From Saccharomonospora sp. CUA-673 (GTDB taxonomy: Bacteria > Actinomycetota > Actinomycetes > Mycobacteriales > Pseudonocardiaceae): a stretch of 64,000 nucleotides of DNA. Both the position numbers and the translations under genes were made by a program. This document shows, piece by piece, positions 1 to 64,000 of this stretch. Location: the NCBI RefSeq assembly GCF_001942305.1, contig NZ_MKKE01000002.1, forward strand, positions 62,001 through 126,000, read 5' to 3'. The number at the start of each line of letters is the position of its first letter. Position 1 is the first letter of the stretch. A model generated the notes under the pieces. It was not told where the DNA came from, ran no database searches, and worked only from the letters and a program-made list of their open reading frames with translations.

Positions 1-157
1 TCGCCGCCTGGGCGTAGATGAAGAAGTCGTACCACTCGATCGACGTGCCCGCGAGCGTGCTGGCGAGCACCTTCCGCTCGCCGGGGGTCCGTTTCGGACG
101 GCCGGACCGCGTGGTCGCGGGTGGGCGCGCGGGCTGGGGTGGGGACTGCGGTTCCAT
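1..157 (-). CDS. MHS-family MFS transporter, N-terminal part
   Basis: This is the first 52 residues of a membrane transporter that continues past the left edge. Translation from ATG 157 gives a Pro/Arg-rich cytoplasmic tail and then LAGTSIEWYDFFIY (residues 35-48). That string is characteristic of the start of TM1 in the metabolite:H+ symporter branch of the major facilitator superfamily (ProP, ShiA and aromatic-acid carriers). A GGAG lies just upstream of the ATG. It follows the FAD monooxygenase on the same strand after 86 bases, so it may import that enzyme's substrate; this is inference. The substrate cannot be told from this fragment. Confidence 0.8.
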   Translation of the reverse strand, partial: MEPQSPPQPARPPATTRSGRPKRTPGERKVLASTLAGTSIEWYDFFIYAQAA

Positions 158-243
158 GCGAACTCCGTTGTTCGAACCGGACCGGGCGCAGGGTGCGAAC
201 CCGGTGTGCTGTGCGGCGCCGCCCGCGGATGCGGGCGGGGAGG

Positions 244-1851
244 TCAGGGCGGCACGGGTGCGGCGAGTCCGGCACTCGCCCGCCGGAGCACCGCCTCGAC
301 CGCGGCCGGATCGCCGGCGACGCCCGCAATGTGCGCGTCGGGGCGCACCACCCACCACTCCCCCTCGCGGGCGCCCAGTACCGCGGCGGCCGGGTCGACC
401 TCGGCCAGCGGAACGATGCGCAGCGGCGCCGCGGTCGGCGGGTCGGGGATCCCGGCCGCACCCTCCGGCGCGAGCAGGAGGAACCCGTCGCGCGCCAGCT
501 CGCGCAGCCGGGCACGGCCGGGCAGCGACCCGCTGGGCAGGGGCACGTCCGGTACGAGGACCCCCGGTCCGGGCGCGGGCGCCTGCCCGCGGGGTGGACG
601 CCGGCCGGGAGCAGGACGGGTCGGGTCCACAGTGGTCAGCGGCGAGTCGCCGTACCAGAACGGTTCGGCGAGCCGGCCGGAGTCGACCTGCTCGCGCAGC
701 CGAGCGTCGGTGGCAGCGCCGCCGAGCACCGTGCGCCGTCGCCGGCGCTGCCGCTCGTCGTGAGGCACCAGGAAATCCATCGTCGCCGCCGTGACGGCCA
801 GGTTCTCGAGTGCGGCCGCGTGCCGCTCGTGGTGGTAGCTCTCGAGCAGCTCGTCGCCCGCCCACCCGCGCAACACCCACGCGAGCTTCCAGGCGGCGTT
901 CTCCGCGTCGGCGACCCCGGAGTTGAGGCCGCGGGCCCCGAACGGCGCGTACAGGTGCGCGCAGTCCCCGGCGAGCAGCACGCGGCCGCTCCGCATCCGG
1001 TCGGCCACCCGGGAATGGAAGCGGTACACCGACATCCAGACGATCTCGTAGTCGGTGTCGCCGATAATGGCGCGGATCCGCTCGTCGAGGGCACCGGATG
1101 CCTGCTCCGCGGTGACGTCGTAGTCACCGGGCACCTGCCAGTCGATCCGGAACACCCCGTCGGGGCACGGATGGATCAGCACCTGCCGGCCGGGATTCCA
1201 GGACGGGTCGAAGTAGGACCGGCGCTCCCGGGCCCAGCCGCGGAGCTCCGCGCGGATGTCGCAGATCAGGAACCGGTCGTCGAACGAGCGCCCCGCGAAC
1301 GTCACGCCCAGTGCCGCGCGAAGCGACTCGGCTCGCGCGCCCGCGCACACCACCACGTAGGCGGCCTCGACCCGGGTGCCGTCGCCGCAGGTGAGCGTCA
1401 CACCGTGGCCGTGCTCGTCGATGCCGGTGACGTCGTGGGCCCAGCGGACGTCGATGAGCGGTTGGCCGGCGATGCACTCGTCGAGGATCTCCTCCACCCG
1501 CGCCTGGGAGATGTTGACGAACGGGGGGAACGCCGAGCCGCCCGAGCCGGCCGGACCGGCGGCGAGCTCGTGCGCGAACAGCTCGCTGTCGCGGTGGAAG
1601 GTGCGCGCGGTGCGCCAGGTGAGGCCCTCGTCCGCGATGCGGCGTCCGGCGGCGACCGACTCCCAGATGTCGAGCACGTCGCGTTGTTGGCAGATGGCTT
1701 TGGATCCGGCGCGGTCCCGTTCGGCTCGCGCATCCAGCAGCATGACGGGCACGCCCCAGCGCGCCAGCAACAACGCCGCCGTCTGGCCGACGGGTCCGTT
1801 GCCGACCACCGCGACCCCGTGGTCGGCAACCCTCTCGCCCAGGTGTCCCAC
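244..1851 (-). CDS. FAD-dependent aromatic-ring monooxygenase (MhpA/PheA-like)
   Basis: A predicted 535-residue class A flavoprotein monooxygenase, which hydroxylates phenolic rings using NAD(P)H and O2. The N-terminal dinucleotide motif GNGPVG (about residues 18-23) and the later GDCAHLYAPFGARGLNSG block (the conserved GD motif contacting the FAD ribityl chain) are present, as is a thioredoxin-like C-terminal region usual in 3-(3-hydroxyphenyl)propionate hydroxylases. The GTG at 1851 was chosen because GGAGG stands just upstream and homology begins at once; the frame stays open to 2340 but that extension looks like noise. It lies 44 bases after the MBL-fold gene and before a transporter, suggesting a small aromatic catabolic operon. 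The exact substrate is unknown. Confidence 0.85.
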   Translation of the reverse strand: MGHLGERVADHGVAVVGNGPVGQTAALLLARWGVPVMLLDARAERDRAGSKAICQQRDVLDIWESVAAGRRIADEGLTWRTARTFHRDSELFAHELAAGPAGSGGSAFPPFVNISQARVEEILDECIAGQPLIDVRWAHDVTGIDEHGHGVTLTCGDGTRVEAAYVVVCAGARAESLRAALGVTFAGRSFDDRFLICDIRAELRGWARERRSYFDPSWNPGRQVLIHPCPDGVFRIDWQVPGDYDVTAEQASGALDERIRAIIGDTDYEIVWMSVYRFHSRVADRMRSGRVLLAGDCAHLYAPFGARGLNSGVADAENAAWKLAWVLRGWAGDELLESYHHERHAAALENLAVTAATMDFLVPHDERQRRRRRTVLGGAATDARLREQVDSGRLAEPFWYGDSPLTTVDPTRPAPGRRPPRGQAPAPGPGVLVPDVPLPSGSLPGRARLRELARDGFLLLAPEGAAGIPDPPTAAPLRIVPLAEVDPAAAVLGAREGEWWVVRPDAHIAGVAGDPAAVEAVLRRASAGLAAPVPP

Positions 1852-1895
1852 AGTGCCTCCTTCGGCTGCCCGTCCGGCCGCCTTCCCCGATCCGC

Positions 1896-2888
1896 TCAGG
1901 ATTGGAGTTGGGCCCAGACCTCCCGATCCCGTTCGGCCGTCCAGATCACGGGGCGTTCCACTCCGGACAGTTCGTCCCAGAGGCGGGAGACGTCGAACGG
2001 CAGGCAGTGCTCGAAGATGGGCCACCGCCCGTAGCGCGGTTCGAGGGCCGCGTGCGCGCGGTCGAAGGCGTCCTTCAGGGTGCCGCCCGCCTCGTGCACG
2101 GCCCCGACCTCGCGGATCAGGACGGCGAGGAAGTCGCGGGTCTGCTCGATCGCGGCCGTCACCGCGGCGCGTCCCCGGGTCGCGGCACCGCGACCGCCGA
2201 CGAGCACCTCGGCCTCGTACGCCGCCACGCGGTCCAACGTGCTCGAGGCCCACTCCCGGTGGAAGGCGTCCCCGGTGTAGAGCGCGGCCTCCGATTCGAC
2301 GAGGTCCCCGGCGTACAGGATCCGCTGCTTCGGCAACCACGCGACGAGATCGCCCTCGGTGTGCCCGCGTCCGCAGTACTCGAGCACGAGGTCGCCGCGG
2401 TCGCCGCCGAGGTCGATGGTCAACCGGTCGGAGAAGGTGAGGGTGGGCCAGGTCAGACCGGGCACCGACTCGGCACCCGTGGCCAGTCGCGGCATCCGCG
2501 CGAACTCGCTCGCCCAGTCCTGCTCGCCGCGCTCGGCCACCAGCGCGCGGGTGTTCTCGTGCGCGACGACGACGTCGGCGTCGAACGCCGATGCCCCGAG
2601 GACCCGGACGGCGTGGTAGTGCGAGAGCACGAGATAACGCACGGGTTTGTCGGTGTGCTCGCGCAGGCGGCGCAACCAGCCACGTGCCGCCACCGGGGTC
2701 GCCATGGCCTCGAAGCAGACCAGGAAGTCCTCGCCCTCGACGGCCCCGACGTTGGGGTCGCCCTCGGCCGTCAGCGCGTACACGCCGTCGGCGAGCACCT
2801 CCAGCGTCTGTTCCTTGTCGTCCAGATCGGCCGACGACGCGAAAGCCTTCCGGGCCGCGTTCTGCCCGGCCACGTTCTGTTGGGCCAC
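1896..2888 (-). CDS. MBL-fold metallohydrolase
   Basis: A metallo-beta-lactamase-fold protein of about 330 residues. The core includes VLSHYHAVRVLG, a variant of HxHxDH in which only the first part of the metal motif is retained, plus EYCGRGHTEGDLVAWLP and YAGDLVE, which supply the later His and Asp ligands. The weak HxH motif makes activity or metal content uncertain. The start is ambiguous: the frame extends to an ATG at 3020, but the first 44 residues look unlike the family. GTG 2888 is preceded by GGAGGG at a good distance and is preferred. The gene sits upstream of the FAD monooxygenase on the same strand, so it may hydrolyse a ring-cleavage or lactone intermediate; that role is inferred from context only. 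Confidence 0.75.
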   Translation of the reverse strand: MAQQNVAGQNAARKAFASSADLDDKEQTLEVLADGVYALTAEGDPNVGAVEGEDFLVCFEAMATPVAARGWLRRLREHTDKPVRYLVLSHYHAVRVLGASAFDADVVVAHENTRALVAERGEQDWASEFARMPRLATGAESVPGLTWPTLTFSDRLTIDLGGDRGDLVLEYCGRGHTEGDLVAWLPKQRILYAGDLVESEAALYTGDAFHREWASSTLDRVAAYEAEVLVGGRGAATRGRAAVTAAIEQTRDFLAVLIREVGAVHEAGGTLKDAFDRAHAALEPRYGRWPIFEHCLPFDVSRLWDELSGVERPVIWTAERDREVWAQLQS

Positions 2889-3250
2889 ACTGCCCTCCAG
2901 GTCCAGCGAGGTGATAAACGCCTTGACTACCTGTGCGGAGTCGAGCGTAATGCGCCCGCGATGGGTTGGGAAGAGCCCGAATCCACCGCCGACGCGGCCG
3001 AGGGCACCGCCGATCATCACCTCGTAGACGTCACCTCAGCGGGTGACTTACCCAGCTCGGGACGACTCCCCCGCCCACCTGACCTGGGTAAACAACGTCC
3101 GTCACACGTGTCACACAAGACCCACCTGTTTACAGCCGCCCCATGCGCACCGATCCTGTGATGGCTTGTGCTGATCAGGGTGTGGCCGTGCTCGCCGCAA
3201 CCCGACCGAGGCGCGTGCGGCCGGGCCGCTCGCGACATGGGAGGAACACG
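2889..3250. promoter_or_regulatory. Divergent intergenic region between MBL hydrolase and lysozyme
   Basis: About 360 bases lie between the preferred start of the MBL gene and the lysozyme gene, and must hold both promoters. I see no convincing gene here. An ACACGTGT palindrome sits at 3104-3111 within GTCACACGTGTCAC, a possible regulator site. If the MBL gene really starts at 3020, the region shrinks to 230 bases. Confidence 0.4.
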
Positions 3251-4537
3251 ATGCCGGCGACCGGCCTGCGCTCCGCGACGCGAACCGCCGTCGCACTGGC
3301 CGCACTGGCGGCCGTCCTACTGGGATCGATGGCACTGCTCGGCGCGTCACGCGCCGAGGCCAAGCCCGCCGGAGTGCCCGGCATCGACGTGTCCGGATGG
3401 CAGGAGAACGTCGACTGGCAGGAGGCGTGGGACACCGGAGCCCGCTTCGCCTACGTCAAGGCCACCGAGGGCACCGGCTTCACCAACTCGTACTTCGCCC
3501 AGCAGTACAACGGCGCCTACGACGCCGGACTGATCCGCGGGGCGTACCACTTCGCCCGGCCCGATGTCGGCGGTGGTGCGGCGCAGGCCGATTACTTCGC
3601 CGACAACGGCGGCGGTTGGACCGCGGACGGCAAGACCCTGCCTCCGTTGCTCGACGTCGAGTACAACCCCAACGGCGAGGCCTGCTACAACCGCTCCCAG
3701 GGCGAGATGCGCCAGTGGATCCGCGACTTCTCCGAGCGCCTCCACGACCGCACCGGCCGCTGGCCGATGATCTACACGACCACCGACTGGTGGAAGACCT
3801 GCACCGGCAACAGTGCCGAGTTCGCCGACGACCATCCCCTGTTCATCGCGCGCTACTCCGACAGTGTCGGCGAGCTCCCCGCCGGTTGGGGCTCGTACAC
3901 GATCTGGCAGTACGCCGACTCTGGTCCGATGCCCGGCGACCAGAACACCTTCAACGGCTCGATGGACCAGCTCCGCGCGCTCGCCCTCGGCGACGCCGCC
4001 CGTGAGCCGGAGCCCGAGCCCAGCCCGGAACCGTCCCCCGAGCCGGAACCCGAGCCGAGTCCCGAACCGGAGCCCAGCCCGGAGCCCGAGCCTTCCCCGG
4101 AGCCCGAGCCGGAGCCCTCTCCCGAGCCGGAGCCCAGCCCGGAGCCTGCCCCGGATGCCGATGACCAGCGCGACGACGCCACGGAGCAGTCCGCACCGGA
4201 CGCCACCGAGCCGGAGTCCTCGGAGCCGGAATCCTCGGAGGCGCGCCCCGAGTCCAACTCGGACATGGCTCGGTCCGATCTGGACGATGACGCCGCGGGC
4301 GGCATGATGAACGCCGGTGCCGACGACCCGACCGTCGGCGGCGGCACCGATCAGCAGGCCGCTGATCAACAGGCTGCGACGGACCAGCCGGCGAAGGAGG
4401 CCGGTGCGTCCGAGTACGGCGAACTCGCGGCCACCGGCACCGACCAGGACCTGGCGCGCACGGCCGTGTTCGCGGCAGCGATGGTCGTCCTCGGCCTGAT
4501 CGTGCTGACCCTCACCCGCGCCCCGGCGCGACGCTGA
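3251..4537 (+). CDS. GH25 lysozyme with sortase anchor
   Basis: A 428-residue secreted muramidase that should cleave the beta-1,4 bond between MurNAc and GlcNAc in peptidoglycan. Layout: signal peptide about 1-37 (ending in AEA), GH25 domain about 43-245 with GIDVSGW (Asp46) and the catalytic LLDVEYN (Asp135, Glu137), a Pro-Glu-Pro-Ser spacer from about 251 to 298, an acidic Ser/Asp/Glu linker, then LAATG (392-396), a hydrophobic segment and an APARR tail. LAxTG followed by a membrane segment and basic tail is the class E sortase signal of high-GC Gram-positives, so the enzyme is probably wall-anchored. ATG 3251 has GGGAGGA upstream and precedes the signal peptide directly. Confidence 0.93.
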
Positions 4538-4542
4538 CGCGC

Positions 4543-4575
4543 CCGGACTGCCCGTTCACCGGACGGGCAGTCCGG
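4543..4575. terminator. Bidirectional hairpin terminator between lysozyme and pucR
   Basis: Perfect 12-base arms CCGGACTGCCCG (4543-4554) and CGGGCAGTCCGG (4564-4575) enclose a 9-base loop. It lies between convergent genes and covers the last codons of the PucR gene, so it can serve both. No U-tract follows. Confidence 0.7.
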
Positions 4576-5659
4576 CTCCGTCGGCCGGCACGGGCACCTC
4601 GCTCAGGGGCGTGTCGGGCAATGCCAACGCCAACGCGGCCAGGTCGAGCGGCACCACCGGATCCTTGCCCGTGAGCCCGCGCACGCGCGCGAGCCGTTTG
4701 CGGACGGTGTTGGGATGCACGTACATGGTGCGTGCGCACGCGGCCACGGAGCCGTCGCAGTCGATCAGCACGCGCAACGTCTCGACCAGGCAGCCGTGGT
4801 GCGCCCGGTCGTAGCGCGCCAGCGGTTCGTGCAGCCGTTGCCGGAACAGCCGCAGATACCCGCCGGGCAGGCACTGCGCCAACGCCTCGATCGACACCAG
4901 CTCGGCCGCGGTCGCCGGGGAGCCGCGGCGGATCGCCAGGTCCAAGGCGGACAGTGCGTGCTCGATGAGCAACGGCAGATCCTCGACGGCGCCGACACCG
5001 CTCATGCCGTAGGTTCCGCGGTCCGGTCGCGGGCGCGCGCCCGCGCGGTGCACCACGACGAGCCGTTCGTCGACGGCGCCGGCGAAGGTGTCCTCGGCCG
5101 AGTCGAGCGTGTCCGCCGCATCGCCGGCGGACGAGGCCAGCACGGCGAGCTCCCCGGCGCCGGCCAACCCCGGCGCGCGTTCGGCCAGCACGTCGGGGCG
5201 CGCCCGGCCCCGACGGATCAGGTCGAGCAGATGCCCGTTGGCGGTCCGTTCCCGATGCGCGACCCGTTCGCGGGCGAGGCGTTCGGTGAAGTGGACGAAG
5301 GGCACGGTCGGCGGGATCTCGAACACGGGTGTTCCGGTGTCGTTGGCGCAGCGGACGAGTTCGTCCGGCGCCGACTCGTGCACCACCCCCACCGCGTAGC
5401 CGATCGCGGCGGGCCGGGCGGGCGCCAACGCGCGCACGAACTCCGCGCACGCGGCGGCGTCGGCCAACGACAGTCCGGTCACCAGGACGAGCTCCTCCCC
5501 GCGCAGGTACGGCGAGGGATCGATGAGATCGGTCGCCTGCGCCCACCGGACCGATCGGTCCAGTCCCACAGGTCGGCCCACGAGGCGCAGCCCCTCGGCC
5601 CATCCGAGCACGTCCAACACCCGGATCCGAGGGGTCTCCACGGAATCAGCGGCACACAT
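4556..5659 (-). CDS. PucR-family transcriptional regulator
   Basis: A 367-residue regulator with an N-terminal PucR domain (about residues 10-125, beginning with VLDVLGWAEGLRLVGR) and a C-terminal PucR-type helix-turn-helix (about 292-334), including the signature YVHPNTVRKRLARV. The family typically controls purine, urate or other nitrogen-source catabolism. The frame remains open to 5791, but the start at ATG 5659 (MCAADSVETP) puts the PucR domain at the N terminus as usual; its ribosome site is weak. It is divergent from the NCS1 permease and amidohydrolase genes, 194 bases away, and is the likely regulator of that pair; this is inferred from arrangement. Confidence 0.88.
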   Translation of the reverse strand: MCAADSVETPRIRVLDVLGWAEGLRLVGRPVGLDRSVRWAQATDLIDPSPYLRGEELVLVTGLSLADAAACAEFVRALAPARPAAIGYAVGVVHESAPDELVRCANDTGTPVFEIPPTVPFVHFTERLARERVAHRERTANGHLLDLIRRGRARPDVLAERAPGLAGAGELAVLASSAGDAADTLDSAEDTFAGAVDERLVVVHRAGARPRPDRGTYGMSGVGAVEDLPLLIEHALSALDLAIRRGSPATAAELVSIEALAQCLPGGYLRLFRQRLHEPLARYDRAHHGCLVETLRVLIDCDGSVAACARTMYVHPNTVRKRLARVRGLTGKDPVVPLDLAALALALPDTPLSEVPVPADGAGLPVR

Positions 5660-5853
5660 GGCGGGCAACGCTAGAGCCGGTACGTAACCGCCACGTTGCG
5701 GTTGCTGACGGCCGTGTTGCGCGGCGGTGTGCGATCCGACACCGACCCGGGCCCCGCCGGGCACGGTCGTCCACATCTGGGCCGCAGGCATGGAAACACC
5801 GCAGGTCGGTGCGTTAGATCGGGGAATCGACCCCGTCCCCAGCGAGGTGCCCC

Positions 5854-7169
5854 ATGCCGCGATCCACCGCCGTAGAAAGCCCCGCAGCCGATGACCCGGC
5901 GGTCACGGTCGTCGACCGCGACTACCCGCTGAGCCGGGTTCCCGTCAGCGGGCGCAAGGGCGTCGCGTCGCTGGCCGTCGTCATCGCCGGGTTCGGGTTC
6001 TTCACCCCGACGATGGCCACGGGCGGCCAGGTCGCGGCGGAGTTCTCGTTCGGCGCGTTCCTCGGACTCGCGGTGGTGTCGGCACTCGTCCTCGCCGGGT
6101 ACATCGCGACGCTCGGACTGGCGGGTGCCCGCACCGGGCTCACCACCGTGTTGTTGTCACGCCTCGCGCTGGGTCGCATCGGCGGCCGGTGGGCGTCCGT
6201 GCTGCTCGGCGGCACGCAGGTCGGCTGGTACGGCATCACGATCGGCCTGCTGGCGACGCTGGTCGGCGGTGCGCTGGGCCTGTCGGTGACGTGGCCGCTG
6301 GTCGTCGTCGGCGGCGTCGCGATGGCGGTCACCGCCTACACCGGGTTCCGCGGCATCGAACTGCTGTCGTGGCTGTCGGTGCCGCTCATGACCGCGCTGT
6401 GCATCTGGGTGGCGGTGTCGGCGACGTCCGAGGCAGGCGGCTGGGACGGCCTGCTCGCCCATTCCGGGACCGGCGCGATGAGCATCGGCACCGCGTTGAC
6501 CCTCATGATCGGCACGTTCATCAGCGGCGGCACCCAGATCGGCAACTGGACCCGATTCGCCGCGGGCGGGCGGATGATGTTCGCCATCACCGCCGCCACC
6601 ATCCTCACCGTCCAGTTCGGACTGTTCTTCTTCGGCGGACTCGGCGCGATCGGCTACGGCGAACCGGACTTCTCCGCCGTCCTGCTCACGCTCGGCTCCA
6701 CCGGACTGGCCGTGCTGCTGATCGTCACGAACCTGTGGACCACCAACGACAACGCCGCCTACGCCTTCGGTGTCGCCGGCGCCGAGCTCGCCGGTAAACC
6801 GGACAAGCGGCCGTTCGTGGTCGGCGGCGTCGTGGTCGGCATCGTCATGGCGCTGACCGGTATCGCGACGCGCTCACCGCGTTCCTCACCATGCTCGGCG
6901 TGCTCATCCCGCCGTTGGGTGGTGTGCTGATCGGCATGTTCCTGCTCGTGTGGCGGCGCCGCGACCCCGGCACCCCGCTCGAGGACGTGCCCGCCGTGCT
7001 GTGGCCGGGCACGATCGCCTACCTGGGCGGCACGGCCGCCGCGCTCGTCGGTTCGCTGTTCGACATCGGCATCCCGCCGGTGCAGGGCATCGCCGTCGCG
7101 CTGGCGCTCGTCCTGGCCGCCCACCTCCGCACCACCCGCACCGCCGGCACGACCCCGAAGGAGAACTGA
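5854..7169 (+). CDS. NCS1-type nucleobase permease (CodB-like), frameshifted
   Basis: Twelve-helix permease of the nucleobase:cation symporter-1 family, related to cytosine permease CodB. The first frame (5854 to about 6864) covers the N-terminal helices, including FFTPTMATGGQVAAEFSFG and GTFISGGTQIGNWTRF. After MALTGI the protein continues one base out of phase as DALTAFLTMLGVLIPPLGG to the TGA at 7167-7169. One base is missing near 6865; restoring it gives a normal-length protein of about 438 residues. I read this as a sequencing deletion rather than a dead gene. It is followed after 2 bases by an amidohydrolase, and divergent PucR probably controls both. Confidence 0.88.
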
Positions 7170-7171
7170 CC

Positions 7172-8704
7172 GTGGCCCTCGTCATCCGCGACGCCGACGT
7201 CATCACCATGGACGACGACACCGGGTCCACCCCGGTGCGGCGCACGATCCGGATCTCCGACGGCGTCGTCACCGCGATCGCCGCCGACGCCGAGGACGTG
7301 CCGGTCGCCGACGGCGACACCGTGCTGGACGGCCGCGACCGGCTCGTCTGCCCGGGATTCGTCAACGCGCACACGCACTCGTGGGAGTACCTGGCCAAGG
7401 GCCGGTACGACAACCTGCCGCTCGAACTGTGGATGCTGTACTCGTATCCGATCCTCGGCGCGGCGCCCCTGCCGCCGGACCTGGTGCGGCTGCGCAGCAG
7501 CCTGTTCGCCGTCGAATCGCTCCGGTCGGGCACCACGACGCTCGTCGACGACGTGCTCGAGACGCCCGGCCAGGACTTCGACCAGCTCGACGCCGTGTTC
7601 GACGCCTACGACGAGGTCGGCATCCGCGCGAACATCTCGGGCCACATCATCAACCGCCCGTTCGTCGACACGCTCCCCTACGTCTCGTCCTGGCTGCCCG
7701 CCGACCTGCTCGACGAGGTCCGCACCCTGCCTGTGCCCACGACGAAGGAGTACCTCGACTTCAGCGCCGAGGCGTTCGACCGGTACGCCGGCCGCGGCGG
7801 CGGCCGGCTGCACTACATGGTCGCCCCCTCCGGTCCGCAGCGCTGCACCGACGACCTGCTGGCAGGCGCCACCGAACTCGCCGTGGCGAACGGCGCCGAA
7901 TGCCACATCCACGTGCTGGAGACCAAGACCCAGGCCGTCACAGGACGGGAGTTCTACAACGCGACGCTCGTCGAGCATCTGCGCCGCATCGACGCCCTGT
8001 CGGCCAACACCACGCTCGCGCACGGGGTCTGGACCACCGACTCCGACGTCGAGCTGCTCGCCGAGGCCGGCACGTGCGTCGCGCACAATCCGGTCTCCAA
8101 CCTCAAACTCGGCTCCGGGATCGCCCCGTGGCGGCGCTACCACGACGCGGGCGTGCCGCTCGGGCTCGGCTCCGACGGGTGCTCCAGCAGCGACACGCCG
8201 CGCCTGCACGACGTCATCAAGGCGGCCGCCCTGCTGCACAAGGTCACCGATCCCGACCACGAGACGTGGCCGACCGTCGACGAGGTCCTCCACGCCGCCA
8301 CGCGCGGCGGCGCCCGCACGGCGCAGCTGCAGACCGACGTCGGCACGCTCGAGGTCGGCAAGCAGGCCGACCTGCTCGTCTACGACCTCACCAGCCTCGC
8401 GTTCACCCCCCGCAACCGGACCGAGCTGCAGCTCGTGTACTCCGAGAACGGCGAGTCGCTCCGGCAGGTCGTCGTCGCGGGCGAGATCGTCGTCGACGAG
8501 GGCCGGGTCACCACGGTGGACGAGAGCGCCCTGCTCGCCGAGCTCCGCGAACGGCTGCCCGAGATCCAGGCCGGGCAGGACCGCGTCGAGGCGCGCAACG
8601 CGGCGTTCCACGCGACGTTCGACCGGATGCACCGCGACACCGCCGCCCAGGACGTCGGCGTGCACCGGTGGTCGGGTCCCCCGCCGGCCCCGCCCACGTC
8701 CTGA
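7172..8704 (+). CDS. Amidohydrolase (cytosine deaminase/chlorohydrolase superfamily)
   Basis: A 510-residue metal-dependent amidohydrolase. Ligands visible: NAHTHS (His67, His69), HIHVLE (His245, His247), AHGVW (His284) and GLGSDGCSSS (Asp335), the full set for the cytosine deaminase/TrzN/SAH-deaminase group. The start GTG 7172 has AAGGAG eight bases upstream, inside the end of the permease gene, so the two are co-translated. Together with the permease it probably deaminates an imported nucleobase or related N-heterocycle. The exact substrate is not recognisable; guanine, cytosine, isocytosine and 8-oxo-purines are possible. Confidence 0.85.
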   Translation: MALVIRDADVITMDDDTGSTPVRRTIRISDGVVTAIAADAEDVPVADGDTVLDGRDRLVCPGFVNAHTHSWEYLAKGRYDNLPLELWMLYSYPILGAAPLPPDLVRLRSSLFAVESLRSGTTTLVDDVLETPGQDFDQLDAVFDAYDEVGIRANISGHIINRPFVDTLPYVSSWLPADLLDEVRTLPVPTTKEYLDFSAEAFDRYAGRGGGRLHYMVAPSGPQRCTDDLLAGATELAVANGAECHIHVLETKTQAVTGREFYNATLVEHLRRIDALSANTTLAHGVWTTDSDVELLAEAGTCVAHNPVSNLKLGSGIAPWRRYHDAGVPLGLGSDGCSSSDTPRLHDVIKAAALLHKVTDPDHETWPTVDEVLHAATRGGARTAQLQTDVGTLEVGKQADLLVYDLTSLAFTPRNRTELQLVYSENGESLRQVVVAGEIVVDEGRVTTVDESALLAELRERLPEIQAGQDRVEARNAAFHATFDRMHRDTAAQDVGVHRWSGPPPAPPTS

Positions 8705-8723
8705 GCGGCGCGCGCCCGCCTGC

Positions 8724-11003
8724 TCAGCGCAGCGAGCGGCGGGCCGTCTGGGCACCCTCCACCATGGCGCGCAACGCCTCCTCGGTCTCGGCGTAGCCGC
8801 GGGTCTTGAGCCCGCAGTCGGGATTGACCCACAGCCTGCCGACGGGCACCGACTCCATCGCCTCGGCCAGCAACCGCGCGATCTCGGCAGCACCGGGCAC
8901 CCGGGGCGAGTGGATGTCGTACACGCCGGGTCCGACGCCGCGGGCGAAACCGACCGCGGCGAGATCGTCGAGGACCTCCATGTGCGATCGTGCCGCCTCG
9001 ATGCTCGTCACGTCGGCCTCGAGGGCCACGATCGCGTCGAGCACGTCGCCGAACTCGGCGTAGCACAGATGCGTGTGGATCTGCGTCACGTCGGCGACAC
9101 CGGAGGTCGCGAGACGGAACGATTCGACGGCCCAGCACAGGTAGTCGCGGCGATCGCGTCGGCGCAGCGGCAACAGTTCCCGCAGCGCGGGCTCGTCGAC
9201 CTGGATCACGCCGATCCCGGCCCGTTCCAGGTCCCGCACCTCGTCCCGCAGCGCCAGCGCCACCTGGGCCGCGGTGTCCGCAGCGGACTGGTCGTTGCGC
9301 ACGAACGACCACGCCAGCATCGTCACCGGTCCGGTGAGCATGCCCTTCACGGGCTTGTCGGTGAGGCTCTGCCCGTAGCGGGCCCACTCCACCGTGAACG
9401 GCGCCGGTCGCGACACGTCGCCGAACAGGATCGGCGGCCGGACGCACCTCGAACCGTAGGACTGCACCCAGCCGTGCTCGGTCGTGGCGAACCCGTCGAG
9501 GTGCTCGGCGACGTACTGCACCATGTCGCCGCGCTCGGGTTCGCCGTGCACCAGCACGTCGAGCCCGACGTCCTCCTGGAGCCGGACGATGTCGCGGATC
9601 TCCTCGCGCATCCGCTCGCGATACTGCTCGGTGGACACGTCGCCCCGTCGCCACGCGGCCCGGGTCTTGCGCAGGTCGGCCGTCTGCGGGAACGACCCGA
9701 CGGTCGTGGTCGGCAACGGCGGCAGCCGCAGCGCGTTGTCCTGCAGCCGGCGCCGTGTCTCGTAGTCGGGCCTGCGGATGTGCGCCGGCCGCACCATCTC
9801 CAGCCGTGCCCGCACCCGGTGGTTGTACGTCCTGCCGGTGACCGCGCGCGCGGCGCGCGAGGCCTCGAACGCGGCACCGACACTCGCCCGCCCGTTCGTC
9901 AGCGCGCGGCCCAGCGTGACGACCTCGCGCACCTTCTGCACCGCGAACGCCAGATGCGGCCGCACCTCCGGATCGAGCGACGGCTCGGCCTCGACGTCGT
10001 AGGGCACGTGCAGCAGCGAGCACGAGGTGCTCACGGCCACGTCCCGTGCCGACTCGCGCAGTGTCGTGACGGTGGTCAACGCGGCGTCCAGGTTGGTGCG
10101 CCACACGTTCCGTCCGTCGATCACGCCGGCCACGAGCGTCTTGTCCGCCAGCCCCGGCTGCTCCGCCACCCTGTCCACCGTGGACGGGCTGGACACCAGG
10201 TCGACCGCGAGGCCCTCGACGGGTGCCGCGGCGAGCACGTCGATCGCTCCGTCCAGGTCGCCGAAGTACCCGGCGACCAGAATGGACGGTCGGTTGCCGA
10301 GCTCACCCAGTGCGGCGTACGCGGTGCGCACCGCGTCCAGTTCGGACTCGGTGCGGTCGGCGGCCAACGCCGGTTCGTCGAACTGCACCCAGTCCGCGCC
10401 CGCGGCGTGCAGTTCCCGCAGCAGGCGCCGGTACGCAGGCAGCACGTCGGCCAACCGGTCCAGGGGGCGGAAGTCCTCCGGGGCGCCTGCAGCGGGTTTG
10501 GCCAGCAGCAGGAACGTGACGGGCCCGAGCAGCACCGGACGCGTCGGCACCCCGAGCGTGCTCGCCTCGAGGTAGTCGGTCACCGGCGTGTGATCGGCCA
10601 GGGTGAACTCGGTGTCGGGGCCGATCTCGGGCACGAGGTAGTGGTAGTTGGTGTCGAACCACTTCGTCAGCTCGAGCGGCGCGGTGCGCCCCGCTCCCCT
10701 GGCCATGGCGAAGTAGGTGTCCAACGGGCCGAGACCGAGCGCCCGGAAACGCGCGGGCACCGCACCGAGCATCGTCGCGGTGTCGAGGACGTGGTCGTAG
10801 TACGAGAACGTGTTGCCCGGGACCGAATCCAGTCCCGCGGCCGACAGTTCGCGCCACGTGCGGGCGCACAGTTCCCGGGCCACGGCGCGGAGTTCGGACT
10901 CCCCGGACGCCGCGGCCCAGTACTTCTCGAGGGCGCGTTTCAGTTCGCGGCGCGGGCCGATGCGGGGATATCCCAGAATGGTGGAACCGATGCTGCTGGT
11001 CAT
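8724..11003 (-). CDS. metE: Cobalamin-independent methionine synthase MetE
   Basis: A 759-residue 5-methyltetrahydropteroyltriglutamate-homocysteine methyltransferase, which makes methionine without B12. It has the N-terminal [21 protein letters not shown] and the C-terminal zinc site HTHLC (His645, Cys647) and NPDCG (Cys730), matching the E. coli His641/Cys643/Cys726 set. ATG 11003 is preceded by GAGGAGAG. It is downstream of a cobalamin riboswitch on the same strand, the classic arrangement that turns metE off when B12 is available. A short upstream ORF ends on the metE start codon. Length and motifs are normal. Confidence 0.98.
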
Positions 11004-11107
11004 GCTCTCTCCTCGCGAGCTCTGGCGACACAGTCGCCGAGTACCTCGAGGGAGCTGCGCAGACGCGGACCGGCCGCATCCGTTGTCCGGGATGCGGTGA
11101 CCGGCAC
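11000..11107 (-). CDS. Possible 35-residue leader ORF upstream of metE
   Basis: A GTG-started frame of 35 codons lies between the cobalamin riboswitch and metE, with its TGA overlapping the metE ATG as ATGA. The nearest Shine-Dalgarno-like GGGAGG is 12 bases away, rather far. Translational coupling with the riboswitch is possible, but the frame could be open by chance in this GC-rich DNA. The peptide has no recognisable domain. Confidence 0.25.
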
Positions 11108-11149
11108 CGTCCGTCAGGTCCTCCCGCGAGACCTCGGACTCGCGCACAC

Positions 11150-11400
11150 CGGGCGGTGCACGCACCGGTGGCAGGTCTTCGGACTCGCGGGCGGTTCCGG
11201 CGCCGGGCCGGTCGTCCTACTGGCCGTCGCTTCCCGGACCGATGCCTGGTCCAGTGCTGTTGACGGCGTTCGTTCCCACTTACCGCTGCGGGGCAGTCCC
11301 GGATTCACACCGGGTTCCCTCTTGCCTCGCCGCCCGCACGCGCCCCGCCGTCGGGCGGATGCGTGGTGCGGACTGGCGAACCACCAGCGCCGTCCACGGT
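11150..11400 (-). promoter_or_regulatory. Cobalamin riboswitch upstream of metE
   Basis: Read on the minus strand, the conserved core around 11320-11281 contains the G-rich start, CCGGTGTGAATCCGG, then a GACTGCCCCGCAGCGGTAA segment. A B12-box-like AGTCCGAAGACCTGCC lies at about 11185-11170. Order and spacing match the cobalamin riboswitch class. It stands 150-400 bases ahead of metE on the same strand, so B12 binding should repress metE. A stem CCGCATCC/GGATGCGG (11074-11097) downstream may take part in the switch. Outer boundaries are approximate. Confidence 0.92.
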
Positions 11401-11434
11401 ACCGCGGACCCTCCGGCGGGCGCCGAGAGCTTGC

Positions 11435-12093
11435 TCACGCTGTGCGATCGCCGCCGTTCGGAGCGAGCAGGGCCAGCGCCGACTGCACGGCGGGCTCGGT
11501 CATGTCGGCCAGGCTGCGGCCGTCCTCGACGGTGGTCGCGACCAGTTCGCGCATGCCGCCGACGAGGATGGTGGCGATCTCCCTGGACGCCCGCGGCCGG
11601 TCGCCGTGCCGGGCGGCCTCCTGGCCCAGGTCGTCGACCAACGCCAGAAAACCCTCCAGCAGCATCCGCTGCAGCTGCCGCGACTTCTCCCCGAGGCCGG
11701 GACGTCGCGGATCCAGGCGAGGATGATCCCCGGTTCGGCCTCGGCGTAGCGGAACCACGCCTCGACGGCGGCCCGCACCTGCTCGGGCCACGACGCGTCG
11801 CGATCCACGGCCGCCGACACCTGCCGGATCATCTCGGCCGTCTCCTCGGTCATCAGCACCAGGAAACACTCGTCACGGTCGGTGAAGTGCTGGTAGAAGG
11901 TCCGCCGCGAGGTCTGCGCGCGGCGGACGATGCCCGCGACCGTCGAGGTGCGGTAGCTGCCGTGCGCGATCTCCTCGGCCAGCCCCGCGAGCAGCCGACT
12001 GCGGAAGTCGCCGCGGGAGCGGGCGGGTGGCCGCGCGGCTGCCACGGTCTCGGTGTCGGTCACAGGCGTCCGGACTCCCCGATGGGTCGACAT
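11435..12093 (-). CDS. TetR-family regulator, frameshifted
   Basis: A TetR regulator of about 219 residues. The first frame from ATG 12093 (MSTHRGVRTP) holds the helix-turn-helix, with YRTSTVAGIVRRAQTSRRTFYQHF, and runs to AWIRDV. The rest (PGLGEKSRQLQRMLLEGF to the end at 11435) is one base out of phase, with one base apparently missing near 11699. The total length is normal once this is restored. It is divergent from the molybdenum hydroxylase genes across 142 bases that carry two perfect inverted repeats, its probable operators. Ligand and true status (error or mutation) are unknown. Confidence 0.85.
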
Positions 12094-12108
12094 TGCTTGC
12101 CCGCCGAT

Positions 12109-12149
12109 GGTACGCGGATGTACCGTTCCGCGCGGTACAGAGACGTACC
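12109..12149. promoter_or_regulatory. Two tandem palindromic operators for TetR
   Basis: Two 16-base perfect inverted repeats with identical arms: GGTAC-6-GTACC at 12109-12124 and again at 12134-12149, centred 25 bases apart. They lie midway between the divergent tetR (start 12093) and hydroxylase (start 12236). Such sites normally bind TetR dimers, so the regulator probably represses itself and the hydroxylase. Confidence 0.75.
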
Positions 12150-12235
12150 ACGCGGCAGAGGGTGTCGACCAGCGCGTCGGCACCTCGGGTTCTGGTGAAC
12201 CCGGCCGTGTCACCCGCGCAAAGGAGCGTGCATCC

Positions 12236-14537
12236 GTGACCACTTCGGACACCCGGCTCACGGTCGATCGGCGCCGGTTCATGGGCTACCTGCTCGGCGG
12301 CGCCACCGTGGTGGCCGCGGCCGATCTGGGCCTGTTCCGTGGGACCGCCGAGGCGCAGGTCCCGAGCCCGCCGCAGGTCCCCGAGATCGCCGACCTCAGC
12401 GATCTGCTCACCCTCGCCGCGGCGCCGACCTCGCAGCTGATCACCGTCACCATCAACGAGGACGGCACGGCGTCGTTCGCCCTCCCCCGCGCCGAGGTCG
12501 GCCAGGGCATCACCACCGCCGCCGCCATGATCATCGCCGAGGAGCTCGACCTGCCGGTCGAGAAGGTGCACGTCACGCTCGCCCCGGCGCGGCCCGAGCT
12601 GCTGTTCAACCAGATCACCGGTGGCTCCAACACGATCCACGCGATGTACACGCCCATCCGCGTGGCCGCGGCCATCGCGAAGGGGGCCCTGCTGCAGGCG
12701 GCGGCGACCCTGCTCGGCGACAGCGCCGACAAGCTCACCTCGCACCTCGGCCAGATCCTCGCGCCGGACGGGCGCCGGTTCGACTACGGCCAACTCGCGG
12801 CGATGGCCGCCAAGGACCGGCCGGAGGCGGTCGAGGTCGAGCTCAAGGACGAGGGCTCGCACGCCGTCGTGGGCACGCCGGTCAACCGGATCGACGCGCT
12901 CGAGGCCGTCACCGGCACCAAGACGTTCACGACCGACCTGGACGTCCCGAACGCGCTGCCGACGATGATCTGCCGCGCGCCGACGCTCAACGGCACCCCG
13001 CAGTCCGTGCGAAACCAGGCGCAGGTCGAGTCGATGCCCGGCGTGACGCACGTGGCGCTCGTCCCCACCGGCGTCGCCGTGCGCGCCGCGACGTTCGGCC
13101 AGTGCATCGACGCCGTCCGCGCGCTCGACGTGGCGTGGAACGACGGACCGGTCGCCGGACTGTCCGATGACGACATCCTCGCCAACGTTCGCACCGCCGA
13201 GAAGGTCATCCCCACGCTGCCCGGTGCCCCTGGCGCCGAGACCGTCGAGGGCGACTTCGTCTTCTGGTTCCGCAGCAACTCCCCGTTGGACACCAACAGC
13301 GCCATCGCCGACGTACGCGACGGGCGCGCCGAGATCTGGGCCAGCCTGAAGAACCCGAACGTCGCCCAGGGGTTGATCGCCGAGAAGATCGGCATCCCGC
13401 TCGACAACGTCGAGGTCCACGTCGTGCAGGGCGGCGGTTCGTTCGGCCGGCGGCTGTACGGCGACTACGCCATCGAGGCAGCGCAGGTCAGCAACGCGAT
13501 GGGTGTGCCGGTCAAGCTGATGTGGCATCGCGCGGACGACTCGCGCGTCGGACGCACCCACCCGCTGGCGACCTCCCGCATCCGGGCGAGCTTCGTCGGC
13601 GGGAAGGTGCTGGGTCTGCAACAACAGCACACCAGCGTCGAGACGGACTTCCGGCACGGGCTCGGCGACATCATCACCGCCAAGGCCGCCGACCTGCCCG
13701 CCGGTCTCGGGAACATGCCGTTCTCGCAGACCATCTTCCTGCTCACCACGACGATGCCGTACGACTTCGGCGTCGTCGGGCAGACGCTGGTCGAGACCGA
13801 CACGCGGTTCAACACCGCCGCGATGCGCAACATCTACCAGCCGGACGTGCGCACCGCCGGCGAGCTCATCGTCGACCAGCTGGCCGAGCGTATGGGCAAG
13901 GACCCGGTGGAGTTCCGCCTCCAGTTCCTGCGCAACGGCCGCCTGCGGGCCGCGCTGGAGAAGGCCGCCGAGGTCGCCGAGTGGGGCAAGGAGATGCCCG
14001 ACGGCATGGCGCAGGGCGTCGGGCTGCACGTCGAGTACAAGGGCGTCACCGCCTGCATCGTCGACATCGACTGCCGCCCCGAGACGGTCAACCGCCAGGT
14101 GCGCAACGCCGTCACCGGTCCGCGGGTCACGAAGGCGACGATGGTCATCGACTGCGGTAGGCCGATCAACCCGCGCGGTATCGAGGCGCAGATGCACGGC
14201 GCCATCAACGACGGCATCGCGATGACCCTCACCAGCAGCCTCCACCTGCGCGACGGGCACTTCGAGGAGGCCAGTTGGGACAACTACTTCTACACCCGGC
14301 AGTGGAACACGCGCCGGAGGTCGAGGTGGTCGTGCTCGAGTCCACCGAACCGCCCGGTGGCGTCGGTGAGGCCGGCGTCGCCTCGGCCGCGGCGGCCGCC
14401 GCGTGCGCCTACGCCCGGGCCACCGGAACCATGCGACCGAGTTCCCGATCAACCACCAGACGTTGTCGTTCGAGCCGAAACCGCGGACGCCCCCGGTGCC
14501 GGAGTCCCCGACCGACGGTCTCGACCACACCCTCTGA
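12236..14537 (+). CDS. Molybdenum hydroxylase large subunit (IorB-like), two frameshifts
   Basis: The molybdopterin-binding subunit of a xanthine oxidase-family enzyme, closest in style to isoquinoline 1-oxidoreductase beta chain. GTG 12236 has AAGGAG nine bases upstream and gives a Tat signal with RRRFMGYLLGG (residues 12-22). The body includes GQGITTAAAMIIAEEL, the GGGSFGRR loop and VIDCGRPINPRGIEAQ. The C-terminal GGVGEAG active-site glutamate motif follows a frameshift near 14311; a second lies near 14436, after which the protein ends FEPKPRTPPVPESPTDGL at the TGA 14535-14537. Each shift is one missing base; with both restored, length is about 767 residues, normal for the family. The small subunit follows 27 bases later. 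The physiological substrate is unknown. Confidence 0.88.
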
Positions 14538-14564
14538 CGCGCATCTACGGAAAGCGGAGCGACA

Positions 14565-15059
14565 ATGCCTGAACAGACATTCCTCGTCAACGGTGAGCGG
14601 GTGACGGTCGACGTCGAGGACGACGTGCGCGTGCTGTGGGTGCTGCGCGACCTGCTCGGCGTGAAGGGCCCGAAGTACGGCTGCGGAATCAACGTGTGCA
14701 AGGCGTGCACGTCCCACATCAACGGCAAGGCGTTCAACCCGTGCGCCGTGCCCGTGGGCGCACTGTCCGATTCGGACGAGATCACCACGATCGAGGGCCT
14801 GCCCGATCAGGTCGACGAGGGTGCGCGCGGACCGCACGGACTGCACCCGATGCAGGAGGCGTGGCTCGACCGCGACGTCGCCCAGTGCGGCTACTGCCAG
14901 CCCGGCCAGATCATGAAGGCCGTCGCGCTCGTCCGGAAGGCGCGGGAGGAGGGCCGCACGATCACCGACGCCGACCTCGACGGCATCCGCAACATCTGCC
15001 GCTGCGGCACCTACACCCGGATCCGCGAGGCGATCCGCGAGGGCGAGAAGCAGATGTGA
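14565..15059 (+). CDS. Molybdenum hydroxylase [2Fe-2S] subunit (IorA-like)
   Basis: A 164-residue iron-sulfur subunit. The N-terminal plant-ferredoxin cluster is held by Cys40, Cys45, Cys48 and Cys60 (in GCGINVCKACTS and NPC). The C-terminal helical domain holds the second cluster with QCGYCQPGQ (Cys108, Cys111) and ICRCGTY (Cys145, Cys147). It passes electrons from the Mo site of the large subunit to an external acceptor; there is no FAD subunit here, as is usual for the IorAB type. Because the large subunit has a Tat signal and this one does not, the complex probably assembles before export. Confidence 0.95.
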   Translation: MPEQTFLVNGERVTVDVEDDVRVLWVLRDLLGVKGPKYGCGINVCKACTSHINGKAFNPCAVPVGALSDSDEITTIEGLPDQVDEGARGPHGLHPMQEAWLDRDVAQCGYCQPGQIMKAVALVRKAREEGRTITDADLDGIRNICRCGTYTRIREAIREGEKQM

Positions 15060-15127
15060 CGCGGCCTGCTCGCCGCCCTCGCGCGTGACCGGGTCGCAGC
15101 TCCGAGCGGGTACAGTACGACCCCGCC

Positions 15128-15733
15128 ATGACTGAGCACAGCGACCCGGCACGCGCGACCCGGCGCAGCGGTGAGGAACTCCGCGAGGCGATCCTCGACG
15201 CCGTGCGCGAGGAACTGTTCGAACGCGGCTACGCCGGCCTGACGTTCGACGGCGTCGCGCATCGTGCCCACACGAGCAAACCGGTGATCTACCGCCGGTA
15301 CACCAGCCGTGCCCAGATGGTCATCGACGCCCTCATCCGCTCGGCGCCGGCCGACCTGCCGGCCGAGACGACCGGCACCCTGCGCGGTGACCTGCTGGCA
15401 CTGGGCACGGCGTTGGCCGGGCGGTTCGAGCAGCTCGGCATCCACACGATCCGCAGGTTGATCGCCGAGATCGACGACGACCTGCTGCCGCAGATGGCCG
15501 AGCTCGCCTCCGCGCCGGCGGAGAAGACGTTGCTGCGTGCCCTCAGCGACGCGCGCGCCCGCGGTGAGCTTCCGCCGGAGCCGTTGCCGCAACGCGTGGC
15601 GATGCTGCCGTTGGCGTTGCTCAGCCACGACATGCTCTTCCACGGCCATCTCGACGACGCCGGGGTGCTCGACATCGTCGACACGATCTGCCTGCCGATG
15701 TTCGCCCACCACGGCTACAAACCCGCCGAGTAA
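15128..15733 (+). CDS. TetR-family regulator
   Basis: A 201-residue TetR-type repressor. The N-terminal helix-turn-helix (about residues 20-65) includes GYAGLTFDGVAHRAHTSKPV followed by IYRRYTSRAQMV. It has a C-terminal ligand domain of the TetR_C_11/16 style with DLPAETTGTLRGDL. It begins 68 bases after the hydroxylase small subunit and runs convergently into the MMPL gene, so it could serve either. The MMPL promoter carries a strong palindrome that differs from the operators at the other tetR. The ligand is unknown. Confidence 0.85.
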   Translation: MTEHSDPARATRRSGEELREAILDAVREELFERGYAGLTFDGVAHRAHTSKPVIYRRYTSRAQMVIDALIRSAPADLPAETTGTLRGDLLALGTALAGRFEQLGIHTIRRLIAEIDDDLLPQMAELASAPAEKTLLRALSDARARGELPPEPLPQRVAMLPLALLSHDMLFHGHLDDAGVLDIVDTICLPMFAHHGYKPAE

Positions 15734-15746
15734 CCCCACCGAAAGA

Positions 15747-15854
15747 GCTCCCGAGGGCCCCATGGTCGCGTGGAATCGAACACTGCCACGCGGAGCGTGT
15801 CCGTTTGGGTGGCGGTGGGAGACGGGTGGGAGCGACCAAAGGGCCCTCGGGAGC
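15747..15854. repeat. 108-bp palindromic element between convergent genes
   Basis: Perfect 14-base terminal arms GCTCCCGAGGGCCC (15747-15760) and GGGCCCTCGGGAGC (15841-15854). A 2x2 mismatch is followed by seven more paired bases, TGGTCGC (15763-15769) with GCGACCA (15832-15838). The interior contains CACGC-GGA-GCGTG. It could be a bidirectional terminator for tetR and MMPL or a MITE/REP-like element. It is not a tRNA: the T-arm and D-arm do not fold. Confidence 0.6.
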
Positions 15855-15866
15855 ATCACGACGGGG

Positions 15867-18211
15867 TCAGACGCGGGCGGGTTCCTTGTCCGCGTCGGCG
15901 TAGCGGGTCGACATCTCCGGACGCTCGAGCTTCTCGCCCTCGACGTCGACGTGCGGGACGATCTTGTCCAGCCAGTTCGGCATCGCCCACGCCTTGTCCT
16001 TCATGAGGTACATCAGCGACGGGATGAGCAGCATGCGGATCACGAAGCGTCGAACACGACGGCCACCGCGAGCGCGAAGCCCATGGACTTGATGATCACG
16101 TCGTCCATCAGGATGAAGCCCGCGAACACCGAGGTCATGATCAACGCCGCGGCGGTGACGACCCGCGCCGAGTTCCGGAAGCCCTCGACGATCGCCTGCT
16201 TGTAGTCGGCACCGTGCACGTGGGCCTCGCGGATGCGGGTCACCAGGAACACCTGGTAATCCATCGCCAGCCCGAACACCACGCCGACCAGCAGGATCGG
16301 CATGAAGCTGACGATGGGTCCGCCCTCGAAGATCCCGAACCAACCCTCCTGGAACAGCGCGACCGTCACGCCGAGCGTGGCGAGCACCGACAGCAGGAAG
16401 CCCAGGGTCGCGGTCAACGGCACCAGCAATGAGCGGAACACCATCACCAGCAGGACGAACGCCAGTCCGACGACGATCGCCAGGTAGGGCACGAGTGCCT
16501 CGTTCAGTTGCTGCGAGATGTCGGCCATGATCGCGACGGTGCCCGTGATGCCGAGGTCCACGCCGGTGCGGTTCTCGAACGCCGCCTCCTCGGCCCGCAG
16601 GCTGTCCAGCAGGTCCTGGGTGCGCGGATCCTCGGGTCCGTACTGGGGTTGCAGCAGGATCATCGTGCCGCGGTCGTTGCCGGGGGTCGGCACGATGTGC
16701 TCGACGCCGTCCTGTTCGGCGGCCCACTGCTGGGCCTCCTGGTAGGCGGCCTGCTGGGCCTGCGGGTCGTCGGCGATGCCGCGGGCGTCGACGACGAGCA
16801 TCAGCGGGTCGAGCTTGCCCGCGCCGAAGCCCTGGGTCACCAGTTCGGCGGCCTCTCGGCGCGAGGAGTCGTCGGGCGCCGTCGAGTCGCTCGGCATGCC
16901 GAGCCGCAGGTCCTTGAACGGGATGGCCAGCACACCGAGCGCCACGATCACCAGCAACGTCCAGGCGAGCGGCTTCTTGCCGATGAAGTGGGCCCAGCGG
17001 ACGCCGTTGTTGACGACCCGGCCCTCCTCGTCACGCTTCGGCCGGTACTTGCGGAACGTCAGGCCGAACGTCTTGCCCTTGAGCATGCCGACGACCGCGG
17101 GCAGCAGCGTCAGCGCGACGAGCACGGCGATCGACACGGTGGCCGCGGCGGCCAGGCCCATCGCGCTGAGGAACGGGATGCCCACGACGCTCAACGCCGC
17201 CAGGGCGATGATCACCGTCAGGCCCGCGAACACCACGGCCGAACCGGCGGTGCCGACGGCGATGCCGAGCGCGGTGGCCTGGTCGTCGGTGTGCTCGAGT
17301 TCGCTGCGGTAGCGCGCGAGGATGAACAGCGCGTAGTCGATGCCCACTGCGAGACCGATCATCGTCGCGAGGATCGGCGTCGTGGAGGTGATGTCGTCGC
17401 TGAACACCGTCATCGCGGAGATGCCGAGCGTGCCGAGACCGACACCCACGCCGGCGGTGACGACCGGCATGCCCGCCGACACCAGCGAGCCGAACGTCAG
17501 GCCCAGGATGATCAGCGCCATGAAGATGCCGATGATCTCGGCGGTGCTGTCGAACTCCATGACCTGCATGCCCTGGCCACGGACCTCCATCTGCAGGTCC
17601 GAGTTCGCCGAGTGCTCCTCGACGGTGGCCAGGATGTTCTCCTGGGTGGCCGGGTCGACGTCGGCGACCTGCTCGACGTCCAGCGCGAAGTCGATCAGGC
17701 CGGTGCGGCCGTCCTCGGAGACCGGCGACGACGCCGCCAGCTGGGGCCGCACCTGCTCGAGCGCGGCCTCCTCCTGGAACGGCTGCCCCTGGGCCTCGGC
17801 CTGCTGCCGTGCCTGCTCGACGGCCTGCTGTTCGAGGCCCGCGGCCATCTGCACCGGGCCGACGATGTCCTGCTCGCCCTGCGGCACGGTCTCGATGCCC
17901 CGCAGGTCGTCGATCAACGCGTCGATCGCCTGCATGTTCTCGGGCGCGGCGAGCTGCTCCCCCTCGGGAGCCTGCACGACCACCTGCACGCTCGCCTCAT
18001 CGGTCGGCGAACCCTCGCCGTCCATGATCTCGGGCAACGTCTCGGCCGCCTCGACGGACTCGATGCCCGGGATCGTGAACTGATCCGACATCGGCTCCGA
18101 CTGGGTGAGCGAGAACGTGCCGACACCGCCGAGGACGACGAGCCAGACGATCAGAAACAGCGGCCACCGTCGGTAGGCGGACCTGCCGAGGCGGAAGAGA
18201 AGTTTTGCCAT
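15867..18211 (-). CDS. MMPL/RND-family membrane transporter, frameshifted
   Basis: A large inner-membrane transporter of about 781 residues with the MMPL layout: TM1, a large extracellular loop rich in Gln/Ala, five TMs, a cytoplasmic linker, TM7, a second loop and five TMs. Both proton-relay motifs are present (GLAVGIDYALFILARYR and VFGLAMDYQVFLVTRIRE). The first frame ends in GFALAVAVVFDA; the protein continues one base out of phase as FVIRMLLIPSLMYLMKDK to 15867, so one base is missing near 16047. ATG 18211 opens with MAKLLFRLGR. Substrate is unknown; relatives move lipids, siderophores or drugs. A 27-base palindrome upstream suggests TetR control. Confidence 0.9.
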
Positions 18212-18376
18212 GCGCGGATTCGGCTCCTGGATACGTGACGGACTCTTGCTCGTGTCGCAGGTCGCCGGCGCCGTTGCCGACACGATCGTCCCGAGACCCG
18301 TAGTGGACACGGCGCTGCCGGCTCACCCCGTGCATGCGGCGATGGCACGCAGTCCCGCCTCGGTCGAAACACCCCT

Positions 18377-18403
18377 CCGTAAGATACGAGCCGTATCTTA
18401 CGG
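18377..18403. promoter_or_regulatory. 27-bp palindromic operator upstream of the MMPL gene
   Basis: Perfect 11-base arms CCGTAAGATAC (18377-18387) and GTATCTTACGG (18393-18403) around a 5-base centre, about 170 bases upstream of the MMPL start. AT-rich for this genome and typical of a TetR-family operator. Which regulator binds is not shown; the tetR at 15128 is the nearest candidate. Confidence 0.75.
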
Positions 18404-18507
18404 TCTGTCGTCACTGTACATGACCCGAAGGGGCCACGTTCGGCCCTGTCGGAGGCTGTGCGTGACGAGGCGCTCACCTGCCGACACTCGGACGTGGGGC
18501 CGCGCCA

Positions 18508-19536
18508 TCAGGCCGAGTGAGGGGTCTCCAGCAGTCCGTCACTCGCCGCCCGTCGGCGGCGGCCGAGTTCGGCGAGGAGCGCGGGGACGACCTCGTGCAC
18601 GTCCCCGATCACGGAGTACGTCGCGCGCTGCATCATCGGCGCCTCCGGGTCGGTGTTGACGGCCAGGATCACGGCCGCGTCCATGCAGCCCACCCAGTGC
18701 TGGGTGGCCCCGCTGATGCCGCAGGCGATGTAGAGCTCGGGCGCGATCTTCGTGCCCGTCAGCCCCACCTGGTCGCGGTGCGGTCGCCACCCGTTGCTCG
18801 TGGCGACCCGCGAGCAGCCGACGACACCGCCGAGCGCGTCGGCGAGCTCCTCCAGCGCCGCGAAACCTTCCGCGCTGCCGACCCCACGGCCGCCCGAGAC
18901 GACGACGGGTGCGGTGGCCAGCGACAGTCCCCGCTCGCTCGAGGCCCGTTCGACGAGACGCACCCGCATGTCGTCGGCCGGGAGCTCCGGTGCGAACTCG
19001 ACGACCTCGCACTCGCCGGCTGCGGCGGGCGCCGCGGGCGGTGCCGGCGTGACGGTGCATCCGGGGCCGAGGGTCGCCATCGGCACGTCGGCGACGAGTT
19101 CGGCGTCCTCGAGCAGCACTCCCCCGCTGCGGGTCCGCGTCACCCGCCACATCCGGTCCCCCGCGTCGATCGCGACGCAGTTCGTCGCGAGCGGCGCGCC
19201 GGTCCGCGCCGCGGTGTGCGTGAGCACCTCGGCCGCCCGCCCACCGGCCATGGCCAGCACCGCGGACGGGCGGACCCGCTCGATCAGCTCCACGACGACC
19301 GCCGCCCACGCACCCGGCCCCCAGTCCGCGAGCTCGCCGCCGCGGGGCACGTACATCCGGTCCACACCGGACACTCCGACATCGGACAGGGCGACCCCGG
19401 ACAGGGCCGCATCGGACGGTCCCGCACCCCCGGTCGGCTCCCCGCCGATACGCAGCGCCGCGACCCGGGTGTCGAGTGTGCGGGCGAGGGCCGCCAGTTC
19501 GGGCGCGGTCGCGAGGTCGTCGATCAGGATCAACAT
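18508..19536 (-). CDS. etfA: Electron transfer flavoprotein alpha subunit
   Basis: A 342-residue FAD-binding ETF alpha chain. The C-terminal FAD domain is clear: VVSGGRGVGSAEGF, then GLTGTKIAPELYIACGISG, QHWVGC and AVNTDPEAPMM. The N-terminal half is diverged and carries a Gly/Ser/Val-rich insert (about residues 35-60). ATG 19536 is favoured over the GTG nine bases earlier because GGAAAGG is better placed for it. It lies 5 bases after etfB and closes the one-carbon operon. It should pass electrons from the dimethylglycine/sarcosine dehydrogenase upstream to the quinone pool through ETF-quinone oxidoreductase. Confidence 0.93.
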   Translation of the reverse strand: MLILIDDLATAPELAALARTLDTRVAALRIGGEPTGGAGPSDAALSGVALSDVGVSGVDRMYVPRGGELADWGPGAWAAVVVELIERVRPSAVLAMAGGRAAEVLTHTAARTGAPLATNCVAIDAGDRMWRVTRTRSGGVLLEDAELVADVPMATLGPGCTVTPAPPAAPAAAGECEVVEFAPELPADDMRVRLVERASSERGLSLATAPVVVSGGRGVGSAEGFAALEELADALGGVVGCSRVATSNGWRPHRDQVGLTGTKIAPELYIACGISGATQHWVGCMDAAVILAVNTDPEAPMMQRATYSVIGDVHEVVPALLAELGRRRRAASDGLLETPHSA

Positions 19537-19541
19537 CGTCG

Positions 19542-20330
19542 TCACACCTTTCCGAGCCGGGCCAGCACGTCGACGACGGCGGGCGCGGCGTCGGCGCCCC
19601 GGCCCAGCGGGATCGCCGACGCACGCCGGTCCTCGGGCATGCGCAGCCCGACGGTCCGCAGACCGTGCGAGCGCACCGCCGCCGGGTCGGGGTGCACCGT
19701 CCGCAGTTCGGCCTTCTTGGCCTTCAGCCGCCCCGGCAACGTCGGATACCGCGGCAGGTTCAGTCCTTCCTTGACGGCGATCACCGCGGGTGCGTCGAGG
19801 CCGAACACCTCGACTCCCCCGTCGGCCTCCCGGCTCGCGCGCACGCGCAGGCCACCGGAGCCGGCCGGGGCCACGTCCAGGCCCTTGATGCCGCCGATGG
19901 CGGGCAGGCCGAGCGCCGTGGCCAGACGGATGCCGACCTGGCCGTGTCCGGCGTCGGCGGACGAATCGCCGACCAGCACCAGATCCGGTGCCGGTTCGTC
20001 GGCCAGTCCCTGCCGCAGCGCGTCGGCCGTCTCCTGCGGGTCGGACTCGGTGTCGCCCGCCCCGACCGCGGCGTCGACGAGCACCGCCCGGTCGGCCCCC
20101 ATCGCCAGGGCGTACCGGAGCTGTTCGGCGGCGTCCGGCGGGCCGACCGTGACGACGGTGACGGTGCCGCCGTACGCGGCGACCAGCCGAACGGCCTCCT
20201 CGATCGCGCACTCCTCGTGCGGGCCGATGGTGAACCCGAGGTGGCGGGTGTCGACGGCCAGGCCGTCGTCGGTCAGGGGCACCTGCGCCCCCAGGGCGGG
20301 CACCCGCTTCACACAGACCACGATGTGCAC
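19542..20330 (-). CDS. etfB: Electron transfer flavoprotein beta subunit
   Basis: A 262-residue ETF beta chain with the family start HIVVCVKRVPALGAQVPL, the AMP site around YALAMGADRAVLV and QVGIRLATALGLP, and the partner-binding region PAVIAVKEGLNLPRYPTLPG. GTG 20330 has AGGAGG five bases upstream. It forms the heterodimer with EtfA and is the part that docks on the dehydrogenase. Its position directly after the dehydrogenase gene (29-base gap) indicates a dedicated electron acceptor for it. Confidence 0.95.
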   Translation of the reverse strand: MHIVVCVKRVPALGAQVPLTDDGLAVDTRHLGFTIGPHEECAIEEAVRLVAAYGGTVTVVTVGPPDAAEQLRYALAMGADRAVLVDAAVGAGDTESDPQETADALRQGLADEPAPDLVLVGDSSADAGHGQVGIRLATALGLPAIGGIKGLDVAPAGSGGLRVRASREADGGVEVFGLDAPAVIAVKEGLNLPRYPTLPGRLKAKKAELRTVHPDPAAVRSHGLRTVGLRMPEDRRASAIPLGRGADAAPAVVDVLARLGKV

Positions 20331-20359
20331 GGCGCCTCCTTCCGGTCCCGCCGGGGACC

Positions 20360-22872
20360 TCACGCCTTCATGCGCGTGTCGTCCGGGTCGAACAACGGCC
20401 TCCTGCCGACGCGGGCGACCGTCACCGGATACCGCTCGGCCATGTACTCCACCTGCAGCGCAGTGCCCTCGACGGCGTGCTCGGCGGGCAGGTAGGCCAT
20501 CAGCAGGTACGCGCCGAGCGAGGGCGCCCCGCCCGCGCTGGTGACGAACGAACCCCGTCCCTTGCGGTCGACGATCCGCCGGCCGTCGCGGGTGAGGATC
20601 GGTTCGCCGCCCTGCGGGTACCGCGCGATACCCGCCGCCGACGTGTGGTCGTCGACGGTGAGGGTGCACAGGGTCGCGGCCGGGTCGGTCTCCCGCGCGG
20701 CGAGGTAGGCGTCCTTCCCGATGAAGTCGGCCGCCTTGACCTTCGGCAACGCCAGTCCTGCCTCGACCGGGTTGTACTCGCCGTCGAGTTCGGCGCCCAT
20801 CAGCCGGTAGCCCTTCTCGAGGCGGCCGGTCGTGCCGTAGACGCCGATGCCCGCCGGGACGAGCCCGTGTGGTGCGCCCGCCTCGGCGATCGCGTCCCAC
20901 AGTGCCTGTCCGTGCTCGAACGCCGTGTGCAGTTCCCAGCCGAGGTCGCCGACGTACGACACGCGCAGGGCCAGCACGGGGATCCCGGCGACCGTGATGT
21001 CGCGGGCCGTGCCGAACGGCAGCGCCGCGTCGGACACGTCGTCCCCGGTCGTCGCCGCGAGGATGTCCCGTGCCCGCGGACCCCACAGACCCAGCGTGCA
21101 CACCGCCGAGGTGACGTCCACCAACGACACCGAGCCGTCGGCGGGCAGGTTGCTCTCGAACCAGAACCGGTCGCGGGCGCCGTCCGCGCCGCCGGTGATC
21201 ACGCGGAAGCGGTCCTCGGCCAGCCGGACGACGGTCAGGTCGCTGCGGAAGCCGCCGCCCGGGGCCAGCACCGGGGTGTAGCAGAGCCGGCCGACCGGAC
21301 GGTCGATCTGCGCCATCGTCATCCGCTGCAGGTAGTCGAGCGCGCCGGGTCCGCGCACGTCGAACTGTGCGAACGCCGTCAGGTCGATCATGGCCGCGCG
21401 CTCGCGCATCGCGAGATGCTCGGCGTCGATGATGGGCGACCACCAGCGGGCGTCCCATTCGTGCGGCCGGTCCGGGATCCGGTCGGCGAACTCGTCGAGC
21501 AGCCCGCGGTTGGACTCGTACCAGTGCGGCCGTTCCCACCCGCCGACCTCGAAGAACATCGCGTCCCGATCCCGTTCCCTCGCGTGGAACGGCGAGAGCC
21601 GGCGGCCGCGACCGGATTCCCACTGCTCACGCGGATGCACGATGCCGTAGGTCTTGTTGAATCCCTCGAGCGCGCGGGCGCGCACGTGCTCGCGCGTGCG
21701 CTGGTGCGGGTAGAAACGGGCGATGTCCGCGCCGTGCAGGTCGATCTCGGTGTCGCCGTGGGTCATCCACTCGGCGAGCATCCGTCCGACGCCGGGGCCT
21801 TCCTTGATCCACACCGCCGCGGCCGACCACAGGCCGTCGACCTCGGGCGACGGTCCCAGCACCGGCGCGCCGTCCGGGGTCATCGACAGCAGGCCGTTGA
21901 TCGCGTGCCGCACGCCCGCGTCGGGCCGGTCGAGGATGCTGCCGAACAGTTCCAGTGCCTGTTCGAGCTGCGGGTCGAAGTCGTCGGACGTGAACGGCAG
22001 CTGGGTCGGCGACAGGGCGGCCGCCGCGATCGACGGGATCTCGTCGGGCTCGTGCAGGATCGGCCGGTGGGCGTACGAGCCGATCTCCAGGTCGGCGCCG
22101 CTCTGCCGCTCGTACATGAGCGCGTCCATGTCCCGGACGATCGGATAGGCGATCGCGGTGCCCGTCGACTCGAACTCCGGGATCGGGCCCACGTCCATCA
22201 TCTGGTGCACCGCGGGCGTCAACGGGATCGACGCACCGGCCAGCCGGGCGATCCGCGGGCTCCACACCCCGCACGCCACGACGACGATCGGCGTCTCGAT
22301 GTCGCCCGCCGTCGTGCACACCGACTCGATCCGGCCGCCGCGGGTGCGGATGTCGGTGACCTCGGTGCCGGCCGACACGGTCAGCGCGCCCTGCGCGATC
22401 GCCTGTTCCCGCATCAGCGCACCGGCTTGCAGCGGGTCGACGACGGCGACGGACGGCGTCCAGAACCCGGCCAGCAGGATGTCCGGATCGACGAACGGGA
22501 CGAGCTCGGCGACGCGGCGCGGCTCGATCAGCTCGGACGGGATGCCCCACGCCTCGGCCGAGGCCATCCGCCGTTTCAGCTCCTCGACCCGCGCCGGTTC
22601 GCGCGCCACCTCGACGCCGCCGCACGTGATGAGGGTGCCCAGTTTCTCGTACTGGCGCATCGAATCGGTCGTCAGCGCGGTGATCTCCCGCGAGTGGTCG
22701 ACAGGGAAGACGAAATTGGACGCGTGCCCGGTCGACCGCCCGGATCGGGCAGCGGACCCTTCTCCACCAGGACGATGTTGCGCCACCCCGCCTCGGCGAG
22801 GTGGTGGCACACGGAGTTGCCGACGATGCCGGCTCCGATCACGACGACGTCGGCTCGCTGCGGCATGGTCAT
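20360..22872 (-). CDS. Dimethylglycine/sarcosine dehydrogenase, frameshifted
   Basis: A flavoprotein of about 837 residues that removes an N-methyl group and hands it to tetrahydrofolate as 5,10-methylene-THF. The N-terminal DAO domain has the FAD motif GAGIVG (13-18) and a GSTGHAS block where this family attaches FAD to His. The C-terminal half (from about 430) is a GcvT-like folate domain with YLQRMTMAQI and LEKGYRLMGAELDGEYNPVEAG. MTMPQRAD to LPDPGG is in one frame and STGHASN onward in the next; one base is missing near 22738. ATG 22872 has GAGGAAG upstream. It sits between fhs and etfB. Dimethylglycine, sarcosine or another methylamine could be the substrate. Confidence 0.9.
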
Positions 22873-22886
22873 CTCGATCACTTCCT

Positions 22887-24578
22887 CTACGACAGCCCCA
22901 CGACCTGGCCTGCCTCGTCGATGTCGATGTGCTCGGCCGCGGGCCGCGACGACAGGCCCGGCATGGTGCGCATGTCGCCGCAGATCGGGTAGACGAACCC
23001 GGCCCCGGCCGACAACCGGATCTCCCGGACCGGCAACCGCCAGCCCTCCGGGGCGCCCTTGCGCGACGGATCGTCCGACAACGACAGGTGCGTCTTGGCC
23101 ACGCACACGGGAAGCCGGCCGAATCCCTGGCGCTCGTAGGTCTCCAACTGCGTGCGTGCGGTCCGGCTCAGGTCGATGCCGTCCGCGCCGTACATCCGCC
23201 GGGCCACGACGTCGATCTTGTCGGCCAGCGGCAGGTCGTCGGCGTACAGCGGGGTGTACTCGCTCGGCGTGCGGCACGCCTCGACCACGGCCTCGGCCAG
23301 TTCGGCCGCCCCTTTGCCGCCTTTCGCCACGTGCGTCGCGACGACCGCGCGCACGCCCTCCGACGCCGCGACGTCCACAATGGCCTGTTTCTCGCTCTCG
23401 TGGTCGCCGGGGAAGGCGTTGACCGCCACGACGGGTGTCACCCCGTGGGCGCGGACGTTGGCGATCTGCCGGCGCAGGTTCGCCGCGCCGAGCCACACGT
23501 CGTCCGGGTTCTCGGCGAGCATCTCCTCGGGCAGCGGCCGGCCCGCCACCACGCGGTACCGGCCGGTGTGCGCCTTGAGCCCCCGCACGGTCGCCACGAT
23601 GACGGCGGCGTCGGGGGTCAGGCCGGACGCGCGGCACTTGATGTTGAAGAACCGTTCGGCACCCATGTCGGCGCCGAATCCGGCCTCGGTCACGAGGTAA
23701 TCGCCGCCGTGGATGCCGATCAGGTCGGCGACCACGGACGAGTTCCCGTGCGCGATGTTGCCGAACGGTCCACAGTGCACCAGGGCGGGCGTCTGCTCCG
23801 TGGTCTGCAGCAGGTTCGGCTGCAGCGCGTCGCGCAGCTGCACGCACATGGCCCCGGCCGCGTGCAGGTCCTCCGCCGTCACGGGGTTGCCCGCCCGGTC
23901 CTCGGCGACGACGATCCGGCCGAGCCGCGCCCGCAGGTCCGGCAGGGAGCGGGCGAGGGCCAGCACCGCCATCACCTCGCTGGCGGCGGTGATGTCGAAA
24001 CCGGTCTGCCGCGGGATGCCGTCCTGCCTGCCGCCCAGTCCCGTGACGATCTGCCGCAGGTCCCGGTCGTTGACGTCCAGGACCCGCCGCCACGCGATCT
24101 GCAGCGGGTCGATGTCGAGGGCGTTGCCCTTGTGCAGGTGGTTGTCGACCATCGCGGCCAGCAGGTTGTGGGCCGAGGTCACCGCGTGCAGGTCCCCGGT
24201 GAGGTGCAGGTTGACGGCCTCCATCGGCACCACCTGGGCGTAGCCGCCGCCTGCCGCGCCGCCCTTGATGCCGAACGTCGGCCCCATCGACGCCTGCCGC
24301 ACCGCGATCACGCCGCGTTTGCCGATGTGCCCGAACGCCTGGCCCAGCCCGACCGTCGTCGTGGTCTTGCCCTCACCGAGCGGGGTCGGGGTGATGGACG
24401 TGACGACGACGTACTTCGCGCGCGGACGATCGGCCAGTGCCTCGATCGCGTCCAGCGAGATCTTGCCGGCCGCCCGGCCGTACGGCTCGAACAGTTCCGG
24501 CGGAATTCCCATGTCCGCGGCGACATCCGGTAACGGCTTGCGGACCGCGGCCCGCGAGATCTCCAGATCCGTCGGCAT
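22887..24578 (-). CDS. fhs: Formate-tetrahydrofolate ligase
   Basis: A 563-residue 10-formyl-THF synthetase (EC 6.3.4.3), ATP + formate + THF to 10-formyl-THF, reversible. The family opening ITPTPLGEGKTTTTVGLG (about 62-79) supplies the phosphate loop, followed by RQASMGPTFGIKGGAAGGGYAQV, DRAGNPVTAEDL and TEAGFGADMGAERFF. Length is normal. It starts 3 bases after the metF stop. In this operon it most likely runs toward formate and ATP, disposing of methyl-derived one-carbon units, as proposed for LigH in Sphingobium O-demethylation clusters. Confidence 0.97.
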   Translation of the reverse strand: MPTDLEISRAAVRKPLPDVAADMGIPPELFEPYGRAAGKISLDAIEALADRPRAKYVVVTSITPTPLGEGKTTTTVGLGQAFGHIGKRGVIAVRQASMGPTFGIKGGAAGGGYAQVVPMEAVNLHLTGDLHAVTSAHNLLAAMVDNHLHKGNALDIDPLQIAWRRVLDVNDRDLRQIVTGLGGRQDGIPRQTGFDITAASEVMAVLALARSLPDLRARLGRIVVAEDRAGNPVTAEDLHAAGAMCVQLRDALQPNLLQTTEQTPALVHCGPFGNIAHGNSSVVADLIGIHGGDYLVTEAGFGADMGAERFFNIKCRASGLTPDAAVIVATVRGLKAHTGRYRVVAGRPLPEEMLAENPDDVWLGAANLRRQIANVRAHGVTPVVAVNAFPGDHESEKQAIVDVAASEGVRAVVATHVAKGGKGAAELAEAVVEACRTPSEYTPLYADDLPLADKIDVVARRMYGADGIDLSRTARTQLETYERQGFGRLPVCVAKTHLSLSDDPSRKGAPEGWRLPVREIRLSAGAGFVYPICGDMRTMPGLSSRPAAEHIDIDEAGQVVGLS

Positions 24579-24581
24579 GGC

Positions 24582-25481
24582 TCACCCCTCCCCTCCTGCT
24601 GGTCGATCGTGGGCACCGCCGGCAGGTCCGGCGGCGAGGTCGGTGACGAGGCGGGCGGTGGCCCGCACCCGGTTGAACGTGTAGAAGTGCAGTCCCGCGA
24701 GCGGTAGCCCTGGGTCGAGCTCGGCCAGTCCCCGCAGGACCGCGTGCCGACCCGAGCGCGGTGTCCGTAGGCCGGCTTTCAGCAGTCCCAGCACGGTCGA
24801 CCGGTTCGAGGTCACGAACCGCAGCGAGTCGCCGACGCCGATCCGCGCGCCGACCCTGGCCAGCGTCACGGCGTCGACGTCGCCGGGCACCCCGGCGACC
24901 ACCGGCAGCCGCAACCCGCGCTGCTGCGCGGCGGTCAGGAACGCCGCCACCGCGCCGACGTCGAAGCACAACTGCGTCACGGTGTAGGTCGCATAGTCCT
25001 GTTTGGACAACAGCGAGGCCCACAACGTCTCGGGGTCGATGCTCGGATGATCCTCCGGGTACGACGGCACGCCCACCGCGGCCGGCAACCGGTCCAGCTC
25101 GGCCATCGCACGCAGCAGCGCGAGCCCGTCCGGGTACGGCCCGGCGGCCACGGCGGCGTCGCCGCCGACGACGAACACGTCGTCCACTCCGGACCCGGCG
25201 AGGCGGTCGAGCACGTCGGCCAGCTCGCCGCGACTCGTGAGCTGCCGCGCCGCCAGGTGCGGAACCGGTCGCAACCGCTGTGCCGCCAGCTTCTCGCAGA
25301 GCTCGACGGTCGCACCGGTCCCGCGGCGCGGGGAGGCCGTCACCGTGACGACCGTGTCCTCCGGCAGGAGGCCCGTCTGCTCGAGCACGCCGGCCAGGGG
25401 CAGCACCTCGTACCGCGGGCGGGCCAGGAGCGGCGCCAACGCCCGCGCGGTGCGGCTGCTGCGGACACGCGGTCCCCTCAT
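24582..25481 (-). CDS. metF: Methylenetetrahydrofolate reductase (MetF family)
   Basis: A 299-residue TIM-barrel flavoprotein interconverting 5-methyl- and 5,10-methylene-THF. Seen: VTVTASPRRGTGATVELCEKL near the N terminus, DVFVVGGD, the YPEDHPS-to-LLSKQDYAT region, TQLCFD and GLHFYTFNR at the end, all typical of MetF. ATG 25481 overlaps the stop of the demethylase gene as ATGA. The sequence is diverged from housekeeping MetF and the setting is catabolic, so it probably oxidises 5-methyl-THF made by the neighbouring demethylase. No folD-like gene is in the window to complete the step to 10-formyl-THF. Confidence 0.9.
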   Translation of the reverse strand: MRGPRVRSSRTARALAPLLARPRYEVLPLAGVLEQTGLLPEDTVVTVTASPRRGTGATVELCEKLAAQRLRPVPHLAARQLTSRGELADVLDRLAGSGVDDVFVVGGDAAVAAGPYPDGLALLRAMAELDRLPAAVGVPSYPEDHPSIDPETLWASLLSKQDYATYTVTQLCFDVGAVAAFLTAAQQRGLRLPVVAGVPGDVDAVTLARVGARIGVGDSLRFVTSNRSTVLGLLKAGLRTPRSGRHAVLRGLAELDPGLPLAGLHFYTFNRVRATARLVTDLAAGPAGGAHDRPAGGEG

Positions 25482-26731
25482 CGCTTCGGGGTCTCCTTCC
25501 GCGGGTCGATGAACGGCTTGTCCACGACCGTCGCCTCCCGGATTCCCGTCGGCGTGACCACCGTCAGGTCGGTGCCGGTCCCGCTGAGCTCGATGGGCAC
25601 CATGGCCAGCCCGATGTTGCGTTCGAGCCGCGGCGAGTGGCAGGCACTCGTCACCGTCCCGACCGCGGTTCCCGACCGGTCCCGCACCTCGAACGGCTCG
25701 ATCATCGACCCGTCGTTGTACGTGCCGAGCGGCTCCCCGGACATCTCCAGTCCCACCATGAGCCGGGAAACGCCCTCGGCCCGGGCCCTGGCCAGTGCGG
25801 CCTTGCCGATGAAGTCGGCCTCCTGGTCGAGGTCGACCATCCACGAGTAGTCGTAGCCGACCTCGAGGGGGTTGGTGCCGAGCGTGATGTCGCAGCCGTA
25901 GGCGAGCATGCCCGCCTCGATCCGCCGCATGTGGCACGGTCCGATGGGCCGCAGCCCGTGGGGACGGCCGGCCTCCCACACCGCGTCCCACAGCCGGCCC
26001 GCGTTACGCGAGGCGTCGCGCAGGTAGAGCTCGTAGCCGATCTCACCGGAGTATCCGGTGCGGCTGACGACCACCTGCATCCCGTCGACGGTGAACTCCC
26101 GCAGCCGGTAGTACGGCACGTCGAGCACGTCGGCGCCGAACAGATCGCACAGGACCTCCTTGGCGAGGGGCCCCTGGATCTGCAGCGGTGCGACGTCGAC
26201 CTCGGCGATGCGGACGTCCCAGCCGCCCGCGTGCGCGAGGCCCATGGCCCACAGCCCGACGTCGGAATCGGCCAGGGAGAGCCAGAATCGGTTCTCCTCG
26301 AGCCGCAGCAGCACCGGGTCGTTGATGATGCCGCCGTCGGGCGCGGTGATGAACACGTACTTGCACTGTCCGATGTCGCACCGGTTCAGGTCGCGCGGTA
26401 CGAGCATGTTGGTGAAATCGAACGCGTCCGGTCCGGAGATCTCGAGCTGACGCTCGACCCCGACGTCCCAGACGGTCACGCCCTGCAGCAGTGCCCAGTA
26501 CTCGCCGACCGGGTCGCCGTAGTGGCGTGGGTGATAGGTGTGGTTGTACACGCTGTACATCGCTACCCCGTGGGCACGGGATTTCCAGAAGTACGGCGAT
26601 TTCCGCAGTCGCGTGTACAGCATCACCGCCGGGTTGGCGGGGACGTTCGGCCCCCCGGTGTCCGCGGCGAAGCCGGTGTCGATCCGACTGTCCGAACGCG
26701 TGTCGAAGGCGCTGGTAATGGCATCGGTCAT
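25478..26731 (-). CDS. DmdA/GcvT-like THF-dependent demethylase
   Basis: A 417-residue protein of the GcvT/DmdA/LigM superfamily. Strings such as YSVYNHTYHP, VTVWDVGVERQLEI, LVPRDLNRCDIGQCKYV, NDPVLLRL, SLADSDVGLW and VAPLQIQGP resemble DMSP demethylase DmdA more than GcvT, and a long N-terminal stretch precedes the T-protein fold. It should transfer a methyl group from a methyl donor (sulfonium, betaine or methoxy compound) to THF. ATG 26731 is preferred to the GTG nine bases earlier because GAGGTGG is correctly spaced for it. It heads the metF-fhs-dehydrogenase-etfBA operon. Whether it uses DMSP is not decided by sequence alone. Confidence 0.85.
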   Translation of the reverse strand: MTDAITSAFDTRSDSRIDTGFAADTGGPNVPANPAVMLYTRLRKSPYFWKSRAHGVAMYSVYNHTYHPRHYGDPVGEYWALLQGVTVWDVGVERQLEISGPDAFDFTNMLVPRDLNRCDIGQCKYVFITAPDGGIINDPVLLRLEENRFWLSLADSDVGLWAMGLAHAGGWDVRIAEVDVAPLQIQGPLAKEVLCDLFGADVLDVPYYRLREFTVDGMQVVVSRTGYSGEIGYELYLRDASRNAGRLWDAVWEAGRPHGLRPIGPCHMRRIEAGMLAYGCDITLGTNPLEVGYDYSWMVDLDQEADFIGKAALARARAEGVSRLMVGLEMSGEPLGTYNDGSMIEPFEVRDRSGTAVGTVTSACHSPRLERNIGLAMVPIELSGTGTDLTVVTPTGIREATVVDKPFIDPRKETPKR

Positions 26732-27006
26732 GGGGCCCACCTCGTTGTTCCGGCCCGGTTCGATGTGGTGCGTTCTGGGCGAAGGCCCGCCGCCTCGTCG
26801 CCGACGCGCTGCACTGTGCGTGCACTCCCGCGCGGTTGCGTCATTCGCAACGAGTTCTGTATTGGTAAACCGCGTACGCCCAGGATGGGCCGGACCCCGC
26901 AGCGCGTCAAGAGGGCCGGAAAGGGTTTTCGCGCAGCCGGGAATGTGGATCTACCTGGGGTTTTGACACCGTGTGCCGCAGCAAGGGGAAGCGCCTCGGG
27001 CGTGGC
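26732..27006 (-). promoter_or_regulatory. Upstream region of the one-carbon operon, with GTTGCG-5-CGCAAC
   Basis: A 275-base gap that must hold the operon promoter. It contains a perfect inverted repeat GTTGCG-TCATT-CGCAAC at 26835-26851, about 105 bases upstream of the demethylase start, a plausible operator for an unknown dimeric regulator. No glycine riboswitch pattern was seen. Confidence 0.5.
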
Positions 27007-28149
27007 TCACTCCGTGTCGTAGACGTGCTCGGCGACGATGCCCTTCATCGTCGCGAGCATGTCGAGGGTGTCGGCGGCGTATCCGCCGTCCTCGGGAATC
27101 GGCGGCACGTCGTCGCCCGCGGCATCGATCATCGACCAGCCGCTGCCCAACCGGATGAGGCTGGCGTGCTTGGTGTCGTAATAGTCGGGCGACACACTGA
27201 CGGCGACGCCGCGTGCGCCCGCCGCGGCGGCGAGCAGATGCAGGTGGAAGCGCGTCGAGATCCACACCTGGTCGGCGGCCGCGGGGATACCCCGGCGCCA
27301 CAGGGCCGACATCGGCACGAACTCGGCGCCGGGCAGCTCGGCGGAGAGCAGGTCGTAGACGGCCCGGTCGATGCGGGGAATCGCCTCGACGAACGTCAGT
27401 TCCTCCGACGGAACCTCCCACCGTCGCAGCAATCCGAGCAGCCGACCGGCCAAGGCGGACGGTTCGAGCGCGCCGATGTCGGACTGCATGCAGACCATGA
27501 ACTTGCGCGCCTTCTCGTGGTCCTCGGGTTTCGGCACCTCGAGGAACACGTCGTCGCACGTGGCCCGGGCGCCCGCCGAGGCGAGCAGCTCCGCGGAGTG
27601 TTCGTCCCGGGTGTCGACGACCGCGAAGTGCCGCAGCAACGCGTGCAACAGTTCCCCGCTGCCCGGCGCGAGCGGCGCGAAGCCCTGCCCCGTGGCCGCG
27701 AGGCGCGCTCCGGACCGCTCCCGCGCGGCGACGGCGCCGGCGAGGAGCCCGACGTGCTGCGGCCAGAGCCCGTTGATGTACCCGCCGCCGATGACGTGGA
27801 TGACGTCCATGTGGCCGAGCAGTTCGACGCCGGGATGGCAGCGGGGCATCAGGCCCGGTTCGTGCAGCACCCGCCGCACCCACGCGGCCACCTGCCACGG
27901 ATCCGCGGTCGGGGCCTCGGTGCTCAGGCGCCACAACGTGTTGGTGCACCGCAGGTTGGGGTGCAGCCCCGCGAGCATCACCTGCGCCGTGCCCGGCGTG
28001 TGGCAGTCGAGCCACACCTCGGCGTCGGGCGCGACCCGGGCCAGATGCCGCAGCCAGGTCGCCGCCAGCAACTCGTCGCCGAAATTGGGCAGGCCGGTGG
28101 GGCCGACCAGGTAGATCCGACGGGGCGAGGCAGACTCGGCGCGGGACAT
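27007..28149 (-). CDS. Polysaccharide pyruvyl transferase family protein
   Basis: A 380-residue protein of the CsaB/WcaK family, which puts ketal pyruvate on cell-wall or exopolysaccharide sugars using PEP. The family glycine-rich opening IYLVGPTGLPNFGDELLAATWL (about 12-33) and HVIGGGYINGLWPQH (about 118-132) are present, as is a C-terminal DQVWISTRFHLHLLAAAAG region. ATG 28149 was chosen; an earlier GTG at 28170 would add residues including a TTA codon, rare in this genome. It stands alone between the one-carbon operon and the divergent arsenic operon, with no glycan genes adjacent. Confidence 0.85.
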   Translation of the reverse strand: MSRAESASPRRIYLVGPTGLPNFGDELLAATWLRHLARVAPDAEVWLDCHTPGTAQVMLAGLHPNLRCTNTLWRLSTEAPTADPWQVAAWVRRVLHEPGLMPRCHPGVELLGHMDVIHVIGGGYINGLWPQHVGLLAGAVAARERSGARLAATGQGFAPLAPGSGELLHALLRHFAVVDTRDEHSAELLASAGARATCDDVFLEVPKPEDHEKARKFMVCMQSDIGALEPSALAGRLLGLLRRWEVPSEELTFVEAIPRIDRAVYDLLSAELPGAEFVPMSALWRRGIPAAADQVWISTRFHLHLLAAAAGARGVAVSVSPDYYDTKHASLIRLGSGWSMIDAAGDDVPPIPEDGGYAADTLDMLATMKGIVAEHVYDTE

Positions 28150-28251
28150 ACCGACCGACCGTAACAGCACGGACGCGTGGCGTGGCGCGCAACGTGCAGA
28201 TCGGACGGTGCCGGCACGTAGGGACCCGTGATCAACCCCTCAACCAGTATG

Positions 28252-28269
28252 GATAGATTGACATCTATC
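28252..28269. promoter_or_regulatory. ArsR operator upstream of arsR
   Basis: Perfect palindrome GATAGAT-TGAC-ATCTATC, AT-rich, 25 bases before the arsR start and containing a TTGACA -35-like hexamer. Typical size and place for an ArsR-family autorepressor site. Confidence 0.8.
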
Positions 28270-28293
28270 TAGACGCCGCTCAATCTTGTCCAC

Positions 28294-28641
28294 ATGTCCG
28301 ATGAGGTGTGCTCGACGTCGCTGGCGGGCGAGCCGTTGTCGCCGCCGCAGGCGACCGAGTTGTCCCGTGCGTTCAAGGCACTGTCCGATCCGGTGCGCCT
28401 GCGCCTGTTGTCGCTGATCGCCTCGCATACCGGCGGCGAGGCGTGCGTGTGCGATCTGACCGGCGCGTTCGACCTCACCGGACCCACCATCTCCCATCAC
28501 CTCAAGGTCCTCCGCGAGACCGGCCTGATCGTCGGCGAACGCCGTGGGACGTGGATCTACTACCGCGTCGATCCGGCCGTGCTGGATCGACTGTCGAGCG
28601 TCCTGGCACCGGCCGACACCGGAACGGATGTCCCCGCGTGA
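28294..28641 (+). CDS. arsR: ArsR-family arsenite-responsive repressor
   Basis: A 115-residue winged-helix repressor. FKALSDPVRLRLLSLI leads to the ACVCDL metal motif (Cys51, Cys53) at the start of the recognition region and TGPTISHHLKVLRETGL (62-78). Cys6 near the N terminus could be a third thiol ligand. ATG 28294 lies just after an 18-base palindromic operator, so it should repress its own operon until As(III) or Sb(III) binds. The stop overlaps the next start as GTGA. Confidence 0.95.
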   Translation: MSDEVCSTSLAGEPLSPPQATELSRAFKALSDPVRLRLLSLIASHTGGEACVCDLTGAFDLTGPTISHHLKVLRETGLIVGERRGTWIYYRVDPAVLDRLSSVLAPADTGTDVPA

Positions 28642-29732
28642 GCACCGAGACGCATGCGCCGGCCGAGTCCGGTGTGGCCGGCCGACTGTCGACGTTGGAC
28701 CGTTTCCTTCCACTGTGGATCGCGCTGGCCATGATCGCCGGGCTCCTGGCCGGGCGATCGGTGCCGGGCCTGGACAGCATGCTCAAGGCGATCGAGGTCG
28801 GCGGCATCTCGGTGCCGATCGCGCTGGGCCTGCTGGTGATGATGTACCCGGTACTGGCGAAGGTCCGCTACGACCGGCTCGACACCGTCACCCGCGACCA
28901 CCGGCTGCTGTGGTCGTCGCTGGCGCTGAACTGGATCCTCGGACCGGCGCTGATGTTCGCACTGGCGTGGCTGCTGCTGCCGGACCTGCCGGAGTACCGG
29001 ACCGGGCTGATCATCGTCGGGCTCGCCCGCTGCATCGCCATGGTGATCATCTGGAACGACCTCGCGTGCGGCGACCGCGAGGCGGCGGCCGTGCTGGTCG
29101 CCCTCAACTCGGCGTTCCAGGTCGTCGCGTTCGGCGCGCTCGGCTGGTTCTACCTCGCCCTGCTGCCCGGCTGGCTGGGTCTGCCCACGGCCGATCTCGA
29201 CGTCTCGGCCTGGCAACTGGTCGTCAACGTGGTGATCTTCCTGGGCATCCCGTTGCTCGCGGGCTACGTGACGCGCCGCATCGGCGAACGCACCAAGGGA
29301 CGCGGCTGGTACGAATCCCGGTTCCTGCCGCGGATCGGGCCGTTCGCCCTGTACGGCCTGCTGTTCACCATCGTCCTGCTGTTCGCACTGCAGGGTGAGC
29401 AGATCACCGGCCGCCCGCTCGACGTGGTGCGCATCGCGCTGCCGCTGCTGATCTACTTCGCCGTGATGTGGGCGGGCTCGTACGCGCTCGGACGCGCCGT
29501 CGGCCTCAACTACGAACGCACGACCACGCTCGCGTTCACCGCCGCGGGCAACAACTTCGAACTCGCCATCGCCGTCGCCATCGCCACGTTCGGCGCGACC
29601 AGCGGGCAGGCGCTCGCCGGCGTCGTCGGGCCCCTGATCGAGGTGCCCGTCCTCGTCGGACTCGTGTACGTCTCGCTCGCACTGAGGCGCCGCTTGTTCA
29701 CACAGCCCGGTCCCACAACCACCGGAGGGTGA
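28638..29732 (+). CDS. acr3: ACR3-family arsenite efflux permease
   Basis: A 364-residue ten-helix transporter that exports As(III) driven by proton motive force. Key motifs of ACR3 are present: GLARCIAMVIIWNDLACGD with the essential Cys132 in TM4, and FTAAGNNFELAIAVAIA with the conserved Glu in TM9. GTG 28638 overlaps the arsR stop. It is followed at 2 bases by the arsenate reductase, giving a complete arsR-acr3-arsC detoxification operon. Confidence 0.96.
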   Translation: MSTETHAPAESGVAGRLSTLDRFLPLWIALAMIAGLLAGRSVPGLDSMLKAIEVGGISVPIALGLLVMMYPVLAKVRYDRLDTVTRDHRLLWSSLALNWILGPALMFALAWLLLPDLPEYRTGLIIVGLARCIAMVIIWNDLACGDREAAAVLVALNSAFQVVAFGALGWFYLALLPGWLGLPTADLDVSAWQLVVNVVIFLGIPLLAGYVTRRIGERTKGRGWYESRFLPRIGPFALYGLLFTIVLLFALQGEQITGRPLDVVRIALPLLIYFAVMWAGSYALGRAVGLNYERTTTLAFTAAGNNFELAIAVAIATFGATSGQALAGVVGPLIEVPVLVGLVYVSLALRRRLFTQPGPTTTGG

Positions 29733-29734
29733 CC

Positions 29735-30160
29735 ATGTCCGACACCTCAGCCGCCCCGTCCCAGCCGCCGCGCCCGTCGGTGTTGTTCGTGTGCGTGCAC
29801 AACGCGGGGCGCTCGCAGATGGCGGCCGCGCTGCTCGAACATCACGGCGGCGGCCGCGTCGAGGTCCGCTCGGCGGGCTCGGCGCCGGCGGACTCGATCA
29901 ACCCCGCGGTCGTCGAGGTCATGGGCGAACTGGACATCGACCTCCACGCCGCGGTGCCGAAGGTGCTGACGACGGAGGCGGTCGAGGCCTCGGACGTCGT
30001 GGTCACGATGGGCTGCGGCGACGCGTGCCCCGTGTTCCCCGGCAAGCGGTACCTGGACTGGCAGCTCGAGGACCCGGCCGGTCGGGGCGTCGACGCCGTC
30101 CGCCGCATCCGCGACGACATCGACCTCCGCGTCCGCACCCTCCTGTCCGAACTGCCCTAA
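29735..30160 (+). CDS. arsC: Arsenate reductase, low-MW phosphatase fold
   Basis: A 141-residue protein with the PTP loop VCVHNAGRSQMAAALL (Cys20, Arg26), GSAP, a resolving-cysteine pair region GCGDACPVFPG (Cys94, Cys98) and the DWQLEDP acid loop. It reduces As(V) to As(III) for export by ACR3. The spacing of the two distal cysteines is shorter than in thioredoxin-coupled S. aureus ArsC, so it may be a mycothiol- or mycoredoxin-dependent type common in actinobacteria; that is inference. ATG 29735 is preceded by GGAGGG. Confidence 0.93.
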   Translation: MSDTSAAPSQPPRPSVLFVCVHNAGRSQMAAALLEHHGGGRVEVRSAGSAPADSINPAVVEVMGELDIDLHAAVPKVLTTEAVEASDVVVTMGCGDACPVFPGKRYLDWQLEDPAGRGVDAVRRIRDDIDLRVRTLLSELP

Positions 30161-30222
30161 CCCCCGTCGCCGTGTCAGCACCCCCCGTCGCCGTGTCAGC
30201 AATCCACGTCGCCGTGTTGGCG
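30161..30222. repeat. Three tandem copies of a ~20-bp GC-rich unit
   Basis: A unit close to CCCCCGTCGCCGTGTCAGCA occurs at 30161-30180, again at 30181-30201 with one extra C, and in degenerate form at 30202-30222. It lies between convergent arsC and the ABC gene; the third copy encodes the end of the ABC protein. It is followed by a TGGCGT/ACGCCA hairpin inside the coding region. Confidence 0.7.
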
Positions 30223-31800
30223 TTTCGGGGACGCCACGGCGTCGTGCAGTGACCGGGTGGCGATGACCAGCTCCTTGCCGGCACGCGAGCACGGGGCGGA
30301 TTCGAGCACGCCCGGACCGGCCGTCTCCACGATGCGGCCGGCGTCGACGACGTGCAGCTCGTCGGCCGGCCGGGACACCGCGGCCAGGTCGTGGCTGATC
30401 AGCACCACCGCCATGCCGAACGTCCCACGCGCATGGGCGAGCGTGCGCAACACCTCGGCCCGGTTGACCGTGTCCAACGCGGAAGTGACCTCGTCGCAGA
30501 TCAGCACCCGCGGACGGGCCAGCAGCGCACGCACCAACGCCGCACGTTGCAACTGGCCGCCGGACAACTCGTCGGGCCGTCGCCGCGCCTGCTCGGCGTC
30601 GACGCCCCAGGCGGCCAACAGTTCCGCCGCCTCCGCCCGTGCCTCCCGGACCGGGACGCCGCGGAGCAGCTCGGCGGTCCGGGCGATCTGCGTCGTCACC
30701 GCACGGCCCGGGTCGAAACTCGCCTGCGCGTCCTGGGGTACGTACTGCACGTGCCGTCGTTGCGCCCGCGTACGCCGCCGGGCGCTCGGCGACACCGGCT
30801 CCCCGTCGAGGCGCAGCACGCCGCTGGTGAACGGAGTCAGGCCGGCGAGACCGCGGGCCAGGGTCGTCTTCCCCGCGCCCGAGCGGCCGACGATGGCCAC
30901 CCACCCTCCCTCGTGGACTGTCAGGTGCGCCCCGCCCAGCAGCACGGCGCCGTCGCGTGCGCGGTGACCGACGCCCTCGGCGACCAACACCGGCGGCCCC
31001 GGCCGGGACTGCGGCGCCCGACCGGCCGTGGCCGACTCGGCCGCCACCAGCGTGCGCCCCTGCTCGGAAGCGGGCGCTCCGAGCACCGACGCCGATGTGC
31101 CGCGCTCGACGACGCGGCCGTCGTGCAGCACCAGCACCGTCCCGGCCAGCCGCCGCGCCAGTGCGAGGTCGTGGGTCAACAGCACCAGCGCCGTGCCGGC
31201 CGCAACCACATCGGACAGCAGATCGGCGATCTCGGACCGGGTGACGGTGTCCGCGCCGGTCGTCGGCTCGTCGAGGACGATCACCTCCGGCCGGGTGATC
31301 AGCGCCTGCGCCAGCACGACGCGTTGTTGCTGGCCGCCGGAGAGTTGGTGCGGGAAGCGCCGGAGCACCGCCGGATCCAAACCGACCGCGGCTACCACGC
31401 TGCGCACCGCCGCCTCGCGCCCGGCCCGGCCGGGACCGCGCGACCCCGACTCCCGCAACGCGGCCGCCTCGCGCAGGGCGCCACCGATCCGCCGCATCGG
31501 GTTCAACGCCTCGCCCGGATGTTGCGGCACCAGCGCGATCCTGCCCGCCCGCGCCGTCCGCCGCGTCTTCTCCGAACGGCCCAGCAGGTCCACTCCGGAC
31601 AGTGTCACGCTGCCCGACAGGGCGATGCCCGGACGGGACTCCCCCAGCAGCGCCTGCGCGAGTGTCGTCTTGCCGCTGCCCGACCGGCCCACGACGGCCA
31701 CCACGGTGCCCGGCTCGACGTCGACGTCCACCGCGTCCACGAGGACCCGCTCGTCCGCGCGCGCGTGCACGCCGCGCGCCCGCACAACCCGCCCGCTCAC
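30196..31800 (-). CDS. ABC importer ATPase, two fused domains (DppD-DppF/NikD-NikE type)
   Basis: A 534-residue double ATPase. Domain 1 has Walker A GRSGSGKTTLA (about 39-49), a GVDLL linker, signature LSGGQQQRVVLAQAL and Walker B VIVLDEPTTGAD. Domain 2 has Walker A GRSGAGKTTLARG, signature LSGGQLQRAALVRALLA and Walker B VLICDEVTSALD, where Glu is retained. The pair corresponds to the separate D and F subunits of peptide/nickel importers joined in one chain. GTG 31800 overlaps the permease stop as GTGA. It is the last gene of the B12-riboswitch operon. Nickel, cobalt complex or peptide could be the cargo; operon context favours a cobalt chelate. Confidence 0.93.
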   Translation of the reverse strand: MSGRVVRARGVHARADERVLVDAVDVDVEPGTVVAVVGRSGSGKTTLAQALLGESRPGIALSGSVTLSGVDLLGRSEKTRRTARAGRIALVPQHPGEALNPMRRIGGALREAAALRESGSRGPGRAGREAAVRSVVAAVGLDPAVLRRFPHQLSGGQQQRVVLAQALITRPEVIVLDEPTTGADTVTRSEIADLLSDVVAAGTALVLLTHDLALARRLAGTVLVLHDGRVVERGTSASVLGAPASEQGRTLVAAESATAGRAPQSRPGPPVLVAEGVGHRARDGAVLLGGAHLTVHEGGWVAIVGRSGAGKTTLARGLAGLTPFTSGVLRLDGEPVSPSARRRTRAQRRHVQYVPQDAQASFDPGRAVTTQIARTAELLRGVPVREARAEAAELLAAWGVDAEQARRRPDELSGGQLQRAALVRALLARPRVLICDEVTSALDTVNRAEVLRTLAHARGTFGMAVVLISHDLAAVSRPADELHVVDAGRIVETAGPGVLESAPCSRAGKELVIATRSLHDAVASPKRQHGDVDC

Positions 31801-32615
31801 CGCCCGGCCGCCGATCGTGCCGCCCGGCTCCACCGCATCGACCGCGCCGCTCCGGTCCTCCTGGTGGCCCGGTCCACGACCAGGTTGGCCGCGACGCACA
31901 GCACCACCAGCAGGCCCGCGGGGACGAGGGCGGTCCACGGTTGCAGGAACAGCGCCTCCCGGTTGCGTTCGACGAGCACCGCCCAGTCGACCGCCGACGA
32001 GCCCAGTCCGAGCCCGAGGAAGTTCGCCGACGCGATCAGCTGCAGCACCACGATCAGCCTGCTGCCCGCGTCCACGGCCACCGGACCGGCGACGGCTCGT
32101 CCGGTGTGCCACAGGTGGATGCGCCACCACGGTTCACCCTGCAGCACCATCGTCTCCACCGCCGCGCGGCACGCCGGTGCCAACGCGGCGCTGCGGGCCA
32201 GTCGCACGATCGCCGGCAGCTGCAGCGCGGCCACCGCCGCGACCAGGCCGAACGCGTCCTGCCGTCCGGTGGCCGCCAGCACCAGCAGCACGAGCAGACC
32301 CGGCAGCGCCAGCAGCAGGTCGAGACCGTGCAGCAGCGTCTCGTCGACCCACCGGCGCGACTGGCCGACCATCGTCAGCGCCAAGGGGACGCCGACGAGG
32401 TACGCCAGCGCCAGCGACGCGCCCGCCAGCAGCACCACCGTCTGCCCGCCGGACAGGGCCAACGCGAGCACGTCCCGGCCGAGCACGTCCGTGCCGAGGG
32501 GGTGCCCGGACCCGGGCGGCAGCAACGGCGCGGCCTGTGACTGCGTCGGCCCCGCCAACAGCGGACCCAGGACCGCCACCAGCAGTCCGGCGCCGAGCAT
32601 CGCCCACCCGATCAC
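31797..32615 (-). CDS. ABC importer permease (DppC/NikC-like)
   Basis: A 272-residue inner-membrane permease with about six helices. HPLGTDVLGRDVLALALSG near residue 38 is a hallmark of the DppC/NikC/OppC subunit, and the cytoplasmic EAA-like loop is around RLARSAALAPACRAAVETMVLQGEPWWR, somewhat diverged. GTG 32615 overlaps the upstream permease stop, and its own stop overlaps the ATPase start. Partner of the DppB-like permease. Confidence 0.92.
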   Translation of the reverse strand: MIGWAMLGAGLLVAVLGPLLAGPTQSQAAPLLPPGSGHPLGTDVLGRDVLALALSGGQTVVLLAGASLALAYLVGVPLALTMVGQSRRWVDETLLHGLDLLLALPGLLVLLVLAATGRQDAFGLVAAVAALQLPAIVRLARSAALAPACRAAVETMVLQGEPWWRIHLWHTGRAVAGPVAVDAGSRLIVVLQLIASANFLGLGLGSSAVDWAVLVERNREALFLQPWTALVPAGLLVVLCVAANLVVDRATRRTGAARSMRWSRAARSAAGR

Positions 32616-33562
32616 GTGACCACGTCCCGCTGCGGAACGAGCCGCCGCGCCGCGACATCCGCGAGGACGTTGACCACGACCGTGGTGACGACGAACAGGA
32701 TCGCGTAGCCCTGCACCACCGGCAGGTCGCGCGCCCGCACCGCCTCCACGAACCCGGCGCCGACGCCGGGCAGACCGAACATCGCCTCCACCACGAGCAC
32801 ACCGCCGAGGAGACCGTCCACCGTGCGCGCCAGCTGCTGCACGGCCGGGGCGATGCCGTTCGGCACCACGGTGCGCAGCAGCACGGCGCGTTCGGAGACG
32901 CCGAGCAGCCGCAGGTGCGTCGCGTAGGGCGCGTCACGCGCGTCGGCCACCCCGATCCGGATCTGCCGCGCCAGCGCGCACAGGTGCTTCGCCACGAGCA
33001 CCGCGACGGGCAGCACAAGTACCGCAGGCTGGTCGACCAGCGACCCTCCCGGCAGTCCGGCAGCCGTGGCAGGAAACCACCCCAGCTGCAGCGCGAACAC
33101 GGCGGCCAGCACCATGCCGAGCGCGAACTCCGGAATCGCGCCGAGCGCCACGACCAGCGCGTTCAGCGCCCGGTCGACCCGCGAGCCGGGCCGCGTTCCG
33201 CCGAGGACTCCGACCAGCAGGGCCACCGGCAGCACACACGCCAGCGTCACCGCGGCCAGCACCAGCGTGCCGGCCACCTCCGAACCCAGGTCCTCGGTCA
33301 CCGGTCGCCCGGTCAACCACGACGTGCCGAGGTCGCCGCGGACAATCCCCGCGAGCCATTCGACGAACCGCTCACCCCACGGCCGATCCAGCCCCAGCTC
33401 GGCACGCAGAGCCGCGACCTGCTCGTCCGTGGCGTGCTCCCCGGCCGCGATCACGGCCGTGTCGCCGGGCAGCAGGGACGTCAGCACGTAGACGCCCGTG
33501 ACGACGACCGCGATCTGCACCAGCCCGGCGCCGAGCCGCCGCACGGGGTAGGGCGCGCTCAC
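32612..33562 (-). CDS. ABC importer permease (DppB/NikB-like)
   Basis: A 316-residue permease of the DppB/NikB type. The family features are LGLDRPWGERFVEWLAGIVRGDLGTSW after TM1, four to five further helices, and a loop with IRIGVADARDAPYATHLRLLGVSERAVLLRTVVPNG, the EAA motif that contacts the ATPase. GTG 33562 overlaps the inferred stop of the substrate-binding protein gene as GTGA, consistent with the other junctions of the operon. Confidence 0.93.
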   Translation of the reverse strand: MSAPYPVRRLGAGLVQIAVVVTGVYVLTSLLPGDTAVIAAGEHATDEQVAALRAELGLDRPWGERFVEWLAGIVRGDLGTSWLTGRPVTEDLGSEVAGTLVLAAVTLACVLPVALLVGVLGGTRPGSRVDRALNALVVALGAIPEFALGMVLAAVFALQLGWFPATAAGLPGGSLVDQPAVLVLPVAVLVAKHLCALARQIRIGVADARDAPYATHLRLLGVSERAVLLRTVVPNGIAPAVQQLARTVDGLLGGVLVVEAMFGLPGVGAGFVEAVRARDLPVVQGYAILFVVTTVVVNVLADVAARRLVPQRDVVT

Positions 33563-35102
33563 CCCACGACGCGCCGTCGAACCGCGCCCAGTCCTGCGAG
33601 TTCGGCGTCGCCGCGCGCAATCCGTCGACGCCCGGGGCGACGGCGACGTTCCAGTGGCTGAATCCCCACACGACGAGCCCGCTGTCGACGTGGGCGACGT
33701 GCTGGGCCCGGGCGAGCAGGCGCGCCCGGTCGCCGTCGTCGGCGGTGGCGATCGCCCGGGAGAACAGGCCGTCGAACTCGGCCGAGTCGAAGTGGGTGTA
33801 GTTGCCGCTCTCGCTGCCGGAGGTCATCCGCTGCCCGAGGAACACCGGCACCGGCAGCGCGGCCGTCCGGGTGTGCGCGGCCACGCCCCGCTCCTCGATC
33901 TCGTCGAAGTAGGTCTCCGACGGCCGGGCCTGCGGGGTGACCGTCAGCCCGATCTCGGCCAACTGTTCGGCGATCAGCGTCGCCGCCCGCTCGAAGTACG
34001 GGTCGGTGTCGCTGGTCAGCAGTGTGATCTCCGAGCGCCCTGCACCGGCCTCGCGCACGAGTTCTCGGGCGCGGTCGACGTCCCGGGTGCGCTGCGGCAG
34101 ATCATCGGCGTAGTGCTCGAGATCCTTGCCGAACAGGTCGTTGCCGACCTCGCCCTTGCCACTGAGCGCGACCTCCACGAGCGCTTCCCGGTCGATACCG
34201 AGCTGCACCGCCTCGCGCAGACGCGGATCGTCGAACGGGGCACGGTCGACCTTGAGCGCCACCGCCTGCATCGTGCTGTGGGGCGCGGACAGCACCCGCG
34301 CGCGCTCGTCGCCCTCGAGCCTGCGCGCGGCGTTGGCGCCGACGTCGTGCGCGTAGTGCACCTGCCCGGACAGCAGCGCCGACACCCGGGCAGACTCGTC
34401 GTTGATGGGCACGAATTCCAGCTCCGCAGGTGCCGCCGGGCCGGACCAGTGGTCGTCGAACCTCGTGAACACCGCACTGCCGCCGGGTTCGAACGACGAG
34501 AACCGGAACGGCCCGGACCCGACCGGGTTCCGGAAGCCCGTCGTGCCCGCCGGGACGATCTCGGTGCCCGGTGCGCCCCACGCCGCCGGGAACTCGAAGT
34601 TCGGCGCCTGCAGGACGAGTTCGAGTTCGCGTTCGGAGTGGGCGCGGCTCGCCGCGAAGTCCACCGGGGTGAAGTGCGTCTGCGCGGACGCGCCGGCCCC
34701 GGGGTCGGCGATCCGCCGGTAGCTGTACAGGACGTCCTCGGCCGTCACGGGGCTTCCGTCGTGGAACCGGGCCCCGCGCAGCGTGATCCGCCAGCGCCGG
34801 CCGGCATCTCCGGACTCCCACGACTCGGCCAGCCGCGGGACGATGCTCATGTCGTCGTCGTACGCCACGAGGGTGTCGAACAGGGCCTTGGCCCTGGCCT
34901 GGTCGACGAACAGCGGCGTCACGTGCGGATCGAGCGACTCCCGTCCACCCGCCGTCGCGAAGGCGACGCGGAACCGCTCGCTTCCCGCACCGCCCGCGGC
35001 GCATCCCGGGAGGACGGTCACGGCGGCGGCACCCGCAGCGGCGGCGAGGAAACGCCGCCGGGTCCATCGTGGACGGACCCGGTCACCGGCGGCTCGGCTC
35101 AT
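33559..35102 (-). CDS. Family 5 extracellular solute-binding lipoprotein, frameshifted at the C terminus
   Basis: A substrate-binding protein of about 514 residues for the adjacent ABC importer. ATG 35102 follows AAGGAGGG. The N terminus has a twin-arginine stretch RRRFLAAAAG (15-24) and the lipobox LPGC with Cys34, so it is a Tat-exported lipoprotein. The SBP_bac_5 body shows LAESWESGDAGRRWRITLRGARFHDGSPVTAEDVLYSYRR split over residues 90-130. The frame fails to stop at ARFDGASWG; one G missing from a run of four near 33563-33566 would give a TGA overlapping the permease GTG. Without that base the frame runs on meaninglessly to 33372. CntA, NikA and peptide-binding proteins belong to the same family. 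Confidence 0.88.
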
Positions 35103-36449
35103 GTCCACCCTCCTTGTCCCCGGCACCTTCGCCGGTGTCAGCGGTGTCGTCGGTGTCAGCGGTGTCAGCAGCCTTGTCGTCGGCGTCCTCGGATGCGGCG
35201 CTCTCGGAGGACCGGCGGAGCAGGCCGCGGCGTTCCATGGCCCCCGCACCCGCGGCTCCGGCGAGTCCGACGACGCACAGCGCCAACACGGGAGCCACCG
35301 CAGTTCCGCCACCCCGGCGAGGTCGAGCAGGGTTCCGGCGAGCCAGCTCACGCCGGCGGCCGCGACGCTCGAGACGAGGTAGTAGAACCCGTAGTAGGTG
35401 CCGGCCAGCCGTTCGCTGCCGACGACGGGAAGCAGCTCCATCGCGAACGGATTGGTGATGGCCTGGCCGACGGTGAACAGCACCGTCGTCGCCAGCACCG
35501 GGATCATCACCAGTGCCACCGTCACGCCGAGGTCCTCACCGGTGCGGGTGACCAGGAACGGCGAGGCGACCAGCAGCGGCACGAACGACAGGCCCATGCA
35601 CGCCAGGCCGACGACGACCGAGCGGCCGGAGGTCCACCGCGCGCGGCACCATTCGGTGATCCGCACCTGACCGGCCACGCCGATCACCGTGGACACGACG
35701 AACACCAGCGTGATCGCCCACGACAGCCCGGACACCCGCTGCGCCTCGAGCGGGATCATCAGGTACAGCTGGTTGTACAGGCCGAAGTAGGCCGACAGCG
35801 ACACCGTGAACGCGAGGAACCGCCGGTTGGTCACGACCTCGCGCCAACTGCCGAGCACGCCCGTCTGTTGCGGTTCGACCTCGCGGTGCGGCAGGACGAG
35901 GATCTGCGCCACCGTGAGGACGGCGAACGCGACGCACGCGACCCACGCCACGGCGCGGAAGTCGATCGTCAGCAGCAGCGCGCCGAGCAGCGGCCCGACC
36001 AGCGTGCCGGCGTGGGCGAAGACGTTGAACACCGAGAACGCCTCGGCGCGCCGCTCCCCGGCCTCGTGCATGAGGTAGGTCCGCACGGCAGGGTTGAAGA
36101 ACGCCCCCGCGAGCCCGGTGAGCACCACGGCGGCGATCAGCCCCGGCAGCGACGTCAGCAGGGCGAACAGGCCGAACGCCAGCACCCGCAGACCGCAGCC
36201 GAGGATGATCATCGGCCGGCAGCCGATCCGATCCGCGGCGGTGCCGCCGACGAGGAACATGCCCTGCTGGCTGAGGTTCCGCAGCCCGAGCACGAGGCCG
36301 ACGATCGCGGCCCCGTATCCGAGTTCGGTGCTCATGTACGAGGCCAGGAACGGCAGCAGCATGTAGAAGCCGATGTTGATGCCGAACTGGTTGAGCACCA
36401 GCAGCCGCGCCGGTGTGGACAGCTGTCGGAATGCGCTTCGGGTCGTCAC
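35083..36449 (-). CDS. MFS transporter, frameshifted near the C terminus
   Basis: A twelve-helix major facilitator of about 455 residues. TM1 is ARLLVLNQFGINIGFYMLLPFL, followed by the A-motif-like GGTAADRIGCRPMI loop. GTG 36449 has GAGGAGG upstream and overlaps the preceding stop. After LDLAGVAELRWLP the protein continues one base out of phase as VLALCVVGLAGAAGAGA, with an acidic Asp/Glu/Thr-rich cytoplasmic tail ending at 35083; one base is missing near 35291. Lying between biosynthesis-like genes and an importer, it is a candidate exporter of the product, comparable to CntE in staphylopine systems; this is inference. Confidence 0.87.
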
Positions 36450-37588
36450 GAGAGCTCCTCCTCGCGGGTCGCATCGGGGCGCGGCGCTCGCCGCTCGCAC
36501 GGATCGGGCACGTCGACGCAGCGCGCCCATCGGTGCCCGACCGAATCGGCGACACTGTCCACTGTGTCCGGTTCGTCGGCGACGGCCGTCAGTCCGTGGC
36601 GTAGGCAGAAGCCGTCGTCGAAGACCGATTCCCAGTAGCGGCTCGGTCCGTCGGGGAACACGGCGGCCACGCGGTCGGAGCCGAGCTCGCGTGCGCACCA
36701 CGCCGCGACCATCGCGGCGGCTCCGGTGCTCCAGCCGCCGCTGACGAACGTGCCGGCCGCCAGCCGCCGGCACGCGTCGACCGTCTCCCCCGGGCCGACC
36801 CAGTGGACCTCGTCGAACTGGTCGTAGGCCACGTTGTCGGGATGGATGCTGCTGCCCAGTCCGCGCATCACGCGCCGCCGGGCCGGCTGGCCGAAGACGC
36901 TCGAGCCCGGGGCGTCGACGCCGATCAGGCGGACGTCGGGCCAGGTGCGGCGCACCACCGACGCGATGCCCGCACTGTGCCCGCCGGTGCCGACACTGCA
37001 CACGAGGGCGTCGAGGTGCTCGAGCTGCTGGGCCAGTTCGAGGCCCATCTGGTGATACCCCGTGGGGTTGTCCGGGTTGTTGTACTGGTCGGGCCAATAC
37101 GCGCCGGGGATCTCGTCCAGGATCTGCTCGACCCGATCGAGGCGCGCCTGCTGCCAGCCCCCGGTCGGGTGTGGACGGTCGACGATCTCCAGGCGCGTCC
37201 CGTAGGCGTGCAGCAGGCGCCGGGTCATGTCGTCGAGTTCGTCGTCGGCGACGATGACGACGGGGTGCCCGAGGGCGCGCCCGACGAACGACAGTCCGAT
37301 GGCGAGCGTGCCGCTGCTCGATTCGACGACGGTGCCGCCGTCGTCGAGGTCACCGCGCCGGCGGGCGCCCTGCAGCATCGCCAGCGCCGCGCGGGCCTTC
37401 ATCGTGGCAGGGCCGACTCCTTCCAATTTGGCCCAGAATCCCGGATGGTGCCGGGGCAAGGGCGTACTCACGCGCAGCACCGGGGTGTTGCCGATGAGGT
37501 CGAGCAGCGATACGCACCGGCGTCCGCCCGGAGTGTCCACCGTGGTCGTCCGCGTCTCGCCGGGACCGGTGTGCTGGAACGGAATCAC
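36446..37588 (-). CDS. PLP-dependent cysteine-synthase-like enzyme
   Basis: A 380-residue fold type II PLP enzyme. SLLDLIGNTPVLRV opens the domain; the PLP lysine is in KLEGVGPATMKARAALAML (Lys64), replacing the usual NPxGSxKDR. The substrate loop is ESSSGTLAIGLSF and the phosphate-binding glycine loop is CSVGTGGHSAGI. A C-terminal extension of about 50 residues ends in a charged tail. Such enzymes do beta-replacement on O-acetyl- or O-phosphoserine; relatives include CysK, CBS and SbnA, which makes a siderophore precursor. Changed residues around the lysine suggest a specialised role rather than cysteine synthesis. It overlaps its neighbours on both sides by 4 bases, inside the B12-controlled operon. 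Confidence 0.85.
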   Translation of the reverse strand: MIPFQHTGPGETRTTTVDTPGGRRCVSLLDLIGNTPVLRVSTPLPRHHPGFWAKLEGVGPATMKARAALAMLQGARRRGDLDDGGTVVESSSGTLAIGLSFVGRALGHPVVIVADDELDDMTRRLLHAYGTRLEIVDRPHPTGGWQQARLDRVEQILDEIPGAYWPDQYNNPDNPTGYHQMGLELAQQLEHLDALVCSVGTGGHSAGIASVVRRTWPDVRLIGVDAPGSSVFGQPARRRVMRGLGSSIHPDNVAYDQFDEVHWVGPGETVDACRRLAAGTFVSGGWSTGAAAMVAAWCARELGSDRVAAVFPDGPSRYWESVFDDGFCLRHGLTAVADEPDTVDSVADSVGHRWARCVDVPDPCERRAPRPDATREEELS

Positions 37589-38475
37589 GCGGAGCCACCC
37601 CCTTCGCCGGCGCCGTGGCCTTCGCCGTACACGTGGACGTCCGTGGCGTCACCGCTGAGCCAGAAGAACGGGTACGGCTCGGCCGACAACGCGGCGATCT
37701 CACCGGCACCGCCGGTCCCGTCTCCCAGGAGCTCCCGGAGCACCGCGGCGCCGGTCTGGGCGAACATCACCAGTGGGATGCCGCGCTCGCGGCAGCGGTG
37801 GGAGATGTCGTCGAACGTGCCGTTGCCGAGGGTCATCCCCGAGGCGAGCACCGCGTCCGCACCCTCGATCGCCGCGCGGTGGTCGTCGGTGATCGGTTCG
37901 TCCCATTCGGTGCGTCCGCCGCCGAGGTCGCAGGCGACGTAGTCGAGGCCGCGTTCCCGTAGCGCGGACAGCAGCGAGTTGACGACGCCGATGACGGCGA
38001 CCGTGCCGCCGGCGGGCAGGGGCACGAGGTCGGCGACGACGCGGGCGCGCGCCATCGATTTCTCCAGGGAGGTCCCGGACGGGATCCGCACCGTCCGGGA
38101 GTCGAGGGGATGCGGCCTGCGGGCCGCGAGGTAGGCGTCGAGGGCGGCGATGCGCACCGCGCGGGCAGGGTGTGCCAGCAGCGACGCGACGTCCGAGCCG
38201 ACGATCTCGCGCACGACAGCACTGTCCACAGCGGAACTGTCCACTTCGTCCGGCTCGACGGCGCACGACCCGACGCAGGGTCCCACGCGCACGCTCAGGA
38301 CGGTGTTGACGTATCCGCTGCTGCGGCCGGTGTGCCGGGCGGCTTGGACGGTCAGGAACGCCACGGATGCCGTGGCCTCGGTCAGGGCAGGGTTGTCATC
38401 CGGGAGCAGGCCGGCGACGACGCGTTCGAGCGCACCGTCGGCCGATCTCCCCGGATCGGGGAAGTTCTGGGACAC
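37585..38475 (-). CDS. DUF4213/DUF364 protein, putative metal-chelate-handling enzyme
   Basis: About 296 residues. The first half (to about 120) fits the DUF4213 enolase-N-like domain; the second half fits the DUF364 Rossmann-like domain with VAVIGVVNSLLSALRERG, CDLGG, GADAVLASGMTLGNGTFDDI and LVMFAQTGA. The family is described as putative heavy-metal chelation and has no established reaction. GTG 38475 has GGAGAG upstream; GTG 38487 is an alternative without a ribosome site. It is the first full gene of the riboswitch operon and overlaps the PLP enzyme by 4 bases. A role in handling cobalt or in making a chelator with the PLP enzyme is inferred. Confidence 0.8.
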   Translation of the reverse strand: MSQNFPDPGRSADGALERVVAGLLPDDNPALTEATASVAFLTVQAARHTGRSSGYVNTVLSVRVGPCVGSCAVEPDEVDSSAVDSAVVREIVGSDVASLLAHPARAVRIAALDAYLAARRPHPLDSRTVRIPSGTSLEKSMARARVVADLVPLPAGGTVAVIGVVNSLLSALRERGLDYVACDLGGGRTEWDEPITDDHRAAIEGADAVLASGMTLGNGTFDDISHRCRERGIPLVMFAQTGAAVLRELLGDGTGGAGEIAALSAEPYPFFWLSGDATDVHVYGEGHGAGEGGGSA

Positions 38476-38520
38476 ACGACTCTCCACATCGCACGGACAG
38501 GAACGGGTAGGGGAACCGCC

Positions 38521-38598
38521 CTATGCGATGTGGGTGACGTGGATACAGTGGGTGAATTGGGCCGGGAATGCCGGCACGGACGGCAGCATGACGCGCAC
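38521..38598 (-). CDS. 25-residue His/Cys-containing leader ORF
   Basis: A short ORF from GTG 38598 to TAG 38521, with a near-ideal GGAGGAGG five bases upstream. The predicted peptide ends THCIHVTHIA, so it carries three His and one Cys in its last nine residues, a metal-binding look. It sits between the cobalamin riboswitch and the DUF364 gene, 45 bases upstream of the preferred DUF364 start (33 before the alternative). The strong ribosome site could be what the riboswitch gates, with coupling to the operon. I do not recognise the peptide. Confidence 0.5.
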   Translation of the reverse strand: MRVMLPSVPAFPAQFTHCIHVTHIA

Positions 38599-38639
38599 CG
38601 TGACCTCCTCCGGGGCTCCGCGACCCCGTACGATTCGGT

Positions 38640-38815
38640 GCGACGGTGGGAGTCTCCTGACTCGTGCCTCGGCATCGTCCCCGGCCTTCCCACCGGACAT
38701 TCCGGCAGTGGCCTTCGTCGGGGACGACTCCGCACTCACAGTGGCGGGACCGTGCCGGATTCGCACCGGCTTCCTCGTCACCATCGCGTGGACCGCGTAT
38801 CAACATCCCAGTGTC
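38640..38815 (-). promoter_or_regulatory. Cobalamin riboswitch upstream of the DUF364-ABC operon
   Basis: On the minus strand: GAGGAAGCCGGTGCGAATCCGG, split by the usual loop (about 38782-38756), CGGTCCCGCCACTGTGAGT (about 38755-38735), GCCACTGCC (about 38712), GGGAAGGC, then the B12 box GAGTCAGGAGACTCCC at about 38663-38648. These are the consensus elements of the cobalamin class in the right order. The downstream genes are transporter and metal-linked genes, not B12 synthesis, which suggests control of cobalt or corrinoid uptake. The start of the RNA is approximate. Confidence 0.95.
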
Positions 38816-38923
38816 GCCCACCCGGGTCAAGGGCGGACGAACGTGATCACCGTTGCATCCATGGCTCGTCGCGCATCGTTCCGCACGACCATCCGTCCAC
38901 AGTGGCCCGGAAGATCCGGGACA

Positions 38924-39556
38924 TCAGCGGTACCGCAGCGGGGTCGGGCTCGGCCCTTCGTCGAGGAGGCGGGCGGTGAGCCAGGCCAGGCCGTCGGCGG
39001 TCTGCGCCGGGGTGCGGCACGGTTGCACGATGTGGCTGAGCACGGTGCGCACGAGTGTGTCGACCAGGACGTCGGTCTGTTCGTCGGTGAGCCGGGTGCG
39101 GTAGGCGCGCACGTGCTCGGCGAGCACCTTCGCGGCCTCGGCGACGAGCGTGTCGCCGCGGGTGGTGAGCAGGGGCAGGAATTCGGTGTCCGCGCCGGGG
39201 GTGGCCGCGACGACGGCGCGCACGAGCGCGTTCCCGCTGGCGAGGTCGAGCACGTCGCGGGCGGCGTCGTGGATCGCCTCGGGCAGGTCGCCCGGGTGCC
39301 GGCCGAACGCGCCGCGCACGACGCCCAGGAACCGGTCGGCCTCGTGGGCGACCATCGCCTCGGCCAGGCCGGGTTTCGAGCCGACCTCGTTGTACACCGT
39401 CTGCCGGCTGACCCCGACCGTGTCGGCGAGCCTGGCCATCGTGACCGCGGACCAGCCCTCGTCGCCGGTGATCTCGATCGCCGCCGCGATGATCGCGGAG
39501 CGGTGCTGGCCGCCGCCCGATCCGCCGGACCCGAGTGCCTCACCCATGACCGCCAT
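38924..39556 (-). CDS. TetR-family regulator next to alkB
   Basis: A 210-residue TetR repressor (or 207 from ATG 39547). The HTH region is AIEITGDEGWSAVTMARLADTVGVSRQTVYNEVGSK, split over residues 25-62, followed by an all-helical ligand domain. It starts 20 bases after the alkB stop on the same strand, the usual alkB-rub-tetR (AlkU) arrangement in actinomycetes, so it is likely to sense alkanes, alkanols or acyl-CoA and control alkB. The ribosome site is weak, so translation may be coupled to alkB. Confidence 0.87.
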   Translation of the reverse strand: MAVMGEALGSGGSGGGQHRSAIIAAAIEITGDEGWSAVTMARLADTVGVSRQTVYNEVGSKPGLAEAMVAHEADRFLGVVRGAFGRHPGDLPEAIHDAARDVLDLASGNALVRAVVAATPGADTEFLPLLTTRGDTLVAEAAKVLAEHVRAYRTRLTDEQTDVLVDTLVRTVLSHIVQPCRTPAQTADGLAWLTARLLDEGPSPTPLRYR

Positions 39557-39576
39557 CGTAGGCGCCGGTGCGGCGG

Positions 39577-40998
39577 TCACGCGCCGGCGCGGCTGGGCGC
39601 GACGAAGTCGATCTTCTCCCGCACGCCGCAGTCGGGGCAGCACCACGAGTCCGGGATCGCCGACCACGGGGTGCCTGCGGGGAAGCCCTCGCGGGGGTCG
39701 CCGGTGGCCTCCTCGTAGACGTAGCCGCATCCCGGGCACATTCCGCCGTCGGTGGCGTCGCCGCGCGGCTCGTCCGGACCCGCCAGGGGTTGCGTTCCGG
39801 AGGCCGCGGAGCCGCCGTACCGCGCCAGTACTTTCGCCCGTTTCCGGGGTTCGATGTTGGCGCGGGTGATGTCGCCGCCGAAATGGGCGAGCACGCGCGG
39901 ATCCATCACGCGGCGCCACAGCGGCGGAACCAGCGCGAGGACCATCATGCCGGCGTAGCCGGTCGGCAGGACCGGAGATTCGGGGAAGTCGCGCAGGGTC
40001 TGGTACCGCCGCACCGGGTTGGCGTGGTGGTCGCTGTGCCGCTGCAGGTGGTACAGCAGCACGTTCGTCGCGATGTTGTTCGAGTTCCAGCTGTGGCTGG
40101 GATCGACCCGTTCGTAGCGCCGCCGCTCCGGCGTCCCCCGCAGCTGCCGCAGCATGCCGTAGTGCTCCATGTAGTTGACGATCTCCAGCAGCGACAGCCC
40201 CACCAGGGCCTGAATCAGCAGGTACGGCAGGACCCCGATGCCGAGCCACGCGATCATCGCCGACCAGAGCACCGCCGACATCAGCCACGCGTTGAGCACG
40301 TCGTTGCCGATACGGAACGGATGCCGGTCCCGCCGGGCGTAGCGCTTACGCTCCAGTCGCCACGCCGACCGCAGCGAGCCCGCGACCGTCCGCGGCCAGA
40401 ATCGGTAGAAGCTCTCCCCCACCCGGCTGCTGGCGGGATCCTCCGGGGTCGCCACACGCACGTGATGACCGCGGTTGTGCTCGATGTAGAAGTGTCCGTA
40501 GAAGCTCTGCGCGAGCGCGATCTTCGACAGCCAGCGTTCGTGACTTTCCTTCTTGTGGCCCAGCTCGTGAGCCGTGTTGATGCCGATGCCGCCGACACAG
40601 CCGACCGTGACGGCGAGCCCGACCTTGTCCACGACCGACAGGTCGCCGCGCGCGATCAGCCACAGCGCCACGACGAATCCCGCGTACTGGATGGGCAGGT
40701 ACGCGTAGGTGATCCAGCGGTAGTACCGGTCGCGTTCGAGCTCGTCGATCATGTCGTCGGGCGGGTTGCTGCGGTCCAGGCCCGCCACCAGGTCCAGCAG
40801 CGGCACGACGACGAGGATCACGATCGGGCCGATCCAGAACCACACGCCCCAGCCGGTGGCGGCGTGCAGGCCGAGGCCGGCGAACACCAGGGACGGCACG
40901 ACCAGGCCGATCAGCCACAGGTATCGCTTGTGGTCGGTCCACTCCTCGACGCGCTCCCCGGCGGCTCCCGCCACCGGCGCGCTCCGTCCGTCGCTCAT
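39577..40998 (-). CDS. alkB: Alkane 1-monooxygenase fused to rubredoxin
   Basis: A 473-residue membrane di-iron hydroxylase. The histidine boxes are HELGHK (144-149), EHNRGHH (173-179) and HSDHH (321-325), with NYMEHYG (275-281). After a linker of about 40 residues the C terminus is a complete rubredoxin: CPGCGY (Cys421, Cys424) and CCPDCG (Cys454, Cys457). The fusion supplies the electron carrier in cis, as known for Prauserella rugosa AlkB. It oxidises medium- or long-chain n-alkanes to 1-alkanols. ATG 40998 has GAGGAGG upstream. No rubredoxin reductase gene is adjacent. Confidence 0.97.
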   Translation of the reverse strand: MSDGRSAPVAGAAGERVEEWTDHKRYLWLIGLVVPSLVFAGLGLHAATGWGVWFWIGPIVILVVVPLLDLVAGLDRSNPPDDMIDELERDRYYRWITYAYLPIQYAGFVVALWLIARGDLSVVDKVGLAVTVGCVGGIGINTAHELGHKKESHERWLSKIALAQSFYGHFYIEHNRGHHVRVATPEDPASSRVGESFYRFWPRTVAGSLRSAWRLERKRYARRDRHPFRIGNDVLNAWLMSAVLWSAMIAWLGIGVLPYLLIQALVGLSLLEIVNYMEHYGMLRQLRGTPERRRYERVDPSHSWNSNNIATNVLLYHLQRHSDHHANPVRRYQTLRDFPESPVLPTGYAGMMVLALVPPLWRRVMDPRVLAHFGGDITRANIEPRKRAKVLARYGGSAASGTQPLAGPDEPRGDATDGGMCPGCGYVYEEATGDPREGFPAGTPWSAIPDSWCCPDCGVREKIDFVAPSRAGA

Positions 40999-41194
40999 CG
41001 TCGGCCTCCTCATCGAGGTGGACATCCAGAGCCATAATGTAAACCGCTGTGGACTCGTGTGGCAATCATGTCCAACGCCCGCGGGCGCTAGGGCTGGCGA
41101 CTGTCGATGATCCGGACACCCGCGACCCCGCGGCGCGCCCTAGGTTCACCGAGGTCACCAGGCACCGCTCGACGACGAGAAAGGTGGGCAGACC

Positions 41195-42373
41195 ATGAGC
41201 CGCCTCCGGTTCGGCACCTTCCTGGCCCCGTTCCATCCCGCCGAGGAGAACCCCACCCTGGCCCTGCAGCGCGACCTCGACCTCGTCCGGCATCTCGACG
41301 ACTGCGGTTACGACGAGGCGTGGATCGGCGAGCACCACTCGGCCGGCACCGAGCTCATCGCGTCGCCGGAGATCTTCATCGCCGCGGCCGCCGAGCGCAC
41401 GCGGCACATCAAGCTCGGCACGGGCGTCACCTCGATCGCCTATCACAATCCGTTGTGGGTGGCCGAGCGCATGGTGCTGCTCGACCACCTCACCCGCGGG
41501 CGCGCGATGCTCGGCTGCGGACCGGGTTCCCTGCCCACCGACTCGATGATGCTGGGCCTGACGCCCACCGACACCCGCGAGCTGATGGAGGTCGACCTCG
41601 ACATCATCATGCGACTCCTGCGCGGGGAGACCGTGACCGAACGGACGCGCACGCACACGCTCGTCGACGCCCGGCTGCACCTGCGGCCCTACACCGAACC
41701 GTGCTTCGACATCGCCGTCGCCGCGGTCGCCTCACCCACCGGGCCGCGCTTGGCCGGCCGGTACGGCGCGGGACTGTTGTCGATCGGGGCGACGATGACG
41801 CAGGACGGCTTCGACGCCCTGGCCCACCACTGGAACGTCGTCGAGGAACGCGCCGCCCATTACGAGCAGACCGTGTCGCGGCGGGACTGGCGGCTCGTCG
41901 GGTTGATGCACGTCGCCGAGACCCGCGAACAGGCCTACCGCGACGTCGAGCACGGCATCGAGGCATGGTTCGACTACTTCCAGCACACCGCGGCGTTCCC
42001 GCAGATGGCCGTCGAGGGCGACCGGCTCCGCGAGATGATCGACTTCATCAACGAGGCGGGCATCGGCGCGATCGGCACCGTCGAGGACGCCAGGGCCCAG
42101 GTGCAGAAGCTGTGGGACCAGTCGGGCGGGTTCGGCTGCATGTTGTTGCTGGCCCACGAATGGGCCAACCCGGAGGCGACGAAACGGTCGTACGAGCTGA
42201 TCGCCCAGCACGTGATGCCGCACTTCCAAGGTGGGCCGGTCACGCATGCGCAGCAGACGCGCGATGCGCGGCAACGTGCCCGCGACATCCGCGAGGACTA
42301 CGCCGCCGCCCAGCTGCAGGCCGTCGCGACCATGACCGACCGGTACGAGAAGGAGAAGGCCGAGCGGACGTGA
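41195..42373 (+). CDS. LLM-class flavin-dependent oxidoreductase
   Basis: A 392-residue luciferase-like TIM barrel of the limonene monooxygenase/alkanal monooxygenase group. FGTFLAPFHPAEENP at the start, DEAWIGEHHSAGTELIASPE (about 40-59), LGTGVTSIAYHNPLWVAER and GRAMLGCGPGSLPTD are typical FMNH2-site elements. It uses reduced flavin from a separate reductase to oxygenate a small substrate. It is divergent from alkB across 196 bases, so it may share a hydrocarbon- or terpene-related role. The ATG at 41195 is preceded by GAAAGGTGGG. Confidence 0.88.
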   Translation: MSRLRFGTFLAPFHPAEENPTLALQRDLDLVRHLDDCGYDEAWIGEHHSAGTELIASPEIFIAAAAERTRHIKLGTGVTSIAYHNPLWVAERMVLLDHLTRGRAMLGCGPGSLPTDSMMLGLTPTDTRELMEVDLDIIMRLLRGETVTERTRTHTLVDARLHLRPYTEPCFDIAVAAVASPTGPRLAGRYGAGLLSIGATMTQDGFDALAHHWNVVEERAAHYEQTVSRRDWRLVGLMHVAETREQAYRDVEHGIEAWFDYFQHTAAFPQMAVEGDRLREMIDFINEAGIGAIGTVEDARAQVQKLWDQSGGFGCMLLLAHEWANPEATKRSYELIAQHVMPHFQGGPVTHAQQTRDARQRARDIREDYAAAQLQAVATMTDRYEKEKAERT

Positions 42374-42375
42374 GT

Positions 42376-42411
42376 CGTGGGCCCGCGGTGCCGCACCGCC
42401 GCGGGCCCACG
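42376..42411. terminator. Bidirectional hairpin between LLM and OYE genes
   Basis: 13-base perfect arms CGTGGGCCCGCGG (42376-42388) and CCGCGGGCCCACG (42399-42411) between convergent genes, 2 bases after the LLM stop. Very stable, no U-tract; likely terminator for both. Confidence 0.75.
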
Positions 42412-42418
42412 ACCGTCC

Positions 42419-43537
42419 TCAGTGGAGGTTCTTGAGGGCGGCCTTGGTGAACGGCACGAGCTCGTTCTCCCTGCCCTCGAGGACCTTCTGTCCCCATTCG
42501 GGGTCGGCCAGCAGCGCGCGGCCGATGGCGACGAGGTCGAACTCGTCGCGTTCGAACCGTTCCAGCAGGCGCTCGATGCTCTCCACGCCTGCGCCCGCGC
42601 CGCGGAAGGTGTCCATGCCGAAGACGGCGTCGAGACCGACCGAGCCGACGGTGATGACCGGCTTGCCCGTCACCTTGCGCGCCCAGCCCGCGATGTTGAG
42701 CTCCGCGTCGTGCTCGGGGAACTCGGCCTCCCAGTACCGCCTGCCGGAGGCGTGGAACGCCGTGACGCCGGCCTCCGAGATCGGGCCGAGCACCGACTGC
42801 AGCTCGTCCGGGGTGGTCGCCAGCCGCGCGTCGTAGTGGTCGGCCTTCCACTGCGAGAACCGGAACAGCACGGGGAAATCGGCCGAGACGCGCTCGCGCA
42901 CGGCCCGGACGATGTCGGCGGCGAAGCGCGTCCGCGAGGCGGCGTCCCCGCCGTAGACGTCGGTGCGCCGGTTGGTGCGCTCCCACAGGAACTGGTCGAT
43001 CAGGTAGCCGTGGGCACCGTGCAGTTCGATGCCGTCGAACCCGATCCGCTCGGCGTGCGCGGCCGCCTCGGCGAACGCCTCGACGAGACGCTCGACGTCG
43101 GCGAGTGAGAGCGCCTCGCCCGCGCCCTCGGTGCCGTCCAGGGCGATGCCGGACGGGCCGACGGACAGCGCCTCGGGCACCGGCGGCTTGCCCGCCGCCC
43201 GCTGGATGCCGATGTGCCACAGCTGCGGCATGATCGTCCCGCCCTCGGCGTGGACGGCGTCGACGACGCGCTTCCAGCCGGCGAGCGACTCCTGTCCGTG
43301 GAACCGCGGCACATCGGCCATGTCGCCGGCGGACGGGTGGTCGATGTAGGTGCCCTCGGTGATGATCAGCCCGGTACCGGCGGCCGCGCGGCGGCGGTAG
43401 TACGCCACGACGTCGTCGCCGGGGATGCCGTCCGGCGAGAAGCCCCGGGTCATCGGCGCCATCACGATCCGGTTCGGCAGTTCGGCCGAACCGAGTGTCA
43501 GCGGGCGGGCCAGGGCCTGTGCCGCGCGAGTGGACAT
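42419..43537 (-). CDS. Old yellow enzyme family NADH:flavin oxidoreductase
   Basis: A 372-residue FMN-dependent ene-reductase-like TIM barrel. PNRIVMAPMTRGFSPDG at the start, ELHGAHGYLIDQFLWERTNRRTD with the substrate-binding His pair, and VGLDAVFG at the phosphate site are seen. ATG 43537 has AGGAG upstream; the extension to 43573 lacks one. It reduces activated C=C bonds of enones or nitro compounds. It is divergent from an Rrf2 regulator across 144 bases, suggesting induction by electrophile or redox stress. Confidence 0.92.
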   Translation of the reverse strand: MSTRAAQALARPLTLGSAELPNRIVMAPMTRGFSPDGIPGDDVVAYYRRRAAAGTGLIITEGTYIDHPSAGDMADVPRFHGQESLAGWKRVVDAVHAEGGTIMPQLWHIGIQRAAGKPPVPEALSVGPSGIALDGTEGAGEALSLADVERLVEAFAEAAAHAERIGFDGIELHGAHGYLIDQFLWERTNRRTDVYGGDAASRTRFAADIVRAVRERVSADFPVLFRFSQWKADHYDARLATTPDELQSVLGPISEAGVTAFHASGRRYWEAEFPEHDAELNIAGWARKVTGKPVITVGSVGLDAVFGMDTFRGAGAGVESIERLLERFERDEFDLVAIGRALLADPEWGQKVLEGRENELVPFTKAALKNLH

Positions 43538-43576
43538 GCTGCTCCTGTCGGTCGGAGAAAATGCTCCCGTCAAAGG

Positions 43577-43599
43577 TACAGATCGGCGGCGAAACTGTA
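43577..43599. promoter_or_regulatory. Possible Rrf2 operator TACAG-13-CTGTA
   Basis: Inverted repeat TACAG (43577-43581) and CTGTA (43595-43599) with a 13-base centre, in the shared promoter of the OYE and Rrf2 genes. Short arms, so suggestive only. Confidence 0.3.
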
Positions 43600-43681
43600 A
43601 CTGTGTCGAACACCATTTCCGGTGGCTCGGGACGGCGCGGGTAAACTCGCGCTACGACGAGCCACGACGCAGGGAAGGGCG

Positions 43682-44152
43682 GTGACGGGGACCGTGCTGG
43701 ACATCAGGTTCTCCAGCGCCCTCAAGGCCATGCTCTACCTGGCCTGCGCGGCCGACGAGAGCGACGGCACCGAGCCGGCGACGTCGAGCTCCGCCCAGCT
43801 CGCCGAGGTGCTCGACACCAACCCGAGCCTGGTGCGCAAACTGCTGGTGCCGCTCGTGCGCGCGGGCCTGGTCGAGTCGACGAAGGGCCGGGCGGGCGGC
43901 GCGCGACTGGCGCGGCCTGCCTCGGAGATCACCCTGGCGGAGATCTACCGCTGCTCGGTCGACGACAAGCCGTTGTGGGCCTGCCGCCCGGACGGCGATG
44001 CCAGGTGCGATGTCACCGGCAACACCGCGGAGTTCTTCAGCCGGCTCAACGCCGAGGCCGAGGACGCGGTGCTGGGCGTCCTCGGGGATCGCACGCTCGC
44101 CGACGGTCTCGCCGAGGTGCGCCGGATCGGCCGGCAGGCCGTCACCGGCTGA
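43682..44152 (+). CDS. Rrf2-family transcriptional regulator
   Basis: A 156-residue winged-helix regulator: FSSALKAMLYLACAAD, a recognition region SSAQLAEVLDTNPSLVRKLLVPLVRAGLV split over about 36-64, and the wing GRAGGARLARPASEITLAEIY. Three cysteines at 91, 101 and 109 lie where IscR and NsrR hold their Fe-S cluster, but spacing (C-9-C-7-C) differs from IscR (C-5-C-5-C), so it may bind a cluster or act as a thiol switch. GTG 43682 is preferred; the frame is open earlier. It likely controls itself and the divergent OYE gene. Confidence 0.85.
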   Translation: MTGTVLDIRFSSALKAMLYLACAADESDGTEPATSSSAQLAEVLDTNPSLVRKLLVPLVRAGLVESTKGRAGGARLARPASEITLAEIYRCSVDDKPLWACRPDGDARCDVTGNTAEFFSRLNAEAEDAVLGVLGDRTLADGLAEVRRIGRQAVTG

Positions 44153-44167
44153 CCACGCCCGATCCGC

Positions 44168-44596
44168 TCAGTTCTCGATGACCCGGCTGTTGGTCATGGC
44201 GGCCAGCTCGTGGGCGAGCTTGCGGTGCGCCTTGGTGACGACGGGTCCCCACTGCACGGCGCGCGAGGTGATGCCCAGTTCGAGCCGGCTGCCGTACTGG
44301 TCGGCGTACACGACGCCCGGGAAGAAGAAACCCCACGAGAACAGCGTGGGCCGCGACGACAGGACGAACCGCCCGGTCGACGGGTCGACGTCCTCGATCT
44401 TGTAGCCGTCCGGGCTGTACTGCGTGAGCCAGCCGTAGAGCGCCTGCGGCGGTGCCTGGGACACGAGCACCATCCGCCGTTTCGTCATGCCGACGGCCGC
44501 GACGGTGCCGGTGCGGTTGTGCGCGATGAGCAGCATCGTGCCGGTCGACACCAGCGCGCCGACCATGCCGACGAGCGCGAAGTAGATCGGGTCCAT
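44168..44596 (-). CDS. Hypothetical membrane-anchored protein
   Basis: A 142-residue protein of unknown function. One N-terminal hydrophobic helix (about residues 3-25) is followed by a soluble domain with QAPPQALYGWLTQYSPDGYKIEDVD, reminiscent of a small SRPBCC-like or DUF fold, but I cannot assign a family. It converges with the Rrf2 gene 15 bases away. Codon use resembles its neighbours, so the gene looks real. Confidence 0.65.
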   Translation of the reverse strand: MDPIYFALVGMVGALVSTGTMLLIAHNRTGTVAAVGMTKRRMVLVSQAPPQALYGWLTQYSPDGYKIEDVDPSTGRFVLSSRPTLFSWGFFFPGVVYADQYGSRLELGITSRAVQWGPVVTKAHRKLAHELAAMTNSRVIEN

Positions 44597-44834
44597 CGCG
44601 GCCGAGTATTACGCACGCCGCCCCGGCCGGCCGACGCGACTCCCCCGTGCCGGTCCCACCGACCAGCGAAAATCAGGCGTACCGAAAGAAACGGGCGAGC
44701 ACGCGGGCACCGACGGAAGCACCGAGTTCCGGCACGCGGAGAACACGTGTGCGCCCCATCGGCGTCGGGTAACCGTTGATCGGTTCCAGCAGCGGGACGT
44801 TTCCACAATTCCTCTCCGAAGAAAGGAACCGATC

Positions 44835-44921
44835 ATGATGCGCCTGTTCGCTCACGTGCGGTCCTTCGTCCGTGACCTCAACCGGTGCCACGACCGCATG
44901 TGCGGCCGCGAGACCCGCTGA
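44835..44921 (+). CDS. Possible 28-residue small protein
   Basis: A short ORF with ATG ATG at 44835/44838, AAAGGA upstream and TGA at 44919. The peptide is Arg-rich and amphipathic with LNRCHDRMCGRETR at its end (two Cys). It converges with the STAS gene. No recognised family; it could be a real small protein or chance. Confidence 0.4.
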   Translation: MMRLFAHVRSFVRDLNRCHDRMCGRETR

Positions 44922-44933
44922 CCCGCACACGCG

Positions 44934-45509
44934 TCAGCCCGCACCCGCCGCGCGGGGCCGGCCCGGCGGGCCGCCTTCGGCCCACGCGGGGCCGGCACCG
45001 ACGGCGTCGGTCCACGGCGAACCGCCCCACGCAGGTGCCGAGCGGGTGAACGCGTCGGCGGCCGGCGATGCGGATTCCTCCGTGGCACCGGCCTGTGCCG
45101 CGCTCCGGACGTCCCGGCGCGCGGCGTGTTCCCGTGCAGACCGCTCCCGCAGGGCGACGACGCCGGCGGCGATGTGCACCGCGTCCGCCACCGAAGGACG
45201 CCAGGCGACGCTCGTGTCGAGGCCCGCCAGGGCGGCCACTCGACGCACGGGAGCACTGCCGACGACGGCGAGTTGCCTGCCGTCCTCGCTCGCATCCAGA
45301 CTGGCCTGCTCGAGGACCCGCGCACCGGCGACCGCACAGAAGTCCACGCGCGACAGATCCACCACCACCAGTGCCAGATCCCGCATACGGTAGTGCCTCA
45401 ATTGATCCTCGAGCAGCGGCGCCGTGCCCAGGTCGAGTTCGCCCACGGCCTCGCAGACCTCGACCCGCTCGTGAAACCGGATGCCGCGCACTTCCAGCAT
45501 CTGCCCCAT
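44934..45509 (-). CDS. STAS-domain anti-sigma factor antagonist-like protein
   Basis: A 191-residue protein. Residues about 8-105 form a STAS domain: FHERVEVCEAVGELDLGTAPLLEDQL, then VVVDLSRVDFCAVAGARVLEQA, in which the usual phospho-Ser position of SpoIIAA-type proteins (DxSG) is replaced by Cys-Ala-Val-Ala, so regulation by phosphorylation is doubtful. The last 60 residues are low-complexity Ala/Gly/Pro. It probably acts in a partner-switching stress pathway. The start at 45509 or 45500 is uncertain. Confidence 0.8.
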   Translation of the reverse strand: MGQMLEVRGIRFHERVEVCEAVGELDLGTAPLLEDQLRHYRMRDLALVVVDLSRVDFCAVAGARVLEQASLDASEDGRQLAVVGSAPVRRVAALAGLDTSVAWRPSVADAVHIAAGVVALRERSAREHAARRDVRSAAQAGATEESASPAADAFTRSAPAWGGSPWTDAVGAGPAWAEGGPPGRPRAAGAG

Positions 45510-46094
45510 ACCCGTTCCGCCTCCCCGGATTCGCCGTCGACGAACTCACGGGTGGGAATGCGCGTACCAGGCCCACCCGCGTTATGCGATACAGCGGGAC
45601 TCGAAGTCCCGTGTGAGACGTGCCGGAGCCCCGAGCTCCTGCGACGTCCGCGAGGCGGCGCCTTCTTGACCGCGCCCGTTCACCGTAGCAGCGGCCCGCC
45701 TGCGGTACGAGGTCGTCGGCCCTGCTGACATCGGCGCATGCACCGATCGCCGAGGTGTCCGCGCACGGTGCGTGAACCCTGCCGATGCTCGCGCCGCCAC
45801 CGCACGTCGCCTCGCCGCACCGGACCGTTGCCGGATGCGCGCCCGCGGCGGTCACCCACCGCAGCGGTCGTGCCGACACCGACCGACGCGTAGTCGGCCG
45901 AATTTTCACTCCACTCAGCGACACGACGGACATCGCCGACCACGTCGGGGATTCCGCGTCGGGTCCGGGTGCGACGCCGCTGGCGGGCGTACCGTCCGGA
46001 GTACGACATACGATGGCCGGCCGAGGCCGAGCACGGACCGCGAGCGACACCGGCACGTCCCGGACGGGGACGGACCACGGGGAGGGCACGCTTC
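45510..46094. other. 585-bp non-coding region between STAS and GAF-ANTAR genes
   Basis: No convincing gene on either strand. It must hold the two divergent promoters. A small perfect hairpin CGGGACT-CGA-AGTCCCG lies at 45595-45611, about 90 bases upstream of the STAS start. I see no repeat or mobile element. Confidence 0.5.
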
Positions 46095-46868
46095 ATGAAC
46101 CGACCTTCGACCGGCGCGCAGGGAGCCGCGCCGCAGCCGGACGGTCCCGTCGAGGTGGCCGAGCACTTCACGACCTTCACCCGCTCGCTGCTGGCTTCCG
46201 AGAATGTGTCCGAGGTCCTGGAACGGGTCGTCGACGCGTGCTGGCGGGTCATACCCGGTGCCGAGCTCGTCAGCGTCACCCTCCGCGATCCCCAGGGCGA
46301 GTTCTTCACGCCCGTCGAGACCGACCAACTGGCGACGGAGATCGACCGGCTGCAGTACCGATTCGACGAGGGCCCGTGTCTGTCGGCCGCCGATCCGGAC
46401 GGGCCCGCGCTCGCCGCGAGCAACGACCTCTCGCGCGATCCCCAGTGGCCGCGGTTCGGACCGGCAGCGAGTGAGCTCGGTGTGGTCTCGCTCCTGGCGA
46501 CCTCGTTGCTCCCCACGCACCGGCCACCGCAGATCACCGGGGCACTCAACATCTACGCCAAGAAGCCCGCGGCCTTCGGTCCGGGCACCGCCGACAGCGC
46601 CCTACTGCTGGCCACTCATGCCTCCCTCGCCCTGGCCCACACCGACGCGGTGACCCGGGCCGCGCTCGAGCGCGAACAGTTGCGCCGCGCGATCGGCTCC
46701 CGCGACGTGATCGGCCAGGCCAAGGGCATCCTCATGGAACGCCGGGGGCTGTCGGCCGACGAGGCGTTCGACGTGCTGCGCACCACCTCGCAGCAGTTGA
46801 ACATGAAGGTCGCCGAGCTCGCCCAACAGTTGACCGACGGACACACCCCCGGACTCGCCGAGGAGTAA
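46095..46868 (+). CDS. GAF-ANTAR RNA-binding antiterminator
   Basis: A 257-residue cytoplasmic regulator. The GAF domain spans about 30-180 (LLASENVSEVLERVVDACW to SALLLATHASLALAH) and the ANTAR domain about 195-250 (IGSRDVIGQAKGILMERRGLSADEAFDVLRTTSQQ in two blocks). ANTAR domains bind paired RNA hairpins and prevent termination; GAF domains sense small ligands or redox. ATG 46095 has GGGAGGG upstream. Divergent from the STAS gene, both being stress-signalling types common in actinobacteria. Confidence 0.92.
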   Translation: MNRPSTGAQGAAPQPDGPVEVAEHFTTFTRSLLASENVSEVLERVVDACWRVIPGAELVSVTLRDPQGEFFTPVETDQLATEIDRLQYRFDEGPCLSAADPDGPALAASNDLSRDPQWPRFGPAASELGVVSLLATSLLPTHRPPQITGALNIYAKKPAAFGPGTADSALLLATHASLALAHTDAVTRAALEREQLRRAIGSRDVIGQAKGILMERRGLSADEAFDVLRTTSQQLNMKVAELAQQLTDGHTPGLAEE

Positions 46869-46925
46869 CCGGTCCGAGGCCACCGGGGCGGTGGCGCGAC
46901 GGCTGCCAGCGGGGCCGGTGATGAC

Positions 46926-48244
46926 TCAGGCGGATCGGAAGAAACGGTCGAGCACGCGGACGCCGAACTTGAGTGCATCGACCGGGACCCGCTCGTCGAC
47001 GCCGTGGAACAGCGCCGAGAAGTCGAGGTCGGCGGGCAGCTGCAGCGGCGCGAATCCGAAGTTGCGGATGCCGAGGCGCTGGAACGACTTGGCGTCCGTG
47101 CCGGCCGAGAGCATGTACGGCAGGGTGCGGGCGCCCGGGTCCTCGGCGAGGACGGCGGCCGTCATCGCGTCGACGATCGGCCCGTCGAACGTCGTCTCGA
47201 CGGGCGGCAGTTCCATCCACTCGCGTTCGACGTCGGGACCGAGCAGTTCGTCCAGTTCGCGGTCGAACGCCTCGACGCGGCCCGGCAGGATGCGGCAGTC
47301 GACGGACGCTCGGCGACCGAGGGGATGACGTTGGACTTGTAGCCCGCGTCGAGCATCGTCGGGTTCGCGGTGTCGCGCAGGGTCGCGCCGATCATGCGCG
47401 AGATGTTGCCGAGTTTCGCGACGCTGCCCTCGAGGTCGTCCTCGGGGAAGTCCCAGCCGGTGATCTCGGTGACGCCGTCGAGGAACTCGCGCACCGAATC
47501 GGAGACCACGAGCGGGAACTGGTGCCGGCCCAGCTTCGCGACCGCCTCGGACAGCTTCGTGACGGCGTTGTCGTGGTGGATCATCGATCCGTGGCCCGCC
47601 GTGCCCCGCACGCGCAGCCGCATCCAGCGGATCCCGCGCTGTGCGGTTTCGACGAGGTAGGCCCGCACGTCGTCCTTGAGCGTGATCGAGAAGCCGCCGA
47701 CCTCGCTGATCGCCTCGGTGGCGCCCTCGAACAGTTCCGGCCGGTTCGACACGAGCCACTGGGCGCCGTACTTGCCGCCTGCCTCCTCGTCGGCCAGGAA
47801 CGCGAAGATCATGTCGCGCGGCGGGACGATGCCGTTGCGCTTGTAGTGCCGCGCGAGGGCCAGCGTCATGCCGACCATGTCCTTCATGTCGACGGCGCCG
47901 CGGCCCCACACGTAGCCGTCCTGCACGGCGCCCGAGAACGGGTGCACGGACCACTCACCCGGATCCGCGGGGACGACGTCCAGGTGGCCGTGCACCAGCA
48001 GGGCACCCCGCGACGGATCGGCGCCGGCCAACCGTGCGATGACGTTGTGCCGGTTCGCCCCGCCCGATTCGACGTACTCGATCTCGTACCCGACCTCGGT
48101 GAGCTTCTCGGCGACGTACTCGGCCGCGGCGCGCTCCCCCACGACCGTCTCGGGATCGCCCGTGTTGGTCGTGTCGATGCGGATGAGCTCGCTCGTGAGA
48201 GTCACGGCCTCGTCGGCGGCCGCCTCGATCAGGTTCTCCGTCAC
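46926..48244 (-). CDS. M20-family metallopeptidase, frameshifted
   Basis: A zinc peptidase/deacylase of about 439 residues (ArgE/DapE/CPG2 group, annotated in actinobacteria as M20/M25/M40). Seen: LLVHGHLDVVPAD and WGRGAVDMKDMVGM with metal ligands, AFLADEEAGG with the catalytic Glu, and AGTDAKSFQRLGIRNFGFAP at the C-terminal metal ligand. The first frame ends at SNVIPSVAE; the protein resumes as ASVDCRILPGRVEAF one base out of phase, with one base missing near 47311. GTG 48244 has GGAAGG suitably placed. It probably removes amino acids from N-acyl or dipeptide substrates; specificity is not evident. Confidence 0.9.
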
Positions 48245-48356
48245 GCCCACCTTCCTACCATCTGTGACAGTTGATGCAGGTGAGACACATGTGGTCGACT
48301 CCGCCGACCCCCCTACTCCGGCGGGCGGACCCGTCCGCTACTCTATTCCCCAGCAA

Positions 48357-48440
48357 GTCCGAGTGGCGGAATGGCAGACGCGCTAGCTTGAGGTGCTAGT
48401 GCCCGTAAAGGGCGTGGGGGTTCAAGTCCCCCCTCGGACA
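48357..48440 (+). tRNA. tRNA-Leu (anticodon GAG)
   Basis: An 84-base class II tRNA. The acceptor stem GTCCGAG (48357-48363) pairs with CTCGGAC (48433-48439), discriminator A48440. The anticodon arm is CTAGC-TTGAGGT-GCTAG with anticodon GAG, reading CUC/CUU. A long variable arm (TGCCCGTAAAGGGCG) and the T-arm GGGGGTTCAAGTCCCCC are present. CCA is not encoded. A rho-independent terminator follows directly. Confidence 0.98.
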
Positions 48441-48448
48441 CACAGATC

Positions 48449-48480
48449 ATTCACCCGGTTCGCCGGGTGAATTTTTATTT
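48449..48480 (+). terminator. Rho-independent terminator after tRNA-Leu
   Basis: Perfect stem ATTCACCCGG (48449-48458) and CCGGGTGAAT (48463-48472) with a TTCG loop, followed by TTTTATTT. Textbook intrinsic terminator. Confidence 0.95.
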
Positions 48481-48713
48481 GCGCACCTTTCCCCTCCCGG
48501 CTCGTGCACCCGCAGGTCGACGCCCCCGTGGGGCGGTCGTCAGCGCACCCGCGCGCCTCCCCAGAACGTGAATCTGTTTCGTATCAGATGGCCCGGAGGC
48601 CTTGTGCCCGGTCATGTGAACCGTGTTTATTGACGGCGGTGCGGTTGCCGAGGACCGAGTGTGCCGGGTGTCGCACGCGCTGACGATGCAGTCGCAACCG
48701 CGGAGAGGACATC

Positions 48714-50513
48714 ATGAACGATCCCGAGAACGGCACGGTGACGCGGCGCTCGGTGCTGGTCGGCGCCGGTGCGGCCGCGGTGGGTGCGGCCATCCCCGTG
48801 ATGACGGCAAGCAGTGCGGGCGCGGCGCCGGGCGCGGGCGGTGACGACGCCGATGCGATCGTGGTGGGTGGTGGTCTCGCCGGACTGGTCGCGACCTCGG
48901 AACTGGTGGCCCAGGGCCGCAAGGTGCTGCTGCTCGACCAGGAGCCCGAGGCCAGCCTGGGTGGGCAGGCGTTCTGGTCGCTGGGCGGGCTGCTGTTCAT
49001 CGACTCCAAGGAACAGCGGCTGGCCGGTATCCGCGACTCGTTGGAGCTCGCGCGCGCCGACTGGTTCGGCACCGCCGGTTTCGACCGGGGCGTCGACGAT
49101 CCGCAGGGCGAGGACTACTGGGCGGCACAATGGGCCGAGGCGTACCTCCAGTTCGCCGCCACGGAGAAGCGTTCGTGGCTGCACGGCATGGGCGTGCGGT
49201 GGGTGCCGATCGTGGGCTGGGCCGAGCGCGGCGGTCAGCATGCGGACGGGCACGGCAACTCGGTGCCGCGTTTCCACCTCACGCTCGGCACCGGACCCGG
49301 TGTGATGGAGCCGTTCGAGAAGAAGGTGCGCAAGGCCGCCGACGAGGGCCTGGTGTCGTTCCGCTTCCGCCACCAGGTGGACGAGCTGACGGTGACGAAC
49401 GGTGTCGTCGACGGGGTTCGGGGCGGAATCCTCGAACCCAGCAACGCCGAGCGCGGTACGCCGAGCTCGCGCACGCGGGTCGGGGATTTCGAGCTGCACG
49501 CGCCCGTGGTGATCGTGACGTCCGGCGGCATCGGCGGCAACCAGGATCTGGTGCGGCAGAACTGGCCGGACTGGCTCGGCGCCCCGCCGAAGCGCATGAT
49601 CACCGGCGTTCCGGCCCATGTGGACGGTCGGATGCTCGGCATCTCCGAGCAGGCCGGTGCGCGACTGGTCAACCGCGACCGGATGTGGCACTACACCGAG
49701 GGGCTTGCCAACCACTCCCCGATCTGGCCCGATCACGGCATCCGGGTGCTGGCGGCGCCCTCGTCGATGTGGTTCGACGCGACCGGACGCCGGTTCCCCA
49801 ACCCCGGCGTTCCCAGTTACGACACCCTCGGTACGTTGCAGCTGATCAAGGACAGCGGCCACGACTACTCGTGGTTCGTGCTGAACCAGCGGATCATCGA
49901 CAAGGAATTCATCCTCTCCGGTTCCGAGCAGAACCCGGAGCTGACCCGCAAGGACATGGCCGGTTACCTCGCCAGCAGGGCGCTCAACGACACGCCGCCG
50001 CCGGTCAAGGCGTTCCAGGACTCCGGCGAGGACTTCGTGATGGCCAACACCGTGCGCGAACTCGTGGCCCGGATGAACCAGCTCACCGGCGACAACCTGC
50101 TCGACGCCGACGACCTGGAGAGGCAGCTCGTGCAGCGGGATCGCCAGGTGGACAACGACTTCACCAAGGACGAACAGGTGATGGGCATCCGCAACTCGCG
50201 GGCCTACGTCGGCGACAGCCTGATCCGCACCACCCGCCTGCACAAGATCCTCGACCCCGACGCGGGTCCGCTGATCGCCATCCGGATGAACCTGCTGACC
50301 CGTAAGACATTGGGCGGTCTGCAGACCAATCTGGACGGACAGGTGCTCGACCAGCAGGCCCGGCCGATCCCCGGTCTGTACGCCGCGGGCGAGGTCTCCG
50401 GTTTCGGCGGTGGCGGCGTGCACGGCTACCGCGCGCTCGAGGGCACGTTCCTCGGCGGCTGCCTGTTCTCCGGCCGTCAGGCCGGCCGCGCCGCCGCCCG
50501 CGCCACGGCCTGA
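48714..50513 (+). CDS. Tat-exported FAD-binding dehydrogenase (KstD/fumarate-reductase-like)
   Basis: A 599-residue flavoprotein. The Tat signal TRRSVLVGAGAAAVGA (10-25) precedes the FAD motif IVVGGGLAGLVATSEL; the C-terminal FAD motif is LYAAGEVSGFGGGGVHGYRALEGTFLGG in two blocks. It belongs to the FAD_binding_2 family with 3-ketosteroid delta-1-dehydrogenase and fumarate reductase flavoproteins; annotated relatives are simply called FAD-binding dehydrogenase. ATG 48714 has GGAGAGGA upstream. Substrate is unknown; export suggests oxidation or reduction of an extracytoplasmic substrate. It is monocistronic, with a strong terminator. Confidence 0.88.
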   Translation: MNDPENGTVTRRSVLVGAGAAAVGAAIPVMTASSAGAAPGAGGDDADAIVVGGGLAGLVATSELVAQGRKVLLLDQEPEASLGGQAFWSLGGLLFIDSKEQRLAGIRDSLELARADWFGTAGFDRGVDDPQGEDYWAAQWAEAYLQFAATEKRSWLHGMGVRWVPIVGWAERGGQHADGHGNSVPRFHLTLGTGPGVMEPFEKKVRKAADEGLVSFRFRHQVDELTVTNGVVDGVRGGILEPSNAERGTPSSRTRVGDFELHAPVVIVTSGGIGGNQDLVRQNWPDWLGAPPKRMITGVPAHVDGRMLGISEQAGARLVNRDRMWHYTEGLANHSPIWPDHGIRVLAAPSSMWFDATGRRFPNPGVPSYDTLGTLQLIKDSGHDYSWFVLNQRIIDKEFILSGSEQNPELTRKDMAGYLASRALNDTPPPVKAFQDSGEDFVMANTVRELVARMNQLTGDNLLDADDLERQLVQRDRQVDNDFTKDEQVMGIRNSRAYVGDSLIRTTRLHKILDPDAGPLIAIRMNLLTRKTLGGLQTNLDGQVLDQQARPIPGLYAAGEVSGFGGGGVHGYRALEGTFLGGCLFSGRQAGRAAARATA

Positions 50514-50537
50514 TGCGCTAGCAGCACTCGCACGGCG

Positions 50538-50575
50538 AAAGGGCTCGCGTTCCTTCGGGAGCGCGAGCCCTTTCC
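50538..50575. terminator. Bidirectional UUCG hairpin terminator
   Basis: 13-base arms GAAAGGGCTCGCG (50538-50550) and CGCGAGCCCTTTC (50563-50575); inside, TTCC-TTCG-GGAG forms a further stem with a UUCG tetraloop. It lies between convergent FAD dehydrogenase and lactate permease genes. Confidence 0.9.
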
Positions 50576-50606
50576 GTTGCCGGCGACCCGACCGCCGGCC
50601 GCCGTG

Positions 50607-52355
50607 TCACCGCCGGCGGCGCAGGAACCACACGGTCGCGGCGATACCCGCGACGAGCGCCCCGATCAGGAGCGTGCCGATGTTGAGTCCGAGGCCGTAG
50701 GCGAACACGTATCCCAGGCAACCCGCGAAGATCACGTAGTAGGTCAGCGGGATCAGGTTCTTGCGGATGATGTCGCCCTCGCGGCCGAGCAGGCCCACGG
50801 TGGCGGAGGCGGCCACGACGTTGTGCACGGTGACCATGTTGCCCGCGGCACCACCGACGGCCTGGGACGCCACGACGCTCTCCGGCGCGAGACCGACCTG
50901 TTCGGCGGTCGAGAACTGGAAGAGCGAGAACATCATGTTGCTGATCGTGTTCGAGCCGGCCACGAACGCGCCGAGGGCGCCGATCGCCGGGGCCAGCAAC
51001 GGCCAGTTCCCACCCGTGATGGCGGCGACGCCCTCGGCGATGGTCAACGGCATGCTCTCGTAGCCGGACAGGTTGATCTCGGAGTTGATGAACACGCGCA
51101 CCAGCGGGACCGCGAACAGCAGTGCGACGGCCACACCGAAGATCTGTTTCCCGGCGATCTGCCACGAGCCGAGGATCTCGGTGGTGCGCATGCGGTGCAG
51201 TCCGTAGGTCGCGATGCACACCACGATGAGCAGGAACCCGGGCAGATACAGCGGCTCGATGCTCTCGCTGATCTCCGTGCCGAAGATGTTCTCGAAGTCG
51301 ATCGTGATGCCGGTCAGGAATTCCTGGACCGGGGTGACGGTGCGGGTCACCACGAGCAGCAGCGCCAGCAGCACGTAGGGCGTCCAGGCCAGCAGCGGGT
51401 TGATCCGCCGCGACGGCACCTCGGTCTCGGGCTCGAGGGTGCCCATCCACCGCGGGTTCCACTGCTCGCGGTCGGGGAAGTCCCACGGTTGTGCGGGCAT
51501 GAACAGTCCGCGCCGCGCCGCGGTCACGACGATCGCCAGGCCGGTGAGTCCGCCGAGCAGTGCGGGGAACTCCGGGCCGAGCACGATGGCGAAGATGACG
51601 TACGGCACGGTCATCGCGAACGCGGAGAACAACGCGAACTTCCAGACGCCCAGTCCGTCACCGAACCGCCGGCGCTCGCCGAAGAAGCCCGTCACCATGC
51701 AGGCCAGGAACAGCGGAATGAGGGTGCCGATGATGGCGTGCATGAGGGCGACGTCGATGGCCACGCGCGCGACGTACTCCGGCATCTCCATGCCGAGCAC
51801 GCGCAGTCGGTCGTCGACGGCCGCGCTGCCGCTGAGCCCGTCGCCGATACCCGTGATGACGGGTGTGCCGGCGGCGCCGAACGTCACCGGCGTGGACTGG
51901 ATGACGAGCCCGACCATGACGGCGGCCATGGCCGGGAAGCCGAGCGCGAACAGCAGCGGTGCGACGACGGCGGCGGGGGTGCCGAATCCGGACGCGCCCT
52001 CGATGAACGAGCCGAACAGCCAGCCGATGATGATGGCCTGCACCCGCCGGTCGGGGCTGATGCTGGTGAACGTCGCCCGGATCGTGGCGAGACCGCCGCT
52101 CTTGCTCAGTGTCCCCAGCAACAACAGGGCACCGAACACGATGGCGAGGATCCCGAACGCCAGGACGAGACCTTCCACGCTGGCCGCGGCGATGACCGCG
52201 GCCTCGACGTCCCAGATCGCCGAGGCGATGACGACGACAGCGACGAAGCCGACGGGCATCGCGTATTTCGCCGGCCATCGGAACCCGACCAGGAGCACAC
52301 CCACCGCGGCCAGTGGGGCCAGCGCGATGAGACTCAGAACGGCCAGATTCTCCAT
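50607..52355 (-). CDS. lctP: L-lactate permease (LctP family)
   Basis: A 582-residue membrane permease with about 13 helices that co-transports lactate (or glycolate) with H+. Family motifs: [38 protein letters not shown] split over about 115-140, [13 protein letters not shown] and [28 protein letters not shown] 52355 (MENLAVLSL) is chosen; GTG 52376 is an alternative. A TGGT-3-ACCA operator of the LldR type lies about 330 bases upstream, implying a long leader and lactate-responsive repression. No lactate dehydrogenase gene is adjacent. Confidence 0.92.
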
Positions 52356-52686
52356 GCGAAACACACCCTTCGACACCTCGTCGTGTCTGAAAGCCGCCGT
52401 GTTTGAAGCCGTATTGCCTTGTGCCGTGTTGCCTCAAAAGCCCGCCGCACGTTTGTCGTACGGTGATTCGGTCGTCCGTGGAAGCTGGTCTAGGGATCCG
52501 CTACAGGTATCGACAATACGATTCCACAAAGTCCGCCATGGACTCTGTCGTCGACTTCCGACTTCCCGCGAGGATTGCATTCCGTATCGTGGATATCTGG
52601 CAATGCCCGTGCCGGGGCGGCCGCGTTCGGCAACCCGCCTCGCGAGGGGAACGTCATGCATACACCTCTGTATCGCTCGCTCCACA

Positions 52687-52705
52687 GCTATGGTCGCACC
52701 ATAGC
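52687..52705. promoter_or_regulatory. LldR/FadR-type GntR operator upstream of lctP
   Basis: Perfect palindrome GCTATGGT-CGC-ACCATAGC. The core TGGT-3-ACCA is the known recognition pattern of FadR-subfamily GntR regulators, including LldR of lactate genes. It is 331 bases upstream of the lctP start, and GATACA at about 52671-52666 could be the -10 of a promoter reading toward lctP. Confidence 0.75.
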
Positions 52706-52867
52706 GACGAGACCCGGGTGCCGCAATGCTCCATTCGCCACGACGCACCGCACACACGCGTCACGCCGCGTGACAGTTAACCCGGACCAGTGCGATCGTT
52801 CCGATTACCCCGGCGGCGCCGAATGGTTGTCGGCCGCTTTTCCGCGATGCGGATTCTGGAAATGCGA

Positions 52868-52918
52868 CCACCGCGGTGCCCTGCCGGCACACAATCGTCC
52901 GGACGGGCACCGCGGTGG
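52868..52918 (-). terminator. Hairpin terminator after the FMN reductase gene
   Basis: 14-base perfect arms CCACCGCGGTGCCC (52868-52881) and GGGCACCGCGGTGG (52905-52918) around a 23-base loop. A second short palindrome CCACCGTG-TC-CACGGTGG lies at 52955-52972, nearer the gene. Confidence 0.65.
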
Positions 52919-53002
52919 CGCGGCACTGCGGTCGTTCGACCCGGGCCCACGGGACCACCGTGTCCACGGTGGACGGCGCGCGCCCCTTCGGCCGCGGGGT
53001 CT

Positions 53003-53581
53003 TCAGAAGTCGTAGGTCTCCTGGGTGCGGGCGGTGCGCAGTGCGCGGGCCCACCAGAGGAGCTGGTCGGTCATGCCCTTGGCCGCGGTGGCGGTCTCGG
53101 GGTCGGTCGGCTGGCCCTCGTCGTCGAACAGGTCGTAGCAGTTGTGGAAGCTGAGGGTGTTGCGGATCGTCGTCGCGTGCACCTCGGGGAACACCTGACG
53201 GAGGTGCTCGGCGGCGCGCACGCCACCGGCCATGCCGCCGTAGGAGATCAGCGCGACGGGCTTGGCCTTCCACTCGTCGAGGTAGGCGTCGATGGCGGTC
53301 TTGAGGCTGGCCGGGTAGCTGTGGTTGTACTCGGGAGTCACCACCACGAAGGCGTCGGCGGCCGCCATGCGCGGCGCCAGCTCGGTCACGGGGGCCTCGG
53401 GCTCCTCGTGGAAGTCGCCGATCGTCTCGGGCAGCTTCGCCTCGGCGAGGTCGATGATGTCGACGTCGACGTCGTCACGGCCGCCGAGCTCGGCGGCGTA
53501 CCAGTTGGCAACGACCGGGCCGAAACGGCCACGGCGGGTGCTGCCGATGATGACAGCTACGGAGATCTTGTCTTCAGTCAT
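53003..53581 (-). CDS. NADPH-dependent FMN reductase
   Basis: A 192-residue flavodoxin-fold reductase. VAVIIGSTRRGRFGPVVANW (about 7-26) binds the FMN phosphate and VVTPEYNHSYPASLKTAIDAY is the second family block. It reduces FMN or quinones with NADPH. ATG 53581 has GAGGATGG upstream. It is divergent from a SoxR-like MerR gene, with the shared operator at 53598-53618 only 17 bases from its start, so it is almost certainly in that regulon. In Streptomyces, SoxR also controls an FMN-reductase-type gene, which supports the pairing. Confidence 0.92.
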   Translation of the reverse strand: MTEDKISVAVIIGSTRRGRFGPVVANWYAAELGGRDDVDVDIIDLAEAKLPETIGDFHEEPEAPVTELAPRMAAADAFVVVTPEYNHSYPASLKTAIDAYLDEWKAKPVALISYGGMAGGVRAAEHLRQVFPEVHATTIRNTLSFHNCYDLFDDEGQPTDPETATAAKGMTDQLLWWARALRTARTQETYDF

Positions 53582-53597
53582 GAACCCATCCTCGATC

Positions 53598-53618
53598 TTG
53601 AACATATGTTGAAGTCAA
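53598..53618. promoter_or_regulatory. MerR operator, copy 1 (merR/FMN reductase)
   Basis: A 21-base site made of TTGAACATATGTT, G, then AAGTCAA. The centre AACATATGTT is a perfect palindrome. Read on the minus strand it begins TTGACTTCAA, a -35 overlapping the operator in MerR fashion. The same site, one base different, occurs at 63585-63605 ahead of an MFS gene. Confidence 0.8.
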
Positions 53619-53643
53619 CCCGGCGGTCGCCTAGGCTAACGGC

Positions 53644-54066
53644 ATGACACCCATGACGGTGACCAGCCCGACCGTGACCAGGCCGGCGCCGACCGGCGAG
53701 CACCTGTCCGTCAGCGAGGTGGCCGAGGTCGCCGGCATCGCGCCGTCGGCGGTGCGCTTCTACGAGAAGCACGGCGTGATCAAGGCCGTCCGCACGCCGG
53801 GCAACCAGCGCCGCTTCGACGACTCCGCGGGCTGCCGCGTGCAGGTCGCCAAGCTCGCCCAGCGCGTGGGGCTGACCATCAAGGAGATCGCGGCGCTGTT
53901 CGACGGCCTGCCGCCGAACCCGTCCCCCGACCACTGGGACCGCATCGCGAACCGACTCGTCACCGAGGCACAGCAGCGCGTCGAGGAACTCAAGAGTCAT
54001 CTCGAGGTGCTCGGCTCCGACGCGCTGCTCTGCGAGGCCGGCGCGACACTCGACTCGGACTCGTAG
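53644..54066 (+). CDS. SoxR-like MerR regulator lacking the Fe-S cysteines
   Basis: A 140-residue MerR protein. The HTH and wing (LSVSEVAEVAGIAPSAVRFYEKHG and TPGNQRRFDDS) are close to SoxR, including the GNQRR wing, and a dimer helix follows (HWDRIANRLVTEAQQRVEELKSHL in two blocks). Where SoxR has CIGCGCLS.C for its [2Fe-2S] cluster, this protein has only Cys130 in LGSDALLCEAG; Cys64 is elsewhere. It therefore cannot bind a SoxR-type cluster and may sense a small molecule. Its last 70 bases overlap the convergent MFS gene. It should regulate itself, the FMN reductase and the MFS gene at 62268. Confidence 0.88.
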   Translation: MTPMTVTSPTVTRPAPTGEHLSVSEVAEVAGIAPSAVRFYEKHGVIKAVRTPGNQRRFDDSAGCRVQVAKLAQRVGLTIKEIAALFDGLPPNPSPDHWDRIANRLVTEAQQRVEELKSHLEVLGSDALLCEAGATLDSDS

Positions 54067-55337
54067 CCCTCGGACTCGTAGCCCTCGGACTCGTAGCTCT
54101 CGGACTCCTCGCGTTCGGAGTCGTAGCGCTCGGGTCCCGAGCCGCGGCGGGCGTAGCCCGCACCGGTGGCGATCAGTGCCGCCACGGCGCACGCGGCACC
54201 GCCGAGCAACAGCGGCGCCTGCGGCCACACGTGCTCGGCGAGCACACCGGCCAGCAGCGCACCCAACGGCGCGCCGCCCAGCAGCAGCAACAGGTACAGG
54301 GCCATCATCCGGCCTCGCATACCCGGCGCCACGGTCAGCTGCACGGCGGCGTTCGCCAGCAGCGTGAAGACCATCTGGCCGGCCCCGGCGATCACCAGGC
54401 CGACGACACACCACACCAGCGACGGCGCCAGCGCCGCACCGAGCTGCGCGACCCCCAGCACCGCCGCGGCCGTGACGAACCGCCGGTGGTTCGGGCCGTC
54501 CCGGGTGAACCGCCACGCGCACAGCAGCGCACCGCTGAACGTGCCCACCGCCAACGCCGTGTGCAACAGGCCGAAACCGTCCGCGCCCAGCCCGTACACA
54601 CTGCCCGCCAGCACCGGGATCGACGTGGTGAACGTGTTACCGAGCGTGCCCACCGTCAGCACCAACGCCAGCACCATCGACAGGTCCCGATGCCGGCACG
54701 CGTGCCACACGACGTCCCGTAGCCGGTAGCTCGACGTCCGGTCCGGACCGTCGAGGTGGAACCGGTCGGGATTCATCAACCACAACGTGATGACCACCGG
54801 AATCAGGCTCGCGGCGTTCAGCGCGAACAACCACCCGGTACCGATCAGCAGGATCAGGAAACCACCGATTGCGGGCCCCGCCACCCGCGCCGAGTTGAAG
54901 ATGATCGAGTTGACGGCCACCGCGTTGGTGACGGTGTCCCTGCCGACGATCTCCATCACGAACGCGTGCCGCACCGGAACCTCGACCGCGCTGGCACACC
55001 CGAGGATCAGGCACAGGGCCAGCACGTGCCACAACTGCACCGCGCCCGTGAGATCCAGGACCGCCAACAGCGCCGCGCAGGACCCGACGACGTACTGCAG
55101 CCGAATGATCAGCGTGCGCTTGTCCAGCCGGTCGGCCAGTACGCCCGCCCACAGCGTGAACACCGGCATCGGCACGAACTGCAACGCGACGGCCAGGCCG
55201 AGGGCCACGGGACTGCCGTCCGAGATCTGCCAGACCAGCCAGTCCTGGGCCACCCGCTGGATCCACGTACCGAGCAACGACAGGATCTGCCCGATCGCGT
55301 ACAGACGGAAGTTGGCTACGCGCAACGACGCGAGCAT
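53997..55337 (-). CDS. MFS transporter (EntS/enterobactin exporter-like)
   Basis: A 446-residue major facilitator with 12 helices. The EntS/MFS_3 style is seen in NFRLYAIGQILSLLGTWIQRVAQDWLVW (two blocks, about 8-35), WAGVLADRLDKRTLII and NSIIFNSARVAGPAIGGFL. The C-terminal tail is an acidic repeat, about five Glu-Ser-Tyr/Gly units, encoded by a 15-base tandem repeat. Its 3' end overlaps the end of the convergent merR gene. It precedes a biotin-carboxylase-like gene in a divergent-free minus-strand run, so it could belong to the natural-product region. Substrate unknown. Confidence 0.87.
   Translation of the reverse strand: MLASLRVANFRLYAIGQILSLLGTWIQRVAQDWLVWQISDGSPVALGLAVALQFVPMPVFTLWAGVLADRLDKRTLIIRLQYVVGSCAALLAVLDLTGAVQLWHVLALCLILGCASAVEVPVRHAFVMEIVGRDTVTNAVAVNSIIFNSARVAGPAIGGFLILLIGTGWLFALNAASLIPVVITLWLMNPDRFHLDGPDRTSSYRLRDVVWHACRHRDLSMVLALVLTVGTLGNTFTTSIPVLAGSVYGLGADGFGLLHTALAVGTFSGALLCAWRFTRDGPNHRRFVTAAAVLGVAQLGAALAPSLVWCVVGLVIAGAGQMVFTLLANAAVQLTVAPGMRGRMMALYLLLLLGGAPLGALLAGVLAEHVWPQAPLLLGGAACAVAALIATGAGYARRGSGPERYDSEREESESYESEGYESEGYESESSVAPASQSSASEPSTSR
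54058..54132. repeat. 15-bp tandem repeat at the merR/MFS overlap
   Basis: Five units close to GACTCGTAGCCCTCG, the first three nearly identical. On the plus strand the first unit supplies the merR stop codon; on the minus strand the units encode the Glu-Gly/Ser-Tyr-Glu-Ser tail of the MFS protein. Unit number may vary between strains. Confidence 0.85.
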
Positions 55338-55362
55338 CGGTCCCCCACTGGGTTGTCGATCG

Positions 55363-56262
55363 TCAGCCGGCCTCGGCCAGCCGGTCGGGCTGCCACGGTG
55401 CGGCCGCCGGCGGCGCTCCGCCGCCCACCCGCGGATCCTCCAGCGCATCAGCGGCGCGCCGCAGCACGACGTCCCGGTCGGCACCGAAGACGAGGATCGT
55501 GTCCGCGCCGCCACAGACTCGGAGCGCGAGCGCGTGGCCGTGGGCCGGTAGCCGGTCGTAGGTCAACGGATGGCCGTCGACCACGCGGATGTGCTCGAAC
55601 ACGACGTCGACGTCGGCGACCTGCTCCACCGCCCGGCTGCGCGCCGGCCCGGCCGCGACGTCCACGAACGACACCGGCCCGGCACCGGACACCGTGAACG
55701 AGCACGTCGCGATCCCGACGTAGCCCGCGTCCCGCAGCACGGCCGTGCAGACGCCGCGCAGCACGGCCTCATGCTCGCCGGACAGGAACGGTGCCGGTGC
55801 CTCCTCCACGATCGGCCCGCCGAGGTGTCCCGGCGTGCGGTCCCGGGTGGACACGACCACGACCGTCCCCGCGGCATCCGCGAGGCATTCGGCGTCCACC
55901 CTGCGGACGGGGCCGGGCCCGGCACCCACCGCGGTCCGGACGCCCGCGCGCGCCGCACTCGCCCGCACGGCGGCGGAGTCGAGCAGTCGGCGGGCCGCGC
56001 TCGGCTGCGGCCCGATCCACGCCAGGCCGTGGTCGAGCACGGCGGCGGCCACGGAGGCGTCGCACGCGAGCGGTCCGTGTCCGGGGTGGACCGCATCGGC
56101 GCCGGCCTCGTCCGCCGCGGCGACGAGCGCATCCGCCGTCGCCGCAGAACCCGTCGCCTCGCACGCGGCCGCGGCCACCGCGCTCAGCCCCAGGTCCTCG
56201 CACGTTCTGACGATCCGAGCACCGGTGACACCGCGGTCCGCGACGAGCACCTTGCGCAACAT
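55363..56262 (-). CDS. Degenerate biotin-carboxylase-like protein
   Basis: A 299-residue protein that starts like the biotin carboxylase subunit of acyl-CoA carboxylases: RKVLVADRGVTGARIVRTCEDLG, ADAVHPGHGPLACDASVAAAV and GLAWIGPQPSAARRLLDSAAVRASAARAG in blocks. The protein is much shorter than the usual 450 residues. The ATP-grasp glycine loop is missing, and the catalytic EMNxRLQVEH block is replaced by FVDVAAGPARSRAVEQ. It is therefore unlikely to carboxylate biotin. Codon use matches neighbours and the frame is intact, so it seems maintained. ATG 56262 has GGAAGG upstream. It is the last gene of the sugar-gene run; function unknown. Confidence 0.7.
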   Translation of the reverse strand: MLRKVLVADRGVTGARIVRTCEDLGLSAVAAAACEATGSAATADALVAAADEAGADAVHPGHGPLACDASVAAAVLDHGLAWIGPQPSAARRLLDSAAVRASAARAGVRTAVGAGPGPVRRVDAECLADAAGTVVVVSTRDRTPGHLGGPIVEEAPAPFLSGEHEAVLRGVCTAVLRDAGYVGIATCSFTVSGAGPVSFVDVAAGPARSRAVEQVADVDVVFEHIRVVDGHPLTYDRLPAHGHALALRVCGGADTILVFGADRDVVLRRAADALEDPRVGGGAPPAAAPWQPDRLAEAG

Positions 56263-56360
56263 CGTGATCACGACCTTCCGTCTCGACTTCGGATCTCTCA
56301 CTCGGCCGGCACCCCAGACCCGCTACCGCACCGCCCCGGCCACCGCGCACGCCGAGCGCT

Positions 56361-57107
56361 TCACGCGCTCCGGACGGACATCCCCGTGGACCGCAGCGCG
56401 GCCAGGCGTTGGTCGATCATCCGGACCGCGGCATCACCGCGCGCCTGCCAATCGGCCTCGAGGTGGGTCTGCGCGCGATGTCTGCGGTACAACCAACCGA
56501 CCTCGTCGTCGACGTAGCCGTCCGACAGTTCCGCCAGCGCCGTCATCAGACCCACGTCCTCCGACCTCGGCGCCGCCATCCACCCACCCAGCGCTCGGAC
56601 CAGGTCCGTCCGCGCCGTCAGTCCCGCACACATCTGCGACCACGACCCACCGACATCGGTGACCGCGCCGACCGTGCCGCGGGGCACCGAGCCGGTCCGG
56701 GCGGGCGCGGCCCCGCCGGACCGGACACCGGTCTCGTCGATCTCCCCCGCGGCCGTCATGACCCAGCCCAACGCCGGCTCGTCGGCCAGGCGCGTGAGCG
56801 GGTTCGCGAGTGCTCCGTCCAGCAGGACGTCGTCGTGGTCCAGGACCCGCACCAGCTCACCCCGCGCCCGGGCGAGCGCGAGGTTGCGGGTGCCCGCGAT
56901 GCCGGCCTGGGTTCCGTTGGCCGCGTAGCGGACCCCTGCCACCCGCCCGACGACGGACTCCAGTGCCGGCTCGGCGCCGTCCTCCTGCACCAACCACTCG
57001 AACTCCCAGTCGTCCGGGAGTTTCTGGTCGGCCAGGCTCTCCGCGGTCTCGGCCAGGAAGGCCGCCTTCGGCGCGTACGCGGCCGTGATCACCGACAACA
57101 TGGGCAT
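56361..57107 (-). CDS. Family 2 glycosyltransferase
   Basis: A 248-residue GT-A fold enzyme. LSVITAAYAPKAAFLAET at the start, WLVQEDGAEP, GIAGTRNLALARARGELVRVLDHDD (with the DxD metal motif at HDD) and a C-terminal region with DVGLMTALAELSDGYVDDEVGWLYRRH in blocks are typical of GT2. It transfers a sugar from an NDP-sugar by inversion. It lies between the 2,3-dehydratase and the biotin-carboxylase-like gene, so it may be part of the deoxysugar cluster. Confidence 0.87.
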   Translation of the reverse strand: MPMLSVITAAYAPKAAFLAETAESLADQKLPDDWEFEWLVQEDGAEPALESVVGRVAGVRYAANGTQAGIAGTRNLALARARGELVRVLDHDDVLLDGALANPLTRLADEPALGWVMTAAGEIDETGVRSGGAAPARTGSVPRGTVGAVTDVGGSWSQMCAGLTARTDLVRALGGWMAAPRSEDVGLMTALAELSDGYVDDEVGWLYRRHRAQTHLEADWQARGDAAVRMIDQRLAALRSTGMSVRSA

Positions 57108-57146
57108 GGGACACCGATCCTCACCGGGGACGACAACGACACTGGA

Positions 57147-58502
57147 TCACACCGCGGCGGCCAACGTGGCCTTCTCCCCGGCGATGCAGCTCATGAGACA
57201 GCGGGCGGCCACGTTGACGTGATTGCCGTGCCGGATGAACGAGGTGACCTGGCTCAGGGTCATCCAGCAGAAGTCGTCGTCCACGTCCAGATCGAAGTCC
57301 TCGCCGACGTCGACGATCAGGTACCGGTTCTCCGCGTGGTAGAAGCGGCCGCCCTCCTCCGAATGCACGACGTCCACCAGTGTCCGGCTCTCCGGGGCGC
57401 CCAGCAGGTCGTCCAAGAAGGCCGGTCGGTACGCGGCGAGACTTCCGGTGTAGTTGTCGGGAATGCAGCTCACCGTCGGTGCCATCTCCACCGTGTCGTG
57501 CGTTCCCGCCTCGGCCTCGGCGCGCACCAGAACGTGGAACGTGCCGTCGATGTAGCGTCCGAGGAAACCGATCACGCCACGTCCCTGCGGTTCGAACAGC
57601 GGCTGCGACCAGCGTGCGACCTCCCGTCCGGACGCGGCCACGTCGACCCCGATCACCGCGAAGTGCTTGCCCTCGCGGTGGACGATCTCGCCGCCGCGCA
57701 GCGACCAGTCCGGCAGTTCGCCGAGCGGGACGAGCCGCCGCTCGATCTCGTGCCGCGATTTCGCCTCGGTGAACCAGCTGAGCAGCTCCGAGGTCGAGTG
57801 CCGGGCCCGCTCGACACGCCCACCGCTGAGTTCGGTGCCGAGACCGGACACCCGGCCCAGCCCCGACAGCAGGAACGGCAGGCCCGACAGCACCGTGCGC
57901 GCGTCCATGTTCACGAGGTTCGGTTCGCGCAGCAACGCCGACATCTCGGTCAGCGACACCCAGCGGAAATCGTCCTGCGCCGGAACCTGCTCGTCGATCT
58001 CGACGATGACGTTGCGGTTCCGCTTGGCCAGGAACCACGAGCCCTGCTCGGACTGCAACGCGTCGTACACCCATCCCCCGTGCCGGGGCGGGCGGAAGTA
58101 GTCGAGGTACGGAACGTCCTTGCCCTTGTGGACCTTCTGGTAGTTGCTGCGGGTGGCCTGCACGGTCGGCGACAACTGGATCCGGTTGATGTTGCCCGGT
58201 TCCATCTTCGCCTGCATCAGGAAGTGCACCTCGCCCCGCGCCACCGTCGCGACGATGCCGAGGATGCCGATCTCCGGCTGCACGATGATGGGCTGCGACC
58301 ACTCGCCGGGCCCGCGTGCGGCTGTCTTGGCATGCAGTCCCCGGACGGAGAAGAACCGTCCCGTCTCGTGGACGACGTCGCCGGTGTCTCCGTCGATCCG
58401 CCATCCGCCCAGGCTCTCCAACGGAGCCTTGGTCACCTCGTACTCGTGTTGTCTCGCACGCTCGTCGTACCAACTGTGGAAGTCGGAGATCTGGTCGGTC
58501 AC
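57147..58502 (-). CDS. NDP-hexose 2,3-dehydratase
   Basis: A 451-residue enzyme of the EvaA/TylX3/SpnO family, which removes the 2-hydroxyl from NDP-4-keto-6-deoxyglucose on the way to 2,6-dideoxysugars. The family is an internal duplication, visible here as two copies of a pattern: EWSQPIIVQPEIGILGI to FRWVSLTEMSALL, then RWSQPLFEPQGRGVIGF to FCWMTLSQVTSFI, each ending with NMDAR or NVAAR. GTG 58502 overlaps the stop of the epimerase gene as GTGA, with AAGGGGAC upstream. The unstable product needs the 3-ketoreductase, which is present two genes upstream. Confidence 0.95.
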   Translation of the reverse strand: MTDQISDFHSWYDERARQHEYEVTKAPLESLGGWRIDGDTGDVVHETGRFFSVRGLHAKTAARGPGEWSQPIIVQPEIGILGIVATVARGEVHFLMQAKMEPGNINRIQLSPTVQATRSNYQKVHKGKDVPYLDYFRPPRHGGWVYDALQSEQGSWFLAKRNRNVIVEIDEQVPAQDDFRWVSLTEMSALLREPNLVNMDARTVLSGLPFLLSGLGRVSGLGTELSGGRVERARHSTSELLSWFTEAKSRHEIERRLVPLGELPDWSLRGGEIVHREGKHFAVIGVDVAASGREVARWSQPLFEPQGRGVIGFLGRYIDGTFHVLVRAEAEAGTHDTVEMAPTVSCIPDNYTGSLAAYRPAFLDDLLGAPESRTLVDVVHSEEGGRFYHAENRYLIVDVGEDFDLDVDDDFCWMTLSQVTSFIRHGNHVNVAARCLMSCIAGEKATLAAAV

Positions 58503-59095
58503 GATGATGTCCCCTTGCTGAGGGTAGGGCCAGGCCAGGTCATCAGGAGTCCGTCCCGTTCCGCCTCGGCCACACTCGGTGCCGCGCGGTCCTTGTCCGA
58601 GATGTAGACCGGTTCCACGGCCTTCCACGGGAGGTTCAGCGACGGGTCCCAGGGGTTGATGTCGATCTGCGTTCCCGGCACATGCACCGACGACAGCACG
58701 TAACAGATCACGGTGTCGTCGGTGAGGGTCAGGAACCCGTGTCCCACACCCTCGGGCACGTACACGGTGCAGGCGCGGTCGGGGTCGAGGATCGTGCTGT
58801 GGTGCACGCCGAACGTCGGGGACCCGAGGCGCAGGTCGACGGCGACGTCCCGGGCGGCGCCGCGTACGCAACTGACCAATTTGGCCTGCCCGGGCGGCAC
58901 CGTCACGCTGTGGATCCCGCGCAGGGTGTTGCGCCGGGAGGTCGAGTAGTTCACCTGCGCCGCGCGGAACGGCCGCTCCGTCAACTCCTCGAGGTGCGGA
59001 AACCGCAGGGCCTCGAAAAAATCACCACGATTGTCGAGGATCTTCTTCGGGTGGAACACGAAGACATCGGGAATCGCGGTTGTCTCAACGTCCAT
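58499..59095 (-). CDS. dTDP-4-keto-6-deoxyhexose 3,5-epimerase family protein
   Basis: A 198-residue cupin of the RmlC family. FHPKKILDNRGDFFEAL, the RGIH motif (His62), PPGQAKLVSCVRGA (Lys72) and YVPEGVGHGF are the substrate and catalytic blocks. ATG 59095 has GAGGA upstream. In 2,3,6-deoxysugar routes the homologue is often a C5-epimerase (EvaD type) producing L-sugars; specificity (3-, 5- or both) is not decided by sequence. The extension to 59116 lacks support. Confidence 0.92.
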   Translation of the reverse strand: MDVETTAIPDVFVFHPKKILDNRGDFFEALRFPHLEELTERPFRAAQVNYSTSRRNTLRGIHSVTVPPGQAKLVSCVRGAARDVAVDLRLGSPTFGVHHSTILDPDRACTVYVPEGVGHGFLTLTDDTVICYVLSSVHVPGTQIDINPWDPSLNLPWKAVEPVYISDKDRAAPSVAEAERDGLLMTWPGPTLSKGTSS

Positions 59096-59159
59096 GAGCA
59101 TCCTCGTCCATGACAATCCTTCTGATCGGCCTGGTCCGCGGCCGTGCCGCGGGTACCGC

Positions 59160-60155
59160 CTACCTCGCGTGCACCGGACGGGCGTGCGTCCGGATCGCGT
59201 CGATCAACCTCGCCTGGCGGGCGATGGCGCCGTGGCCCCATTCCGGCAGGTCCGGTTCCTTCCGGACCGCGCCGGCGAACGCGTCGACCGCGGCCCGGAA
59301 CTGGTCGGCCGCGGGCAACGTCACCGGCTCGCTGCCGTGGGAGGTCACGAGGCGCGCCTCCGGCACGTGTCCGACCGGCGTCGTGAACACGTGCGAGACC
59401 TCGATGCGTCCCGTGCTCCCGGTGATCTCGTACGCCGACGTGTAGGCGTCGGCAAGTCCGAATCGGACCTGGGCGAACACCCCGTCGGGTCGGGCCAGCA
59501 GCGCCGCGCCGCCGAGATCGACCTCTCCGGTCTCCGGTTCGCGCAGCACCGTCCCGTGCACGGTGAGCGCGGGGCCGAGGAACATCTGCGCCGCCCGCAC
59601 CGGGTACCCGCACGTGTCGTGCAGCGCCCCACCGCCGAGCTCACGGCGGTGGCGGATGTCCCCTTCGGGCCGTGCGGGGATGGCGAACGTCGAGGAGAAC
59701 GAGCGGAGCTCGCCGATCGCGCCGTCGTCGACGAGGTCGCGCAGCGCGCCGTGCATCGGGTGGTGGCAGAACATGAAGTTCTCCCGCAGCACCAGGCCGG
59801 ATTCCTCGGCCAGCGTCAGGAGCGCATCGGTCGTGTCCCCGTCCAGGGTGAGCGGTTTCTCGGCCAGCACATGCTTTCCCGCACGCAGGGCACGCTCGAT
59901 CCACTCGGCGTGCAGCCCCGAGGGCAGCGGGAGGTAGACGGCGTCGACGTCGTCGCGCTCCAGCAGTGCCGCGTATCCGGTCATCGCCTCCGCTCCGTGG
60001 CGTTCGGCGAACTCCCGCGCCTTCCTCTCGGTCCGGCTCGCGACGGCCACGAGATGGCAGCGGCGGCTCGCGGCGACGGCGGGCAGGACCCGCCGATCGG
60101 CGACGTCGGCGCAGCCGAGCACCCCGATACCCACGGATTCGTCGTCAACGGACAC
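59160..60155 (-). CDS. Gfo/Idh/MocA oxidoreductase, likely NDP-hexose 3-ketoreductase
   Basis: A 331-residue NAD(P)-dependent oxidoreductase: Rossmann start GIGVLGCADVADRRVLPAV, the EKPLTLD motif with the conserved Lys at about 100, and HDTCGYPVRAAQMFLG. Similar proteins (TylC1, SpnN, UrdS-associated ketoreductases) reduce the 3-keto group made by the 2,3-dehydratase, which lies just downstream in this run. GTG 60155 has GAGGAGG upstream. Pairing with the dehydratase strongly supports the deoxysugar role. Confidence 0.9.
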   Translation of the reverse strand: MSVDDESVGIGVLGCADVADRRVLPAVAASRRCHLVAVASRTERKAREFAERHGAEAMTGYAALLERDDVDAVYLPLPSGLHAEWIERALRAGKHVLAEKPLTLDGDTTDALLTLAEESGLVLRENFMFCHHPMHGALRDLVDDGAIGELRSFSSTFAIPARPEGDIRHRRELGGGALHDTCGYPVRAAQMFLGPALTVHGTVLREPETGEVDLGGAALLARPDGVFAQVRFGLADAYTSAYEITGSTGRIEVSHVFTTPVGHVPEARLVTSHGSEPVTLPAADQFRAAVDAFAGAVRKEPDLPEWGHGAIARQARLIDAIRTHARPVHAR

Positions 60156-60208
60156 GGAGACCTCCTCGCCAGGGTCACCGGCGGCGCCGATGATGTGTCG
60201 GTCGGACC

Positions 60209-60262
60209 GACACGCAGCGAGGGCGACCCACCGGCTTCGGTGGATCGCCCTCGCTGCGTGTC
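60209..60262 (-). terminator. Very long perfect hairpin between DsbA-like and ketoreductase genes
   Basis: 18-base perfect arms GACACGCAGCGAGGGCGA (60209-60226) and TCGCCCTCGCTGCGTGTC (60245-60262), then one C-A mismatch and an inner CCACCG-GCTT-CGGTGG. About 24 base pairs in all. Placed to terminate the GT1/DsbA-like transcript before the ketoreductase operon. No U-tract. Confidence 0.8.
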
Positions 60263-60272
60263 GCGTGTTGTC

Positions 60273-60872
60273 TTATGCGCCGGTCAACGCCGTGTAGTAG
60301 TCGTCCTCGGCGCGGACCCCGGACAGCTGCTTGCCGTCGGGCAGCAGCACATGCGGAACCGACCGGAAGCCCATCGCCCGGACCCGGTCGAGTTCGGCGC
60401 GCAACTCGTCCGCCCCGTCGGTGGTGAAGGAGACATCGAGTTCCTGCGCGATCCGGCCCAGCACCGCCGTGTCGCCGATGTCGAGGCCGTCGGTGAAGTG
60501 CGCGCGGAACAGCCGCTCGGTCATCGCGCGGCCGCTCCCCTGCTCGGCGGCCTGGCGGATCAACCGGTGCGCCTCGAACGTGCCTGCGCCGAGCGCGCGG
60601 TCGTAGTCGAGCACGACCCCGTCGGCCTTCGCGTCGACCGCCATCTGCCGGGCGTGGGCGATGGCCTCCTCCCCGAAGTGTTCGCGGAGTTCGTCGAGCA
60701 GTGGGCGGCCGTGTTCCTGCTCCCCCGGCGCGAGCTCGAACGGCAGCACGGTCAGTTCGCAGGACCCGCCGTCCGCGGTGAACCGGTCCACGGCCCGCCC
60801 GAAGCGCGTGAAGGCGACGTACGAGGCCGAGCAGATGACATCGAGTACAAAGTGTACGGTTACCGGTTTCAC
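60273..60872 (-). CDS. DsbA/FrnE-like thioredoxin-fold protein, one active-site Cys
   Basis: A 199-residue DSBA-like domain protein related to FrnE. The N-terminal strand VTVHFVLDVICSASYVAFTRFGRAV (two blocks) occupies the active-site position but reads C-S-A-S instead of CPWC, so only one Cys is left; the cis-Pro loop FRSVPHVLLPDGKQLSG is intact. Disulfide exchange is therefore unlikely and it may act as an isomerase, GST-like or binding protein. GTG 60872 has GAGGGATC upstream; ATG 60887 is an alternative. FrnE was named for a frenolicin-cluster gene, and it is here 25 bases downstream of a natural-product GT1. Confidence 0.85.
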   Translation of the reverse strand: MKPVTVHFVLDVICSASYVAFTRFGRAVDRFTADGGSCELTVLPFELAPGEQEHGRPLLDELREHFGEEAIAHARQMAVDAKADGVVLDYDRALGAGTFEAHRLIRQAAEQGSGRAMTERLFRAHFTDGLDIGDTAVLGRIAQELDVSFTTDGADELRAELDRVRAMGFRSVPHVLLPDGKQLSGVRAEDDYYTALTGA

Positions 60873-60897
60873 CGATCCCTCTCCCATAATCCGGCGT

Positions 60898-62222
60898 TCA
60901 CCCCGTGTTGGCGGGGCGTGCCTTGTCGTGTTCCGATCGCTGTGCCTTCGCCCGGTGCAGCGCGGTGAGCTCCTCGATCGCGGGCACCAGATCACCCGGC
61001 CGAGCCGCCGCGACGAGATCGGCGTGGAGTTCGCCCGCACCGAGTTGGAACGACGGTTCGGTGATCACCCGCAACAGTTGTTTGCGCAGTTCCGGCACCG
61101 ACAGTCCCTCCCTTCCCACCACGACCCCGCCGCCGCGTTCGGCGACGTACTCCCCCGTGAGCTCCTCGTTCCACTCGGTCAGCGGGACGATCAGTTGGGG
61201 GATTCGGTAGTTCGCGGCGCGGCCGCGGTGCCGTCGCCGCCGTGGTGGATGATCGCCGAGCAGGTCGGCAGAATCTGACTCAGGGGAAGGTACTCCATCG
61301 TCCGGACATTGTCGGGGATGCGCGGCAGCATCGCCCGTTGAGCCGAATTCATCGTCACCAATGCCTCGACGTCGGACTCGGCGACCGCTTCGAGCACATC
61401 GCCGAGCGAGACCCGCTGCCAGTCCCGTTCGTAACCGGTGGTCGCCGCCGGGATGCAGATCCGCGGCCGCCGGGGCGGTTCGCGGAGCCAGTCCGGCACC
61501 GGCCGCGAACCGTTGTAGGGCACCCAACGCATCGGGATGGAGCGCGCCGGACTCGGCAACCGCAACGGCGCCGCCATCGGGTCGAGGGTCCACTGGCCGA
61601 GCACCGTCTCCGGGTCGAACTCCACCCCGTGCCGCTCCGCGTGCGGCCGCATCAGCCCGGCCACCGCCTCGGCGGCGAGCCGCGCACCCGGCGAACCCGA
61701 CCGTGCGAGCCCGAGGACCCATCCGAAGTAGTCCGGCCCCCACAGCACCCGCGCATGCGCCGCCCCGCACACCCGCGCCGCGACCGGCGAACCCACCATG
61801 GCCGGGTCCCACAGGACGAGGTCTGGCCGCCAGGACCGCGCGTAGGCCACGAGGTCGTCGGTCGCGGTCCGCTGCGGCGCCTCGGCCGGCAGCGGCGGGC
61901 AGAAGTACGCCATCGCGGGCAGGATCCGGTTCCGCAGCACCGCCCAACTCCGCCGGTCCTCGGCGGCCAGCTGCCATTCCGCATCGACCTCGGCCAGCTG
62001 CTCCTCGACGCGGTCGAACGACTCCTCGCCGAGAGTTCGGACCGTCCCGTCCTCGCCGTCGCCGACAAGCACCGGGGTCAGGCCGGCGGCGATCACCTCG
62101 TCGACCAGCGACGGGTACGCCGCGATCTGCACCTCGTGCCCGGCGTTCCGCAGCGCCCACGCGATCGGAATCATGGTCAACAGATGGGATCTGTTGGGAA
62201 ACGTCGTGATCAGTACGCGCAC
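60898..62222 (-). CDS. GT1 natural-product glycosyltransferase, frameshifted
   Basis: A GT-B fold glycosyltransferase of about 441 residues, of the DesVII/EryCIII/UrdGT type that moves deoxysugars onto polyketides. MRVLITTFPNRSHLLTMIPIAWALRNAGHEV opens the acceptor domain (two blocks). The donor domain has PRICIPAATTGYER and the IIHHGGDGTAAA motif with the diphosphate-binding HHGG. After TAAA it continues one base out of phase as ANYRIPQLIVPLTEWNEEL to the stop at 60898; one base is missing near 61218. No auxiliary activator (DesVIII-like) gene is seen in the window. Confidence 0.92.
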
Positions 62223-62267
62223 CGGCGCTCCTTCGAGGTGATGTGACGAGCTGCGAAGGTCACCGCG

Positions 62268-63506
62268 TCAGGTGCGGGCCTCCTCGGTCTCCGGGGTCTC
62301 GTCGGCCTCACCGGTCCGGTCGTTGTCCTCGGCGGGTTGCTCCGCCAACCGGACCAGCAACAGGGCCGCGAGGATGACCGCACTGAACGCGGCCGCGACG
62401 AGGTAGCCCGTCTTGATCGTGGTGGCGTCGATGATCGGGCCGAGCACCAGCGGCGACAGGAACTGGCCGAGGAACGTGGCGGTGCCCGTCGCGGCGAGCG
62501 CCTGGCCCCGCAGCGCCGCGGGCACCCGCTCGCCGATCAGCACCGTCAGTGCCGGGATCGCGATACCGGTACCGATGCCGAACAACGCGAGCGCCACGGC
62601 CATCAGGTACGGCTCGTCGACGACACCCACGATCAGGAACGCCGCCGTCCACGTCAGACCCGTCACCCGCAGCAGGCGGGTGTAGCCGAGCCCGGCGCGC
62701 AACTTCGCGTACACCAGACCGACCAGGGTCATGGCCACCGAGATCGACACGCCGATGATCGCGACGATCAGCGGGTCGGTGACCCCCACCTCCGCCAGGC
62801 GCAGCGGCAGGAAGACACCGATACCCATGAGCAGGATCGACGTCGCGAACAGCAGGCCGTACAACCCGAGCAGACCCGGGGTCAGCAGCGTCCACATGCT
62901 CACCTCGGCCCGTTCCTTGGGAGGGGCCGGCGCCGTGTTCGGCAGGGACAGCACGGCGAACACGCCGAGCGGCACGCCGATCAGGTAGATCGCGAACGGG
63001 GCGTGCCACGACATGCCGCCGACCGCGCCGGCCAGGATCGGCCACAGGATCCCGCCGAGGCTGATGGCCGAGGACCGCCAGCCCATCACGCGGTCCAGCT
63101 CGGCGCCCCGGTAGAACTCCATGAGCGCCACCGTCGTGCCGGCGAACACGGCCGCCGCGCCGAGGCCGAAGATGAAGCGGCTGGCCAGCAGCGCCTCGTA
63201 CGACTCGGTGACGACGCCGGCACCGCCGGCGAGGCCGTAGACGATCAACCCGCCGATCAGCGGCGCTCGCACGCCCCAGCGGTCGATCATCCACCCGGCC
63301 AACGGGCTCGCGGCCGCGATGGTCAGACCGTGGGCCGTGCCGATCAGGCCGGCCGCAGTGCCCTGGACTCCGAGGTCGCCGCGGATCAGCTCCAGTACCG
63401 GCGAGACGATCGCGCCGGCCATCACGGTCAGCGTCGAGGCCAGCAACAGGACGGTCAGTGGCAGTCGGCTGGTGCGAATCTCCAGCGTGGGGGTGGCTGC
63501 GGACAT
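62268..63506 (-). CDS. MFS efflux transporter of the sugar/GT cluster
   Basis: A 412-residue twelve-helix MFS carrier (CynX/AraJ-like drug or metabolite exporter). LLLASTLTVMAGAIVSPVL is TM1 and GWMIDRWGVRAPLIGG the A-motif loop. ATG 63506 has AGGAAC upstream. It lies between the two GT1 genes. Its promoter carries the MerR operator at 63585-63605, about 80 bases ahead, nearly identical to the one at merR, so the SoxR-like regulator should induce it. It probably exports the cluster product or a related compound. Confidence 0.9.
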   Translation of the reverse strand: MSAATPTLEIRTSRLPLTVLLLASTLTVMAGAIVSPVLELIRGDLGVQGTAAGLIGTAHGLTIAAASPLAGWMIDRWGVRAPLIGGLIVYGLAGGAGVVTESYEALLASRFIFGLGAAAVFAGTTVALMEFYRGAELDRVMGWRSSAISLGGILWPILAGAVGGMSWHAPFAIYLIGVPLGVFAVLSLPNTAPAPPKERAEVSMWTLLTPGLLGLYGLLFATSILLMGIGVFLPLRLAEVGVTDPLIVAIIGVSISVAMTLVGLVYAKLRAGLGYTRLLRVTGLTWTAAFLIVGVVDEPYLMAVALALFGIGTGIAIPALTVLIGERVPAALRGQALAATGTATFLGQFLSPLVLGPIIDATTIKTGYLVAAAFSAVILAALLLVRLAEQPAEDNDRTGEADETPETEEART

Positions 63507-63584
63507 AGTGCGTTCCTGCTCTCTCACGTGCCGGCGACGGGGTCTACCGCCGCCCGCGTCGTTGGACACCCACCACGCTGGTGA

Positions 63585-63605
63585 TTGAACATATGTTTAA
63601 GTCAA
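63585..63605. promoter_or_regulatory. MerR operator, copy 2 (MFS exporter)
   Basis: TTGAACATATGTT, T, then AAGTCAA: identical to 53598-53618 except the single centre-right base (T for G), and in the same orientation relative to its downstream minus-strand gene. Confidence 0.8.
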
Positions 63606-63664
63606 GTGAGATCGACGGGCGGTTGCGGAAGATTCACCCGCGCGACCGTCCCGACCGCCGGGAA

Positions 63665-64000
63665 TCAGACATCTCCGGCGGACTCGGACACCAGTTTCTC
63701 CAGCTGCGGGACGATCTCGAACGGGGTCGGCAACCCGTGCAGCTGCCCCGCCAGTTGTCGGGCCCTTTCGCGGTAGCCCTCGTCGGTGAGCAGCGTGCCG
63801 CATGCGGCCGCGACCGCCTCTGCCGTGGCGTCGGCCGCGCTCAGCACGATCGCCGCGCCGTAGTCGGCCAGCCGCTGCACCGGCGGGCCGAACGCGACGG
63901 TCTCCGGGATGGCCAACTGGGGCACGCCGGCGTCGACGGCGGTCATCGTCGTGGCGCCGCCGGCGTGGTGCACGACCAGGCTGCAGGTCGGCATGAGCAC
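63665..64000 (-). CDS. Second GT1 glycosyltransferase, C-terminal part
   Basis: The last 111 residues of a GT-B glycosyltransferase running off the right edge. CSLVVHHAGGATTMTAVDAGVPQLAIPE is the donor diphosphate-binding motif (two blocks), close to but distinct from the GT1 at 60898-62222. The HHAGG...GVPQL pattern is that of polyketide or macrolide glycosyltransferases. Its presence suggests a product with at least two sugars and a cluster that continues to the right. Confidence 0.9.
   Translation of the reverse strand: MLMPTCSLVVHHAGGATTMTAVDAGVPQLAIPETVAFGPPVQRLADYGAAIVLSAADATAEAVAAACGTLLTDEGYRERARQLAGQLHGLPTPFEIVPQLEKLVSESAGDV

Follow-up and report, generated by a model that had tools for sequence, protein, structure and literature searches.

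A candidate cobalt-chelator system under cobalamin riboswitch control in Saccharomonospora sp. CUA-673

Which genes stand behind the strongest cobalamin riboswitch of Saccharomonospora sp. CUA-673? The window, by which we mean the whole 64,000-nt stretch analyzed (GCF_001942305.1, NZ_MKKE01000002.1, positions 62,001 to 126,000, forward strand), holds at 30196–38815 an operon of seven genes, all on the minus strand (Table 1). Behind the full riboswitch come, in order, the genes for a DUF364 protein, a PLP enzyme resembling SbnA, a carrier of the MFS kind, a solute-binding protein, a pair of Dpp/Nik-type permeases, and a double ATPase fused into one protein. This gene set, proposed earlier from the letters and their reading frames (the sequence-only reading), is borne out by Pfam matches for all seven proteins, with ABC_tran found twice in the 534-aa ATPase. 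The 4-base GTGA overlaps described at nearly all joints are real at four of them (DUF364/PLP, PLP/MFS, DppB/DppC, and DppC/ATPase). At the MFS/SBP (ATGA) and SBP/DppB (GTGA) joints the overlap letters are present, but the assembled frames have no stop there: the MFS frame diverges from its homologue around 35290 and continues past the joint; the binding-protein (SBP) frame extends to 33372, about 190 bases into DppB. Both genes end normally in a Prauserella rugosa locus (L007) whose PLP enzyme is 84% identical, and the two out-of-frame ends represent either draft error or decay. A CysK-like gene elsewhere in the same genome (contig C7) is also in two pieces.

Table 1. Features of the operon and its leader, in window coordinates
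Feature	Position	Strand	Evidence
Cobalamin riboswitch aptamer RF00174	38630..38820	-	Full-length Rfam match, 93.5 bits
Expression-platform block: a short G+C hairpin leading into GGAGGAGG	38604..38628	-	25 letters identical in 18/20 type A leaders
Leader ORF (uORF), 25 codons	38521..38598	-	GTG start, GGAGG upstream
DUF364 protein	37585..38475 (alternative start 38487)	-	Pfam PF04016 31.3 bits
SbnA-like PLP enzyme, fold type II, cysteine-synthase family	36446..37588	-	PALP 180 bits
MFS carrier	35083..36449	-	MFS_1 129.7 bits
Family 5 solute-binding protein	33559..35102	-	SBP_bac_5 252.2 bits; RR signal and lipobox by eye
DppB/NikB-like permease	32612..33562	-	BPD_transp_1 87.7 bits
DppC/NikC-like permease	31797..32615	-	BPD_transp_1 43 bits
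Fused double ATPase, NikD/NikE-like	30196..31800	-	ABC_tran in two stretches

The clear riboswitch claimed at the head of the operon is confirmed: it covers model positions 1–189 of 189, scores far above the gathering score of 31.5 bits, and is the best RF00174 match of the whole genome. Between aptamer and DUF364 lies a uORF with a strong Shine-Dalgarno sequence; 45 bases separate its end from the likely start of DUF364, which is perhaps 38475 and not 38487. An ORF with an ATG or GTG start occupies this place in 16 of the 19 leaders viewed. The platform block is identical, over its 25 letters, in 18/20 fetched loci of the window's kind (type A, below) and has no match at the five remaining cobalamin riboswitches of the genome; the predicted folding of its hairpin is no stronger than that of shuffled sequences (z +1.09). 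Riboswitch counts throughout rest on Rfam, and those of a simple pattern were left unused because it missed two loci (L014 and L017) that Rfam found.

What might the first two enzymes make? The DUF364 protein matches its Pfam family above the cut-off of 23 bits. A sequence search of the PDB gave no match at E 5, and the fold was therefore searched: the AlphaFold model (mean pLDDT 86.8) has 3l5o (E 1e-7) and 3npg as its best PDB matches. The PLP enzyme had been read as cysteine-synthase-like, which holds for the family (PALP); within it, however, the protein is closer to the SbnA model TIGR03945 (247.4 bits, below the equivalog cut-off of 349.95) than to cysteine synthase (160 bits). It was aligned to the SbnA structures 5d84/5d87, and SbnA is among its closest solved structures, while the SGN of SbnA is SGT[LM] in 78/80 PLP rows. 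A plain cysteine synthase was rejected for this gene, given the better fit of the SbnA model and the pairing with DUF364 in two types of locus. The PLP tree was read as unrooted, since the longest frame at the intended outgroup locus, L092, is not the PLP gene; its type A rows are 19 fetched sequences and the window's, with L138 (a 55-aa extract) left out.

The transport genes resemble nickel systems at some distance. No NCBIfam cut-off was reached by the PLP enzyme, the MFS carrier, the binding protein, the permeases, or the ATPase. The carrier scores 146 bits with the MdtH model, and the importer proteins fall below the NikABCDE equivalog cut-offs throughout: 123.8 of 600 bits for the binding protein, 208 of 350 for the DppB-like permease (nickel permease model Opp2B), 109 of 300 for the DppC-like permease (Opp2C), and 322.5 of 332.6 for the ATPase, whose best NCBIfam model is NikE. 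The binding-protein model (pLDDT 85.1) has PDB fold matches of the AgaA, NikA, NikZ, and Dpp kind, a fold also compatible with peptide, opine, and nickel binders.

How constant is this set across genomes? Among 80 PLP-relative loci fetched from 200 genomes of the family, 20 are type A, and the riboswitch is present in all of them, as it is at 9/9 type A loci of a second, named set that shares genomes with the first. DUF364, PLP enzyme, and MFS carrier occur together in 20/20. The importer lies away from the locus in eight; in those eight genomes, which belong to two genera only, the closest binding protein is found elsewhere, behind a cobalamin riboswitch of its own (8/8). These detached importers share the expression platform of the type A leaders, the block being identical in five and one letter shorter in the other three, and in six of the eight the uORF stop overlaps the start of the next gene. 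The sequence-only reading had suggested looking for riboswitch and importer linkage at DUF364/PLP pairs in other genomes, and type A loci have both, with the importer adjacent or behind its own riboswitch. Judged from gene content and leaders, these results support the view that the genes for synthesis, carrier, and importer form a single set under B12 control.

The detachment of the importer in 8/20 loci could be taken to mean that it brings in cobalt on common chelators, such as amino acids or peptides, and that DUF364, PLP enzyme, and MFS carrier merely share its control. We consider this unlikely, because the detached importer and the DUF364-PLP-MFS genes both keep the riboswitch and the same platform, and because a sister cluster retains the same enzyme pairing under a Zur-type box.

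That sister cluster (type B, 32 loci) is longer and has the same DUF364-PLP pairing, with no riboswitch in the loci scanned. A Zur-type box at ≤2 mismatches precedes 29/32 type B loci, 0/20 of type A, 0/28 of type C, and 30/400 random windows; upstream of type B, a strict Nur-type pattern was found at 0/69 and a loose one at 5/69. Since the sister cluster carries Zur-type boxes, the relatives look like metal systems. Types A and B co-occur in nine sampled genomes, which suggests that they have different tasks. Type B is common in the Streptomyces loci of this sample. Together with the nickel models that fit the importer best, the Zur-type boxes lend something to the notion that type A makes a nickel or zinc metallophore that came under B12 control with no specificity for cobalt; with a riboswitch and no Zur-type box at 20/20 type A leaders, and with both types side by side in nine genomes, we think this improbable. 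Equally improbable is a B12-independent substitute pathway, in which the PLP enzyme and DUF364 would make a metabolite that otherwise comes from a B12 enzyme and the transporters would move it: metE, the textbook B12-independent stand-in for metH, does lie behind the second cobalamin riboswitch of the window, but the set here combines an MFS carrier with an ABC importer, and in the sister clusters Zur-type boxes take the place of the riboswitch.

Type C consists of the PLP enzyme and MFS carrier, with neither DUF364 nor an adjacent importer, and had a riboswitch in 0/10 loci scanned. It counts against a simple story. Relatives without riboswitch in a non-metal setting, named beforehand as evidence against a chelator operon, were absent in types B and D. 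At two type C loci (L182 and L190) the neighbors include penicillinase-repressor family, M48/M56-like peptidase, NlpC/P60, and DsbA-like proteins; L203 resembles L190 by eye, and L195 differs. The neighbors in the loci viewed do not support type C as an EDDS cluster.

Why cobalt? The B12 control, the B12-biosynthesis genes, and the missing CbiM and NicO together point to this metal. The genome has, behind a riboswitch, a locus encoding CobB, CbiE/CbiT, and proteins that resemble CobU, CobS, and chelatases, and it lacks CbiM and NicO, the two cobalt carriers searched for. Both are missing in 13/21 type A genomes and 43/179 others (kinship ignored), and CbiM or a clear NicO is present in 8/21 and 136/179, respectively; NicO alone shows no difference (8/21 against 73/179, p 1.0). 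The idea that the operon replaces CbiM/NicO was dropped, as one of the two is present in 8/21 type A genomes.

A metallophore system should have its genes for synthesis, carrier, and importer under a common control related to metal; here that control is the riboswitch, at 20/20 type A loci and 8/8 detached importers. On balance, we favor the reading of the operon as a B12-controlled cobaltophore system that would make, export, and re-import a cobalt chelator; from gene linkage and control, it probably scavenges cobalt needed for B12. At low cobalamin, to judge from aptamer and platform, the riboswitch would leave the uORF and the operon open to translation. By family, the SbnA-like enzyme would couple an activated serine with an amino acid through the latter's amino group. 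The product would be a small aminopolycarboxylate like those of SbnA or aspergillomarasmine synthase, and DUF364, by its linkage, may modify or condense it. The MFS carrier would export the chelator, and the binding protein, DppBC-like permeases, and fused ATPase would re-import the metal complex. The secreted product is perhaps an aminopolycarboxylate that chelates cobalt. The narrower proposal, to which we give an even chance, is a dedicated cobaltophore that B12 controls directly, whose DUF364/SbnA-like sister family is linked to Zur (zinc), and in which DUF364 is a new chelator-building enzyme.

The reading bears on how bacteria that make B12 acquire cobalt, a scarce metal. In the literature searched, most subscription journals aside, we found no paper that links a metallophore or cobaltophore to regulation by cobalamin. 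If our reading is true, a cobalt-scavenging system is available with its genes in hand and an intact copy in Prauserella rugosa NRRL B-2295 (L007), and type B suggests a related family of Zur-linked chelators.

How does the operon compare with known systems? Staphylopine/opine metallophores (Cnt) likewise place small-molecule synthesis genes, an MFS exporter, and an Opp/Nik-type importer in one operon, but their synthesis enzymes are CntL/CntM-like, whereas the operon here has a PLP enzyme and DUF364, and a B12 riboswitch. Pfam found no nicotianamine-synthase-like, opine-dehydrogenase, or racemase family among the operon's seven proteins; membership of the staphylopine type, to which the earlier reading had likened the operon, is therefore unsupported and was rejected, while another part of that reading, a common B12 control of synthesis, carrier, and importer genes, is supported by the comparison. 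The EDDS zincophore of Amycolatopsis, a zinc-linked aminopolycarboxylate, likewise comes from an actinomycete. SbnA (staphyloferrin B) and aspergillomarasmine A synthase are PLP enzymes of the same cysteine-synthase family and condense O-phosphoserine with Glu or Asp (PMC12751119); the enzyme here differs from SbnA in its score, its SGT[LM] motif, and the lack of an SbnB-like partner in the operon. Nik-type ABC importers are known behind B12 riboswitches in C. tetani and D. hafniense (NikABCDE), where the sections consulted mention neither chelator synthesis nor an exporter (PMC2667541). In M. tuberculosis ppe2, a B12 riboswitch masks the start of a translated uORF (PMC11260477); the genes are others and the window's uORF stops short of DUF364, yet the pairing of riboswitch and uORF is alike, as is the overlap with the next gene at most detached importers. 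Finally, for the DUF364 structure Dhaf4260, of the same Pfam family and a fold match to the window's protein, the cleft and gene context led to the proposal that it takes part in making a chelator, with neither pathway nor partner enzyme assigned in the sections consulted (PMC2954201); types A and B would provide this structurally characterized family with a pathway where its reaction can be sought.

Seven genes follow a full cobalamin riboswitch on the minus strand of the window (see table), encoding in order a DUF364 protein, an SbnA-like PLP enzyme, an MFS carrier, a solute-binding protein (SBP), DppB/DppC permeases, and a fused double ATPase; the sequence-only reading had described this riboswitch and gene set correctly. 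The SBP belongs to family 5 and carries an RR signal and a lipobox (read by eye), and the two permeases are of the Dpp/Nik type. The GTGA overlaps said to join nearly all of the genes are real at four joints. Overlap letters also occur at the MFS/SBP and SBP/DppB joints, yet the assembled frames run past them unstopped. Both the MFS and SBP genes have normal ends in Prauserella rugosa (locus L007), and a CysK-like gene elsewhere in the window's 85-contig genome is likewise in two pieces; the unstopped frames reflect either draft error or decay. The transporter–phosphatase pair that adjoins the operon does so in L007 too.

Features of the window and two example loci, with positions in window or locus coordinates
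Feature	Positions	Strand	Remarks
Cobalamin riboswitch	38820-38630	-	full, 93.5 bits (Rfam)
Short ORF (uORF)	38598-38521	-	after 25-base block, before DUF364
DUF364 start	about 38475	-	downstream of short ORF
SBF-family transporter and low-molecular-weight phosphatase family protein	28308-30160	+	Acr3-like and arsenate-reductase-like, respectively, by eye
Membrane fatty-acid-desaturase-family protein fused to rubredoxin	39577-41025	-	upstream of riboswitch; AlkB-like by eye
Second cobalamin riboswitch	11320-11173	-	76.9 bits; ahead of metE
metE, B12-independent methionine synthase	8727-11216	-	led by second riboswitch
Type C locus	L190:4506-6041		PLP + MFS
Type C locus	L182:4387-6029		PLP + MFS

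How widespread is this arrangement? A PLP-enzyme scan of genome contigs yielded 259 confirmed relatives. The best 80 of the 259 (first set) comprised nine loci like the window's operon—type A, with DUF364, PLP, and MFS genes (L007-L014, L017)—and 71 of a longer sister cluster, type B (L015-L086 except L017), containing an ATP-grasp ligase, DUF364, PLP, and an enolase-superfamily enzyme, with a methyltransferase in 68/71. Of 200 family genomes drawn evenly, 88 held a PLP relative with E ≤ 1e-90. Besides the window's own, 80 of 109 listed matches were fetched, omitting the 29 weakest; this family set, which has several loci in common with the first, contained 20 type A, 32 type B, and 28 type C loci (L180-L209 except L197, L201), the last having PLP and MFS with both DUF364 and an adjacent importer absent. 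An unrooted PLP tree, built from the window, 19 fetched type A rows, and the 32 type B and 28 type C rows, splits off each type at a well-defined branch (support 100/100 for A and for C, 98/88 for B). A wider search of 394 genomes from the class gave DUF364 matches with E ≤ 1e-40 in 30. Only the window's own exceeded 60% identity, and both of those viewed at 52-58% proved to be type B. Thus no type A locus turned up beyond the family among the matches viewed, although the unviewed ones at 55-60% may still include some.

We next asked whether riboswitch control is shared. In the first set, Rfam placed a riboswitch at 9/9 type A loci and at 0/7 type B loci tested. Across the 67 genomes behind the family-set loci, one directly precedes DUF364, 983-1157 bases upstream of PLP, in 20/20 type A loci. 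Since matches were listed to E 1.5e-20, loci of the other types were scanned directly, with none found in 10 type B (two also among the first set's seven) or 10 type C loci. DUF364, PLP, and MFS stay together in all 20 type A loci, but just 12 have the importer beside them (6/9 in the first set; not L011, L014, L017). In the remaining eight genomes the closest SBP (64-67% identical) is encoded at another locus, in every case (8/8) with an additional cobalamin riboswitch 72-349 bases upstream, and is followed by DppB and DppC, with an ATPase after them in 2/8. As these genomes represent two genera, they reflect few independent events. The linkage to riboswitch and importer that the sequence-only reading proposed seeking in other genomes was found, here by way of PLP relatives: a riboswitch at 20/20 loci, and an importer either adjacent or behind its own riboswitch. 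Six of the eight detached importers (L210, L211, L214-L217) have no ATPase gene beside DppC; theirs must be elsewhere or shared.

The leaders are also alike. A 25-base block 3' of the aptamer, made of a short G+C hairpin that continues into GGAGGAGG, is letter-identical in the window and 18/20 fetched type A relatives, and differs by one base in L144 and L145. An ORF with an ATG or GTG start follows it in 16/19 leaders viewed (near-duplicates L140 and L146 excluded), its sequence varying. Detached-importer riboswitches carry the block too (five exact, three one letter shorter), and in 6/8 the uORF stop overlaps a GTG by four bases. None of the five other cobalamin riboswitches of the window's genome matched the block pattern, and the block's fold is no more stable than that of shuffled sequences (z +1.09). 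A similar layout is seen in M. tuberculosis at the ppe2 riboswitch, with a masked uORF start and a next gene that needs uORF translation (PMC11260477); by that analogy, the type A riboswitch likely controls translation.

How do B12 and cobalt genes vary across these genomes? The window's genome has a riboswitch-led B12-biosynthesis locus with CobB and CbiE/CbiT over cut-offs and CobU-, CobS-, and chelatase-like proteins below cut-off or by Pfam. Its other cobalamin-riboswitch loci, on contigs C18, C15, C25, and C22 (L087-L090), comprise three BtuF/FecB-type binding proteins and this locus; the C22 riboswitch match is just below the gathering score. The cobalt carriers covered, CbiM and NicO, have no match in this genome (92% complete), and both are absent from all eight detached-importer genomes. 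Over the 200 family genomes, at least one of the two carriers (for NicO, a clear hit with E < 1e-20) is present in 8/21 type A genomes vs. 136/179 others (Fisher P = 0.0006, uncorrected for kinship). Taken singly, CbiM differs (6/21 vs. 101/179; P = 0.02), and NicO does not (8/21 vs. 73/179; P = 1.0).

Type B is probably zinc-controlled, because its leaders carry boxes of the Zur type (Streptomyces motif tGaNNatSatNNtCa; PMC5472717). At ≤1 mismatch, 39/69 first-set type B leaders have one, vs. 3/1380 shuffles and 1/345 random windows. At ≤2 mismatches, the family-set counts are 29/32 type B—27 of the 29 lying 51-69 bases before the ATP-grasp gene—0/20 type A, and 0/28 type C, vs. 30/400 random windows, some of them perhaps holding genuine boxes. 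Type D, viewed in four genomes (L226, L227, L228, L229), combines a DUF364 43-45% identical with a distant PLP (4/4) and, by eye, FecBCD-type importer genes (3/4), an MFS gene (3/4), and a methyltransferase (2/4). A one-mismatch Zur-type box sits at promoter position in 2/4, and none of the four has a riboswitch; L226 belongs to the window's genus. The type B cluster (ATP-grasp, DUF364, PLP, enolase-family, MFS, methyltransferase, SBP, DppBC, ATPase) is conserved in many Streptomyces and relatives (also L149-L156, L158-L179, L197, L201), and we know of no description of it. In type C loci L190, L182, and L203, a small ORF ending in C(V/I)SRT precedes the PLP gene, and neighbors include M48/M56-like and redox genes.

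What might the operon make? The operon appears to work like a metallophore system, with cobalt and every chemical step putative; the earlier proposal of a cobalt metallophore is in this form better supported than a single sequence allows. The DUF364 fold matches 3l5o and 3npg, structures with a proposed condensing or hydrolytic role in making a chelator (PMC2954201). The SBP model matches AgaA, NikA, NikZ, and Dpp/Opp structures, a set compatible with more than one ligand. In a literature search outside most subscription papers, no riboswitch-led chelator pathway was found; given that coverage, this is weak evidence of novelty.

Compared with known systems, the operon fell outside the staphylopine type in a Pfam scan of its seven proteins. 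The PLP enzyme, though SbnA-like, scored under the SbnA cut-off and so was not assigned to SbnA; SbnA's SGN reads SGT[LM] in 78/80 rows of the PLP alignment. In the SbnA reaction O-phosphoserine condenses with Glu, and aspergillomarasmine A synthase joins it to Asp, giving metal-chelating products (PMC12751119); by analogy, our guess is an SbnA/aspergillomarasmine-type chelator. Nik-type importers led by a riboswitch are already known (PMC2667541).
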